A stretch of 64,000 nucleotides of DNA from Odiellus spinosus. Taxonomy: Eukaryota > Arthropoda > Arachnida > Opiliones > Phalangiidae. Shown here piece after piece: positions 1-64,000 of this stretch. The stretch is taken from the NCBI GenBank assembly GCA_963920705.1, contig OY987236.1:11704190-11768189 (forward strand), given 5' to 3'. Within the stretch, counting starts at the first letter, position 1, and each line of letters opens with the position of its first letter. Position numbers and translations under genes: made by a program. The notes beneath the pieces are model-generated. The model did not search any database and had not been told where the DNA came from. It saw nothing but the letters and a program-made list of their open reading frames with translations.

Positions 1-180
1 CTAGCTCGGTGAACTAGGCGAGCACGACCTGTATTTTTTTTTTTTAATATTCGCGGCTGTTCTTGTCGCCAATCACGAGCGAGTACGCGTATTTATAAAA
101 TACGCGTACTCGCTCGTGATTGGCGACTAGATCAGACGAAAATATTATACGGCTCGTGCTCGATTAGTTCGCCGAGCTAG
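1..180. mobile_element. Foldback (MITE-like) element with nested perfect palindrome
   Basis: The first and last ~30 bases are near-perfect inverted copies: the left end reads CTAGCTCGG and the right end CCGAGCTAG. The centre (66-126) is a perfect palindrome with two 29-base arms and a 3-base loop. The whole 180 bases can fold into one long hairpin, typical of a foldback or MITE element. It starts at the window edge, so a target duplication cannot be checked. Confidence 0.75.
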
Positions 181-402
181 GCAGCCAAGGCTTAGCATCT
201 GCAAGTTTCGGAACTTTGGAAATTGATTATAAAATAACGAAATATTTTTCTTGAGTTATATTATTGTTTTTCTCATTATTTTAGCATTCTTAATCGATTA
301 AAAATAGGTTGTTTTGGTCTTTCATTCTCCCTTTAATTTCAAAATCAAAATGTTTAAAATATCTAGGTCATTTTTTTCGACATATGACGTAGTTTATTTC
401 TG
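181..402. other. AT-rich spacer
   Basis: I see no gene, RNA or repeat here. A short open frame that begins at 314 runs into the dispersed repeat at 403 and is not credible as a gene. Confidence 0.5.
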
Positions 403-561
403 GGACGTAATTAACGATAATTGTGATACGAAAGGTAGAAATTTCTGGATTAAGTACTTTTACGAAAAAGACCGCGCGAAACCGACTTCATCACTGTGCC
501 AGAACGCGCGAGAATCAACTGTAGGCTCTGCAATAATCACGCAGACATAGTGATGACGTAA
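403..561 (+). repeat. Dispersed repeat A, copy 1
   Basis: This block matches 33520-33684 in the same orientation. Shared landmarks, in order, are GACGTAATTAACGATA, AAGTACTTT-ACGAAAAAGAC, GTGCCAGAACG-like and ATAGTGAT-ACGTA. A short tail of the same family also appears at 22991-23027. No coding potential is shared between copies, so I call it a transposon-derived repeat of unknown class. Confidence 0.65.
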
Positions 562-575
562 TTTTTAATGACATA

Positions 576-732
576 GAGGTCGAGGTTTGGACAAGATAAT
601 TAATCAGTTAATTATTAATAATAATAAGTTAAATATTCGCGATTACATTCGCTTTTATCATAGACTTCCCGCGGATAATTTCAAATTATGAATAAAGATC
701 AAATAAACAGAAATTATCCAAACCCCGACCTC
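576..732. mobile_element. Foldback element with TA target duplication
   Basis: Inverted ends of about 18 bases (GAGGTCGAGGTTTGGA at the left; its near complement TCCAAACCCCGACCTC at the right) flank an AT-rich centre. The dinucleotide TA is present on both sides (574-575 and 733-734), as expected for a Tc1/mariner-type MITE. There is no open frame inside. Confidence 0.6.
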
Positions 733-802
733 TAGAATTTGATTAAAAATGGACTATTTTCATTCGAATTAACTTATGCGAAGATAAAGTAAAAAACATA
801 AT

Positions 803-1055
803 CCATATCCGTTTTTATCCAAAAATGGCCTTATCTTAGATTATCCGGGTTATATACGCTCGGATAAAAAAATTCTAATTTATTTTCGGGAAAAGTAACG
901 AATAAAAAGATGATTTAAAATCTTAGTTTCGTTGTTTTATTTATATTCTTCAAATTAAAAGTAAATTTGAATATTTTTCTTATATTTTAGACTAATTCTG
1001 GAAACGTGAATTTTCTTATCCATCGTTATACGTTTGAATACGAGTAATTAGTTCG
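803..1055 (+). repeat. Dispersed repeat B, copy 1
   Basis: The reverse complement of this block recurs at 34889-35155. The best-preserved part contains GAATTTTCTTATCCAT followed by GTTATACGTTT and GAGTAATT. The copies are diverged and AT-rich. Confidence 0.5.
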
Positions 1056-2344
1056 TAGATAAAGCGCCAAAGGCTTATCTTCGGGTAAACCTTACACATT
1101 TAACCAATTATACGAATATACAAATTTAATTTTTTAGTTACAATTTGTCTGAAAATATCTGAAAATATTCGAATAACAGAAGATAATGGATATCCGATTC
1201 CGAGCTCTAATGACAGGCAAATTTTAAGAAAAAAAAAAAAATAATAATAATAATAAAATAAACATATCGGAGTGCAATATCTCTTTACGGTCTAACATTC
1301 AAATACGTGCTTTAACCTATGGCATTTGCATAAAAATTTTAAAACATCTTTTCCCTCTTATTCAAAATACGAAATAATTAAAAAGTTCTTGGTATAGCCG
1401 AAATCTTTTTTTGAGGTTAAAGAAAGTACTAAAGAGGCATACGCTGATTCAATCGCAATCTTGGAATTTGATATAAATTACGTAACAAATACCCGTTTCC
1501 AATGGGAATTTCGTTTCCTTCCAAAGTAATAAATTATTTTACATATAACCTAGCTTTGTACGCTTCTATAAACTGATTCTAGCAATTAACGAGCGTTTAA
1601 CTTGGAAATAAGTAAATTCTAGAAGCAAAAACTTAAATCATCTTCCCGCAATAAGAGTTATATACCTTTAGGTATGCGTAAAACGCGCGAATTCGCGGGA
1701 AAAGGATCGAAGTCTGGGACTTATATCATTAAAAAGGAAGGGTGAAAATGTGTTTTTAATTAATATAATAATTAAATACAATTTCGTCACCCTTTTAGAC
1801 GAAAATGATTGGATGCAAGTTCTAATTCGGGGTATTCATATAAGGGGGATATTACCGTTTCCACAGTGTCACCAGTACCTTTGCCAGTCAAGCATAACTT
1901 GGAACTGATCCGAACTCAACTTGATTCCCAAATATTCTGACAACATCGAGGGATATGACATTTGAAAAATGAGTATTTCCATTAGACAGATTATTCTCAA
2001 ATTTTGCCTAAAATTTCCATTGAATCTTCTTTTCAAACAAATTTTGATCTATTTCAATTCGACCTATATTCCCATACATATTGGCCTAACAGGGTTCGTA
2101 AAAACTTTGGAGGTTAATTTCTCTAACTTTTCCAGATGTTCTAAATAATTTCTCTGACCAATTTTATCTTTTACGATAATTTATCCTTACGTGCGAGCTC
2201 TTGTCAATTCCCACTTTTTATTTGACATAGTTTATCTATCAGGGGTTGATAGTTCACTCAGAATTTGAGAAAACAAAATTTAAATCTTTAGGCAAATATT
2301 TTCAACTTAAAATAATAACGTTAATTTGTGAACTAATCATAACC
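1056..2344. other. AT-rich intergenic DNA
   Basis: No coding region, RNA gene or repeat is recognisable. There is only simple low-complexity A/T sequence. Confidence 0.5.
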
Positions 2345-3125
2345 GTTTGGGATCATTTTCCAATTCCCCGACCTTTTTCGGGCAATTTTCCAATTCTCCG
2401 ACCTCCTTAGGACAATTTTCAAATTCCCCGACCTTTTTTTGGGACAATTTTCAAATTCCCCGACCTTTTTTGGGACAATTTTCAAATTCCCCGACCTTTT
2501 TGGGGCAATTTTCCAATTCCCCGACCTTTTTTTGGGACAATTTTCAAATTCCCCGACCTTTTTTTGGGACAATTTTCAAATTCCCCGACCTTTTTTTGGG
2601 ACAATTTTCAAATTCCCCGACCTTTTTTTGGGACAATTTTCAAATTCCCCGACCTTTTTTTGAGACAATTTTCAAATTCCCCGACCTTTTTTGGGACAAT
2701 TTTCAAATTCCCCGACCTTTTTTGGGACAATTTTCAAATTCCCCGATATTTTTGGGACAATTTTCAAATTCCCCGATATTTTTGGGACAATTTTCAAATT
2801 CCCCGATATTTTTGGGACAATTTTCAAATTCCCCAATATTTTTGGGACAATTTTCAAATTCCCCAATATTTTTGGGACAATTTTCAAATTCCCCGATATT
2901 TTTGGGACAATTTTCAAATTCCCCGATATTTTTGGGACAATTTTCAAATTCCCCGATATTTTTGGGACAATTTTCAAATTCCCCGATATTTTTGGGACAA
3001 TTTTCAAATTCCCCGATATTTTTGGGACAATTTTCAAATTCCCCGATATTTTTGGGACAATTTTCAAATTCCCCGATATTTTCTCGGACCTTTTGGAGCA
3101 ATATCCAATTTCCCCGACTTTTCCC
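2345..3125. repeat. Minisatellite 1 (30-bp unit)
   Basis: About 25 tandem units occupy this stretch. The first part has units of 30-33 bases that differ mainly in the length of a T run and contain CCCCGACCTTTTT. From about 2731 to 3080 the unit is a fixed 30 bases containing GGGACAATTTTCAAATTCCC with GATATT. Because 30 is a multiple of three and the unit lacks stops in several frames, long frames stay open on both strands; these are not genes. Confidence 0.95.
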
Positions 3126-6100
3126 TGACCAGGTCGTGCACGAACACAGCCTAATTTTCATTGGAACAGCTACTTTCAGACATTTAGGGCAAACTGGCAT
3201 AAATATTCCTTGTCCAAAACTAAAAACAAAATTCCCCACTTTGAAAACCTTCATTTTTAGACGATAGTTTTCCTTTATAAAGTCAAGTATTAAAATAATC
3301 GATTTCGATTAAATATTAATTTGATTATGCCTGGTTTAAGCTTCCCTTTGATGGTGAGAATGCTAAGAGAGTTAAGAAAAGAATTGAAATAGTTGGAAGG
3401 AGTCTATCTCGAGGCGGGAGGAGGTTGGCTATTTGAGGGCCAATAGGAGGGAGGAGATGGGAGACGGTTGGAATTTAATAAGAGAGGGACATTTCCGTGG
3501 CTTCGCTATTTTTTTTTTTTTTTTTTTATGCCGAAAAAATATAAAAGGGCCTCTTTTAACTCCACTACATTGAAGGTCGCGAACGATCCGTTCTAGACAT
3601 AGCTTAAAAAATAAGTCAGGGCCCCCAAGATCGAGGAAAAAAATATTTTTGTCAACTATCTAGCCGCTGAAAAAAAACCTTCTCTTCTATCTTATGATTT
3701 TTGCTTCCAATTCTGTCTATTCGAAAGCAGGGTGTGACCATATTTTTTTTCCCTTCCCACGTGGCGTACGATTATAACGGCCATTTTGCTTTGGCAAATA
3801 GGCTTTAGCTTGCAATTTGACGATGTTTCTGGCGCCTGCGTATTTTAAACAACGTTGCTCTCATGATTTTAAATCAATAATTTATCAATGAAGAGGGGAT
3901 TTCATTCTCACTTGAAAAGAAATGTATATTTAAAAACAACGGCGGCTTATGTCTTTAATTATTATATAACATATCACGAAACTAAGAATTCTTTGATTTT
4001 AAGAATTATTCCGAACTTGACGAGAGCATCAAAATTCGACCGCAAGAAAACTTGTTTTAAACAATAACTAATTATATATTTTGAAATATCTCACGTGAAA
4101 AATAAAACTTAAATATTTTCTACGCAATCTGTTACGCTTACAAATCACATTATTTCAAGTTTGAGATTAGAAAACTATCTTTAGACTTTACAATGAACAA
4201 AACGCAAAGTTTATCAAACTTTAACAAGTCATAGCTATCTAAATTATAAACCGATCTTAAAAAAAATGGTCAAAACAACCATCTTCAATATTGTAATAGA
4301 TAAATATTAATACGACTTAAGCCTCGTCATTGTCATCAAAATCTAAGATAAATATAACACTATAAATAACTCCATAGCGATTAGGCTTAACTAGACCAAG
4401 GTTACTTTTAAATACCAGCATATTAAACGACAAAATAAACGTTAACTCACCCTTAATTTAACGATCTTCTAGTAGATTCCAACGACGCAAATACGCTGAT
4501 GAGACAAAACAAAAATCCAAAAAAAATCTAAGGATAAAAAAAACACGCAATGTTTTACAAAATACGCATTGGGCGCTTTCGCGACTGAAAAAAAATAGGA
4601 CATCCTAAGCCTAAACTCGTAGTGTAACTATGACGACACGTGTTTGCGCCTAGCATCACACTATACGGCCTACGCGCTCTAAAAAGATGCCAGAGACTGA
4701 AAATAATAGACGGGACAATGGGGGGGGGGAATAACTTTAGCGTTAGAAAATTGGAGAAAAGGGCCATCCGCATTCACCCAAACAAGAGTTACTTCCCCCG
4801 CTGACATTCGGCGTTAGAATAGATGCCCGAAAGGAAAAAGGCCTAAAGCGTCTGCTCTTCGCCCGAGCTCAAGGCTGTCTGACTGACTATGTCTGGACCT
4901 TCTCTCGCCGATCGGAGCTCCTCCAGAGTAGTACCGAATACTGCCAACTATTCCCTAATACCCTTCTCTGACACACAAACGACTACGCAATCTGTAGACG
5001 CGCCTAGAGAAAAATATTCTAGGGCTATTGACCCGTCAATCGACGGTCCGTCTCAGTTTTAGATTCTGGCGCGAAAAAAAAAAAAAAAAAAAAAACCTTC
5101 TCGAATGACCAAAGAAAAAAATTGGCACGAAATAACCGGGCTTTTACTGTAAATATTACGATCTATTTTACCCTTGAGATTACATTGTTACAAAGTTATA
5201 GTTTCGGAGGAGTGGAAGGACTATTTTTTTTTTAATTTTTAAAGCCAGAAAACGTGTTAAAAATGTTCCCAATTTATAAAATATTTGAGAAAGCATTTTT
5301 TTTTTGTTATAAAAACCGCAAGGTCTTGTTTTTAAGGAGCTTAATTTGACAGCCCACGATTTTGTTTTCTAATCTGTCTAGCAAAGTGACCTTGACGGTT
5401 ACACAATAAATGATTATCGTGAACGGAAATAAGCGTTGCTTTTTTTACGTTTTTGGCCATTTGTCCAGCATTATAAATCCATTTGTGATTTTAATATGTT
5501 TATAATTATAGATATTTAGGGGGAAAATACAGAGGGAGTCCAAATTATTTAAATTTAAATATTTATCGTACAATAAGTGTAGCTCTGATGTTTAATCAGT
5601 TTAAAGAAAGGCATATTGGCTAGGAGATTATAGCCCTACATACTCATTCATTTCAAACATAAATATTAAATACGATTAAAAATCGACCTGATCATTTTCA
5701 ACAACTCATTAGATTAAAATTAATTGAAAAATTGAATTTTTATCAATTGAATGCCCTTATAAGAAAATCTAAGCATCCTTAAAGACGTTTATTGAAATAA
5801 ATTTTTAATATATTTCTTACCTGCATAGTCGCGGACAAATCAGAAGTATACCATCTCGCTTCGACATGGTCAAGTCAGTATATGATGGCAAATTCCTTAC
5901 GACTCTCTGTTTTATATCTCGAGGGCTTGAAGAATGCGATAATGCGCTTAGGACCAGATAGAAAAGACGCTCTAGCATACTATACAACTTCCGTAATAGG
6001 TTTACTAAAGTCTTAAAAAATAAAAATAAAAAAAGAGTATCCTCCTATAGGGACCTATATACAGAAACTCAACCCTCTAAACTCCTTTTCCTAAACACGC

Positions 6101-8834
6101 TACTCTCCAGTCTTTACCCTTATGATACCATACAAAAACTCTAAGCCTTGGCGATTACTCGACGCGTTTTCTTGGCTCCCCTATATAAGCAAAAAGATAT
6201 ATAAATCCAATATGTATACGCCACCAGAAATCTACAAACACTTATTGTCTTCACAGTATATCTCGAAAAACTAGACGGGGGTAAAGGTGGAAGTTGCGAC
6301 TTGGCATTCCTACCACTACGTTTAACAAAACGTCCTCTAAAACCAGCGCAAGTTCCGTTAGGAAACAAAATGCCGCGCAAATTAGCAGACGACTTTTCAT
6401 TTAGCTTTGTACTCCCTTTAAACAAACTCTGATGTGATTCGCAAAACCACGTGATTGCTGTTAGGAATTCGGACTCGAATTTCCATTTAATAGACAAATA
6501 TATGGCGCAAGGAGGAGTATTTTGTATCGTATTGAATTTGAGACACGTGGTTTTGTGATTGACGTCAGAATTTGCTCAAATTTAAAGGCACGAAAAGCGG
6601 GAAAGGGTTGAAATACGTACACGGATAGATAGTTTTAATTTCTGGCCACCAAATGTTGGATAGTGGAAGCAGAAAACATCGCGCGTCACTAAATCCCTCT
6701 GGAAATAATACCAAGTAACTTAAATGTTTTCTTCCTAGGTTTACTTGCCCTTTAACCCATCTCTTTGCTAGTCCCGTAAGAGGCCAGTCTCCCAATAGAA
6801 ATTTAGCTGAAAATTGAAATGTAAATTATTTTATGGCACAATTAATTCATAAATAATAATTATTAATAAAAAAAATTCATATAATATTCACAAATAACCC
6901 GTTATAAATTCAACCATGCAGCATTATTTTAATTGAATACTCGCTTTATTAAAATATTTTAGTATTTCTTGTTTTTAAAAGCGTCAATATCATATTAAGA
7001 CACACTTCAAAACTTATCAAACATTTTTTAAATTCCTGCCTCGATTTGGATTATATTATTTTCCCCTGCTGCTCGGGAAAAAAAAACAACATCGCCGAAA
7101 AAAAAAAAAAAAAAAACCTTGAAAAAATTTATCTTTTAATTTCCTTGAACTCGAAAATATTTATCGAGACAAATCTTCTTAAAGGGTAACAAACAGCTAA
7201 ATGAAATTCTCCAAACCTAATGAAATGTGTGTAGTGTATGGTCTAAAAACCGCTTATACAAAACATCACTAAAAAATATTCAATCGTTTTCTCGGAAAGA
7301 GGATTTGAAATTCGCATTTTTACCAATTTTCGCGCGATTTGTATTTCCCGCCAGAATTGTAGCTATATTTAGAGAAAAGCGCGCGAATTAATTTTTACGA
7401 AAGCGCGCGAAAAATCTCGTGATAATTCGGATTTTTTTCCCTTGGATTTATCTGAGTGTCACCCTTTAATTTCTGTTCAAATCTAGTTTGCAGAACTTCT
7501 TTTATTCCCTATGGGAATTATGTTGTGTACCAATATGACTCACCTTTCACTATTTTGCAAAGATATGTTGAACATGATTATAACGACATGATTATCATAA
7601 GCGTGCGTACCGATAGGACCGAGTGGGCCATGACCTGACCTGAAATTTCAATGGAAGCGATTAAGTCAGGAAAATTTGGACGCAAAAGTCTGAAAAACTT
7701 GGGTCATAGAGTTTGCAATGATTAAAGGCGCAAAATATTGGGGCGCCCCGACCTGAAATTTATCTGGGACGCTAAAGTCAGGTAATAGGGGCCCAAAATA
7801 TTGGATGCAGTGCCGAGATGCGAGGCTTTCCCCAATGTTATTTGCTATATTCTTTTTGCTTCCACGTTTTTTTGTCAATAAGCGGGTGTAGTGGGGTTGC
7901 CCCAGCTGTCCTAAAAATGTTGGCAAGACGAGTAATGATTTTTCTAATCAAATCTGACGTACGAAATTATGGAAACCATAATTTATCGTAATAAATTTCT
8001 TTAAATATGTCATAAATGTTAAAATTAACTAATCCCTTATAGATTGATTGGACATGAAGCCCCGTTATGTCCTACCTCGCGAGTGTAAGTTGATAGATAC
8101 ATCGATATATACACGGGTTTGAAAAGGTTTCCTAGACGCTGCTTCCTGGTCCGCGCTAACCTTATTTTAATTGGATTAAGAAAACGCTGCCCTCTATTAT
8201 CGGACGACAGCGTAAAAAATGGTTTAAGTCGAGTTTCCTTGTGGGAGTGTTTCCGATCACCCGTTAACACCCAGTATCCCCGTTGAAAAAGGTTTTAAGG
8301 GAGTAAGTTTAGGGGTGGACGCGAAGCCTAGCAAAAGGCTGATGAAGTGTTTTACCAAAAATTATATTTTGCCCAAAGCGAGATACCGAGGCCTAAATTT
8401 AGCCCTCGGCGCGTTTTAAAGGCTTAACTCTTTTTAACCCTTATCTTACTTTCGTTTCGCGACTGGCGGCGGGTTGTATAGTAAGAAACAGAAGTAATAA
8501 ATTAAAACTTATTTGGAATTACTTTTATTCTTTCGTTTAGAATTGCAATATTGATTTCTTATTATACGAAGCCAAAATTTCCAAATACTTAAGCTAAGTT
8601 ACTTTTCGAGAAAATACATCTATCGCTTTTTAAGTTTTTGGATAACAATATCTTTGGTTAAGTAGATTGTAGTGCAGCAACGGCTTAAAAGAGGGCAACG
8701 GTGTATTAAGTTTTCTCACAAAATGTATCCGTGTTTGGAAGAGAAAATGGTGGGTGTTAGGCTTATAACCTTTTAAACATTTAAGTGTGTTGACAATGGT
8801 CAGTAGCGCTACGTGACATTTTGGCCCCCAAAAC
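3126..8834. other. Intergenic or 3'-gene region without recognised exons
   Basis: This stretch lies on the 3' side of the last TTC17-like exon I can identify, and would hold the rest of that gene if it continues in the window. I looked on the minus strand for the second TPR block and the conserved C-terminal region of TTC17 and did not recognise either. Minus-strand frames at 6141-6497, 6565-6795, 7666-7926 and 8037-8270 do not resemble known proteins. An imperfect 56-base direct repeat begins at 7637 and again at 7750. A long T run lies near 3511-3528. Confidence 0.4.
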
Positions 8835-8995
8835 CTTTTGTCCGGCTTTCACAACGCGGGCTTCGACAGCCTGAATAAGTTGCAAGTTGAGGCTCAAATC
8901 CACGTGACTTTGCAACCCCTGATGGTAAGCTTCTCGACGCATATTGCAAGATAAAATCGTGTGACCATTCTGCTCGAATTGGAAACAGTCTTGAC
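8835..8995 (-). CDS. TTC17: TTC17-like exon 7 (3' boundary uncertain)
   Basis: An ATG-less open frame follows the acceptor CCCACTTAG. Its first two bases complete the phase-1 codon left by exon 6. It encodes GQDCFQFEQNGH, then TILSCNMRREAYHQG, whose spacing of C, H, C and YH-G agrees with the segment after the coiled coil in TTC17. The frame stays open to a TAA at 8781-8783. The donor AAG|GTTTTG at 8833-8834 is my choice; GTAGCG about 30 bases further on is an alternative. Confidence 0.6.
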
Positions 8996-11900
8996 CTAAG
9001 TGGGCAATAAATTTACATGACCTACAATTAGCCCTTTTTAATCATAAATTTAAGGTGCGGAGTGCAAGATTTCATTCCAAATTAGATTAATTACTAGAAA
9101 TTAATCTATTTATATCATGTAAAATAGGCTTAGCTCTTCTTGGGTACATATAGGACACCGTAAAAAATGATTTAATTTTAAAAAGGGCTTCATTTTGAAA
9201 CGCAAGAAAACAGTTTAAGTAATATTTTTCAAAGCTTTGTTAAAGAATTAATAACTAAAAACTGACCATGTCCTGTGCAGCATAGTTTCTAAGAACTGCA
9301 TTGTGTACGAACTCAACTAGATTACGCTCAGAACTTAAATTTTTTGAATTAATATTTACTGGTTTGGCCATGTTAACGCGGAGCCAATGAAAAGACGATT
9401 TAACAGTGAGTCAGTGACGTAAAACAGCGAAATAATGACGTATCCAAAAACCTAATATAAATTAGTTTTAAAACTTTCGGGATTTCTACACATTCAAATG
9501 TTTCCTTTTGAATAAGGTCAAATAATTTTATACTGGACCTTATCTAACCTTAAATTTCAATAATTTAAAGGAATAAGGTTCAATAAAGAACACGAAATTC
9601 ACGAATTCATATTTTCCAGCCAGCCATTTTAACAAGCTGGTCACGAATTCATATTTTCCAGCCAGCCATTTTAACAAGCTGGGTAACAATAATAATAGTA
9701 TTTTCGTGAGCTAAATATGAAGATCATTTGAAATTTATATTTTCATTCACACTGTAAACGAAATAGGGTAGTTGCTACCCAAACCCATGGAATATTTTAT
9801 GATAATGTGCGAAAAAAATAATAAAAAATGCAAGCTTTGAAATAAAAAAATGCCTTTTTTTCGAACTTTTCTGGCTAAATGACTATGCCGGTTTTTTTTA
9901 GCGAATATAATATTTGTATAAGATAACGTTATCGTAAAAATAATTAGAAATTGATACCTCGACAGAAAAAAGGCGATATCCATATTAAATTGAAAATTAG
10001 CCAAAAACTCACCAATTTTTTAGTGAAATAACGATACAAATAATTTTTTTTGTTGATGACCAAAATTTTTAAGTTTCTGAAAACATTATTCAAAAAAGTT
10101 TCGAAATTTTTATCTACTCTTCAAAAATTCAAAACGAAATTTAAAACGAACGAAAAGCTCGAGTAAATTTTTAAAACCGTATTATTAACTGTTTAATTAA
10201 TCGTTTTAACCGTCAAAAAGTACGTAATTAAATTAAATATAAGCCTAATTATGCGTAATTTTGACGAAATTTGACTTTTTGGTGAAAAAAAGAACGAAAA
10301 ATAAATCGGACAGTACAAAATAGGAAGGATTGTGAAAAACAAATTTAATTTCTTTTTCATCTATAAGCAGAAACCAAGGCCTCGTCTTTGCTTCCACATT
10401 CTGTGAAGCTACGTTTGTTTGTGCAGGAAATTTATGGAGTGGAAACAAAAAATTATGTGGCGGGAAAGATATGGAAATAAAAAAGTGCAACGTCACAAAA
10501 AAAAAAGAATACAAAGTCAAGCGGAGCAAAAAATTAGGCTGATTATTGAAAAATGTTTATATAAGCATCGTAGAATGGTTCATATATCACGGGTCAATTC
10601 AATCTAGTCACAGGAATTGACTACTAAAAAAGTAGACAGTTTCAAATTCTGACCTTTTAAAGTCAAGGTTTAAAATTATAACCTTTTAAAGTCAAGGTTT
10701 AAAATTATAACCTTTTAAAGTCAAGGTTTAAAATTATAACCTTTTAAAGTCAAGGTTTAAAATTATAACCTTTTAAAGGGAAAGTTTGAAGTTACAACCT
10801 TTTAAAGCCAAAATTTCAAATTCCGACCTTTTAAAGCCAAAATTTCAAATTCCGACCTTTTAAAGCCGAAATTTCAAATTCCGACCTTTTAAAGCCGAAA
10901 TTTCAAATTCCGACCTTTTAAAGCCAAAGTTTCAAACTCAGATCTTTTATAAAGAGTTTCACCTTAACATCTCCCGATCTTTATTTAAAAAGGGCCCAAT
11001 TTTAAAATTCCAAGAATTGACCATTCAAAGACGAATTTTCAAACTTTTGATCTTACTAAAACAACTGAACCATTCCATTACGCTTAAATAATCATACAAC
11101 ATTTTTTAAATAAAAAAATGATGTTTTTCATTTAAACTGAGCGCTAATTTTTTTTAAAAAATGTAAAGGAATTGATTTTTTTTAAAGATACATGCGCCAT
11201 CTACATTCGAAATTTTGTATAATTTGTTTCAAATAGCGGCTTACGAGAAACTAATTAAGGTAAAGCGCTTTTTAAACAGTTTAACGAATTAACATCCTTT
11301 CGTTTCCCAAAAAAACATTGCTGTAGTTTTAACTTAAATGCAAGCGGAAAAAAGAAAAACAACGAAAAGAATTTGTAAAAAATAAAGTACCTTTTCCATC
11401 CCAGCTTTGCCTTATTTTGTAATTTTCATAATGTAATTGTTGTTCAAATTTCATCGCGGCCGAAGCCTGTTCACTCAGTAATTTTTCTTGCTGTTTCAAA
11501 CAATATTCTTGCTGTTGCTGATATTCGTGTAGTTCCGCTAAAGTCCGTTGCAACGAACTAAATTTCAAACGATTAGTTTAAAATAATATTTTTAAATCCC
11601 GAAGGAAATGTCTCTTAGAAATAAAATCACGAGACACGTCCTTCCGAGATATTCGGGTTTTCTAAATTTATAATCGTACTTGTGGTGCGCCTCTAAAGCT
11701 TTTTCAAGTTTGCTCAAACACCTAACGGCTCTTAGACGCTGTTCGGCATTTTTCGAGTTGCTTAGTTTCAAGGTATTTTCAAAGCATACCACTGACTTGT
11801 TGTAATCCGAAAGCACCTGATATATTTAGATTCAATATCAAATTATTTCTTCGTATGTTCAACGAGTTCTTAAATAATACCAGGTATTCGTATATAAATA

Positions 11901-13552
11901 TAGACGGAATGATCAACATATTCCCTTTACTGTATTCAGATTCATAGCCCAAGGAAGAGCTCCACAACTTAATACTGTATTTTATTGGCTCTCTTGAGTT
12001 TACATTTTGATGACATTGCTGACAGGATAGGAGAAAAAAAATGGGACAGCGGCCAAGCCCACAAACTACCACCGATGGGAATAATTTACAAGATACAGAG
12101 TTTGTTTTTCAGAAAACAGAGCTACATTTTAAACATTTTCTAAACCTTCAAGCATTATTTTGCGCTAAAATAAATATTTTCGATCATAATCTATTTATAA
12201 TATTGTAACATTAAGAAGCGTATTGAGCTTAAGCCTGTAGTATCCCTAAAAATCTAAAAGCCGTTAAGAACCTGGATAAACCTAAAACGCACAACTAAGA
12301 CACTCCTCATCTTTCCTACCCACCTCTAATAGAAGGTGTCAAGGGACTATAACGCACCTTCACTAAAGCCTGTTGATCATTCCATCTATATTTATACAAG
12401 AATTCCTGATAATACGTACGGCGTAAATATTTCCCAACGTAAAGTGACAAATTGCGTTATCAGGCGAGATATCGATCGCCGCGTGAACAACGACAGCCGC
12501 CTCTTCGCAGAAATTAGCTCGGTGTAGAATATTTCCGAGACTGACGAGAGAAACGTCTTTATACTCTCGAGGAGAAAAATGTAGCGCCCGACGTAAACAT
12601 TCTATAGCGTTGTCAGCGTCACCTTCCATTCGCCAATAATAAGCGGCCAGATTATATAAAACCCACGAGGTTTTGTTTTCTTTAAGAGATTCGTAAACTA
12701 AGTGGCCAAAGAGTTCAATCTTCTCAATCTGAGTTACTGCGTTACTAAGACCTTCTTCGGCGGAAATATTAAGATTCCGCCTTTCTCTAATACCCTAAAA
12801 TATTTAAATTATAAGATTTTTCTTCCAACAATTCCTTTCAGCAAACTTCGTACCAATAAATGCTCAAATGCGTGCATGCTAAATTCCAAATCGTATATTT
12901 TAGTGCAATAGGGTTTATGATATTCCTGAACATCTTCGGCTTTGGTGTCCGATGATATAAAAGCATTTGCGCTGCGTAAATTATATTTAAAATTAAAAGA
13001 CACGTACACAAAGATGATATTCAATTATTACTTAAGCCCTTTAACATCCAACGGTACAACGGTGCTTAAATAGAGATCAAATTCTGTTAAAGGTTTCCCA
13101 GCAGCCATACAGTCGGCGTCAGTCACGTAAAGTTTCTCTTCTAGATTTGTTTCTTTGTCTTCGTTGCGATCAATTTCTTCCTTACGCGCTATCAACTGAT
13201 CTTTCAGCTCGTCGACTAGCAACGCGCGTTGCTCTTGCTGAATGAGAGCCACCAGATCGTAAGGGTGACGCAACGAAAACACCGAATCCATCTGAAAAAC
13301 GGGGTTATTAACATTCTGTTTTGATATAAAAGTAACGCAATTACACAGCCCAAATCAATAAAGTGGGTTGATAATTGAGCCTTGGTCAAAACTGAAAATG
13401 AGATATAAAAGCTTGAAATACTTTACCTGAGCTTGAACTTTGCCATCTTCGGTTACGATCCAATGAGTGGAACAATGAATAACTTCGGCGGAAACAATTA
13501 AACTTAAAATAATCCAAGGAATACGAAACGCAAATGGACCAAAATTCGTCAT
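8835..13552 (-). CDS. TTC17: TTC17-like tetratricopeptide repeat protein, 5' part (seven exons)
   Basis: A spliced minus-strand gene whose exons join in phase to give about 448 residues that follow vertebrate TTC17 from its N-terminus. Exons: 13427-13552, 13032-13291, 12854-12971, 12420-12794, 11680-11816, 11391-11557 and 8835-8995 (last boundary uncertain). Residues 1-27 form a hydrophobic signal peptide, followed by the family motif HWIVTEDGKVQ. Residues ~212-314 carry three TPR-like repeats (SWVLYNLAAYYWR, LVSLGNILHRA, HFTLGNIYA). Residues ~340-390 are a Gln/Glu-rich coiled coil beginning SLQRTLAEL. Family knowledge: TTC17 is linked to actin assembly and ciliogenesis, and its signal peptide implies entry into the secretory pathway. 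The start ATG at 13552 was chosen because it places the signal peptide at the N-terminus; an in-frame ATG upstream (13666) would bury it. The second TPR block and the C-terminus are missing from what I can see. Confidence 0.88.
9599..9682. repeat. Perfect 42-bp tandem duplication
   Basis: Two adjacent identical 42-base copies (9599-9640 and 9641-9682), each beginning TCACGAATTC and ending AACAAGCTGG. It lies in the large TTC17-like intron. Confidence 0.9.
10640..10950. repeat. Minisatellite 2 (29-bp unit)
   Basis: About eleven 29-base units. The first half contains AACCTTTTAAAGTCAAGG; the second half contains TTTCAAATTCCGACCTTTT and AAAGCC. The second variant shares a core with minisatellite 1 (TTTCAAATTCC...CGACCTTTT). 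It sits inside intron 6 of the TTC17-like gene. Confidence 0.93.
11391..11557 (-). CDS. TTC17: TTC17-like exon 6 (coiled coil)
   Basis: The acceptor is AATTTAG. Encodes SLQRTLAELHEYQQQQEYC and a Gln-rich coiled coil, matching the SLQRTL coiled-coil start in vertebrate TTC17. Ends GAT GGA AAA G with donor GTACTT, phase 1. Confidence 0.85.
11680..11816 (-). CDS. TTC17: TTC17-like exon 5 (third TPR)
   Basis: The acceptor is ATATATCAG. Encodes VLSDYNKSVVCFENTLKL, continuing the third TPR begun at the end of exon 4, then an Arg/Lys-rich helix ending KLEKALEAHH. The donor is GTACGA, phase 2. Confidence 0.87.
12420..12794 (-). CDS. TTC17: TTC17-like exon 4 (TPR block)
   Basis: Encodes residues 169-293. 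It begins GIRERRNLN directly after AFEHLL, giving an uninterrupted match across the splice. It carries the TPR helices TSWVLYNLAAYYWRMEG, AIECLRRALHFSP, VSLVSLGNILHRA, AAVVVHAAIDISP and CHFTLGNIYA. The acceptor is ATATTTTAG and the donor GTACGT; both junctions are phase 0. Confidence 0.9.
12854..12971 (-). CDS. TTC17: TTC17-like exon 3
   Basis: The acceptor is TTTACGCAG. One base completes the split codon, then 39 codons ending CTKIYDLEFSMHAFEHLL, which corresponds to the CTK-IHAFQHL segment of TTC17. The donor is GTACGA, phase 0. The following intron is only about 59 bases. Confidence 0.87.
13032..13291 (-). CDS. TTC17: TTC17-like exon 2
   Basis: Follows the acceptor TTTTTCAG. Encodes residues 43-128, including LRHPYDLVALIQQEQ and YVTDADCMAAGKPL, the conserved N-terminal region of TTC17. 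The donor is GTAATA and the exon ends in phase 2 (AA of a split codon). The apparent stop in the unspliced frame lies inside the intron. Confidence 0.87.
13427..13552 (-). CDS. TTC17: TTC17-like exon 1 (signal peptide)
   Basis: Encodes residues 1-42: a short N-terminal stretch, the hydrophobic core IPWIILSLIVSA, then THWIVTEDGKVQAQ, which matches the start of mature TTC17. The exon ends in CAG followed by the donor GTAAAG (plus-strand 13425-13426 is AC), leaving phase 0. Confidence 0.85.
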
Positions 13553-16500
13553 GGCCAATAGGCCATAGACCCAATTCCTAAGTTTCAAGTTCGATTCAGT
13601 TCCGAATATTCTACAGTTCGGGTCATCAATGTGAGAAATAAGAAATATTCTACAGTCCAATATCATGGAAAGAATTCTTACTATATTGACACATTCTGAT
13701 CGGCCACTTTATAAATGAATAATAGTTTAAATCTTAAAAAGTTAAATTCAAAAAAAAATAATTAAATATTTTGATAAACGACATCATATATTTCTGACGA
13801 CATAAATATATCTGTTTAAGAAAGTTTTAAAGATGGTCGAGAGACGGCAGTCATTTTCAAATATCACAGCGCGCTTTTCAAAGAAGTGTATCCGAAACAA
13901 AATCGATATCTAGGCCTACTTAATACTGATGAGAAGGCTTATAAGTTATAATCAATAAAATCCCACTCGGAAATTCTTTTTTGATGGTAATTAGTAACTT
14001 GTAATATTAACTTTATAATTTATGGCCTCTGACTTCGCAAAAAAAAAAATGTGATAGAATCTATATACAAACAATTTTTATGTGTGGAAAAAACTACTTA
14101 AATAATATGTTTGGCTAAGGAAGGACGTGAATCTGAAAGAGGGAAAGTTAATCACCAGTCTAGAGTTCCCCTGTTTATTAAATTCCTTAAGAAAAACTAT
14201 AAAGTATGGGGGAAGGAGAAAAAAAAAAAAAAATCCTTAGAACTTCGGAACTAATTACGGAGCCGCACCCTTGGATATTAATTGATTTTGGGACGTTTCG
14301 TATTTTGTAGCCCATGAATTTTAAATGAAAAAAAAAAGAAGAAAAATACCGGGCCCACAAAAAATTTGATAAAATTCTCATTAGCGGAGATAAAAGAATA
14401 TTTTAATTATTTATAAAACTAATGAATAATATTCCGCCTTTAATTTAAAACTTGGGAAAACTTCAACCCTCATAGAGCTGAATGTGAATTCTTGTTCCAT
14501 GACAAAATATTAAAACTAATTAGTGGGAAGTGTTAATTGAAAACGATTTGATCTAAATTAAGATTAAAATAAATAGAAAATTACTATAATGGTATCACCG
14601 ATATGATAGAGCTTTTATTTCCTAGCTGTAGATGGCTGCATTTATGTGAATTCTAAAGATATCATTCGTATTTCACGGGGTATTGAAGTATTTATTAGCT
14701 CTTGATTTTTTGAAGTTAGTTTACGAAACATTCTCTAAAAGATGGAACTATTCTTTTCTGAGAGCTACTACTAACGCGGCACAGGGGTCAAGCAAGTCTA
14801 CGAGTGTTGCGTTTGAAATACATTAAATTTGTTATTTCGTTAACTTCCCTCAACTCTAGAAGTGTTCTTGATATTTTTAAGGGGAAGCATCATGATTTCT
14901 TTTCCATTATTCTTATTTTAAACATGGTTTCCTTTGCTTCCAGCTTTACTAAGAAACTTCAGAGAATTATAAAGCTTGATTCACACAGAGCCAAGTTGAA
15001 AAATAATTACGTAAAATATAGGCGTCTATCATAATTCAGGATTGTTACAAGTTCTTAAAACTAAATCTATTGTTATCGCTTCGCGTTCGCTCTTGAACTA
15101 GCCTCGTGTGAATTAATCTTCTTAAAAATAACACAAAGATGGTTAAATAATCCTTTTAAAACTGATCTTTTAGTTGATTTATTAGATTTGATTATATATA
15201 TTGTTAATTAATTTCACCTTGATTTGACCAGATTTGGCAACAGTCCCTTTAGACTCCTTACAAAAAAAAAGTTAGCAAAACTTAACGGTTAACCAATCTT
15301 TGTACAAATTGTCAGATGGAAAACCACCTATTTCAAGAGGTTATCAAAGATAGATAATAAATAAACACAAATAAACTTCAGACAACGATAACGACACTTA
15401 TTGGTAATACATACTCCCGCACGGACCCCAAAAAAAGGCTTAGCTCGATAAAAATCAATAATGGGGGATCATAGGAAAGTATCTAAAAACGCAATTAAGC
15501 CTAACGAGCGTTTTTTACCTTCTCTCTTTCGTTGGAAAAGATGAAATAAAAAAGAGGGCCAATATTTCTTTCATTAAGAGCGTAGCTAGTAATGGAGGTA
15601 AAATAGAGATGATAATAAAAAAGGTTGAATTTTTCGGAGGGAGGCGTGGTTAAACGGAACAGCTGCTGACGGCGTAATTAAGCCCCGATTGAAAAAAATT
15701 GTCCCTCCCACTGATTAGGCTTAGCTATTGGAAAGGATGGTGGTAGCTCGCTGGATGGCTGCTTTTTTATACATGGCAGTAATAGATGCTACTAAAAATC
15801 CAATAGCTCAATAATGAAATATGTAAATTTCTTTTTCGGGCTTCTCATATCTCGCTCGCTAAAGGATTTTTTCCCGCTTTTTTTTTTTTCTTTCTTCCGC
15901 CTCGATTCTTTCTCGGGGGCGCTTGCTTGGCGTTTCTTTTTCTTATACCGCGTTATTACTCGAAGACTAATAATGGATACTCAATCACTTTCAGGACCGC
16001 GTTAGATCCGAAAATAAAATTTATTGGTGGGCCTGCCACTAACTCTTTATAGCGTTTTTGGGGCGATGATATTATTTCATATTTTGGAACATTAAAGGAC
16101 GGTTAAAAGAGAGATAAATAAAATTGATTATTATTATTATTATAGACTTAAACACATACGGTCCTTCAAAGGGAGGGTTAGGACCCAAATTAGTGGGAAT
16201 GATTACCAAATAACTCCTAAAAGCTACCACCATGGTGAGTAAAGTGGTGCTTAAACCAGGGTGTATAGCAGACGATTTTTGAGTTATAGTGTATCCCCCG
16301 CGTCTTGACTTTAGTAAATATGTTTTCAGATCTGACTAACAGCTTAAAAAACTCAGATTATTTAATTGTATATCACACATAGAAAGTATATCTGTTACAC
16401 AAAGTATCTTTAGATAAGCCAAATTTACTGTCCTTAAATTATAATCCTGTTCAAGATTAGTTGTCCGAACATTACCCCTATGAGATTTAAGCGTTGTATA

Positions 16501-17933
16501 ACAATCCGCCTCAGATTTGACAATTGGGCTCACTAGTTCCCCATGAACAGGAGTAACGGATAATAGTAAAACGATTTGAAAATGATTTGAATTTACTTGC
16601 GTAAAGCCTAGTTCCGACGAAGCGAATTGAGGTGTGAACGCTGAGCAAGTTACAGGAATTTTGAATAGTTTTGGAACCTCTGGTAGTTATTGCAGAGAAC
16701 GTCCACGAAGAATTGGTAAACCCTTTAAAGGAAATATGATTTTTTTATCGAAATATAGGAAAATTTAGGAGAAATTTAAGTAAAATTAAAATAGGAGCCA
16801 TGTTTATTGTTGCTAATATTCGATATATAATCGTCTGTTTTGTACGCGTTACGCAAAGCGAATTTTAGAATTTAGCAAAGTCTTCAAAATGCCATAGAAA
16901 CTAGTCTCGTCACCGGTTCATGGGTGGAAGTAACAATTAGAATTAAATGACTAAATTCTATGACATTTTACAGACTAACTTAATCTTAAAGGGTTAAAAA
17001 TGTAACCTTCGTTGACAAATTACTATATTACCACGACTCTAGAGTTGAAAAATATAGAAGATTATAGAAATTATTAAAATATAGTAAAAAATAGGAAATA
17101 AATGAAATGGTTCTCAGTTCTCGTGTGTACAAGTCTTTAAATAGGACGTAGATTTTGCAATCTCATTAGGTACGCTTATCTCCCGTTTATGCTAAGCGAT
17201 CGAGCTTTAGGCCTAAAAAAAGATTAAGCCATTAAGCCTTAAACGTCTCATTCATGATAGTTTTTTTTTTTGGGATATATACTTTCTTTATTGAATCTAT
17301 TCAAAAATTTCGTATGAAGCAACCATATATATATTTTTCTCCCTTATTTCCAAGAGTTCTTTGTCGGCATTTCGGCGGCGAAAGCGTGAAATTGGCGAGA
17401 CCAAATTCAAACCGACAGATTTCTTTTTTTTATATATATATTATTATTATTATAAAAAAAGAGAGCAGAGAGAGCAAGATGGAAAATTGTGGGGTTAAAA
17501 GCTGACTCCCTGTTTTGAAAAGGCGAGGGGCGTGACAGCCGCCTTATTAGCCTGTCATTTGGCGATAACTTTATGGCGTCAACGACTTAACGCCTTAAAA
17601 CCCTCTTTGAAACGGTGAAACCCCCTATCTTTTTTTATTCATTCACCCCGGCTTTAAAAAATAATAATAAATTCACTAAAAACGTCGATTTCAAAATTTG
17701 ATACTTATTGAGAGACTTTCAATCTTCCCCAGATAATTTTAAAAGTTCTTAAAGACGAAAATAAAAAATGAAATTGATTCGAAGATTTGTTGATTAAGTT
17801 TTAAGTTTTTAAATACTTTTAAAAACCCATATTCAAAATTTTACTACTCCGTTTTGAAGCCAGTTTAAGAAACTTCAAAATTTCAATTTAATTAAGGTAA
17901 ATTTAAAATTTAGGGTTTTAGGGATTATAGGGT
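13553..17933. other. Intergenic DNA upstream of the TTC17-like gene
   Basis: The 5' flank and promoter of the TTC17-like gene should lie just above 13553, but no clear TATA or initiator decides a start. Farther along it is AT-rich DNA with simple repeats (ATT runs near 16128, AT/ATT runs near 17420-17455). The decamer AGGCTTAGCT occurs at 15436 and 15717. No other gene was recognised. Confidence 0.45.
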
Positions 17934-18920
17934 TTAGATTAAAAGCAAAAGTCTTATGGATTAGATTAAAAGCAAAAGTCTTATGGATTAGATTAAAAGC
18001 AAAAGTCTTATGGATTAGATTAAAAGCAAAAGTCTTATGGATTAGATTAAAAGCAAAAGTCTTATGGATTAGATTAAAAGCAAAAGTCTTATGGATTAGA
18101 TTAAAAGCAAAAGTCTTATGGATTAGATTAAAAGCAAAAATCTTTCGATTAGATTAAAAGCAAAATTCTTTCGATTAGATTAAAAGCAAAATTCTTTCGA
18201 TTAGATTAAAAGCAAAATTCTTTCGATTAGATTAAAAGCAAAATTCTTTGGATTATTAGATTAAAAGCAAAATTCTTTGGATTAGATTAAAAGCAAAATT
18301 CTTTGGATTAGATTAAAAGCAAAATTCTTTGGATTAGATTAAAAGCAAAATTCTTTGGATTAGATTAAAAGCAAAATTCTTTGGATTAGATTAAAAGCAA
18401 AATTCTTTGGATTAGATTAAAAGCAAAATTCTTTGGATTAGATTAAAAGCAAAATTCTTTGGATTAGATTAAAAGCAAAATTCTTTGGATTAGATTAAAA
18501 GCAAAATTCTTTGGATTAGATTAAAAGCAAAATTCTTTGGATTAGATTAAAAGCAAAATTCTTTGGATTAGATTAAAAGCAAAATTCTTTGGATTAGATT
18601 AAAAGCAAAATTCTTTGGATTAGATTAAAAGCAAAATTCTTTGGATTAGATTAAAAGCAAAATTCTTTGGATTAGATTAAAAGCAAAATTCTTTGGATTA
18701 GATTAAAAGCAAAATTCTTTGGATTAGATTAAAAGCAAAATTCTTTGGATTAGATTAAAAGCAAAATTCTTTGGATTAGATTAAAAGCAAAATTCTTTGG
18801 ATTAGATTAAAAGCAAAATTCTTTGGATTAGATTAAAAGCAAAATTCTTTGGATTAGATTAAAAGCAAAATTCTTTGGATTAGATTAAAAGCAAAATTCT
18901 TTGGATTAGATTAAAATCTA
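17934..18920. repeat. Minisatellite 3 (26-27-bp unit)
   Basis: About 37 tandem units built around GATTAGATTAAAAGCAAAA. Three successive variants form blocks: 27-base units ending GTCTTATG, 26-base units ending TTCTTTC, then a long homogeneous block of 26-base units ending TTCTTTG. The block structure indicates local homogenisation. The unit length keeps no frame open. Confidence 0.96.
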
Positions 18921-19610
18921 AAGACTTAGGGATTAGACTATGGCAAAAGTTTATATTATATTTAATTTATTTTCAACGCGAATTAAACCCGAAGTAACAA
19001 TTAATAGAGGAGTTTGAATGCGTGAGATGAGTTAAATCACGGGTGGTTGAATGCCAGCCGGCCACTGTTCGTTTAAGCGTGTGAAACTGCGGGCGCGATA
19101 CATTTAAATCTATTGGTCACGCTAAGGATTTTTTTTTTACGTTTCACTCGGGGATGTTAACTAAATAGCGGAATAACCAAGATGAGCCCCTCTTTTTTTA
19201 TCCAGATTCAACCGACGTTTTATTATGACTTTATGCACGTGCACTGTTTACTTTACATATTTGACAGTTAGTCACAGTGACGAAATTTCAAATATTTCAA
19301 ATCTTGAAAATAATTTCTTACAGTATAGAATCTGGTCTAATTCTGCATGACTGGTCAATCGAAAAGCTTAAAATTCTATCAGATCTGGTAGGCCTAAATA
19401 CACTATAATAAATATTAGAGAATAATTTCTATCTTCTCATGAGTTAAGGCTAAAATTCAGCACAAAGCAAAAACGAAAAAATTATTCCGAAATAATTATA
19501 GATGAGAAATTCATCTTAACTTCAATCTGTTTATTTCCGTTTGCGACATAACTCTTTCTGCGCTAATAGAAGCTAGAACTATTAACAAAGGACACCTATC
19601 TTAATAGACA
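18921..19610. other. AT-rich spacer
   Basis: No gene or repeat family is recognised. One TAGGCCTA octamer is present at 19389. Confidence 0.4.
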
Positions 19611-19770
19611 TGCTTTCAAAAGCGTCCTCTAACGGCAAACAGTGTGGATAAAAGATGGAACTAGCAAAACCACGTGCTCGTCTGTCCATTCTTTATCCAT
19701 AGCAGCCACACGTCTTGGTTTAGTTACAACTTTTGACATTGTTTGTCGTTAGAGGACGCTTATGAAAGCT
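19611..19770. mobile_element. Foldback element, 160 bp
   Basis: Inverted ends of about 33 bases: TTTCAAAAGCGTCCTCTAAC on the left, and GTTAGAGGACGCTTATGAAA on the right. A second inner inverted pair (GATAAAAGATGGA and TCCATTCTTTATC) makes nearly the whole element one hairpin. No open frame. Confidence 0.75.
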
Positions 19771-20240
19771 AGGTTTTGTTATTAAGAGCGGCGTCCATTT
19801 ATTTATCATATGACATTGGGTTGTAAAGGAAAGGTTTTCTTACATGGGTGCATATTTGTGGAAATAATATGGATTAAAAAATTCATTTACCACGAAAATT
19901 TCGCCAAAAGGCCAAAAACTCACGTTCAATCGCTTATAATATAGTTATAATATAAACTCATTACCCTCCAACACGGGGTCTATTTGGTTTAATATTTTAT
20001 ATGATGATGTAAAAACCGGAATGCCACGATCTTTAATAAAAAATATAAAAACTAAATTCAAATATCGTGGTTAAGACCACCATTTGTGTTGCACCTTGAG
20101 TTTCCTAAAGTTGCTCCCAAAATAAATGAAGCACAAATTAATTTAGATGTGTTTAGTTGCAATTATCAGACTACGAATTAGTTAACAATCCTTAACTAAT
20201 CAATTAAAGGGACAATCGATTTTTATCGATTTCTTATCGA

Positions 20241-20499
20241 TTAAATAGGCCTAGTCCAACAGTTAAAAAAATTGACAAACAAATATTAAATTAGAAATAA
20301 ATTTCAAACTTACCCGGAAAACAGGCTTAGCTGGATTCATGGAGATCCTAAACTCCCCATATATGGTCTACGACCAATGACATTGGTCGATAGTCCTTAA
20401 GAATCCAGCTAAGCCTATTTTGATGGTAAGTTTTAATTTTATTTCTAGTTTAATATTTGTTTGTAATTTTTTTTTACCATTGGATTAGGCCTATTTAAA
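20241..20499. mobile_element. Large hairpin (foldback element), about 260 bp
   Basis: Both arms run for more than 100 bases. The outer ends are TTAAATAGGCCTA and TAGGCCTATTTAA. The inner arms hold ACAGGCTTAGCTGGATTC and GAATCCAGCTAAGCCT around a short centre with its own CCAATGACATTGG palindrome. Such long paired arms are typical of foldback transposons; an RNA hairpin role is possible but unsupported. Confidence 0.75.
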
Positions 20500-21825
20500 A
20501 AACGTTAATCTAAAATAATAAACACATATAGATTTAGATTTAAGGTTACCTTTAGGGTACCACTCCTTTTAAAATTCATACCAGACGAGTGACTAGCGCT
20601 CCAAGTATATTTAGACTTTTAATATTGGAACGCTTCGAATAAGAAAGGGTAAATTGGGATCCCTATACAGTTTCACGTCCCTCTATGATAAAAAATTCCT
20701 GATTACATAAGTTACCCCTTTCAAAATCAAAATCGTGTGCAGCTAAAACCCAACCTCACACTTTAACCGCGCAAATGAAGACATCATCTTCGAAAGTTTG
20801 GATAATCACGACGAGCATAAAACGAGCCGGGCTCAATTTCGAGCTTGACCTTTGACCTGTACAAAAATCCTCTCTGATACCACTCTATGCCTCTGATCGT
20901 ACGAAAAAGAGAGTCGTGCCTAACATGCGCCTATTTTTACGCCGTTGGATAAAAAAATGGTTTTAAAGCGTTGCTAATAAGATTGCCCGAGGGGGAAATT
21001 TGACTAAAAAAAAAAAAGAAGTTAAAGTTATTTTTTCGATACGAGGTTTTAAATGACCGAATTATAAAAAAAGAGAAGCTTGGAAAATCAGATTGGCTGA
21101 CTTCCCATGACCAAAGGCCCCGCGCGCAGACGCCAACCCACAACCCTCAGTTAAGGGGGAGGCCGAACACCGAGGGTGAGCTAAGCCTAACTTAGGACTA
21201 ACGCGGCGAAAATTTAATAATACCTTTAGAGAAACGCTTTAGGCATGATATGGGGGTTTAACATCTCTATTTGAAATGGGAAATAGCCAACTATTTGTAC
21301 GTATTAATGTCAACACTATGTAATAAATTCTATTCAATTGGAAACATTTTTTTCCTCGCGAGATGGGAGGAGTTCTAGGTTTTAAAATGATAGATGTGGT
21401 TTCGCTCTAAACCTTGGCTTACGATTGATTCTTTGAAATATATATTTATGTAAAGGGAGGATAAAATACCGAAAGCGAATTTCAAACGAAAGAAAAGTCT
21501 GAAAGATCAACTTACATAATATGCCTGGAGTTTGTATACTACAGGTAATGCACTCTTGAATAAACATTTAACATATATGGAAGTCAATAATTAGAGTACC
21601 AATAGGCCTAAATTATATCAAGAAATCACGATAAAACGTTCCCGAGATTGTGTCGAAACTATTGAAGAAACTTTGAAGTAACCAAAATCGATTACTTTCA
21701 ACGATTACTACTTTGCATATTTGAATGTGGGAAAAATCTGCGCACCAGGCTTTTCTTCCACCCTAAGGTACCAACGGCACGTTTTCACAGCGGTCGCTAT
21801 TACTAAAATGGAACTATTTAAGGCC
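20500..21825. other. Intergenic DNA
   Basis: No gene recognised. There is a modestly GC-richer patch at 21090-21200. The short minus-strand frames here are AT-rich and unlike any known protein. Confidence 0.4.
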
Positions 21826-21970
21826 TAGGATTACTTCTGCTTGCCATCCTGGAAACAAACTCGCCCTCTATGCTATCTCTTGCCTTGCTACCCAATAGGA
21901 AGCTCAGAAGGTGAGCCCATTTCCAGTGAAACAGTCAAGTGACAGGCAGAAGAAATCCTAGGCCTTTAAG
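21826..21970. mobile_element. Foldback family C, copy 1
   Basis: Inverted ends AAGGCCTAGGATT-CTTCTGC and GCAGAAGAAATCCTAGGCCTT. The interior shows CACCTTCT/AGAAGGTGAG complementarity. The same ends and interior words (TTTCTTCTGCC, CTCACCTTCTAG) recur at 32081-32256, so this is a small dispersed family. Confidence 0.7.
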
Positions 21971-22990
21971 AATCGTTTTCAATCAAGATTCTTTGCCCAG
22001 AATCGTCCAATCAAAAAGGTGAAGCTTAAAATCAATCTTTTCATAAGGTTTCGAGTGACAGTCTCCATAGCGTTATCGATTTTAATTATCTAATAACTTA
22101 TAAATAATTAAACTGTTTTGGTCTCACTTTAAACGAGATTTTATACTCCACCCCTACTGAACCCCATGATCCTATAGAGTAAGCCGATATAGGAGCCGTA
22201 TCACGATTAAACGTGATAATATCACGCTTGAAACGATAAAAAAAGAAAAATTAACTTCTATACATCATAAAAGAATGTAGATTTAAATTCTACGCTTTAG
22301 TGTTAAATCGTAATTAATGGCGTGATTAGAACCGCGCATGATGTCAGCTTCGTGTTGCAACATTAATTTTTATCGCGCGCTTAAAAATTTATACAGAGGG
22401 TTGTTTTGAAAATATTTTAAAAAAATATTTTTTCACACCTTTAAACAAAAATAAAAAAAAATTAAAACCGCCAAAAATTTCATACGAGGGAGGTTATAAT
22501 CGTTAATTTTATAGTTAACAAACAAGTTGTTCCGGATTATGGATCCTAAAATTATAAAATTAGTCCAAGAACTACCACCCCTTATGAATTCAATGTTTAT
22601 ATTTAACTGCTTTGTACATGAACGGCTCTAGTACATTTTTTCAGTCCTTGAAATGCAGAGAAAAAGGGGCTAAATCTAAGAAGAACAAAACATGGTTAGT
22701 TTTCTTACTGAACAAAAACATTTCCTTAATTTGGAAGCGATATCTACGATAATAAAGCCTAAAAGAGTTCATATTAAATTGAAGCTATCGCCATTTTTTT
22801 CTTGGGTCTATAATAATTTTGATTTTACACCTCTGGATTGTCAACTTCAAAATTAAATTAACAAAAATATATAGATTTAATTCTGAAACCTAATCAACGA
22901 TAAGTTTCAAATTAAAGATGGGAATTTCTAGCTTCAGTACTTAAACGAAAAATACCCCGTGAGAGAACGAGAGAGAATCGACTATATGCT
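21971..22990. other. AT-rich intergenic DNA
   Basis: Nothing recognisable apart from a short TATCACG/CGTGATA hairpin near 22199-22218. Confidence 0.4.
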
Positions 22991-23033
22991 TTATAATAGC
23001 CACGCGACCATAGTGATGACATATTATAGGGAG

Positions 23034-23151
23034 AAACTGATACGTCAGAGGTTTATCTCTCATCTCAGTGTCATCCCCCTTAGTGGGGGAGTTACAGTAT
23101 TCGCCCTTACAAGCATTCCCCCAGTAAGTGGTTCCATGACGTCAGGCTTTC
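23034..23151 (+). repeat. Dispersed repeat D, copy 1
   Basis: The reverse complement recurs at 39902-40012. Shared words include ACGTCAGAGGTTT, GTCATCCCCCTTAGTG, CCCCCAGTAAG and TTCCATGACGTCAGGCTTT. A fragment of repeat A (22991-23027) abuts it on the left, so this is a composite. The 97-residue open frame across it is not supported by the other copy. Confidence 0.7.
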
Positions 23152-23743
23152 CCCCTGCTGTCTCCCTATATCGTGAAAGTTTTGTTTTAAAAAATTTCAA
23201 AGACGCCGATTATAAAAAAAAATTACCGTCGAACTGTCACGGTATTTTTTAAGTATATTTTGAATATTTTTTTATCTATTTTTCTGAAAATCATACTCAA
23301 ATAGCATTTGTTACTCGTGAAAAATTCACAAATTACATAACATCTTCACAAATTAAACTTCAAACAGACAGACATATAGTTAAAAGTTAATATTGAAGGC
23401 TTACGCAATTAAAGGTCGGTAAAACCCCCTAGATCCGGTATATTATTATTATAAAAACGATTCATTTAAAAATATGGGAGGGGGTAGTTTTTGCCCGTTT
23501 CATTGTTTTTATTCACTTTTTTATGCTCGCGAAAAAAACGCCCTGAACCTCCGCAATAAAAAATATATAACCTTTACAAGTTCGCCGATTTATATTTTGA
23601 TTAATTTTTCTCCTTAAAATTCAGCATTATAAGGTGTAATATAAAGTGTAAAAATTACTTGATTAAGAAGTTTTTACTCCCCGCCTCAAAATTAAGAACC
23701 TTAACCGTGGTACCGAAAGAATTTAGGGTTTTCTGGTTTAACT
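23152..23743. other. AT-rich spacer
   Basis: No gene or repeat family recognised. Confidence 0.4.
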
Positions 23744-23956
23744 ATAAAGCTGCGTTCATACTAGGCATTGGAATCGATTTAAACTCTTTCAAAACATTTC
23801 GCCGGAGTCGTGTGAACGGGAAACCGTCTTTTTTCGAATCGATTTGATTTGATTTGATTTCTAGAAACTGCTTCGGGAACCAGTTTCATACCGATTCGGT
23901 TTCAACAACCGATAGATGAAGCTACAATAAATCGATTTATAAACATAATGCGTGAC
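23744..23956. mobile_element. Foldback family E, copy 1 (truncated)
   Basis: Starts with the family terminus AAAGCTGCGTTCATACTAG and contains GAATCGATTT, CTGCTTCGGGAACCAGTTTC and GAAGCTACAATAAATCGATT. Compared with the copies at 25460 and 33790 it is inverted and lacks roughly the last 100 bases, including the far terminus. Confidence 0.75.
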
Positions 23957-25459
23957 TATATAATTGGTTAAGGTCGACGTCGTCTGCTAAGCAAGAAAAG
24001 AAGGTGACTTTATAGGGGCGTTAAAAATCGCAGATTTAAAGGGACTCTACTCTGAAAACAAAACTTCACAAATCACCAGATAATGAACTAATTACGCACT
24101 TTCAGAGTCTCGATCTGCTACAAAATATCACCCAACACCACCCGGAAACTGTAAATAAATTCAATAACCCAGAACAGGAAAAAAAAGTAAATATTAAAAA
24201 TTGTCATCCATGAGAGCTGAACTGAAAATAAAGGGCCTATATGGAAATGAAGTTTCTGATGCTCACTTGGCCATACACGTGGATAAAAAAAATATCCTCA
24301 TACGCTAGAACGAACGCGTAGAGAGAAAATAAGGGTGAAACTGTCTCGGAGAGCCCAGCGGTGACGTCCACTCGATCAACGCTCCATTGGTCAAGCTCAG
24401 TCCAAGCACGATGGAAACGGATAGATTTCGGACCCCCGCGTTATACGGAGAAGTTATAGCTAGGGTCCTGAATTCCCCTCGCGCTCCCATACGGTTACAT
24501 AATATCAAAGGGGTCACCCTCCCTATTTTGTCAGTTATTGCTTTACAGAAAAGACTTTATAAAAAAATATCACTTGACCCCGAAGAGAAAGGGATCGTTC
24601 GTAAAGATACATTTACACTCGATTGGTAATGTTGACATTTTGACGAAGTGAGACGGTCCTTAACGTAAAAAATGATGATAAACGTTTCAAATTACTACCA
24701 ATTTAGCATACGAAGGTACTCTATAATTACCCCATTTTAATTAGTCAATCTAATTATTTACGAATTACCACTGGAACCCCATCTTTCAACCTATCTCGTT
24801 GTTGCGTCTCACGTACGGTCTTATACGATGTAAATAATTACATCTACTCGTAATTGTATTTATTGCTAACCTTTCTAGAGTCCGCATCTCACGATTAAAC
24901 CGCTGTTTGGTGATATTTAAAAGTAACATCGTTGCAGAGTCAACATTAATAGTATAAAGGTCCTTTATGGCTGCTCCTGGTTTCGATGGGATATTGGCCG
25001 TAGTTGGTCATGGGGAAAGACGCTATATGGCAAACGAAGCGAGTCGAGCCTGAATTCTTCCGCAGGAAAGGGGCAAAGGCCCTCCTTTTTTTTACTAGCA
25101 CGGCGTATCCCTATCAGGGGGATTGAGAGGATGGTGAGGGGGGCATATAGACGCATGGTCGAGTTTTATTAACTCGAATCAATCGCCTCCTCTTTCTCAA
25201 TCAGGGCTCATCCATCAACACGGCGCGCGCACTCGCTGACCAGTGGCTCAACCCCCCCCCCCCCCCCCCCGTCCCTATGCACGTTAGCCACTATATAAGT
25301 TTCGGACCTTTACATACTTTACAGCCTTTACGTAATAAAGATAATCAAAATATTGGATTTAAAAATAAAGCTTAATATAATATATCCTATATGCTTGGTG
25401 AATCGAATGGAGATCGGATTTTCAATGGTTTCCAGCATGAAATTTATCAAGACAAAACT
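23957..25459. other. Intergenic DNA with GC-richer patches
   Basis: Patches near 24300-24520 and 24960-25290 are richer in G+C than the surroundings and could be promoter or enhancer DNA, but no transcript start or exon is evident. Overlapping short frames on both strands (24305-24629) do not resemble known proteins. A run of 19 C lies at 25252-25270. Confidence 0.35.
25252..25270. repeat. Poly-C tract (19 bases)
   Basis: An uninterrupted run of 19 cytosines, unusual in such AT-rich DNA and a likely sequencing or assembly weak point. Confidence 0.95.
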
Positions 25460-25760
25460 ATAGCTACGGTCACACTAGTATTTCTTAATCGATTTGAAAC
25501 TGTAAAATCAAACCGATATCCAAATCACCAAGAATCGTTTAAAGCGTCACGTGTTCACGCATTATCTTTATAAATCGATTTATTGTAGCTTCATCTATGG
25601 GTTGATGAATCCGAATCGGTATGAAACTGGTTCCCGAAGCAGTTTCGAGAAATCGAATCAAATCGATTCGAGAAAAAGCGGTTTCCCGTTCACACGACTC
25701 CAGCGAAACGTTTTTAAACGGTTCAAATCGATTCCAATGCCTTGTATGAACGCAGCTTTA
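25460..25760. mobile_element. Foldback family E, copy 2
   Basis: Left end AGCTACGGTCACACTAGTAT and right end GTATGAACGCAGCT are imperfect inverted repeats that extend inward through ATCGATTTGAA. About 300 bases, sharing most of its length with 33790-34074. Two overlapping open frames cross it but are not conserved as protein between copies. Confidence 0.8.
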
Positions 25761-26884
25761 TTTGCATTAGAGGCAAATTATTGCTTAATTGTTAAAATTG
25801 CAAGTTTTAAAATCGTTAAATAAAGTCCAGTTGATGACTAAAACATTAATCGGATTCTCGAAAGAGAAAAAAAAAGTTAATCCCAACTTTTTATAAGATT
25901 TTAAGATATTATTGCAAAACCGAAAAGTGATTCGAAACCCTCCTAAAAGTGGGGGAAAGGCATATAGCTAATTATCTTTTAGCTCTTGAATCGTAATTAA
26001 GCGATGGGCGGTGACATAGGTGGCGCTAATTACAGCTTTCCTTACTTTGATTAATGATCCTTTCTGAGCATCGTCAAAAAAGAATTTCTTCTCCTCCCCT
26101 AAAAGCTTCTTCACCTACAGTCAAAATCACTTCGCGAATTCATCGCATACAATACCTATTCTCGTCTTCGAGAACAGTTGGCACCAACTATTTTCATTCC
26201 TACGAGGCATAACATTGCGTATCAGTTCGCCTCAGAGTTTCCCAATACGCAACTTCTCTTTAACTGAAGTATAATTTGAGTCTCTCTTCGCTATTATATA
26301 GCCAGAAGTATATAATAAAAGAAGAATGCCAAAGTTTATCACCCTTATAACACGAGTCGTATCAATTTTACCACTTTATTGACTTACCTAATCATTAAAA
26401 AAGTTATTGACCATGCGTTGAAAAATGTGATTAACTTGTACAAATATTATTTAATTAATCTACTTCATGGTTGAGAAAAAGTTAAACAGCTGATTAAATG
26501 TTTCTAGAGTACGTTCATCTATGGTTTAAAATTTATAGTTAAAAAACGTAGAATTACTTTTATTTATAATCCACCAGATTTATCATAATCCCATATTAGG
26601 AATAAACTATAGTTTAACAACGCAATTGGGTCAATTTTATCCTCGATTTTTACAAAACATTTCCCGCGTTTTGACTGACCTACAGCTAGACCAGAGTATT
26701 CCACGATTAAATGTAGACTAAATCATGATTAATTTGATTTGCATGATTAAAAATTTTTAGCGTATTTTCCACTGCATTTATTACTTATAGAATAAATTAA
26801 ATTAGGTATGATTATCCGGTATGGATGAAATCGGATTAAATTGCATTGTGATTCTGAAAAGAAGTGATCTGCACTTGGTTTTTG
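25761..26884. other. AT-rich intergenic DNA
   Basis: No gene or repeat family recognised. Confidence 0.4.
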
Positions 26885-27115
26885 CTCAATTTTTATAGCG
26901 TTTTGGGTTGGCACAATTTCTTCTGTTATTTTACACAGATATTCCAGCGTTTCTGTACAATTTCAAAGCTTTTTTTATTATTATTTCTTTTTTTTCTAAT
27001 TTTCCTACATTTTAACTAAAATATTCCCGCGTTTTTGAACCATTTCTCCTGTTTTATTTACACATTTTTGCCGCGTTTTGGCACAATATTCAGGTTTTCT
27101 TACACAACTTTATTG
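26885..27115. repeat. Degenerate tandem repeat
   Basis: Several diverged units share CGTTTT-GGCACAATTT, CTGTTATTTTACACA and ATATTCCCGCG words. An outlying similar piece lies at 26650-26675. It reads as an old decayed minisatellite. Confidence 0.45.
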
Positions 27116-28000
27116 TCATTATGTACCTTCTCAAATTATCCCCTTCTTCAGAAAGCAAACCATGGCAAATGAATGAAGGCTATAGCTTTTTAAGTAATGA
27201 AAATTGAAGCTGATTCATTATATATCTCTTAGTCTATACCATCTTTGTCGTGACCATACGAACTTCGGGTTAGCCCACTTTTTGGCCATCACCGCGTCAT
27301 CGAAAATAAAAATAAAATAAAAAAAAAAACACGAGAAAGATCCTTAACTTTAAAACAAGGTATTAATTTCATTAATTACGAAAGATATCTACATTAATTG
27401 CCCAGCTAATTTGTCGTTCTAAATCTATGGAAGACCCATCTTACGTCAGATTAAGTTAACACTTCAGGTTAAATTAGATACCGTGGTTGTTAGACCTAAA
27501 CGTTTAGGTTGATTTAAAATGGATAACCGCATTTGCCGGTGTTACCTTATAAAACATTATCATACGCCCGAGTCCAAAAATATATATATAATTTTATAAT
27601 CGGATTCAAATTGAGATAACAGTACGTAGAAAGCTAGTCTTACCAGTATTTCTATAGGATAGTGAACGCTAGGTTTGTTAAAAGAATCCGACCTTTAAGC
27701 GTACTGATTTTGACTCTAGGGGTAACGAAAATCGCTAACAAGCTGTTGGTATCATTAAATTTTCTTATCGGTATTTTGACCATCATGCGCTGAGAGGGGA
27801 TATAAAAATTAAAATTAAGACATGTCTAATAATTTATCAGGAATTAAAGTGGAACTGTCACCAATTAAAACACAAGTTCAAAATTTTACACCACTAGGTT
27901 CACGAGTTTAAATTTTAAAATTAAGGTGGATTAGAAAATCAAATGATGTTCTATCGATTCTTTATCTAAAAATAAGACCGGTTTGCGTTTTAAAATAAAA
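27116..28000. other. AT-rich intergenic DNA
   Basis: Nothing recognisable. Confidence 0.4.
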
Positions 28001-28300
28001 GTTGCTATCATAAAAGAGGAGGAGCTTAGGGAATGTTGCCGTCGACGTCATCAGCTAGCTTGTAAAGTTCATAGCGCTCGTGAGCACCGAGCATTTCTTA
28101 AGCCTACTTTTTCTATATCCGTGTCAGCTCTCAAGGTCGGGTCTCACCCGCTTGACTTCTGAGCCGTCTGGCCCCTAGCTTTCTATGAAAACGGAAATAA
28201 CTACCCTGTATAACCTTAACGAAATGTGATTGCGTGACGTAGTTAGTATCATTCGAACAAGATGTCAAACCCACAACTTCTTCCATAATACCAACTATTC
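28001..28300 (-). repeat. Dispersed repeat F, copy 1
   Basis: Recurs as a reverse complement at 62810-63124. The copies share GTTGCTATCATAAAAGAGG at one end, then GTCGACGTCATCAGCTA, GCTCGTGAGCAC, ATATCCGTGTCAGCT, GAAAACGGAAATAAC and CATTCGAACAAGAT. On the minus strand both copies can encode a stretch like QGSYFRFH-x-LG-R, but with indels elsewhere. It may descend from a coding transposon; the class is unknown. Confidence 0.7.
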
Positions 28301-30962
28301 GGAAATACCTCTGAACTTGAAAAAAATTAGGCCCGATTTCACCCTCAAATTTAAACATTCAAAACCACGTCCTCTTCTTCCGCCACCGGTAAAAATTGTT
28401 AAAACAACTAACTAGGCCTGATAATTTAATACTTACGCGGGATTTTTTTTTCTCAATTAAATTACGTATCAAATTCAAAACTTAAAATAAGCGATTTACC
28501 ATATTATTCATCATGTACTTTTAAGAGAAAGGCCAAGGCTTCGATGTAATAAGCTTTTTAGCCTACTAAATGAACGATGTATAATACATTCAACAACTCT
28601 GGTTTATTTTCACTCTGTAGAAAGTTCGAAATGGCCGATAATATGGAAGAATATGGAGTTAACTATCCGCGTCCTTCCAAAATCGGTATATGCGACGCAT
28701 CGCGGCCGTTTTAAACATTAGATTCTTAGAGCCAGAACATAATTAAATCCTTATTGACGGTCAATCCCCAGGAAAGAGTGTTTAGCCAATGAGAAACGTT
28801 CTTCCGGAAGAGATATTCCTGAGTAAGATTTATGAGGCCTTAACTCCAGTACTAGCCGGAGAAAATATCGTTCTCAAAAGTATTCAATACAACCTGTGAA
28901 CCTTCAGATCAGGATGATCCCTTTACCATAGTGATGTAAAACTAGAAGAATGGATTGTTTCGGAAAATTGGAAAATATCCTTTTGGGCAAATTAACAATT
29001 AGGTTATGAATTTCCATGATAAATAATTTTAAATTTATTTGAATGAGCTTTTTTTTTTTTTTTCCTTATGGCGGGTGAAACGGGTAAAAAATTCCGATAA
29101 ACGAAAGAAATCTAAAATTTTGTAAAAACATTTAATTAAATTTCATATAATAATAAATTATGCTTTTACCCCTCGAAAACTCATTTTTACGTCGTATGCT
29201 TATACTTTTTTTGTTCCCAAGCGACAAATTTCCCTTCCACAACACGAAAAAAAAACCGCTATAGATATAAACTTAAAGGGCAAGTAAAGCGAGGTAGTGA
29301 GCTCTAAGATTTTTTCACATTTATCCCTTGAATTTTACAGCCGGCTTTCCAGCTTGTTTATTTATTGTTTGGGTTGAGACTAATTTAATCAACGACTATA
29401 CACCACTGCCTGATATTCATACGAAAGTCACTAACACTAAATCATAATATATTCAATCCGCCCCCTCGAAAAAGTAAAATATTACAGGTACCAAGTGCAA
29501 AAACTTCTAAATCGATATTTTTTGGGGGAGGCGCAAATATCTATAATGAGTTTGATCAATCAAAAACTACGAAAACGAATCAATTTAAAATTGAACCAAA
29601 AGACGTTTTGGTAATTTATCGTAAATTTAAAATAATTAAAATGTTAAAATCACTAATATTTAATATAAATCGGTATAAACAAAGTGCTTTGATTTAGCCC
29701 ATATAACAAATACGTTCACCCTTGAAGAACTTCATAAATAAAAGCTATTGAAATTATTAAAGGTTTTTTTTTTTTGAATTTTCTAGACTTTCCTAGAATT
29801 TTCCCAAGGGTCAATTACTCGCCGGAATCGGTGTACAGGCTGTACCTTTGACTGTACTTAAGTGATTACGGCTAATATTTAAACTCCCTGTCTTTGACAG
29901 TGCTAAAATAATTACGCGTAATCCGTAATCCGTGTACAGGGAATCCGAGAGTGAATTTTCCAGAATAATCCACAATTTTCTAGACCATTCTGGAAAAGGT
30001 TACAGACGTACCGGGGAACGTAGGCACGTAGGGAGATTGCAAATTAATAGTGTTTGACTTTGATATAACGTTATTTATATTCAAACAAGTTTTAAAGTTG
30101 TTTTAGATTCCCTTTAATTAATAGAATCGCGTTGTTCATTATTTGTCGTCATGAATAGCTTTGCCACCAACGTCGTGAGCCTATACATTTAGGAATCTTT
30201 GCCCATTTAAAACGGTTTCGCCCACTTTTTACTCTATTCATAAGCGATATTTTTTTATAAGGTACCATCAGATAGCTATACGCGTATTCTTTTGTAATAT
30301 GGGCTGGCAGGGGCTTATACAAAAACGATCTTTCTTTATATATAGAGGGCTTCCTTCTTATAATAATATATTTTTTTTTACCGAGATTTGACGGAGAGAT
30401 TTTATTTTATTTTCTGTCATGAAAAGAATAAATTAAAGTTCGCAGTCTCGACTAACCGAAAATTAGAAATTGTTGGCATTTTTTTTTTAAATTTTGTTTT
30501 TGGATATATTTATGATTATTAAGAATTATATACTGTATGATAAGGACGCTTTCTGATTTAATTAAACGAGAATAAATTTTAAACGAGCGATTAGATCATC
30601 TTATCGAGGGTGTGTGGGTTGAAATAATATATATTTTTTCTTCTACGGAATTAAGAAATGAATTTGGCGTTTACATTTAAGAAGATGGATATTATATCTA
30701 TGGCTAATTTATTTTAAAAGTTGATTGATCACAGAAATTATACGAAACTTCAACTATATGTGGCAGTCTTAGAATGGAGCTTATCTCTTTCCACAGGGCC
30801 CCTTTATTTTGAAATAAAAAAAAATTGAATGCCTTAGTTTTATTATACTATTAAAACGCCATATTCAAAATTTTATACCCCTGGTTTGACGCGTACAATT
30901 AACATTAATTTATATTTTATATTGACGCAATTAATTTGAGTTATAAGTCACACCCCTATAAC
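28301..30962. other. AT-rich intergenic DNA
   Basis: No gene recognised. Short inverted CCAGAAT/ATTCTGG words lie near 29960-29995. Low-complexity A/T sequence dominates. Confidence 0.4.
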
Positions 30963-31275
30963 CAAGAATCCATTCAGGTTCCATAAGAATATGGGAGCAT
31001 AGCTTTTGCCTCTGGTACCATCCTCCCAAACTTTGTAACAAAAGTTCGTCTGCAATTTTCGCAACATTTGTACGCTTAGATATTTTTTCGGTCGGCTCCA
31101 TTTTTATTACCCAAAATATTATGTCAAGGTCGTTAGTGGCGCCGGTTAATAATAGATATCAGGAGCGATTTACTTGAAAAATCGATTCGAAGCGGACGAA
31201 CTTTTGCTACAAAGTTTGGGAGGATGGTTATTGAATCGCGGCCCTCCCATATTCTTATGGAACCTGAATGGATTG
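30963..31275. mobile_element. Foldback family G, copy 1 (313 bp, 7-bp target duplication)
   Basis: Begins CAAGAATCCATTCAGG and ends CCTGAATGGATTG. The inverted repeats continue inward through CCATAAGAATATGGGAG and ACCATCCTCCCAAACTTTGT, about 95 bases per arm with a small asymmetry. The host sequence CTATAAC flanks both sides (30956-30962 and 31276-31282). A nearly identical copy lies at 59756-60072. The right terminus has lost three bases compared with that copy. Confidence 0.88.
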
Positions 31276-31282
31276 CTATAAC

Positions 31283-32080
31283 TAATAACAAATATAAATT
31301 TAGGACGATAAATTTGTAGTCAAAATCCGTTATTACATTGTATTAAATTATTTTTAATATTAAACTAATTTATCGTATAAGCTTATAAAAACATTTTCAA
31401 TAAAATGAATTTAAATTAAAAACAACACAAGGACGGAGGTCTTTCTTAATACCTAATATATCGTATCTATAAAGATTGATAGTGCATCAATTGCCACATT
31501 TTACTCCTAATAAAATATTAATGCTTAAATATATATGTATGGGAGGGACAGGTTAACTCCTAAACCAAAACCCAGGTACGCAAGCTAAAGAATATAAAGA
31601 AAAGTATTCATATATAAAGAAAATCTAATAACCGAAAATAGGGAGGTTATCAAGCAATGAATTCTTGATGAAGGAAATTAAAACTCCCACCCAAAAAACT
31701 CAATTATTCCATGGTTAATACACTTTAAAGTGTCGGTTACAATGATTAAATGCATAGTACTTAGCGAGTGTATTAGGATCAATAAATTGTATGTTTTGAC
31801 TGACAAGATAATGACATACTGACGTCATAATGTCTTAAGATCTTTGAAGTGGACTTCTAGGAAAAACAGAGTATATTTTTTTATAAACACACATGGTTTC
31901 CACTTTCCACCAAAATTGGAAACTAAGAACTATTTTTTACCATGAAAATCAGGCAAAATAGTGAAAAAGATTTACAGATTCGTGTAAACTGAGTTATTCC
32001 TTTCATGGGAATATTTTTAGTATATTAACTCACCCGAAGTGCAAAAAAAATTCAGACTACCTAAAATTATTTAAATTTGG
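31283..32080. other. AT-rich intergenic DNA
   Basis: Nothing recognisable. Confidence 0.4.
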
Positions 32081-32256
32081 GTACTAGAATTTCTTCTGCC
32101 TGTCATCCTAGATATAAACTCACCTTCTAGGCTTCCCCTTGCATTTAGGCTTTTCGCTTGACCCTGTTTTAAAGAAAAACTAAATTCAAGGGGGACCCTA
32201 GAAGGTGAGTTTATTTCCTGGGTGACTGGCAGAAGAAATTTTAGACCTTATAATTA
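32081..32256. mobile_element. Foldback family C, copy 2
   Basis: Ends ACTAGAATTTCTTCTGCC and GGCAGAAGAAATTTTAG are inverted. The interior has CTCACCTTCTAGG and CCTAGAAGGTGAG as a second inverted pair. Matches the element at 21826-21970 in ends and interior words. Confidence 0.75.
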
Positions 32257-33519
32257 AGGGACCAAAATAAGATTTTAGGATATTTTAGGAACCTAATAAA
32301 ATAAGAGAATTTTAGCTATTTTTAGATGAGAGTTCTGACATTGAGTTTTGTAAAAATTGGGTCACAGACACTTTGAGAAAAAAAAAACCAAACCTTTCCC
32401 TTTAAAGGAAAGTTCTACCTCAATATAGTTCTCTTTATTTTTGGATGATTCGAGGCCAATAATTAAGCAGACGCCGTTTTACGATAAAGTATGCGAGACA
32501 GAGGCTCTAAAGATATTTTTCAAGGTTTTTATAGGGCCGGACTTCAATACTTTCGTGATAATATTAAGATAGAATTTTCCTTTAAAAAAGAATTTTCATA
32601 GGAGGGGCTTTACTTAAAATAATATTACCGGTTACGGGAGGCAATGATGGATTACTCACGTCCACCCCGACACCTAACGGAACACTAAGTCAATTATAAG
32701 CCCCAAATATATTACTAAATTACAACTCCCACCCACCATCAATGTTTTACTTCAAAAACCGGGCCCGTGAAAGAGAGGCAACGTATTGTTTTGCACTCCT
32801 CCCTTTGCCCAAAAATTAAATTAAAATCCCCCCTTCCCCTGGTTCTATGAACAGTATAACTTGTATAAAACGAGCTAAAGTTGTTATTTTGAATTACGTT
32901 TAATAGCATGGTGGTCTAGGGTGGGTGGTCAGGGGTTAAAAGGTCAACGGAAACTCATAAAACATTTACTTTTACAAATTAAAATTTAAGGCTGGTTTAA
33001 GTTTACTCGTAGTTGCTCCTCGATAAAGCATTTGTCACGTGACGTGGTTGGTTCTGTCAAAGTGATCCTGACACCGATTTATCACGCAATCCTAATAGAA
33101 TTTGACTCGACTTGGGCCATGTCGAATTTATTAAATAATCTTCAGAAATTGAGCTTCTTTTTAACCAAAGGCTTAACTAATCTTTAAACTATATAATTTT
33201 ATTTTATTTAATCTCCTAAAAGTTGTCGAAAACTTTTCAAACCATTTTTATTTTTAATTATTAATTGTACCATGGTTATACTTATGTTTATTATGTTACT
33301 TTTGTCAATGGCAATAGGGGTATTATCAAACTTTAAAACTATAACGCCCATATGTATATATACAGTCCCGATTTCTCACGACTAAAATGGAAAACTCCAA
33401 CTTTAAAGTGAGGCTGTCATCATATTTTAATGTATATTAAATATGTTTATAGCTTTTTTTTATAACATTAAAATCATATAATTAAAATTTTATACATTTG
33501 GGTTGGTGCGTTTAATCAA
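32257..33519. other. AT-rich intergenic DNA
   Basis: No gene or repeat family recognised. Confidence 0.4.
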
Positions 33520-33684
33520 TGACGTAATTAACGATACGTTTCGAATGAAAGGCAGAACATTCTGTAATAAGTACTTTCACGAAAAAGACGGCGTTAAAGC
33601 AACCATTTCCCGAGTGTCAGAACGTGCAGGAAACAACCGTTGGTTCCATAATAGCCACGCAACTATAGTGATTACGTAGGCTTT
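33520..33684 (+). repeat. Dispersed repeat A, copy 2
   Basis: Same orientation and order of conserved words as 403-561; see that entry. It ends with AATAGCCACGCAACTATAGTG, the piece also found at 22991-23027. Confidence 0.65.
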
Positions 33685-33789
33685 TTCTATGGGCTGATTT
33701 ACAAGAGGGTCCCTTTAAAAAGGATGGTGGATATACCTTGCATTCATGACACTACAACCATCAGCGACCCTACACTAACTATCCCTAAC

Positions 33790-34074
33790 TAAAGCTACGG
33801 TTCTCAATCGGTTTGAAACGGGAAAAATCAATATTCAAATCGCCAGGAATAGTTTTAAGCTCCACGTGTTCACGCATTATCTTTATAAATCGATTTATTG
33901 TAGCTTCATCTATCGGTTGTTGAAACCAAATCGGTATGAAACTGGTTCCCGAAGCAGTTTCGAGAAATCGAATCAAATCGATTCGAGAAAAGACGGTTTC
34001 TCGTTCACACGACTCTAGCGAAACGTTTTGGAAATTTTTTATCGATTCCAAAGGTCTAGTATGAACGCGGCTTA
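33790..34074. mobile_element. Foldback family E, copy 3
   Basis: Starts AAAGCTACGGTTCTCAATCG and ends AGTATGAACGCGGCTTA, imperfect inverted ends as in copy 2. The 88-residue minus-strand frame inside it is interrupted in the other copies and is a chance frame. Confidence 0.8.
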
Positions 34075-34888
34075 TGTTACTCTAATTTCAGTTGCATGGA
34101 TGACTGCTTCACTTTAACAGAAAATTTCCAAAATTACTCTTTTACAAGTTTTCATAGAGCTCATGAAGACAGATATATTAATATTATATTGAACAGTTTT
34201 ATACTATTTCCATCGGGGCAACACAGTCAAATAACTCGGAATAATGAGTTCTCAATAGGCAACATATTGGCTTTCTATAGAACTATATAGGAACCTTTGG
34301 GAGGTGGGCCCAAAGTGACGGAGTAATTAATTATCAGCGAAATGAAACCGGGAAGGGTGGGAGGTGATTGTGGAAGGGGGGGGGGGTGATATCATCCAAT
34401 AATAATAAACAGAGAGTTTATAGAGAACCGTTAACAAAACGTTATATAAAGTCATATATATTTAGCGAACTCGGGTGTGAGTTTCGACTTAAAGAGGGGA
34501 TGGGGGACCTTAGAGGGACCATAGAGCTATAGGGGGACCACCAACTGACTTCCATAGAGTCGAAATGAATAATTCAAGTATTTCGGAACCCGTATATTAC
34601 TCGTATCGGCGCGTATCCTATCTTTTGTTATGTCTCTTCGTCGAAGAACTGAGTGTAGTTAAAAATCAGTCCGAGTTATCCAAACGTATCAAGGTAAAGT
34701 GTCCTTAATCTGTACAATTAGGGGTCTTAAAGGATAGGTATATCTAACTAAACGGGGCTTTCTACAAACATTGCTGTGTATTTTCTTTCAACTACCTTCC
34801 AATATCGAACAAACCAGTAATTTTATTTCAGGTATTTTATTTTCGGATTGATTGTTTGTGACTGAAAAATGTAATTCATAATTCAGAT
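34075..34888. other. Intergenic DNA
   Basis: No gene recognised. A G-run of about 12 bases lies near 34375-34386. Confidence 0.4.
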
Positions 34889-35155
34889 AACAAATTACTC
34901 GAATTAAAACGTATAACAATGGATAAGAAAATTCGCATTCTTAGAATTCGTGGAAAAATAAAAATATATTTCAAATTTACTTGCAATTAAAATAAATAAA
35001 GCAATAAAACCAAGCTTTTAGGTTTAAATTTTATTCTTTTTGAAGGAAATAGGTTTTTAAATTTTCTTATCCGAAAGTATAACTCGGATAATATTCTAGG
35101 ATAATTTTAATTGCTATTTCAGATAGTCTATTTTTAAGTAAAAAACGGATAATAT
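34889..35155 (-). repeat. Dispersed repeat B, copy 2
   Basis: Reverse complement of 803-1055 with moderate divergence; the conserved core is ATGGATAAGAAAATTC preceded by AAACGTATAAC. Confidence 0.5.
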
Positions 35156-35809
35156 CTGAATTTAATTCAATAGTTAATCACAATTAATAAAATTTATAAT
35201 AATTCCATTTCGAGAATTTTAATGAAACTTCTCCTTTGAAAATCCCCAAGTATACCTACAAAACATTCTGATATCTCCGAGTGTTTCAGACTTCAGAATA
35301 TTGGCTAACACTGCCGTATACGTTATATTGAGAGTTCCGCCTACATTGACTAAGATACTGTACTATAAGGGGCTAGGATCTCCAATACATTGTGTTCGGG
35401 AAGACTACTGTTTTGGAAAGCCATATAGAAGATGATTTGGCGCGAGTTTGTCAAATTAGAGTTGAATAGTTTGGACCAAAGTTAAGCGACTGTTCAAATG
35501 GTACAGGGCGGGTTCGGGTCGTATACGCGAAGGGCGGGCTTTCGCCACGAGACCAAAATGCAAATTAATAATACATTAAGGGTTTTATATGGTCGTATTT
35601 TAATTAATAACGTACGATGATGAATCACTTTTGAAATATTGATATGAAAAGTTTCGTAATTTTCGGCTTTATTTCCAATAGTCAGAATTAAAGCTTATAT
35701 TAGCTTGTTATAAAGATAATTCATTAATATTCATGAAATTATTAAAGCTAAGCTTAACTTCCGGCAAGGGAAAATCTCGTCTAATATCGTATTTAATAAA
35801 CAACAAAAG
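35156..35809. other. AT-rich intergenic DNA
   Basis: Nothing recognisable. The GGGCGGGCTTTCG word near 35532 resembles the Helitron 3' hairpin arm but has no CTAG end. Confidence 0.35.
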
Positions 35810-36115
35810 TCTATCACTTTTGTTATTATTAGTATTATTAAAAGTAAACAACGCCCCCTAGCTTAATACTATTTGCAAATGTCCAGTTTTACGTCATAGC
35901 CCATCACTTAAAAATAGACAAAAAAAGTCATCACCCCTGTCTAGCTCGAGGGATTTGGACTCTTCCTCGATATTTTGAGTCGGGAGAGAGGGACGGAATT
36001 TAGGCGGGCCGCGCTTGGCTATCGTCTTACCTCCCAACTTCGTAATTTCTCCAAAGAGTGGCGCTTCCTCCGTTCACTATTTATACCGACTGCGGCCGCT
36101 AGAGTATCTAGAGCT
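35810..36115 (+). mobile_element. Dispersed element H, copy 1
   Basis: Matches 54970-55315 in direct orientation over ~200 bases (AAGTCATCACCCCTGTCT, TTTGGACTCTTCCTCGATAT, GGAATTTAGGCGGGCCG). Its left end, AAAAGTAAACAACGCCCC, is the inverse of the right end of the other copy (GGGCGTTGTTTACTTTT), so the intact element had terminal inverted repeats. This copy lacks its right terminus. Confidence 0.7.
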
Positions 36116-36844
36116 TTTAAACACCAAATCTCGGAGAAAAACGGAGAAAAAATAGAGAAACCACTCTTATTTCATTAAATCTCGATTAAATCTAAGTTCC
36201 AAAAATAATACTGGTTGATTACGAGGCATAAAGGATAGGTAACAATTCAAAAGAAAATAACAGTTATATGGGGAGAAATAAAAACCATTTATCAACGTGG
36301 CTTTTCGCCTTTTTTTCTTCGGAAACTGTAAAAACTAGGGGGTTTATATAATATGCGTGCCCTATAATGCATTTTTTTCTCTCAATACACGTCTGGTTAT
36401 AGGCATAGCCTATGATATAACAAAAAAGAAACACCGCGTCTACGACAGACTGGGAGCCCAAAATATTGTACCTAGACCTTAATTTATAGAGTTTCCCCAT
36501 TCTGTTCAAATAGTAAAGTCATTTGTCACTCGCCTTGCCTCGAGAGAGCCCCCTGTTCTACTACCGTGTAATATACTGCACTTAAACGTCCAAAAAATAT
36601 CAATGGTTTTAAGTCATTTATTTCTATATTCCCATCACCTTCCCCCACCCCCCACCGAAAAGAGAATCAGAACCCCCATATATTGTGACGTCCTATCAAG
36701 ATTGTGACGTATTTACTAATTATTAAGTTTTTAAAAGCGTCTGTGATAAGTTTAATAATTTTTGAAAAAAAATATATATAATTTGATTTTAAAGGGCAAA
36801 ATACATCAAATTTTCTGGCGATATCTACTTTCAAATTTCATATT
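36116..36844. other. AT-rich intergenic DNA
   Basis: Nothing recognisable. Confidence 0.4.
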
Positions 36845-37545
36845 TTCTCGCGATCGATCGACTTTGAGATTTGAAATTTCCTGCTCGCGATCGACTTTGA
36901 GATTTAAATTTTTCACGCGATGGACTGGGAAATTTAAAATTTCCTCGCGATCGACTGTGATTTCAATTTTTCACGCGATCGACTTTGAGATATCAATTTT
37001 TCACGCGATCGACTTTGAGATATCAATTTTTCACGCGATCGACTTTGAGATATCAATTTTTCACGCGATCGACTTTGAGATATCAATTTTTCACGCGATC
37101 GACTTTGAGATATCAATTTTTCACGCGATCGACTTTGAGATATCAATTTTTCACGCGATCGACTTTGAGATATCAATTTTTCACGCGATCGACTTTGAGA
37201 TATCAATTTTTCACGCGATCGACTTTGAGATATCAATTTTTCACGCGATCGACTTTGAGATATCAATTTTTCACGCGATCGACTTTGAGATATCAATTTT
37301 TCACGCGATCGACTTTGAGATATCAATTTTTCACGCGATCGACTTTCAGATTTAAATTTTCCCCCGCGATCGACTTTCAGATTTTAATTTTCCCCCGCGA
37401 TCGACTTTGAGATTTAAATTTTTCCCCGCGATCGACTTTGAGATTTTAATTTTCCCCCGCGATCGACTTTGAGATTTAAATTACTCCACGCTATCGACTT
37501 TTGAGATTTTAAATTACTCCACGCTATCGACTTTTGAGATTTCAA
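36845..37545. repeat. Minisatellite 4 (30-bp unit)
   Basis: About 23 units. The central twelve are identical 30-mers containing CGCGATCGACTTTGAGATAT and AATTTTTCA; flanking units differ in the A/T part. The 10-codon period produces open frames of 130-197 residues on both strands, which I regard as artefacts of the repeat. Confidence 0.96.
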
Positions 37546-39901
37546 ATATATTGTGCGTTTTAGTCCTTCCCGACATAGAGCTCGAAGAAAACCTTTATAA
37601 TTTTATTCTCGTAACTGTCGTAACCAATTACGTGGCTATTCTAAAACCAAAAATATTTTATACGAGTGAAGTTCAAGTTTACGCTCCATATTTATGGACG
37701 GAGTCCAATCTCCGCAACACCCTTCAGCAACAAAACAACAATTTTCTTACTCCTACACATTAATTATATGCATAATATCCATAAATCTAAGCTCATTATG
37801 TGATCATTATAGTAATTTATTAGAGGAAAATATCGTGTAACCCACACTTTATCCGTTATAAAATAATCAAGGCCTAAACGGATAGGAGGGGAGGGTGAAA
37901 TTTATCGATAATTTATATATTCATTTTTGTCTCCGATTGAAATTTATGCATTTATTCCTCCTATTTGCTAAACGAATTATAATTTTAGAGAAGCAGACAG
38001 ATGGTACGGCCGCCGATAAGGTAAAAGTTCCACCACTATAGTGCCTATACGGTTTCAACGAGGGTCGCCCGCCGCCCGACAAGGGGTCCAACTTTACATA
38101 AGGTTTATCTACCCAAAAAGTAAATATTTAACGTGTTTTATTCGCGTTTTACGTTATTGTCCAATGACAGACATTCGTATCATTAATTATCTTGATTCTT
38201 TTTCTAGGACACGGGACTGGGATAGCGTATAATTGAACGGTTGGCTTCAATGGTTACATAGAATCCTGGTTGGTGTAATCATAAACGTGACAATGGTTCT
38301 AACATCAGATAGATAAACACGACGCGTAAACCGAAATAGATATAGCAAATAAGATTACATTTTGATATTCATAAGAGCATTATGTATTTTTGGAGTGGGT
38401 TGTACGCTTATCTTTGGGATTATGCAAATTTTGAAAGCCTCTAATGTGATATAAAAGTTAAATAATATCTTAAATCATTCTACACGGTCGTTATATGCCA
38501 TATAATGTTTGTTATAATAAATATTTTACACTTAAAATTGCTTTAGGCTCATTAATTTGATGGAAAAATCCCATTCGACCCAATGCTCTTTAATTGAAAG
38601 AGATTCAGGATATCCATTTTTTTTTTTTTTGTGTTACGATATACTTCCAGCCCAATGTTAAAGATTATTTATATATAATATTTTAGTTCAAAGGTCATTT
38701 TATCTATATATAATCTTACGGGTCCAAAAATTATATAATTGCCTTTTCCCCCTAATATATATAAGTATTTCGGGTCAAAGGTCACGACATTTTATCAGAG
38801 AAGCTTACGTTTAAACATACGGGAATTTCAGAGGCAAAATTAATATACCTAGTTGGGTTCTACAGAACCACGTGATTGCAAAATATGGCCAGTCAATGAC
38901 GATGACCCAACCTTTAATACTTTAGTTAACCATTTTTAAATAAAATTAATATTATATAGATATAATCTTGATGTTACCTAAAATACAAACCACTCTAATG
39001 TTCCAGAAAATATAATTTTAATTATTATTTTCCCCTCCAGAAATATTAGGTGATTGCGATATGATTTCCTGGGCCACAAAAAAATGAAACCCAAAAGAAG
39101 GAAAGGTAGGGGAGGGGTGGACTTATGCCTTCACCAGATGGCACGCGCCCTATTGTTGTCAAATAAACGCGCCAATAAGGCAGGGAGGATTTTTTAACCA
39201 CCAAATGTGAGAGCGCCCTCTTTCATAACCTTCTCTATATCGCCACGCCGTTGTACCAAAAAACATATAAAATAAAATAGAAGATAGGACTTACCCATCT
39301 CGACCCCATAATGGTGATAGTGACTACTCAGTGTCCATTTCGTACTTGTTACACAATAGCTTCACGTCCCCGACAAAGTTGTATACGACAGAAGATAATG
39401 TTTTCCACAATGAATCGCTAACCGACGCATCCCTGATCATCCGAGGGTTATGTCCGGTTTTTGTCTGTTAAAAAAATAAATTTTGAATAAATTATTTAGT
39501 GGAGTCCATAAAATTTTGGATACAATATGATAGGCTTATGTGTATGCGTACATGTACATTCAATATTTCAACTTCGAGAAGATGACGAAGAAATGTAGGG
39601 GGAATGAGTAATACTGGGAGATGATCAACTACCACTTTTACCTTTCTTACAATATGTGGGGCTTGCTATCTTATCAAAATTGATTTGACGGTTAGGAACA
39701 CTCGCATTGATATGCAAATTAGATTTTTTATTTTTAAATTAAATACTGTGCATGCTTGTAAAGGTCACATTATTCGCCCTTTAAATTTAGCACGCATATT
39801 TAAAGATTGACAATCTGGTAGTTTTGACATTTGACCGAGTAGCGAATTGCCTCGCCCACTGACGTCACACTGCCTCGCGGAAATAACCCGCTAAAAACAG
39901 A
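37546..39901. other. AT-rich intergenic DNA
   Basis: No gene recognised. Short plus-strand frames at 37551 and 38041 lack any family resemblance. Confidence 0.4.
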
Positions 39902-40012
39902 AAGCCTGACGTCATGGAACCCCCTTACTGGGGGAGCGCGAATACTGCAATTCTCTCACTAAGGGGGATGACAAAGAGGTGAGAGATAGAAACCTCTGAC
40001 GTGTCAATGTCT
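39902..40012 (-). repeat. Dispersed repeat D, copy 2
   Basis: Reverse complement of 23034-23151 with few changes; begins AAGCCTGACGTCATGGAA. Confidence 0.7.
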
Positions 40013-40398
40013 CTCTTGCTGACTTATTTAGGAAATTACTATCCAGGCGTTCAAAGAACACCGGAAACGAAACAACTCACGGGGGCCTGCTTTCCCCAAG
40101 CATTCTTCCGTAGATTGCCTATGAGGGCCAAGAAATTAAATTGCAATCACAATTAATTTAAATTCAAATTACATTATTTACAAATATTACATAAGAAATT
40201 TTTAAACATACCCTATTATTAAAGACACTTCGGAGTCAATAATTTACTACGTTACTACACAGTGAAAATAATACAGAGCGACCGTTAGGCCCGAAACCTA
40301 TTTTACAACTGTTTTTGATACGCGCCCCGAAATAAAACATATTTAGAACACGCCCCTTTCAAACATAACGGTTTCATACAGCATGACTAACACTTTGC
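40013..40398. other. AT-rich spacer
   Basis: Nothing recognisable. Confidence 0.4.
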
Positions 40399-40684
40399 AG
40401 CAGGCTGGGAAATAAGGATAATTTTTAAACTGGACTTATGGCCAGTAGAGCCCAAGCGGTTTAATTAAAAAACTGGACATTGGCCAGTTACAATTTTCAC
40501 GAGCTTGACAATCTGAAATTATGACGTAGGACTATGAAGTAGGCTAAGAAACAGAACTAAATTTTGGAATTAATTAACTGGCCATGTGGCCAGTAGACCC
40601 CCAAGCATTTAATTTTTAAACTGGCCCAGCTAATTTTTAAACTGGACTTTTGTCCAGTAAAACCGCCTTATTTCCCAGCCTGCT
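40399..40684. mobile_element. Foldback element, 286 bp
   Basis: Perfect terminal inverted repeats AGCAGGCTGGGAAATAAGG and CCTTATTTCCCAGCCTGCT. Inner copies of AAACTGGAC(TT/AT)-GGCCAGT occur in both orientations, giving a branched palindrome. No open frame and no clear target duplication. Confidence 0.82.
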
Positions 40685-41515
40685 ATGCAGCATAATTCGA
40701 CAAAAATCTGATTCGTTGATAAACAAATCCCTTGATAGACATGGTTAGGCCTAATTTCCTCTGCATGGAACGAGAAACGTCGCGTAAAAAATAAACAAGG
40801 AAATCTTAATCTTGTCGAAAGGAAAAATTAACACTTACAGCAGGTTCATTGAATGTTGTAATCCAATTAACACATTTTTAGTAAACTTAATTTCACTTAA
40901 TTGCACTTTTAAACGCGATTGAAACACACTAAATTAATGTAAATTAATATAATCTCGCTGGCACCGAACCGGCGGCCGGCGCATTAATTCGATCTCATGG
41001 TCATGGTTTTACAGTTCTAGGCGCATGCGCGAGCATCATACTAGAGGTCACGTGATACGATAATTTAAAAAATATACACTTTAAATTCTAGGGAGACAGT
41101 GCCTATGTTTTAAGATTTAATTTCTTAATTTTTAATAAATTTGACCTGGTAATGAGTTAATGTCATGTCAAAGGATATAAAAAACCTCACCAGACAAAAG
41201 ATACTTTCAAATGATTAATTCCTAATTAATATTGGAAATGAATGATACTTTTCTTTTAAAATATAAAAACGTTTACTTTCTTTAAAAACTCTAATCGCGG
41301 CTAGCTTTCCACAAGAGATAATTTCTTTATCGTGAAAAACAGTTTAAGATTTCATTGGAACGAAGATAGGGCATAATTTTATCTCAATGAAAGAGTAAAT
41401 CGTAGAGAGAGAATGGAGACCACGTTCGCTCGTTCTAAAAACCAAAGACTGAACCAGACTTCATAAACTGGGTCAACACGTGGATAAGATGTTTCACTTA
41501 GCCTTAGTATTCCAT
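40685..41515. other. Spacer upstream of first tRNA gene
   Basis: No gene recognised. The last 50 bases contain GGGTCAACA 46 bases before the tRNA, a word shared with the other copies. Confidence 0.4.
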
Positions 41516-41588
41516 GGGGGCGTAGCTCAGATGGTAGAGCGCTCGCTTAGCATGTGAGAGGTACGGGGATCGATGCCCCGCGCCTCCA
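41516..41588 (+). tRNA. tRNA-Ala (anticodon AGC), copy 1
   Basis: A 73-base cloverleaf. The acceptor GGGGGCG pairs with CGCCTCC, the D stem is GCTC/GAGC, the anticodon loop is TTAGCAT (AGC, alanine) and the T stem is CGGGG/CCCCG. Box A is TAGCTCAGATGG and box B GGATCGATGCC; A at position 54 in place of T is usual for animal tRNA-Ala. No intron and no encoded CCA. A T-run about ten bases downstream is the Pol III terminator. It is the most isolated member of the cluster. Confidence 0.97.
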
Positions 41589-42109
41589 AATACCTCTTTT
41601 TATTTTTTGCATAATTAATAAAATTTGGACAAATTATTATTAATTGTAAAATTTCTAAAACAGATTAATTTATAGCGTAATTTACCATATGTCAAATGTT
41701 TGTTTTCGGTCTTTTTATACACCCTACACTGAGTTTTGAACGGGAATTATAGGTTTTTTCAAGAGAAGTTTGCTTCATAGGAAAACTGATACACAATGCT
41801 AAACCTCACAGATAAAAAGTAATAGGTGTAAACTCCTTCGAAGTTTAAAATACGTGTTAAACCGACTTTAGACCAAGCTTTTCCGGAATTTGAAACAATT
41901 ATTTAAAAGTTCGTCAAATTAGGTCGGGTTGAAGTGGGTAAAAGAGTTGAATCAGAAAGAAATATTGTCCGAGTGGGGAAAAGAACCACGTGACTATTTT
42001 TAAACTCTATTGTTTTCACCAGCCCCGTACTCTAGAAACCTTCTAGGTAGTGTGACGTCAAATCACGTGATCAGGGAAAAAACTTGAAATTTTATAGGAA
42101 AAATAGGAT

Positions 42110-42487
42110 ATTTAAAGGCGAATTATAGGAGAAAATAGGATTGAAAATTAAAAATTATAGGAAATATAGGATAAATATTAACGAAAATATAGGATAAATA
42201 TTAACGAAAATATAGGATAAATATTAACGAAAATATAGGAAAAATAAGATTTAACATTTTTACCACATATTTATGGCTTTTTGATTTTCTTTAAATCTTA
42301 ATCTCTGATCCGCTTTTGACTCGATGCCTTTAGTTGGAATTTTTGATTTTTGAAAATAAATAACCTGATAACCGAAAAAAGTGAAAAAAAAGGGAAACAT
42401 AGGAGAAAACCGTCAATTATAGCAATATATAGGAAGGCACTGAAAATATAGGAAAAATTAGGAAATATAGGAAGTCCGGTCACCCTG
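42110..42487 (-). repeat. Dispersed repeat I, copy 1, with 23-bp tandem block
   Basis: From 42316 to 42487 this matches 43755-43932: TTTTTGACT, GGAATTTTTGATTTTTGA, AATAACCTGA-AACCGAAAAAA, ATAGGAGAAAACCGTCAATT and a shared end GGTCACCCTG. Just before it, at about 42165-42245, a 23-base unit (AAAATATAGGATAAATATTA) is repeated about three times. ATAGGA is the recurring word of the family. The 61-residue frame here is chance. Confidence 0.65.
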
Positions 42488-42488
42488 A

Positions 42489-42690
42489 TTCATAATAAAT
42501 TGTACCTTATTTATTTTATTTATTAATTATATATTCATAATAAATTGTACCTTATTTATTTTATTAATTATATATTCATAATAAATTGTACCTTATTTAT
42601 TTTATTAATTATATATTCATATTTAATTGTATCTTAATTATTTTATTTACTAATTATATATTCGTAGTTAATTGTACCCCAATTATAATT
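42489..42690. repeat. Tandem repeat, about 41-45-bp unit
   Basis: Four to five copies of an AT-rich unit containing ATTCATAATAAATTGTACC and TTTATTTTATTAATTATAT. The last two copies are diverged. Confidence 0.85.
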
Positions 42691-43754
42691 ATACTAGATA
42701 GTAGTACCAGTATTAAAATAATTGTATCATAATTACTATAATATATACTGAATATTAAATTTAAATTAATTATTAATATAGTAGTTAATATTGATACATC
42801 TAGATTAAAATAGTTATATAGGTGTTTAAGTTCCCCAGACCACCGCGACATTATAATCCATTTTTAGCAAAAATGGCGACCTTTTTGAATCAACTCGTTG
42901 AAAATTAAGAAGCCCTAAAACGTATCTTGACCGTTAGCCGACTACCTCGTCAGCTACCCCCGCGAAACGCAAAGACAAAGTCATCTATAAGCCTCGGCCC
43001 CCCGTAGATCGTTGAAGTCAAAGATCGTAATCATCAATAAGGCACCCATATCACTTACCCCCAAAAAAATGAAGTTTTTTTAAACTCACCGAATTTGGGG
43101 GAACCAAAGAGATTACATCCTAAATTCCAGATAGTTTAGACATCATTTGCTCACGTACTACAAGGATTAACGATATTTTAAACGCGAATTAAACCGAATT
43201 TAATTTTAATAAAACACCGGCGTACCGTTACCGAGTCTGGCGCCATATTACTCAAGACGGGGAAGAAGGCGGAGGCCCGAGGGGGCGTAACAAGAGGGCA
43301 TGACTGGAAATAAGCAAAATATTCTAGAGTCGCATTATGGGCGGAAATTCGTAATAATAAAAATAAATAAATACGTAAAACTATGAATAATTAAACCATT
43401 TTGAAGTGTTTTAAAACTAAACTATGTTGTAAATAAACATAATAGTTTTAAAATTTATCCTGACACGCGTTAATTGTTATAAAATGTTTCAAAATTGATA
43501 AAAATTAATTGAAAACGAATATTAAACAAATAATCAGGGTACTCATGGAGTAATAACACTAATAGGTATAGGAGTAGAAGGTATAAAAGTTGTAATTTTT
43601 AATTTAAATTAATTATATGAAAACCCAGGTTATTTTTGTAGTTTTTAAAGTGAGGCTAATAATAGACACTTTCGCGAGAGACTCTTTGGATTCGAGGCTA
43701 GACGCTAAAAGGCTTAACTTATAAACAAAATGATCCTACCAGGGCGACAATCTC
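42691..43754. other. Intergenic DNA
   Basis: No gene recognised; there is a slightly GC-richer patch at 43220-43310. Confidence 0.4.
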
Positions 43755-43932
43755 TTCCGTTTTTGACTTTATGTCTTTGGTGGGAATTTTTCATTTTTGA
43801 GAAGTTTTAAATTATACTTTTATTTGAAAATGAATAACCTGAAAACCGAAAAAATAGGAAAATATAGGAGAAAACCGTCAATTATAGGCACATAGGAAAA
43901 AATAGGAAATATATAGGAAGTCTGGTCACCCT
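43755..43932 (-). repeat. Dispersed repeat I, copy 2
   Basis: Same landmarks as copy 1, ending AAGTCTGGTCACCCTG. It lies about 300 bases upstream of the zinc-finger gene. Confidence 0.7.
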
Positions 43933-44248
43933 GCGTGATTTCTCTTCCCTACTCGGTCTATATTTTACTCCAGATGTGTGAAATCTAACCAATATTTCCG
44001 GTTCCGCTCTATTGTGCCACAATCCGAAACCTATAAAGGATCTGATTTGTGCTTTTCGAGATTTATTGGCTTTGAAGTTCCAACAGTAGCGGCCTGTGGC
44101 GCAATTTCCCACTTAGTCTAGATATTAATCGCCCTAATATTAAGTAATTAAACTGGCGTTACCATTTCAATCTCGTTCGTACAATTAAGTCGCTCTTAGC
44201 TAGTCATTGTCCAGACCAAGAAGAATATCACAAATTCGGCCGAATAAA

Positions 44249-45361
44249 ATGGAGTCAAAGAGTAGTTCGAGTGAGGAAGACCCAAGCCTTTCCCATTTTA
44301 ACAACAAAATAAAATCCGCCATAGTGGAAGAACTATTCAAGTGCGAGAAGTGCGAGAAGTGCGACAGACTTTACTCAACCAAACATCAATTAAATAGACA
44401 TATAGCGATAAAACACAATTTCGAATGCGAAAGAAAAGGTTGTGGTGAAACTTTCAGAAACATCAGCTTATTTAAATTCCACCTGAAAAAAATTCACGGG
44501 ATTCAAAAAACATTCGTGTGTAGTCAGTGCGGTTTCTCGTTTCAGAGAAAAAATGATTTAAAAAGGCATTCTGTAGTCCACATCGTAGACAAGAGCTTGA
44601 AGTGCGGAGAAGAACCGTGTGGTAACTCGTTCAAATACGAAAGTTCATTGGGGCGGCATGTACGACAAATGCATCGTGACTCAAAAGCATTCGAATGTAA
44701 TCATTGCGGTGCCTCATTCGAAAGAAAATCTCATTTACATAGGCATTTATCAGTAGTTCACGCTAAAGACACGCCTTTCAAGTGTGAAGTAGAACAGTGC
44801 GGTGAGTCGTTCAGAAGCAAAAAATCATTGGAAAGGCACGGAGAACAAATCCATCAAATATTCAAATGCGATCCATGCAATTCCACATTCGGATCAAAAT
44901 ACTTTTTAAATAAGCATTTAAGAGAAATACATACCGAAGAGGCTCAGCGCGACGAGAGCTCATCACGAGACAAGAACGCCAGTAAACTTGAACCATTTGA
45001 ATGCGCAAAGACTTACGAAATCGAACCATTAGACTTGTCTTTCAATAGTACTAAGTCAGGAGAACCAACCCAAGAGGATCAGCACGATGAGAACTCATCA
45101 CGAGGCAACAACGAGAGTATCTGCGACTTGGACAGCGAACCTTTTCGATGCGCAAAGACTTACGAAATCGAACCATTAGACTTGTCTTTTAAAAGTGCCA
45201 AGTCAGAAGAGGTACACACCCTAGATCAGCGCGATGAAAGTTCATCAAGAGCCTGCCATGGGAGAAACTTCGACTTGGACAACGAACCATCTGGATGCGC
45301 AAAGACTTACGATATCGAACCATTAGACTTGTCATTTAATAGTGCCAAGTCAGGAGAATGA
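44249..45361 (+). CDS. Seven-finger C2H2 zinc-finger protein with three CtBP-binding PLDLS motifs
   Basis: A single-exon frame of 370 residues, intact. The start is the ATG at 44249 (context AATAAAATGG); the frame extends 14 codons upstream but only to a TTG. Seven C2H2 fingers cover residues 35-228, at Cys pairs 35/38, 60/65, 91/94, 119/124, 150/153, 179/184 and 207/210, each followed by two His. Cys spacing alternates strictly x2, x4, x2, x4, x2, x4, x2. The C-terminus is a 49-residue (147-bp) repeat, three copies, each with CAKTY(E/D)IEPLDLSF; PLDLS starts at 260, 309 and 358. PxDLS is the known docking motif for the corepressor CtBP, so I infer a nuclear DNA-binding repressor. No orthologue name is recognised. 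It lies between tRNA-Ala copies 1 and 2. Confidence 0.9.
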   Translation: MESKSSSSEEDPSLSHFNNKIKSAIVEELFKCEKCEKCDRLYSTKHQLNRHIAIKHNFECERKGCGETFRNISLFKFHLKKIHGIQKTFVCSQCGFSFQRKNDLKRHSVVHIVDKSLKCGEEPCGNSFKYESSLGRHVRQMHRDSKAFECNHCGASFERKSHLHRHLSVVHAKDTPFKCEVEQCGESFRSKKSLERHGEQIHQIFKCDPCNSTFGSKYFLNKHLREIHTEEAQRDESSSRDKNASKLEPFECAKTYEIEPLDLSFNSTKSGEPTQEDQHDENSSRGNNESICDLDSEPFRCAKTYEIEPLDLSFKSAKSEEVHTLDQRDESSSRACHGRNFDLDNEPSGCAKTYDIEPLDLSFNSAKSGE

Positions 45362-45460
45362 AGAAATACACACCCAAAGGGTTCATCAAGAATAACTCCG
45401 ACTTGGACAGCGAACCATTTGAATGCACCACAACAGACGAACCCAAAACTTTGTAGTACT
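45362..45460 (+). pseudogene. Decayed fourth C-terminal repeat after the stop codon
   Basis: Directly after the TGA, DNA resembling the 147-bp C-terminal repeat continues (ACACACCC, GTTCATCAAGA, CGACTTGGACAGCGAACCAT), but out of frame through small indels. In one frame it reads SDLDSEPFEC before diverging. It appears to be a former fourth unit cut off by frameshift, now 3' UTR. Confidence 0.65.
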
Positions 45461-45677
45461 ATAAGTCAAGCTGATAAGATTGAGTTTAATAGACGGCGAA
45501 CTTATCTTAAAACGTCCGTTATTTTTCTTAATGAAGTGATATTTTAAATAATTCTTTACACGCGTGATTAATATCAGGAATATTTTACATATATTTATAT
45601 TTTAAGCTTTTAATTGTAACGAAATATCAAATTTTAAATTTATCAAAATAGTCAGTGGAGTAAAAAACTTTTATGAA

Positions 45678-45683
45678 ATTAAA
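45678..45683 (+). promoter_or_regulatory. Possible poly(A) signal ATTAAA of the zinc-finger gene
   Basis: No AATAAA is seen within about 350 bases of the stop. ATTAAA here is followed about 20 bases later by a GT-rich stretch (GTACCTTGTGTTG), the usual arrangement of a cleavage and polyadenylation site. Confidence 0.35.
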
Positions 45684-46231
45684 AAAAATATATATATCTT
45701 GTACCTTGTGTTGAATTTCATTCAATTACAGTACTAAAATGCAGACCCGTACCATGGGGACACGAGGGGACAATGCCTCCTAAAAAAAGTTTGGTTTTGC
45801 CCCTAAAAGTCCCAGATCGCCACATTACAGAAAGCTTATGCCAAAAGTTTTTGGATCATTGGTTATAGCTTCGAGAATTAATGGTTCCCATGGAAACTTA
45901 GCTATAGGTTGGTAATAATCCGTAATCTATGACCCAAGCCTCCAATTAACTTTTTTGCATAATTACCTAAACGGAGCGAGTTTAATTTACAAGTACTTGC
46001 CCGTCAAGAGGAATTGGCGAAAAATATTTCATCTTATAAGATGATTAATATAGTGCTCATAGAGATAAGACAGAACTCGTAATTTATTTAACACGCTAAG
46101 TTTGAGTTGTCTTTATCTCTTAAAAAAATAATTAGAGATAAAGCCTCGGATAAAGCTTAGTACTTGTTGTAATTTCCACCTGCTTCTTCTTTACGACTCT
46201 TAGGACTGCATTAAAAAACCGGTAATAAGAA
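45684..46231. other. Spacer between zinc-finger gene and tRNA copy 2
   Basis: No gene recognised. From 46232 begins the upstream flank shared with tRNA copies 4 and 5. Confidence 0.4.
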
Positions 46232-46361
46232 AATAAGTTGAGCAAGCCACCTATATGGATTTGGCTTTAGGCTAAATACAAAAAGTGGGTCATTCTCGTT
46301 TGGATATTATGTACGGTGGAAAATTGAAAATCTATCTGACAGCTTAACATTAAGTACTCGT

Positions 46362-46434
46362 GGGGGCGTAGCTCAGATGGTAGAGCGCTCGCTTAGCATG
46401 TGAGAGGTACGGGGATCGATGCCCCGCGCCTCCA
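46362..46434 (+). tRNA. tRNA-Ala (anticodon AGC), copy 2
   Basis: Identical in sequence to copy 1 over 73 bases. Its upstream flank (AAGTTGAGCAAGC at -130 region, CCTATATGGATT, ACAAAAAGTGGGTCA) is homologous to that of copies 4 and 5. It is the only copy not preceded directly by CATG. A T-run follows about 6 bases after the gene (CTTTATTTTTG). Confidence 0.97.
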
Positions 46435-46953
46435 AGTACCTTTATTTTTGTTAATTAAGTAAATTTTTTAAATTATTTAAAAAAATATTAAATATAGATA
46501 AGTAATTGTATCAAAAAATTTAAAAAGTGTAGATTTTATTTAAGCTATATCAATAGCTAGTGAATTTTAAATGGGGTTGATAATTGATAATTTTATTTAT
46601 ATCAATAGTAAATTTTATTACGGGTGTTTTTTTTATTCATATAAATATGAATTTTAAATATAATGTTAATTTTATATTTATTTTATTCATATTATTCACA
46701 ATTACCTCTTTTGTTGCATAATTATTTTAATTTATAACAAATATAATTAAATCACTTAAATAAGAACAATAGTTCCATTTAATGTAAATTTAACTTACGC
46801 TATATCTAATCATTTTAATTATTATACCAGGGATAACTTGTTTTGGGGAACAAGTTGATCAAGTCAATCGTTTTATGCCTCAGGTGCAAAATATTAAAGA
46901 AAGATTCAGGTCAAAATTGGATCCAGTCAGACTACGTTGTCAATGTTATCCAT

Positions 46954-47026
46954 GGGGGCGTAACTCAGATGGTAGAGCGCTCGCTTAGCATGTGAGAGGT
47001 ACGGGGATCGATGCCCCGCGCCTCCA
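46954..47026 (+). tRNA. tRNA-Ala (anticodon AGC), copy 3, G10A variant
   Basis: Same 73-base sequence except A instead of G at position 10 (GTAACTCAG). The change breaks the first D-stem pair (G10-C25) and alters box A at its invariant G, so transcription or folding may be weakened. The upstream flank belongs to the 323-bp unit family (GATAACTTGTTTTGGGGAAC) but is diverged. A CTCTTTTTT terminator follows. Confidence 0.93.
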
Positions 47027-47386
47027 ATTACCTCTTTTTTATTGCAAAATTAATTAAATTTAAGTAATATACTTCAAGTTAGTTAATGAAAAGTTTCGTT
47101 AAAATATAATAATAATTTATAATTCCTTTTTCCAGAAAGGTGCAATAGGTTGGGCTTCACCCTGAACACCGAAGCGCGGTGGTTGGAACACTTTTACAGG
47201 CACTTAACAAAATATCATTCAATATATAATAATATTTCACTGGTTTTTGCTAGTTTATGCAATAAAAACCAAGGTTATATCATAGTATTTAATAAGTTGG
47301 TCAAGTAAAACGATTATACCCACGGGGTCAAATATTGGTTATTCGATTAAAAAAATCCAGCCTCGCCACTCGACAAAGTTGCCTCA
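47027..47386. other. Spacer between tRNA copy 3 and Helitron
   Basis: The first ~90 bases repeat the downstream flank of tRNA copy 8. The remainder is AT-rich and ends in a CCTCGCCACT word shared with the 158-bp repeat on the far side of the Helitron. Confidence 0.5.
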
Positions 47387-47407
47387 TCTTATATATAAAA
47401 ACCACGA

Positions 47408-47455
47408 CGTTCGTTCGTTCGTTCGTTCGTTCGTCGTTCGTTCGTTGGTTCGTTT
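47408..47455. repeat. (GTTC)n microsatellite
   Basis: Imperfect run of CGTT/GTTC tetramers just inside the Helitron 5' end. It keeps frames open on both strands at 47328-47553, which are not genes. Confidence 0.9.
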
Positions 47456-48004
47456 TTTCGCGGGGGAATTTATTCCGAGCCGTTCCGGCCCCCCACGAGT
47501 TCGCTAATTTTATTGCTCTTGGAGAAACACGCCGTCTACGGAACAAAATTTAATCTGGGTTCGTAGTTCGTTTTAAATTAAAATTAGAATTAATTGAAAA
47601 ATTAAATCTTCGATTTGGTATCGTTACAAACGTTTCAGTGTTTCGTTAATTTTCTTCCTGTTAGGCCTCCGCTCAGTTTAAATTATAAAATTTAATCGGG
47701 GTTCGTACCGCTTTTTACTCTTTTTAAATTAAAATTAAAGTTAAAAATTCCAGTTCGATAAAGGCTTCCGTTCGTTAACACGATAATCTGTCGTTTCAGG
47801 AGGATCCCGTTGCGGGATGCCTCGCCTTAACGCCGGCCTCCCATTGGTTGATAATGATTTGTATAGTGTAGGGTCTTTTTTTTTCCCACGGAGGATTGTT
47901 AGACGCGGAGTAGTAGTCTTATATATTAAAACCCCGCTTAGCATTACAGGGAGCATTTAAAAATGGAGTGGTAATAAATTTTAAACGGAACCTTTTAAAC
48001 TAAC

Positions 48005-48640
48005 GGAAAAAGATGAACATCAAGATGGCCGCCTGCAAAAAGATGAGAGTTAGATGGACGCCTGAAAAAAGATGAAAAGCAAGATGGCCGCCTGAAAAAA
48101 AAAGATGAAAATTAGGTGTGTTCCCATTTCACCCAAATATTTCGCCCAAAATTATCTATTCCCATTTCGCCCAATTGTTAGGTTAGGTAGGGTTAGGTTA
48201 GATTATTTGAGATTGGGCGAAATGGGAATTGGGTCAAATGTTTTGGGCGAAATGGGGGTAAACCAAAAATTAAGATGGAAGCATGAAAAAAGATGAAAAG
48301 CAAGATGGCCGCCTTAAAAAAGATGAAAATTAAGATGGAAGCATGAAAAAAGATGAAAATTAAGATGGAAGCATGAAAAAAGATGAAAAGCAAGATGGCC
48401 GCCTTAAAAAAGATGAAAAGTAAGATGGCCGCATGAAAAAAGATGAAAAGTAAGATGGCCGCATGAAAAAAGATGAAAAGTAAGATGGCCGCATGAAAAA
48501 AGATGAAAAGTAAGATGGCCGCATGAAAAAAGATGAAAAGTAAGATGGCCGCATGAAAAAAAAGATGAAAAGTAAGATGGCCGCATGAAAAGCAAGATGG
48601 CCGCCGAAAAAAAGGTGGAAAGGAAGAGGACCGCCCTTAA
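48005..48640. repeat. Minisatellite 5 (30-bp unit) inside the Helitron
   Basis: Units contain AAGATGAAAAGTAAGATGGC followed by CGCATGAAAA. Early units vary (AAGATGGAAGCATG, GCCTTAAAA) and the later ones are near identical. The array is interrupted by the foldback insert at 48115-48265. Open frames of 60-66 residues on the minus strand reflect the 10-codon period. Confidence 0.93.
48115..48265. mobile_element. 151-bp foldback element nested in minisatellite 5
   Basis: Inverted ends GGTGTGTTCCCATTTCACCC and the complement of GGGCGAAATGGGGGTAAACC, with further inverted CCCATTTCGCCCAAT inside. The interrupted 30-bp unit gives a direct view of the target: AAAATTA is present on both sides (48108-48114 and 48266-48272), a 7-bp duplication. 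The centre holds TTAGGTTAGG-type words (48179-48205). Confidence 0.82.
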
Positions 48641-48878
48641 AAAGATGAAAATAAAAATTTGAATTAAGTGAAAAATTAAATCTTCTTAAAATTAGAATTA
48701 AGTGAAAAATTAAATCTTCGATTTGGTATCGTTACATGCTGTTACTAATTATAACACTGTTCAATCCTTTTCACCTCTTTTCATATGGCAGGCGCGTGGA
48801 AACTCAGATTTTAATACAATTTCATTAGGCCCGAAGCAACTGGATGAAACCCGCCCGTAGGGCGGGCTTTCAGCTAGT

Positions 48879-49235
48879 CATTAATAAAACTCTTCAAATC
48901 GAGCAAAATGCCCAAAATGGCCCGTATCTTAAGATGGCCGTAACTTTTCTCTACAGTCAACTAGGCATAAACCGATTGCATCATTAAAAAATAGACATTC
49001 CCTAGATAATATTGAAATAAAAATACCTTGCCTCGCCACTAATAGAAATCTTCAAATCGAGCAAAATATTAAAAAAGGATCCCTCTGAAAATGGCCGTAA
49101 CTATTCCCTACAATTTCCTATGCATAAACCGATTAAACCATTTGAAAGTAGACATTCCATGGAATACTTTTAAAAAATAAAATTCTGCCTAGCCACTAAT
49201 AGAAACTATTCAAAATTTCCAAAAATTACCGATTC
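48879..49235. repeat. 158-bp tandem repeat, about 2.3 units
   Basis: CTTCAAATCGAGCAAAAT begins at 48892 and at 49050; a partial third unit starts near 49206. Each unit also has GGCCGTAACT, CATAAACCGATT and TAGACATTCC. It flanks the Helitron insertion point. Confidence 0.85.
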
Positions 49236-49434
49236 CTTCTACACTTCCTCCAAGTTTAAACTAGGGAGTACAGTAAAGCTTTTATTTTGATTTACAGTAT
49301 AATAAAAGATAGGGTTACCCGTGTCATGCCCCTAGTGTGTTTAAAAGTCACGTGGAGTTTAAATTTTGCGCAATGGGTAGCCCCGAAATCAGCCGATTCG
49401 CGTGCCTTTCTCCCTGCTATACCGGTAACAAGAA

Positions 49435-49449
49435 AACAAGTTGAGCAAG
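49435..49449 (+). promoter_or_regulatory. Conserved upstream block of tRNA copy 4
   Basis: AACAAGTTGAGCAAG lies 123 bases before the tRNA. The same block precedes copy 5 at exactly 123 bases, copy 2 at 130 (one change), and in the form AACAAGTTGATCAAG copies 3, 6, 7 and 8 at 105-106 bases. Confidence 0.5.
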
Positions 49450-49557
49450 CTACCTATATGGATTCGCCTCTTGGCTAAATACAAAAAGTGGGTCAATATT
49501 TCTTCATTTTTATATTAAATCTCAATTAAATCTGAGAGTTTAGCATCATACCTTCAT

Positions 49558-49630
49558 GGGGGCGTAGCTCAGATGGTAGAGCGCTCGCTTAGCATGTGAG
49601 AGGTACGGGGATCGATGCCCCGCGCCTCCA
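49558..49630 (+). tRNA. tRNA-Ala (anticodon AGC), copy 4
   Basis: Identical 73-base tRNA with CATG immediately upstream. About 135 bases of upstream flank are nearly identical to copy 5 (CAAGTTGAGCAAGCTACC, CTCTTGGCTAAATAC, GAGAGTTTAGCATCATAC). Terminator CTCTTTTTT follows. Confidence 0.97.
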
Positions 49631-50052
49631 AATACCTCTTTTTTATTTTTTTGTAATAAGTTTTTTGTTAAAACAATGAGTCCTTGAATAATTTATTTCA
49701 GATGCTAATATTATATATACCAATAAAGCTACCGAATTTTGTTTATATCAATGGCTACTGAATTTCATTGACACCAATAGTCCTTGAACTCCATTTACAT
49801 GGTTAATTTATTTTAAAATATACCATGGGAAATTCAATTAAGATTTTAGTTCATTTTATATCGATAAAGCTAAGGAATTATTTATAGGTGGTTAATTATG
49901 TTTATATCATTAACAAACTAGTCTATTTTATTTATAATGGTATATTTCACAGATCTATAGCATTTTAATTGATTGGAAAACAAGATGAGCAAGTTACATT
50001 TTAGAATTTCGCCCCTGGCTATTCTTTCTCCCTGCTATATCGGTAACAAGAA
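49631..50052. other. Spacer between tRNA copies 4 and 5
   Basis: AT-rich, with diverged words of the family flank (TATATCAATGGCTACTGAATT, also near 46545). No gene. Confidence 0.5.
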
Positions 50053-50175
50053 AACAAGTTGAGCAAGCTACCTATATGGATTCGCCTCTTGGCTAAATAC
50101 AAAAAGTGGGTCAATATTTCTTCATTTTTATATTAAATCTCAATTAAATCTGAGAGTTTAGCATCATACGTTCAT

Positions 50176-50248
50176 GGGGGCGTAGCTCAGATGGTAGAGC
50201 GCTCGCTTAGCATGTGAGAGGTACGGGGATCGATGCCCCGCGCCTCCA
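50176..50248 (+). tRNA. tRNA-Ala (anticodon AGC), copy 5
   Basis: Identical 73-base tRNA. It is a junction copy: its upstream flank is of the copy 4 type and its downstream flank starts the 323-bp unit series. The terminator is T7 about ten bases after the gene. Confidence 0.97.
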
Positions 50249-50369
50249 AATACCTCTTTTTTTGCATAATTAGTTTAATTTATAACAAATTAGTTAAATC
50301 ACTTAAATAAAAACAATTCCACTTTATGTAAATTTAACATACGCTATATCTAATCATTTTAATTATTAT

Positions 50370-50407
50370 ACCAGGGATAACTTGTTTTGGGGAACAAGTT
50401 GATCAAG
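50370..50407 (+). promoter_or_regulatory. Upstream hairpin and conserved block of tRNA copy 6
   Basis: AACTTGTT-TTGGGG-AACAAGTT can form an 8-pair hairpin, with the conserved AACAAGTTGATCAAG starting at 50393. The same sequence precedes copies 3, 7 and 8. GGGTCAA follows 46 bases before the gene and occurs upstream of every copy. Confidence 0.45.
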
Positions 50408-50498
50408 TCACTCGTTTTATGCCTCCAGGTGCAAAATATTAACGAAAGATTCGGGTCAAAACTGGATTAAATCAGACTACGTTGTCAATGTTACCCAT

Positions 50499-50571
50499 GG
50501 GGGCGTAGCTCAGATGGTAGAGCGCTCGCTTAGCATGTGAGAGGTACGGGGATCGATGCCCCGCGCCTCCA
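50499..50571 (+). tRNA. tRNA-Ala (anticodon AGC), copy 6
   Basis: Identical 73-base tRNA, preceded by TTACCCATG and followed by ATTACCTCTTTTTTT. First full member of the 323-bp series. Confidence 0.97.
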
Positions 50572-50821
50572 ATTACCTCTTTTTTTGCATAATTAGTTTA
50601 ATTTATAACAAATTAGTTAAATCACTTAAATAAAAACAATTCCACTTTATGTAAATTTAACATACGCTATATCTAATCATTTTAATTATTATACCAGGGA
50701 TAACTTGTTTTGGGGAACAAGTTGATCAAGTCACTCGTTTTATGTCTCCAGGTGCAAAATATTAACGAAAGATTCGGGTCAAAACTGGATTAAATCAGAC
50801 TACGTTGTCAATGTTACCCAT

Positions 50822-50894
50822 GGGGGCGTAGCTCAGATGGTAGAGCGCTCGCTTAGCATGTGAGAGGTACGGGGATCGATGCCCCGCGCCTCCA
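50822..50894 (+). tRNA. tRNA-Ala (anticodon AGC), copy 7
   Basis: Identical 73-base tRNA exactly 323 bases from copy 6, with the same upstream and downstream flanks. Confidence 0.97.
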
Positions 50895-51144
50895 AATACC
50901 TCTTTTTTTGCATAATTAGTTTAATTTATAACAAATTAGTTAAATCACTTAAATAAAAACAATTCCACTTTATGTAAATTTAACATACGCTATATCTAAT
51001 CATTTTAATTATTATACCAGGGATAACTTGTTTTGGGGAACAAGTTGATCAAGTCACTCGTTTTATGTCTCCAGGTGCAAAATATTAACGAAAGATTCGG
51101 GTCAAAACTGGATTAAATCAGACTACGTTGTCAATGTTACCCAT

Positions 51145-51217
51145 GGGGGCGTAGCTCAGATGGTAGAGCGCTCGCTTAGCATGTGAGAGGTACGGGGATC
51201 GATGCCCCGCGCCTCCA
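51145..51217 (+). tRNA. tRNA-Ala (anticodon AGC), copy 8
   Basis: Identical 73-base tRNA. Its upstream flank matches copies 6-7, while its downstream flank (TTTTTTATTGCAAAATTAATT, AAGTTAGTTAATGAAAAG) matches that of copy 3, marking it as the right edge of the duplicated block. Confidence 0.97.
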
Positions 51218-51333
51218 ATTACCTCTTTTTTATTGCAAAATTAATTAAATTTAACTAATATATTTCAAGTTAGTTAATGAAAAGTTTCTTTTAAATATAA
51301 TAATAATAATATATTATTATTATATATAATAAT

Positions 51334-51349
51334 ATGCCCCGCACCTCCA
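51334..51349 (+). pseudogene. tRNA-Ala 3' fragment
   Basis: ATGCCCCGCACCTCCA equals the last 16 bases of the tRNA-Ala with one change and is followed by AATT as in the intact copies. It is a leftover of a ninth unit or of a recombination event. Confidence 0.7.
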
Positions 51350-51757
51350 ATTTTAATTTGGACACTTAATTTTAATTGCATTAAATTGCAAACATATTTA
51401 ATATTTTTTGAAGCTTGAATTCCAAGTAGTATCCTAGTAAATTTATAGATAAAATATTTTGCTACATAAAAACCAAATTGTAAAATGATTACTGATAAAA
51501 ACTGTCTGTACCGTTACCTCAATACAATATGCCTGAATGCAAAACATTCCCACGGTCACAAATATCATAATTGCATAAAAATTAATAATTTTCCGATATA
51601 TCAATTAAATTATAACTTAATTTCATATAATTAATATTTAAATGTTAAAAACAAGCCGGGTAAGACTGTAATGTTCTTAAATGTATGTTAGAAACCATAT
51701 TTATTTAAAAAATAATTAATTAATGAAAAAAAATTAATTTAATTAAAATTAAAATTA
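51350..51757. other. AT-rich spacer
   Basis: No gene. An A-run at 51725-51732 is a T-run on the minus strand and could terminate the tRNA-like transcript. Confidence 0.5.
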
Positions 51758-51830
51758 TGATGAGATAGGATTCGATCCCGGGACCATTCGTGTGCAACTC
51801 GAACACTATACCAAATGAGCTACCCCCTTC
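51758..51830 (-). pseudogene. Degenerate tRNA-like sequence
   Basis: On the minus strand TAGCTCATTTGG (box A, one mismatch) and GGATCGAATCC (box B, one mismatch) are properly spaced. The ends GAAGGGG and TCTCATC pair at six of seven positions. The anticodon stem GTTCG/CGAAT encloses a 9-base loop with TTGCACA, and the T stem is poor. Loop and stem defects argue for a pseudogene or tRNA-derived SINE head rather than a working tRNA-Cys(GCA). Confidence 0.55.
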
Positions 51831-52389
51831 TGTATTCCTCCCCTCTGCATTAAAAAAAAAGAAAAAAAAGCACCCTTTATAAGAAAGTGTAACATTTGAC
51901 CAGAAATAGGTCAATATATAAGATAGTTCCTGTTTCGCCCCAGGGACGGGCGCCAAAAGAAAGCGGGTTAACAACCACACCCGAAATAAACCCGTCTCGC
52001 GTATAGGAAGAAATATTTCCCTCTTGTAGTTTAACAAGATAAGCCTGGAGTTGAGCCAAAACTAGGATTTATAGGGTTTTAACTTGATTGAGTATTGCAG
52101 GAATGTAGATTTAAATGTAGTCAACACTCAAGAGTGAAAAAATGAACTGCTCTTTGTCTATGAGCTAGTAATAGATTGGAAAGTCCAAAGGTGACGAAAA
52201 AGAGATACGAGTATTAAGGTCATTACGCGTTCCTGCTTATCTCTCTATTGCCTCTTTTTAGTGGACGATCTATAAACGGTTTTAATTATGTTTACCCTAG
52301 AACCATTAAGGAGGATTGATACGTCACGTTAAATATCATAAAGAAAAAATAGTACTTGCTAAAAATTTAGACTACCAATTTTTTTTTAA
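51831..52389. other. Spacer
   Basis: No recognisable gene; the two minus-strand frames of 60-105 residues overlap the tRNA-like sequence or an A-run. Confidence 0.4.
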
Positions 52390-53200
52390 TTAAATCTAAG
52401 GTATAATTTCCGCCCTTTTATGTTTCATTGGTTGTTTTCCTACTAAAGATAATATAAATGCAATATCTACCAGAAAAGATATAATTTCCGCCACATTTAC
52501 GTTTCAGTGGTAAGTTTTCTACTATAAACAGTATGAAATAATATATCAATTTATATTCAACTAAGAAGCAGTATAATTCCCGCCATTTTTTAATCCCTTT
52601 AGTCGATAATTTAAAATTACAGTCAAGAACGTCCTCTTAAAGTTCAAGTTGTTGCTTTTCTACCATAGGCAGTACAATTCACGCACCCGTTACGACCAAT
52701 GGTTCTAGAGACAATACCAAACGCTATATAACATTAATAGCCAATTAAGATCATCTCTGCTCCATTTTCGCTCTAGTGGTAGAATTTTTACTATAGACAG
52801 TATAATCCGCGCCCAAGTGGTTCTTTTCCTACTAAAGACAGTAAAAAACCCTACACCCTCTTTACATTCAAGTGGTTATTTCCTACTACATATTACGGAA
52901 TAAAATTATATCGTAATCAGAAACAGTATAATCTCCGCCCACTTTACGTTCAAGTGGTTAATTTCCTACTAAATGTATTAACAGTATAAAATACGATATA
53001 AAATTATATCGAAATAAGAAATAGTGTAATCTCCGCCCCTTTACGTTCCAACCAGACTACCAGAGGTTGATTTTCTATTACTATTATAGACAATAAAAAA
53101 TACCGGATAAAATTATATCGAAATAAGAAACATTATAAGCCCCGCCCCCTTTTTCGTTCCAGTGGTTGATTTCCTACTATAGACAGTATAAAATATAATT
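52390..53200. repeat. Decayed satellite, about 100-bp unit
   Basis: At least seven diverged units share the order CAGTATAAT-TCCGCC, TTTACGTTCAAGTGGTT, TTCCTACTA and ATAGACAGTATAA. In the right half the units also carry AAAATTATATCGAAATAAGAAA. Unit length varies through indels. Not coding. Confidence 0.75.
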
Positions 53201-53819
53201 CGTAGCCATAAAGAGAGGGGGCGGAAGGATCTGGTTATATTGAAATCAACGGAGCGTCTAAAAAGGCGCATAACTGTCTGCCCCTTTCTTTATATCCGGA
53301 GATAATAGTCTGGAGGGGCCCCCAGGGTTGGGGGGGGGATGGGGTAGAAGCGGGCTGATGGGGTTCTACATATAACACAGGGAGCGCGCGCCGGAAGAGC
53401 CGCCTTGTCTCATCAACTTATAGACGTCACCACCACGTGGCGCAATCAGCACGCGCCGTTGAACCAAATCGCATTTTTATACCAAAGTTTCGCCTCCCCT
53501 ATAAAAGCCTCCCTTTTCAGCTTTAACCGCGTACCACCCCAACCCGATTATCTCCCAGGGATTTATACATATACGCGTAGAAACATATAGAACGCAATAT
53601 CATATGCTAGATGACATTTGGAGAAAAAAGACGTCTCAACTGCCTCCTATTTCCTATTATTATTTTTTTTAAGTTTCATTTGACGCAATGAATTCAATTT
53701 TAAATAAACGAATGAAATGGATAAGAAAATATTTAATATTTCTTTATAAATTTTAATCTTACGGTTGTTTCTAAATAGTTTTAAACTACCAGTATGTAGA
53801 AACAATTTGGCATTTAATT
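53201..53819. other. Spacer with a GC-rich patch
   Basis: A patch at about 53280-53470 is rich in G runs and CpG (GGAGCGCGCGCCGG). It could be regulatory; no exon or RNA is evident. Confidence 0.35.
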
Positions 53820-54041
53820 AAAAGGTAGAAGCTTCGACTAATCAAAAGACTCCCTCCCCTCCCACGATTGGCTTAATAAAAAAAACCCAGCGACACGTGC
53901 GGTGGCACACTCTTTGAATTGCGCTAAATTTGTTTCTTAATTATATTCATGCGCAGTCGTGCTTACAACAGCGCGTGTCGCGGATGATTTATGAAGTTAA
54001 AGGCGGGAAGTCTTTTGATTTGTCGAAGGTTCTACTTTTAG
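53820..54041. mobile_element. Foldback element, about 222 bp
   Basis: Inverted ends of about 35 bases: AAAAGGTAGAAGCTTCGACT with ATCAAAAGACT on the left, and AGTCTTTTGAT with GTCGAAGGTTCTACTTTT on the right. The interior is moderately GC-rich with ACACGTGC and GCGTGTCGC words. No open frame. Confidence 0.78.
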
Positions 54042-54922
54042 TTGAGTCCCAAATTATGAATCTTTTTATATATTTTGGGCGATTTAGAGACATTTCCAGA
54101 ATGTTTTAATACGTATTTTAATGACGTTCGCCTTAATAGGTTTAAAATCATAGCTTGGTTAATTAACTGCAAATTAATGAGAAACGTTTGGGAGTTTTAA
54201 CAATGTTTTTATGAATATTTTAAAGCTTAGAGAATGAAATATGCATGATTTGAAACGTTAATTAGTTCAGTATAATTTTCCTAGGCTTGTTGTATTTCGT
54301 TTTTCAGAGCCTTTTACTCATTCTTATCAGGGGTGATGTATTTTACAACTCATTTTAGTAGCGTCGTCTGCTCGTTTCTCTTATGCAGATTTACCACAAT
54401 CTAAATATCCTAAAGACTAACCGAAATGCAATATACAAGTCCTTCCAAAGATACCAATCGTCGAAAGAGGTTGGTAATGGATATAAAAGATAAAGTGGAT
54501 AGGAGTGGGGTGTGGAACCAATCACAGCCAATACAAAACGTTTTACATCGAATCCCTGAAGATAGCATTAAGTCGTTCAATTAGAGTTTCATCAGAAGCA
54601 CCGGGGAAAGAAAAGCGTGGAGTTAAATTCCCCTCGAGTTGGCAACAAAGCACAAAGATCAGCTCGGGTTATCTCTGTGATTTATTGATTTGAAGAGAGA
54701 AGGATGCAAGTTTTGCGCGTGCTGAAAACTCTAGATGGAATTGACTATATACAGAATAGGATAAACCTTAGCAGAATATCTCCCTTAAAGAGAGGGTGAA
54801 TTTTCTTGAATGGTACTATTTTCTATCTCCTACAAGTAACGTTTGAAATCTAAACATAATTAATTACAAATGTTATAATATTCTTTAAATGTTAAAGAGG
54901 TGTAATTTTGAAAATAAACTTT
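54042..54922. other. AT-rich intergenic DNA
   Basis: No gene recognised; the 62-residue frame at 54505 has no family resemblance. Confidence 0.4.
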
Positions 54923-54965
54923 TTTACAGACTGAAAAAGGGCCTAGGCTCGAAACGTCTTGTAAA
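54923..54965 (+). ncRNA. Hammerhead-ribozyme-like motif (decayed)
   Basis: Order of parts: stem I strand TTTACAG, one A, core CTGAAAA, stem II GGGCC-TA-GGCTC, core GAAA, CG, then TC, and the stem I partner TTGTAAA. This is the layout of a type I hammerhead: CUGANGA, stem II, GAAA, minimal stem III, GUC, stem I. Stem I pairs over seven positions and stem II over five. Minimal stem III with GAAACGTC is known from Penelope-like retroelements. The conserved G8 is replaced by A, so activity is unlikely. No reverse transcriptase is seen nearby. Confidence 0.4.
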
Positions 54966-54969
54966 TAAA

Positions 54970-55315
54970 AGCTTTAGTAGCTTAATACTACCAGCGAAGG
55001 GCCAAATGTACTATCCCATCACTTGAAACTAGCCAAAAAAGTCATCACCCCTGTCTGGCTGGAGTGGTTTGGACTCTTCCTCGATATTTTATATAGGAGA
55101 GAGGAACGGAATTTAGGCGGGCCGTGCTTGGCTATATTGTTGTCTTCCCTCCCAACTGAGAAATTTCTCCAAAGAATGGCGCTTCCGATTTCACAATTTA
55201 CACGTCGACTGCGGACGCTAGAGTGTCTCGAATCAGAATCTGCCGGTACATCTACCTTGACCTTTGCTGATAGTAATGAGCTACAGGGCGTTGTTTACTT
55301 TTATTGAATAAAGTG
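54970..55315 (+). mobile_element. Dispersed element H, copy 2
   Basis: Direct match to 35810-36115 over the central ~200 bases. Its right end GGGCGTTGTTTACTTTTATT is the inverse of the left end of copy 1. The 94-residue open frame across it is not kept in the other copy. Confidence 0.7.
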
Positions 55316-58300
55316 ATATACCTTGGTTTAAAGTATAAATGTGTTCATTTCAAGCACACCTACAAAACAATATATTAAAACGTTTCCCATGTACACCGTT
55401 CGTTAGACTCATTATCAATGGTGTCTTTAACGTCTATCGAATGAAAATTAAATTTCATTTTCATCGTACCTTTAAAACAGAAAGAGCTCTGTAGAGGGAA
55501 GGACGTAGATTTTTTTTGGCACGTCTAGGGAAAACAATTGCCAATAGAGGGAGTCCCTAATCGGGAAGGGGGGTCGGTATGAGGTTTAACCACCGCCCAA
55601 CGCACCCTAGCGGGCAATGGGCTATTGAAAACCCAGTGAAATGAGGGGAAATGGGTCCGCTTTTCCGCGCCATGGAACCAGCTGGCATAGACAAGTCACT
55701 TCTCACGACTTTATCCTCCCCCCCCCCCCACATTTCCAGCACTATTACCCCCCAAAAGCAGCGCGCGAGTCATTCGCCCCCTCGACTCTGGAGGGCGCTT
55801 CCCCGCGGAGAGAACAAGAATTAATATGCCCAAAAGAGAGGGAGACGAGAGAGTAAAGGGAATTAGATGTTCAGAAATAACAAGATTAAGAAGATAGCAA
55901 CACGATGATAATAAGAGGACACTATTATAGAGACCCAAGAGAGATCACTCTCAAAAGAGAAAATAACTTGATCTGTAGTATTACTAGTCTCGCGTTGTTT
56001 GCAGTTAAAGGGATTGTTTCACCTAAGACTTTTAAGTTACCAAGGTGTGTCCTCTTAATCCTAAGATAAATTTATTAGAGAAATATTTATTTAGCTCGTA
56101 TTTTTTGATCAATCTTTAAAAATTGTATTTTCTCATTTTCCCAAGAAATGTTTTATAAACCTTTCTGAATGTTTTTTTTTGGGAAATTAAAAACTCTAAT
56201 TTTAGTCATTAGCGTAGGTTTAATTAAATTAAAATCTTTCAGTTATGATTTATAGCGAATGACAATAACTATTAATTTATTTAAACTCTTTCCTATTAGT
56301 AATATTTCCCCTCTAGGAATGATATAAAATTTAAACCCTGTTTGTGGTCTTCTCTGCGGACAGCGGTGTGCTAGTGTTAGAACACTTCTACAGGCGTAAG
56401 ACGTATAGCCATAGAAAGCCCTTGGTAATGCGGAAACCAAATAATAAATGCGTTTAATTAAAATTAATTTTAAAACAAAATTACAGACTTTATCATCCAT
56501 ATATAAAATTTAAACCCTAAACCTTAACCTTTCCTGTAAAACTAAATTCAAACTTAAATTTATGTCCCCCAAATAAAAAACCGAACCTATCATAAAATAA
56601 TTTCTGATAGAATATCTAAAGCCATAAATCACAAGAAAAAAAAAAAACGTTAGGCCCATATAAAAGGGTTAACAATACCCGAAAAACCCAGACATTTATC
56701 AATGACCCTAAGAATAGAAATGCAGAACTATTGAACCCATCGTATCGTGTTGAAAAACTACATTTTTGCCTATTGAATTTAACACTACGTATCAATACGC
56801 CGTATAATGATGAGTTATACTTAAAACATGATGAAACTAAAACCGTTTTTCTTTCACGCGCAGTGAAAGTAAATTCTTCTGCGGCTGAATTTTTAAAACC
56901 ACCAATAAATTTTGCTCGATTTTGCCGAATTTTTCCCTCTTCTCGGCAGCATCCAAATATGAACTCGATTTTGTCGAAGGGATACGCATCATTTACTCTC
57001 AAAATATGGGGAGGTTCGAAAAGAAGGGGGGTACATTTTTACATTATATTTCAGACTGGACCCTAGCGTAACGTCGTTTGCAAAAAGGAAAGGGGGTGCC
57101 TTCTCTTAAATTCCAGTTAACCCCCGCGCTTTTGCACCCTTAGGGCCCACTCCCGTCGAATCCTCCTACGCTAGAAAGGCTAACTTGTCAGCGCCCTCTG
57201 CTTTCGATCCAAAAAGGGTCATTTCTTATCCAGATTAATGGTCGCCAATGTCAATAAAAATTTTTGAAACTTTATTTCTCTTCTCTGATCCTAAGCCTTG
57301 GCGAAATGCGGCTGCATGACTCCTAGCTCTTTTCCTCTAGTTTAGAGTTGATTCCAGTGAGGGAAAAAGTGGCGGGAAACTATGAGCAAATAGCGGGGGC
57401 CTATTAAGGTTTACTTCTATTAGTTAAAGGACTATTCCCAGTTGATTATAAATAAGCATCGATAACTTGGTTCCACATTAAATTATCAAAAAAAGGAAGA
57501 TTATTTTTTAGGCCACAATATATTTCTAAAGAGTCAGATTTATTTGACCTTATTCTAACATAATTCGTATAATAACAGGTAAATCATGCTTCAAGTTTAC
57601 AACAAGACAAACATGTATTATGATTGGTATATGCTTCTGAAAGTTTTAGTCGTCAGAGCTTTCGCCCGAGTAGAGAGAGAAAATCCGAAAACTCTAAACG
57701 TTCGAGATACGTAATACTAAATTGCCCTCTAGCGGTTGAGATTGGAACTTAGTAGGCGGTACTAATATTGCGCCGAACTTTCTAGACTTTTACGGGGGTT
57801 ACAATGTATAGCGAAACGAAAAAGCGTGTCTCGTCCGGCCGTCGCGATTTTGAGTCTAATTTACTTTAGAAAGAATATACTGGGCCTGGCCGCCTACAAA
57901 TTTCGGAATACTTAGGATGAAACCATAGACTGAGAAAATCGGACTCACTTCATCGTCACCCGCAGTATGTCGTCTTACAAACTTGAAGGATGATTTACTT
58001 GTGGTATAATAGAAGCGCAAAGCATAAAAAACATTTTCTAAATGTAAGAAGATTAAAATTGGCATAGTCTAGGCAATGACAAGAACACTAATACTCGTCC
58101 CTCCCATCAAGGAATCCGTTGAGGGTCGGGCTTTGAGCTCGCGACAGCCTGCCTACGTTTTAACGCTACATATCGAAGTACCTGATTGGTTTTTGAAGCC
58201 TATATCCTTAATGCGCGTGGAGTGACGTAACTCTAGACGGGTTCCTTGAAAAAAAGCTTTACTACTGTAAATATGTCATGTATTATATTTGGTTTATATA

Positions 58301-58974
58301 ATATAATTAAATTATAATTGGTTCGCACTCGATTTCGATCAAAGGCATTAATAATTTGTACGAAAAACGAGTTAACTGATAGCATCATGTGTAATCAAAA
58401 TAAGGTAATTTACGTATACATATGCGTCTTTTTACGATCCCTCAACATCACAATGTCCTTCAACGCCGGACATTTTTAATCGCAAAAATTAAACAACAAA
58501 AAATGTCCCTATTTCACAGTTTGTCAACACGCATGCACTCTCCTTCTCCTATCATCACTGTGTGGATGAAAAAAAATCTTTCATTTATAACAATAATATG
58601 AGGCGGGATATTGACGTCCAATGTAACAAGAGAATATTTCGAGCGGAAACTGGACGAATTTTTGGCAAAAGAAAAAAAAATAAAAAACCCTGGAGGCAAA
58701 CTCGGAGCAGTGGCGAAGCTAAAAACATCCAGCGAAGGAGGGGTGTTAGAATACGCTCATTTGAACCCGGGGCTCCTATAGCTCTTTCCCTTTAGCCGCG
58801 CGCGCGTGTCAAAACTGTCGGAAAAAGCGGTGTTAATACCTATCCGGCCACTGGCACAAGCTTATAATCGCGCAGTATAAGTTCCTATTAAAGGCAGAGT
58901 CAAGAGGATAATGAAGCCCTAGTTTTTTATCTACAAAAGATCCTATTGCCAAGGAATTTCAGGGCTGAGCACAT
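55316..58974. other. Intergenic DNA, no recognised gene
   Basis: Includes a C-rich, CpG-rich patch at 55560-55830 with a poly-C tract. The longest unexplained open frames of the window lie at 56731-57066 on the plus strand (111 residues) and, overlapping it, at 56616-57002 on the minus strand (128 residues). Neither resembles a known family, and both strands being open suggests composition rather than selection. Confidence 0.4.
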
Positions 58975-59265
58975 TAGCCTTCGCCTAATTATCAACTTCC
59001 CATATATTCCCTTGACTTCTTGGCCTAATTATAACCTTCCCTAACCTTACCCTGACCTCAAGACCGATTTTCACACTCTCTAATTTTTTCATAGACTCTT
59101 GAAATAATTTATAGCTTTTGAAACTATTCACTGACCTCTTGAAATATTTTTGGTCTCCGAAAACCTTTTTCCGATCTTTTGGCCTAATCTTCTACGTTCT
59201 AACCTTTTCCTGACCTCTTGGGTAATTTACAATATACATAGCATTACATAACCCCTTGACATAAT
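58975..59265. repeat. Degenerate tandem repeat, roughly 45-50-bp unit
   Basis: Diverged units share CCTGACCTCTTGG, CCTAATT and AACCTTTTCC words. It resembles the CGACCTTTT portion of minisatellites 1 and 2 in flavour but is too decayed to link firmly. Confidence 0.5.
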
Positions 59266-59755
59266 TTTTGGTAAATAAATAAGAAAAATAAGTATATGTT
59301 TTTCCTTTACAACCTCTCTTTAAGTGCCTCCTCGTTTGGAGATAGAAAACCGAAACGTTTTATTCCCCTTCTCCCTCTATACACTCGATACCTAATTAGG
59401 CTGGAGGATAAATAACCAAAAATCTCGATCATCGCAGGAACCCAGGGACTGCAAATGGGGGGTTCGAAGGAGGGTATGGATCCCCTCGGGGACCAGAGGG
59501 CGGAACAAATAGGAAAAGACCCGATGGAGCGAAAATGTTTTTTTATCCCCACGCTAACTCGAGCCCCAAAGAAGAATTGGAGGACGCCAAAAGAGGACTT
59601 AATTCAAAACCAATCGCAAATTTCACTACGATCAAATCTAAAGCTATTTACTTCCCCCTATAACTATGAGAAACAGAATACTCGAGTCATACCATAAGTA
59701 ATTTCGGTGAGGCTAAGTGTGACATTGCAAATTCTCTTCATAAGAGTGATAGCAG
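59266..59755. other. Spacer
   Basis: Overlapping short frames on both strands (59307-59552, 59455-59697) with no family resemblance. No gene called. Confidence 0.4.
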
Positions 59756-60072
59756 CAAGAATCCATTCAGGTTCCATAAGAATATGGGAGCATAGCTTTA
59801 GCCTATGGTACCATCCTCCCAAACTTTGTAACAAAAGTTCGTCTGCAATTTTCGCAACATTTGTACGCTTAGATCTTTTTTCGGTCGGCTCCATTTTTAT
59901 TACCCAAAATATTATGTCAAGGTCGTTAGTGGCGCGGGTTAATAATATAATGTCAGGAGCGATTTACTTGAAAAATCGATTCGAAGCAGACGAACTTTTG
60001 CTACAAAGTTTGGGAGGATGGTTATTGAATCGCGGCCCTCCCATATTCTTATGGAACCTGAATGGATTCTTG
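59756..60072. mobile_element. Foldback family G, copy 2 (317 bp, 7-bp target duplication)
   Basis: Perfect termini CAAGAATCCATTCAGG and CCTGAATGGATTCTTG, with arms of about 95 bases. Host ATAGCAG flanks both sides (59749-59755 and 60073-60079). Nearly identical to 30963-31275, indicating recent transposition. The open frames of 76 and 129 residues over it are chance frames. Confidence 0.92.
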
Positions 60073-60079
60073 ATAGCAG

Positions 60080-61364
60080 TGCATTATGGGTTTTAACTTC
60101 CTGAGGAATCCAAGGAGTACATTTAACTGTGTACATCAAACACGTCAAACCAGACTAAATATCAATAAAAGCTAAAATGGCAATTAGATTATGTAGAGTA
60201 ACCAAAAACTAATCCCTATCAAAAGGGTACGATTATTAGGTTTATGTGATTGGTCATATTCTTAAAGTTATAGCCCGATAAGTTGCCTAGAAAATTGGTC
60301 AGCAATTTTTTTCTGGATGATTTCAATTTCAGCATCTTGACCAATTTTTATTCAAACGAACCACGGGAGGTATCCTTAGTGGGCGCCTCAAATTAGGCTG
60401 TTTGGTTTTCGCTCAGGGGATTTCGAATGCTCTAATCTGAAGTGTATATGGTTACAGTCCATCAGGGGAAGGCTCAAAATTAAGGCAATCTTTTTTGGCT
60501 GGCCCATGGGCCCTGAAACGGAAAAACTAGAAGACTCGTGTGAAAAGCCCTTTAAAATTTTGATTATCAGCGAAAAATTCTTATTGTTCTTATTGGACTT
60601 TTCATACTTCCTCAAAAAAGGGTTCTTATATACACTCCTGATTTAACAGCCTAAAAAAACTTATGACTTGTGTAACTTTTGATCATAATTATAAAATGAT
60701 ATGATGTAAGCACGTAAAACACCCGATATTTCTACCATATAATTATTATACTCTTTGTTCAAGGGGAGTTGTCCCAATGACCAAACCACAGGCGGATTAA
60801 TACACAACACTAAACGTCGTGGGGAAAAACATAGTTGGACAAATTCCCTTCATCAGAAGTAGCCGGCCTTGACTCTGCGGAAAAATCAAGGTGGAAAAAT
60901 GATAGATTTAAGCGTACAGCCATCTCCGACTGAATCTGATTATCGTGGTCGCTATTGAAACTGTTTTCGAATCCCCCCTCACCATACACCTCCTTCCACG
61001 TCGTCCGCGTTTCGTTCTTTCTATTCTTCTGAAGGTTTAATCCTTTAACGGGATCGAATGACAGTTATATTAAAAAACGAGCTAGACTCCCACTATCCGT
61101 TATCCCCAATTTATCATTCTCGACCGATTTTTGCCAGATGAATCAAAAATTTTCTCAGAGGGTCACCATATAAACTCAGCCTAATTGACACGCTGTTTCC
61201 CGGGAAGGTGATAATATAAAGAACTGGAATGAATTAATTGTGGCCAAGCTATTTTTAGATATATGCAGAGATTGGCAACACTCGGAAAAAATGTGTAAGA
61301 GATTGGTAATCTTATAGAAAGGCTTTCCAGAATTCAATTCAATTCGTAATTTGAATATTTTTAT
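60080..61364. other. Intergenic DNA
   Basis: No gene or repeat family recognised. Confidence 0.4.
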
Positions 61365-62165
61365 GGGTTTTTAAGAACGAAATAGAATGCTTGTGGGATT
61401 TGAAGAATTAAAGATCTGTTTGTCTGGGATTTCAAAAATCGAGGAATTATTTGGTATTTAAATAACTGAAGAACTGTTTGGTATTTGAATACTTTACAAA
61501 TTGTTTGAAATTTGAGGAATGGTTTCCTATTTGAATAATTAAAGAATTGTTTGCTATTTGAATAATTGAAGAACTGTTTGGAATTTAAATAATTGAGGAA
61601 CTGTTTGGAATTTTAATTATTGAGGAATTTATTTGGTTTTTGAATAATTGAGGAATTGTTTGGAATTTGAATAATTGAGGAATTGTTTGGAATTTGAATA
61701 ATTGAGGAATTGTTTGGAATTTGAATAATTGAGGAATTGTTTGGAATTTGAATAATTGAGGAATTGTTTGGAATTTGAATAATTGTGGAATTGTTTGGAA
61801 TTTGAATAATTGAGGAATTGTTTGGAATTTGAATAATTGAGGAATTATTTGGAATTTGAATAATTGAGGAATTATTTGGAATTTGAATAATTGAGGAATT
61901 GTTTGGTATTTGAATAATTAAAGAATTTGTTTGGTATTTGAATAATTAAAGAATTTGTTTATTATTTGAATAATTGAGGAATTGTTTGGTATTTGAATAA
62001 TTAAAGAATTTGTTTGGTATTTGAATAATTAAATTAATTTGTTTGGTATTTGAATAATTAAAGAATTTGTTTATTATTTGAATAATTGAGGAATTGTTTG
62101 GTATTTGAATAATTAAAGAATTTGTTTTGTATTTGAATAATTAAAGCATTTGTTTATTATTTGTA
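61365..62165. repeat. Minisatellite 6 (27-bp unit)
   Basis: About 28 units containing GAATAATTGAGGAATTGTTT with GGAATTT or GGTATTT. The centre (about 61660-61890) is the most uniform. The right part is a higher-order mix of GAGGAATTG and AAAGAATTTG variants. Confidence 0.95.
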
Positions 62166-62809
62166 TAAAATAATTGTTTATGAGTTGAAGATTTATTTGG
62201 TTTTTGAAAGATTTGCAGCGGATTGGTTAAGGACCCTATGAAATCATGATTTATTAATTATTATATATATTGCCGTAATATTAATTAAATATTAATTTAG
62301 CTTAAAAATTTTGGAGAAACTCCTATATAGGTTTCTCAGATATTTTAAATGTTCAGTTATTCTTTAAATCGGATCAAAACTAAATATTGAAATATTTAAA
62401 ATATATAACATATATATACTGATGTGGGTGAAAATTTTCAAAACGTTTATAAAAAAACGCATTAGAACATAGAACTAAAATATATATAAACTATATATTC
62501 CGAGAAATAAAGTGAATAAAGGCAATAAATCCAAGCCAGAGTTTTGGATTATATAATCGCGAGAAACTCGAGAAGGGAGAAGGGTAAAGAAGAGAAAATA
62601 GCTTTTGAATCAAATATTCAATTTTGAGACCACAAAAGCATTCAATATTATGAAGAGGGAGCTCGCCGAGTCGGTTATTAGCCCTTAAATCACTCGGTCA
62701 TAAAAAAAAAATCCGTTTCTCCGAATTTCAATTTCTCTCGCTTTAAAAGAGAAACCAAACCAGAGAGGGTTGAAAAGAAAACGAGATCGTCAAAGCAGTC
62801 ATAAACCCA
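62166..62809. other. AT-rich spacer
   Basis: Nothing recognisable. Confidence 0.4.
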
Positions 62810-63124
62810 ATAGTTGATATTATAAAGGAATTTGTGGGTGCGAGATCTTGTTCGAATGTTGCTAACTACGTCACGAAATCAGGTGACATTAAGGTTAGAC
62901 AGGGAAGTTATTTCCGTTTTCATAAAACGCTAGGGGTCAGAGGACTCGGAAGTCACTCAGGAGAGCATCGACCTTGAGACCTATAGCTGACACGGATATA
63001 GAAAAAATAAGCTTAAGAAATGCTCAGTGCTCACGAGCGCTATGAGCTTTACAAGCTATGACGTAGCTGATGACGTCGACGGCAACATGCCCTAAATAAG
63101 CTCCTCCTCTTTTATGATAGCAAC
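62810..63124 (+). repeat. Dispersed repeat F, copy 2
   Basis: Reverse complement of 28001-28300. Includes GAAGTTATTTCCGTTTTCAT, GCTGACACGGATATAG and TGATGACGTCGACGGCAAC. Confidence 0.7.
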
Positions 63125-64000
63125 TACAGAACTATGGAATTATTTCCTTAGAACCCAACATTTGAACGTTTGGGTATAAGCAAACCTCAAGTTCACAGTT
63201 CACAAAATATCACCAGTTCAATAAACCTAAACACCCCAAGCTTTAAAAAGTAATATTGTTCTCTTTCTTTCAATGGTAGAAACGCGAAGCTATATAGGAA
63301 AGGATGGTACGATGTTTTTTGTTTCCATTAGGCGCCGCTAGATGGCGTCGTCTATAAAGTCTTAAACGGCTGGGAGAGGGTCATCACAGTTTTGAAAGTA
63401 ACTAAAGTTCCCGTAGAAAAAATGTTTTTCAAATGAGAATCAATGTCCCATTTCAAGAATGTAAGCAATATAGGTTTATAGAGAAAGCACCCGACCACGA
63501 AGCCGCGATCTTGGGAGTGGGAAGAGGATGGGGAGAGGATGGAAGTCATTGGGATGGCGAGAACATTTCAATATTGAAATGAGGTTGGCGGCTGGCGACA
63601 TATTCGGCTAACGACCTAGCGTTGAGAGAGAGAGACGGAGAGAGTGGGGATACTTTGGTGCGTGGCGTGGCGCGCGGCTCGCGAGCATCAATATGTAAAC
63701 TAGATCCTTAAAATACCCCCCATATACGTATCATCTCCTTTTTGCCTTCTTTTTCCATTTCGGTTGCGAGCTCTTCATTGTGGACCTCCTATCATATACA
63801 CCCGCCCCTCTTCCATAAATTCGATCCCTTTAAATCTATACCAATTTTGGTATAGTAAAAATAGAGGGGACTGTTACTAAAGTGTGTAACTATATTTCGT
63901 TAAAGTGAAACTGCCACAAATTATTTCCAAGTCATATAGATATTTATATATATATATATATATATAATTTTATCTCGATTGATGACGTAGTTAAAATATG
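63125..64000. other. Intergenic DNA at right edge
   Basis: A GC-richer patch at 63560-63700 (GAGAGAGAGACGG, GGCGTGGCGCGCGGC) and a (TA)n microsatellite at about 63945-63965. No gene recognised. Confidence 0.4.

Follow-up and report, generated by a model that had tools for sequence, protein, structure and literature searches.

The gene at 44249 to 45361 (+ strand) of the window, the 64,000-nucleotide stretch analysed here, is likely to code for a zinc-finger protein that binds DNA and that bears in its tail, to judge from the sequence, a putative CtBP-docking signal triplicated in tandem. It would be a natural counterpart of the vertebrate proteins in which CtBP binding at several sites is known. 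The best reading is that of a C2H2 repressor that would recruit the corepressor CtBP through three equivalent PLDLS sites, and we put its chances clearly above even.

Reading frame, zinc fingers and tail

The frame at 44249 to 45361 runs for 370 codons without an internal stop, giving a protein of 370 residues, and upstream of 44249 the same frame is already open from 44204. The Pfam family zf-C2H2 (PF00096) matched the protein at an E value of 2.2e-23 in six separate stretches. Counting by eye in the translation yielded seven C2H2 fingers, all intact, at residues about 34 to 229 (44348 to 44935, + strand), with CxxC and CxxxxC forms alternating along the array. The several C-X2-4-C ... H-X3-5-H fingers that characterise the C2H2 family are present, and the description of this gene in the first-pass annotation as one for a zinc-finger protein is borne out by the Pfam match, the seven fingers and the intact frame.

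The second-best protein match in the same genome is 45% identical and lies over the fingers, and protein, DNA and tail searches of that genome found no close second copy of the 370-residue protein. TFIIIA in PDB entry 8ffz matched the protein at an E value of 1.3e-18, ranking eighth, below general multi-finger proteins. We take PF22110 to be the Pfam model of the TFIIIA-specific finger array; the Pfam matches at E values up to 1 included no TFIIIA model. A viral origin was rejected, as a scan of viral contigs, which detects close relatives only, returned 7 peptide-pattern stretches and no relative.

The C-terminal tail (44936 to 45358, + strand) consists of three tandem units, and the string EPLDLSF begins three times, at residues 259, 308 and 357, so that there are two full intervals, both of 49 residues (147 bp), and the linkers between the PLDLS motifs are 44 residues long. 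Exact PLDLS motifs occupy residues 260 to 264 (45026 to 45040), 309 to 313 (45173 to 45187) and 358 to 362 (45320 to 45334), all on the + strand, and are followed by F-N, F-K and F-N, respectively. A PxDLS-type ligand motif outside the fingers, a feature of CtBP-recruiting repressors, is therefore present, and the earlier reading of PLDLS as such a ligand motif, in three copies of EPLDLSF with a 49-residue period, agrees with the residue positions. Tandem Repeats Finder, unprompted, likewise reported an array at 44990 to 45358 with a period of 147 and 2.5 copies. Tandem duplication of a 147-bp unit evidently gave rise to the tail, and this array structure accounts for the equal spacing of the motifs. 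Since the second and third PLDLS copies come from duplication, the three motifs represent one independent origin rather than three. Unit 1 has a linker that falls 12 bp, or 4 codons, short of the linker of unit 2 (repeat family D4, with a spacing of 135 rather than 147). The second residue after PLDLS is K in copy 2 alone, as in the ligand form PxDLSxK quoted in the accessible part of one source (PMC9303524), a point that weighs against the CtBP reading. In a charge-hydropathy comparison, the composition of the tail places it on the side of disorder. The best match of the tail in the PDB, a Plasmodium surface protein at an E value of 0.042, was taken as chance, and kinship with any protein of solved structure was rejected.

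After the TGA and outside the frame lies a relic of a fourth unit, comprising the linker part (45362 to 45426, + strand). The linker copy assigned to family D1 spans 45384 to 45452, with 72% identity over 69 nt. Local alignment of the relic scored 46, where the best of 300 shuffles reached 25, and the spacing of the relic, 128, is 19 bp shorter than the usual 147. No fourth PLDLS core was recognisable after the TGC of the relic, where 352 of 1,000 shuffles scored as high; either a fourth PLDLS has decayed or the duplication boundary falls after this TGC. The loss of the fourth unit from the frame means that the unit copy number is not stable. A possible 62-bp GT-AG intron (45349 to 45410, + strand), proposed from sequence only and in a stretch that is itself repeat-derived, would change the last residues to ...NSANEPFECTTTDEPKTL if spliced and would retain the three PLDLS motifs.

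Upstream of the gene, a DNA search of the same genome identified a dispersed repeat (43600 to 43934, + strand) that ends about 315 bp 5' of the ATG and may start before 43600, where the query began. It recurs at 78 to 93% identity in at least 39 other places in the genome, with 40 of 508 candidates scored. Origin of the frame as a transposon protein was rejected: on the same 40 of 508 candidates, the other DNA matches listed all lay within query bases 1 to 344, upstream of the frame, the next protein match is the one of just 45% identity, and the tail search returned only the tail itself. From 41515 to 51218 (+ strand) there are eight tRNA-Ala (AGC) genes, four of them within a 323-bp tandem array at 50173 to 51253. 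Long minisatellites with units of 26 to 30 bp in about 11 to 37 copies lie at 2346 to 3082, 17934 to 18916, 36855 to 37545, 48266 to 48591 and 61420 to 62168, and several of them are open in more than one frame, giving spurious long ORFs. Two exon-like frames on the - strand, one with a TPR repeat (12363 to 12794; PF13414 over the cut-off) and one with no Pfam match at E values up to 0.01 (13355 to 13708), presumably resemble TTC17. Elsewhere in the genome, nine COX1-like rows on contig C17, at about 1.1 to 4.4 Mb, are likely to be mitochondrial DNA copied into the nucleus; both TAG and TGA occur in frame in four of them. COX1 (Pfam) is also present on a small contig, in a region that is open under the invertebrate mitochondrial code, with neighbours that we take to be ND2 and COX2.

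Rarity of the motif and divergence of the units

When 40 residues surrounding the first motif were shuffled 200,000 times, PLDLS arose by chance in 0.0095% and PxDLS in 0.2% of the shuffles. A DNA pattern for all possible codings of EPLDLSF, apart from those split by an intron, had seven exact matches in the 443-Mb genome; three of the seven encode EPLDLSF, all of them here, and the other four encode different residues. The reversed pattern had five matches genome-wide. In a search of the same genome at E values up to 10, the tail matched itself and no relative elsewhere. C2H2 zinc-finger clusters were located by protein search at 21.79 to 21.83 Mb and 24.29 to 24.37 Mb of contig C5 and at 1.735 to 1.754 Mb of contig C14. 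No PxDLS outside the fingers was found in 41 zinc-finger frames of the genome (10,362 residues), each with at least three fingers and drawn from 20 of 60 chosen regions, including the frames sampled from the C5 cluster at 21.79 to 21.83 Mb and from the C14 cluster. The zero count is unsurprising by itself, because 23 permuted forms of the motif gave just four matches in all in the same 41 frames; PxDLS is simply rare among the zinc-finger frames of this genome.

Divergence between the repeat units, which the first-pass annotation had put forward as a check in the form of dN/dS, gave a divided answer. The comparison of units 2 and 3 showed 2 differing bases among the 42 of the core and 33 among the 105 of the linker (p = 4e-4), and with doubtful, possibly misaligned codons removed the linker count is 15 of 75 (p = 0.029), the boundary of the 14-codon core having been picked after the alignment had been seen. 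Over its three copies, the core shows a single amino acid replacement (E to D) along with two synonymous substitutions, and its pN/pS is 0, 0.28 and 0.14 for the three pairs, compared with 0.74 for the linker of units 2 and 3. These low core values weakly suggest purifying selection on the PLDLS motif. Against this, two or more synonymous changes among three in the core have a p value of 0.12, 19% of shuffles contained an equally uniform 14-codon stretch at some place in the 25-codon register, and pS between units 2 and 3 is 0.395 in the linker and 0.109 in the core. As the linker is more divergent at synonymous sites also, the contrast is unlikely to be due to protein-level selection alone, and gene conversion, uneven age or linker misalignment is a fair alternative cause.

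These data bear on the possibility that PLDLS is incidental, a chance motif in a fast-evolving tail that was spread by recent satellite-like duplication, the protein being a zinc-finger factor of some other function with no reliance on CtBP. The single origin of all three motifs by duplication fits such a history, as do the abundance of tandem arrays in the window (38 rows, some overlapping) and the weakness of the conservation tests, in which the excess of linker over core divergence extends to synonymous sites. The rarity of PLDLS among the shuffles, the lack of PxDLS in the sampled zinc-finger frames and the smaller difference in core than in linker between units 2 and 3 speak against it, and we consider it unlikely, although deserving of weight.

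CtBP in the same genome and comparison with known ligands

A conserved CtBP, the partner expected for CtBP-recruiting repressors, is encoded in the same genome, at 15.9356 Mb of contig C3. Its N-terminal lobe, with the ligand-binding cleft, aligned with CtBP1 of PDB entry 8ari, which we take to be the human protein, over 95 residues, 86 of them identical on a count of the alignment (E value of 1.3e-52). Two exon matches were scored at this locus, and one of them crosses TGA and TAA, which is taken as read-through into an intron. The accessible parts of three sources describe CtBP as a dimer or tetramer in which each subunit has a cleft (PMC12809078, PMC11187106, PMC2749851). In flies, according to the available text of another, CtBP is enriched by repression domains with PxDLS, which taken together were dependent on it, and 117 PxDLS instances were counted in transcription-related genes; the Snail domain was still active after mutation of its PxDLS alone or CtBP depletion, owing to a second corepressor motif that it carries (PMC9890238). 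The number of fly instances and the Snail exception mean that the motif alone is no proof of dependence on CtBP.

ZEB and zfh1 have a homeodomain between two finger clusters. The protein found here has a single finger cluster and no homeodomain among the 21 Pfam families matched at E values up to 1, and identity with ZEB/zfh1 was rejected. The likeness to ZEB lies in zinc fingers combined with three PLDLS-like motifs, which in ZEB fall within about 100 residues and each add to CtBP binding (PMC2749851). However, the middle ZEB motif is PLDLS and stands between two PLNLS, and the accessible part of that source describes no tandem sequence repeat, whereas here all three motifs are PLDLS and lie on one. 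Snail, Knirps and other fly PxDLS repressors share the pairing of a DNA-binding protein with a CtBP ligand but, in the available text on them, have no tandem repeat of the motif described (PMC9890238). The S-CAP proteins, relatives of Hairless in myriapods and chelicerates, are corepressor adaptors with at least one CtBP motif; as far as the accessible text goes, they contact DNA via Su(H) only, with no finger array and no unit repeats described, in contrast to the fingers and repeat found here (PMC6777938). A synthetic construct, 4xPLDLS, with four PLDLS motifs and 15 flanking residues per side, is described in the available part of its source as an EVI1 competitor (PMC11095456). It resembles the tail in placing a PLDLS unit with flanks in tandem, the tail being natural and made of three 49-residue units.

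RAI2 is similar in that an identical PxDLS-type motif recurs along a disordered chain, and RAI2 binds CtBP multivalently. In the accessible part of its description, two identical ALDLS motifs lie 26 residues apart with a 21-residue linker, and there is no folded domain; the two sites gained about fivefold in affinity, cooperativity was thought unlikely by the authors, and CtBP tetramers were polymerised into filaments with relief of repression (PMC11187106). Identity with RAI2 was rejected on the basis of that description rather than by direct alignment, since the build here differs, with three PLDLS motifs, 44-residue linkers and seven fingers. A RAI2-like or decoy action is another matter: the tail could cross-link CtBP tetramers or soak up CtBP, and repression would then be antagonised, possibly at finger-bound sites. 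Consistent with this are the three identical motifs on a tail of disordered composition, the relief of repression by RAI2 and the success of 4xPLDLS over EVI1 in competition for CtBP. However, the linkers here are more than 20 residues longer than that of RAI2, and spacing may matter, and a DNA-binding array is present where RAI2 is described without a folded domain. We regard this action as slightly less likely than an incidental origin of the motif.

The claims that three motifs could engage CtBP with high avidity and that the protein is an unusual way to build a repressor fared differently. High avidity is an unsafe inference, given the modest RAI2 gain and the accompanying polymerisation and derepression. 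Unusualness holds only in part, since ZEB, RAI2 and 4xPLDLS are already multi-motif. Among the matches listed in the literature, a body that takes in few subscription papers, no zinc-finger protein had its PLDLS unit duplicated in tandem, and the string EPLDLSF was absent from the literature searched. Multi-motif CtBP binders are thus already known, and what appears to be new is a tandemly duplicated PLDLS unit in a C2H2 protein.

Proposed action of the protein

The canonical PLDLS ligand motif, the C2H2 array, the tail of disorder-like composition and the conserved CtBP of the same genome are all consistent with a repressor that recruits CtBP. For the C2H2 repressor that we favour, the fingers would carry the protein to DNA in a sequence-specific manner, as is usual for the family. 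One PLDLS ligand with its flanks was multiplied by the 147-bp tandem duplication into three equivalent putative docking sites, and the disordered tail would serve as a docking platform for the CtBP corepressor. Each PLDLS is predicted, by analogy with known complexes, to dock in the N-terminal cleft of CtBP. Since CtBP forms dimers or tetramers and each subunit offers one cleft, three ligands should make CtBP locally more concentrated at the target site and may cross-link its particles there. By general polymer reasoning, linkers of 44 residues are of sufficient length to span adjacent CtBP layers 5 nm apart. We infer that the 370-residue protein is expressed, binds CtBP, represses and bridges CtBP oligomers. 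The direction of the effect is less certain, as three-site binding in ZEB and the two sites of RAI2 had different outcomes in the two published cases, and by analogy the extra motifs could either strengthen repression or sequester CtBP.

A further possibility, doubtful in our view, is that the protein acts as a DNA-anchored polymeriser of CtBP, in which the fingers would fix the sites and the three PLDLS motifs would bridge successive CtBP tetramers into local filaments or foci. That the gene is unexpressed or decaying, with a shrinking tail (the fourth unit being out of frame) and motifs without present function, is highly improbable, for while the short-spaced relic past the stop and the dispersed repeat ending upstream of the ATG would fit, the 370-codon frame, the seven fingers and the three motifs are all intact, and synonymous differences have accrued between the units without a stop or frameshift.

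If CtBP is bound, the protein would offer a natural test of a repeated corepressor ligand on a DNA-fixed chain, the alternatives being stronger recruitment, as in ZEB, or polymerisation and derepression, as in RAI2. It would also illustrate how duplication of a unit can multiply a short linear motif in a single step. Should the CtBP polymeriser reading be true, tandem duplication of the motif would have joined RAI2-like polymerisation to sequence-specific DNA binding.
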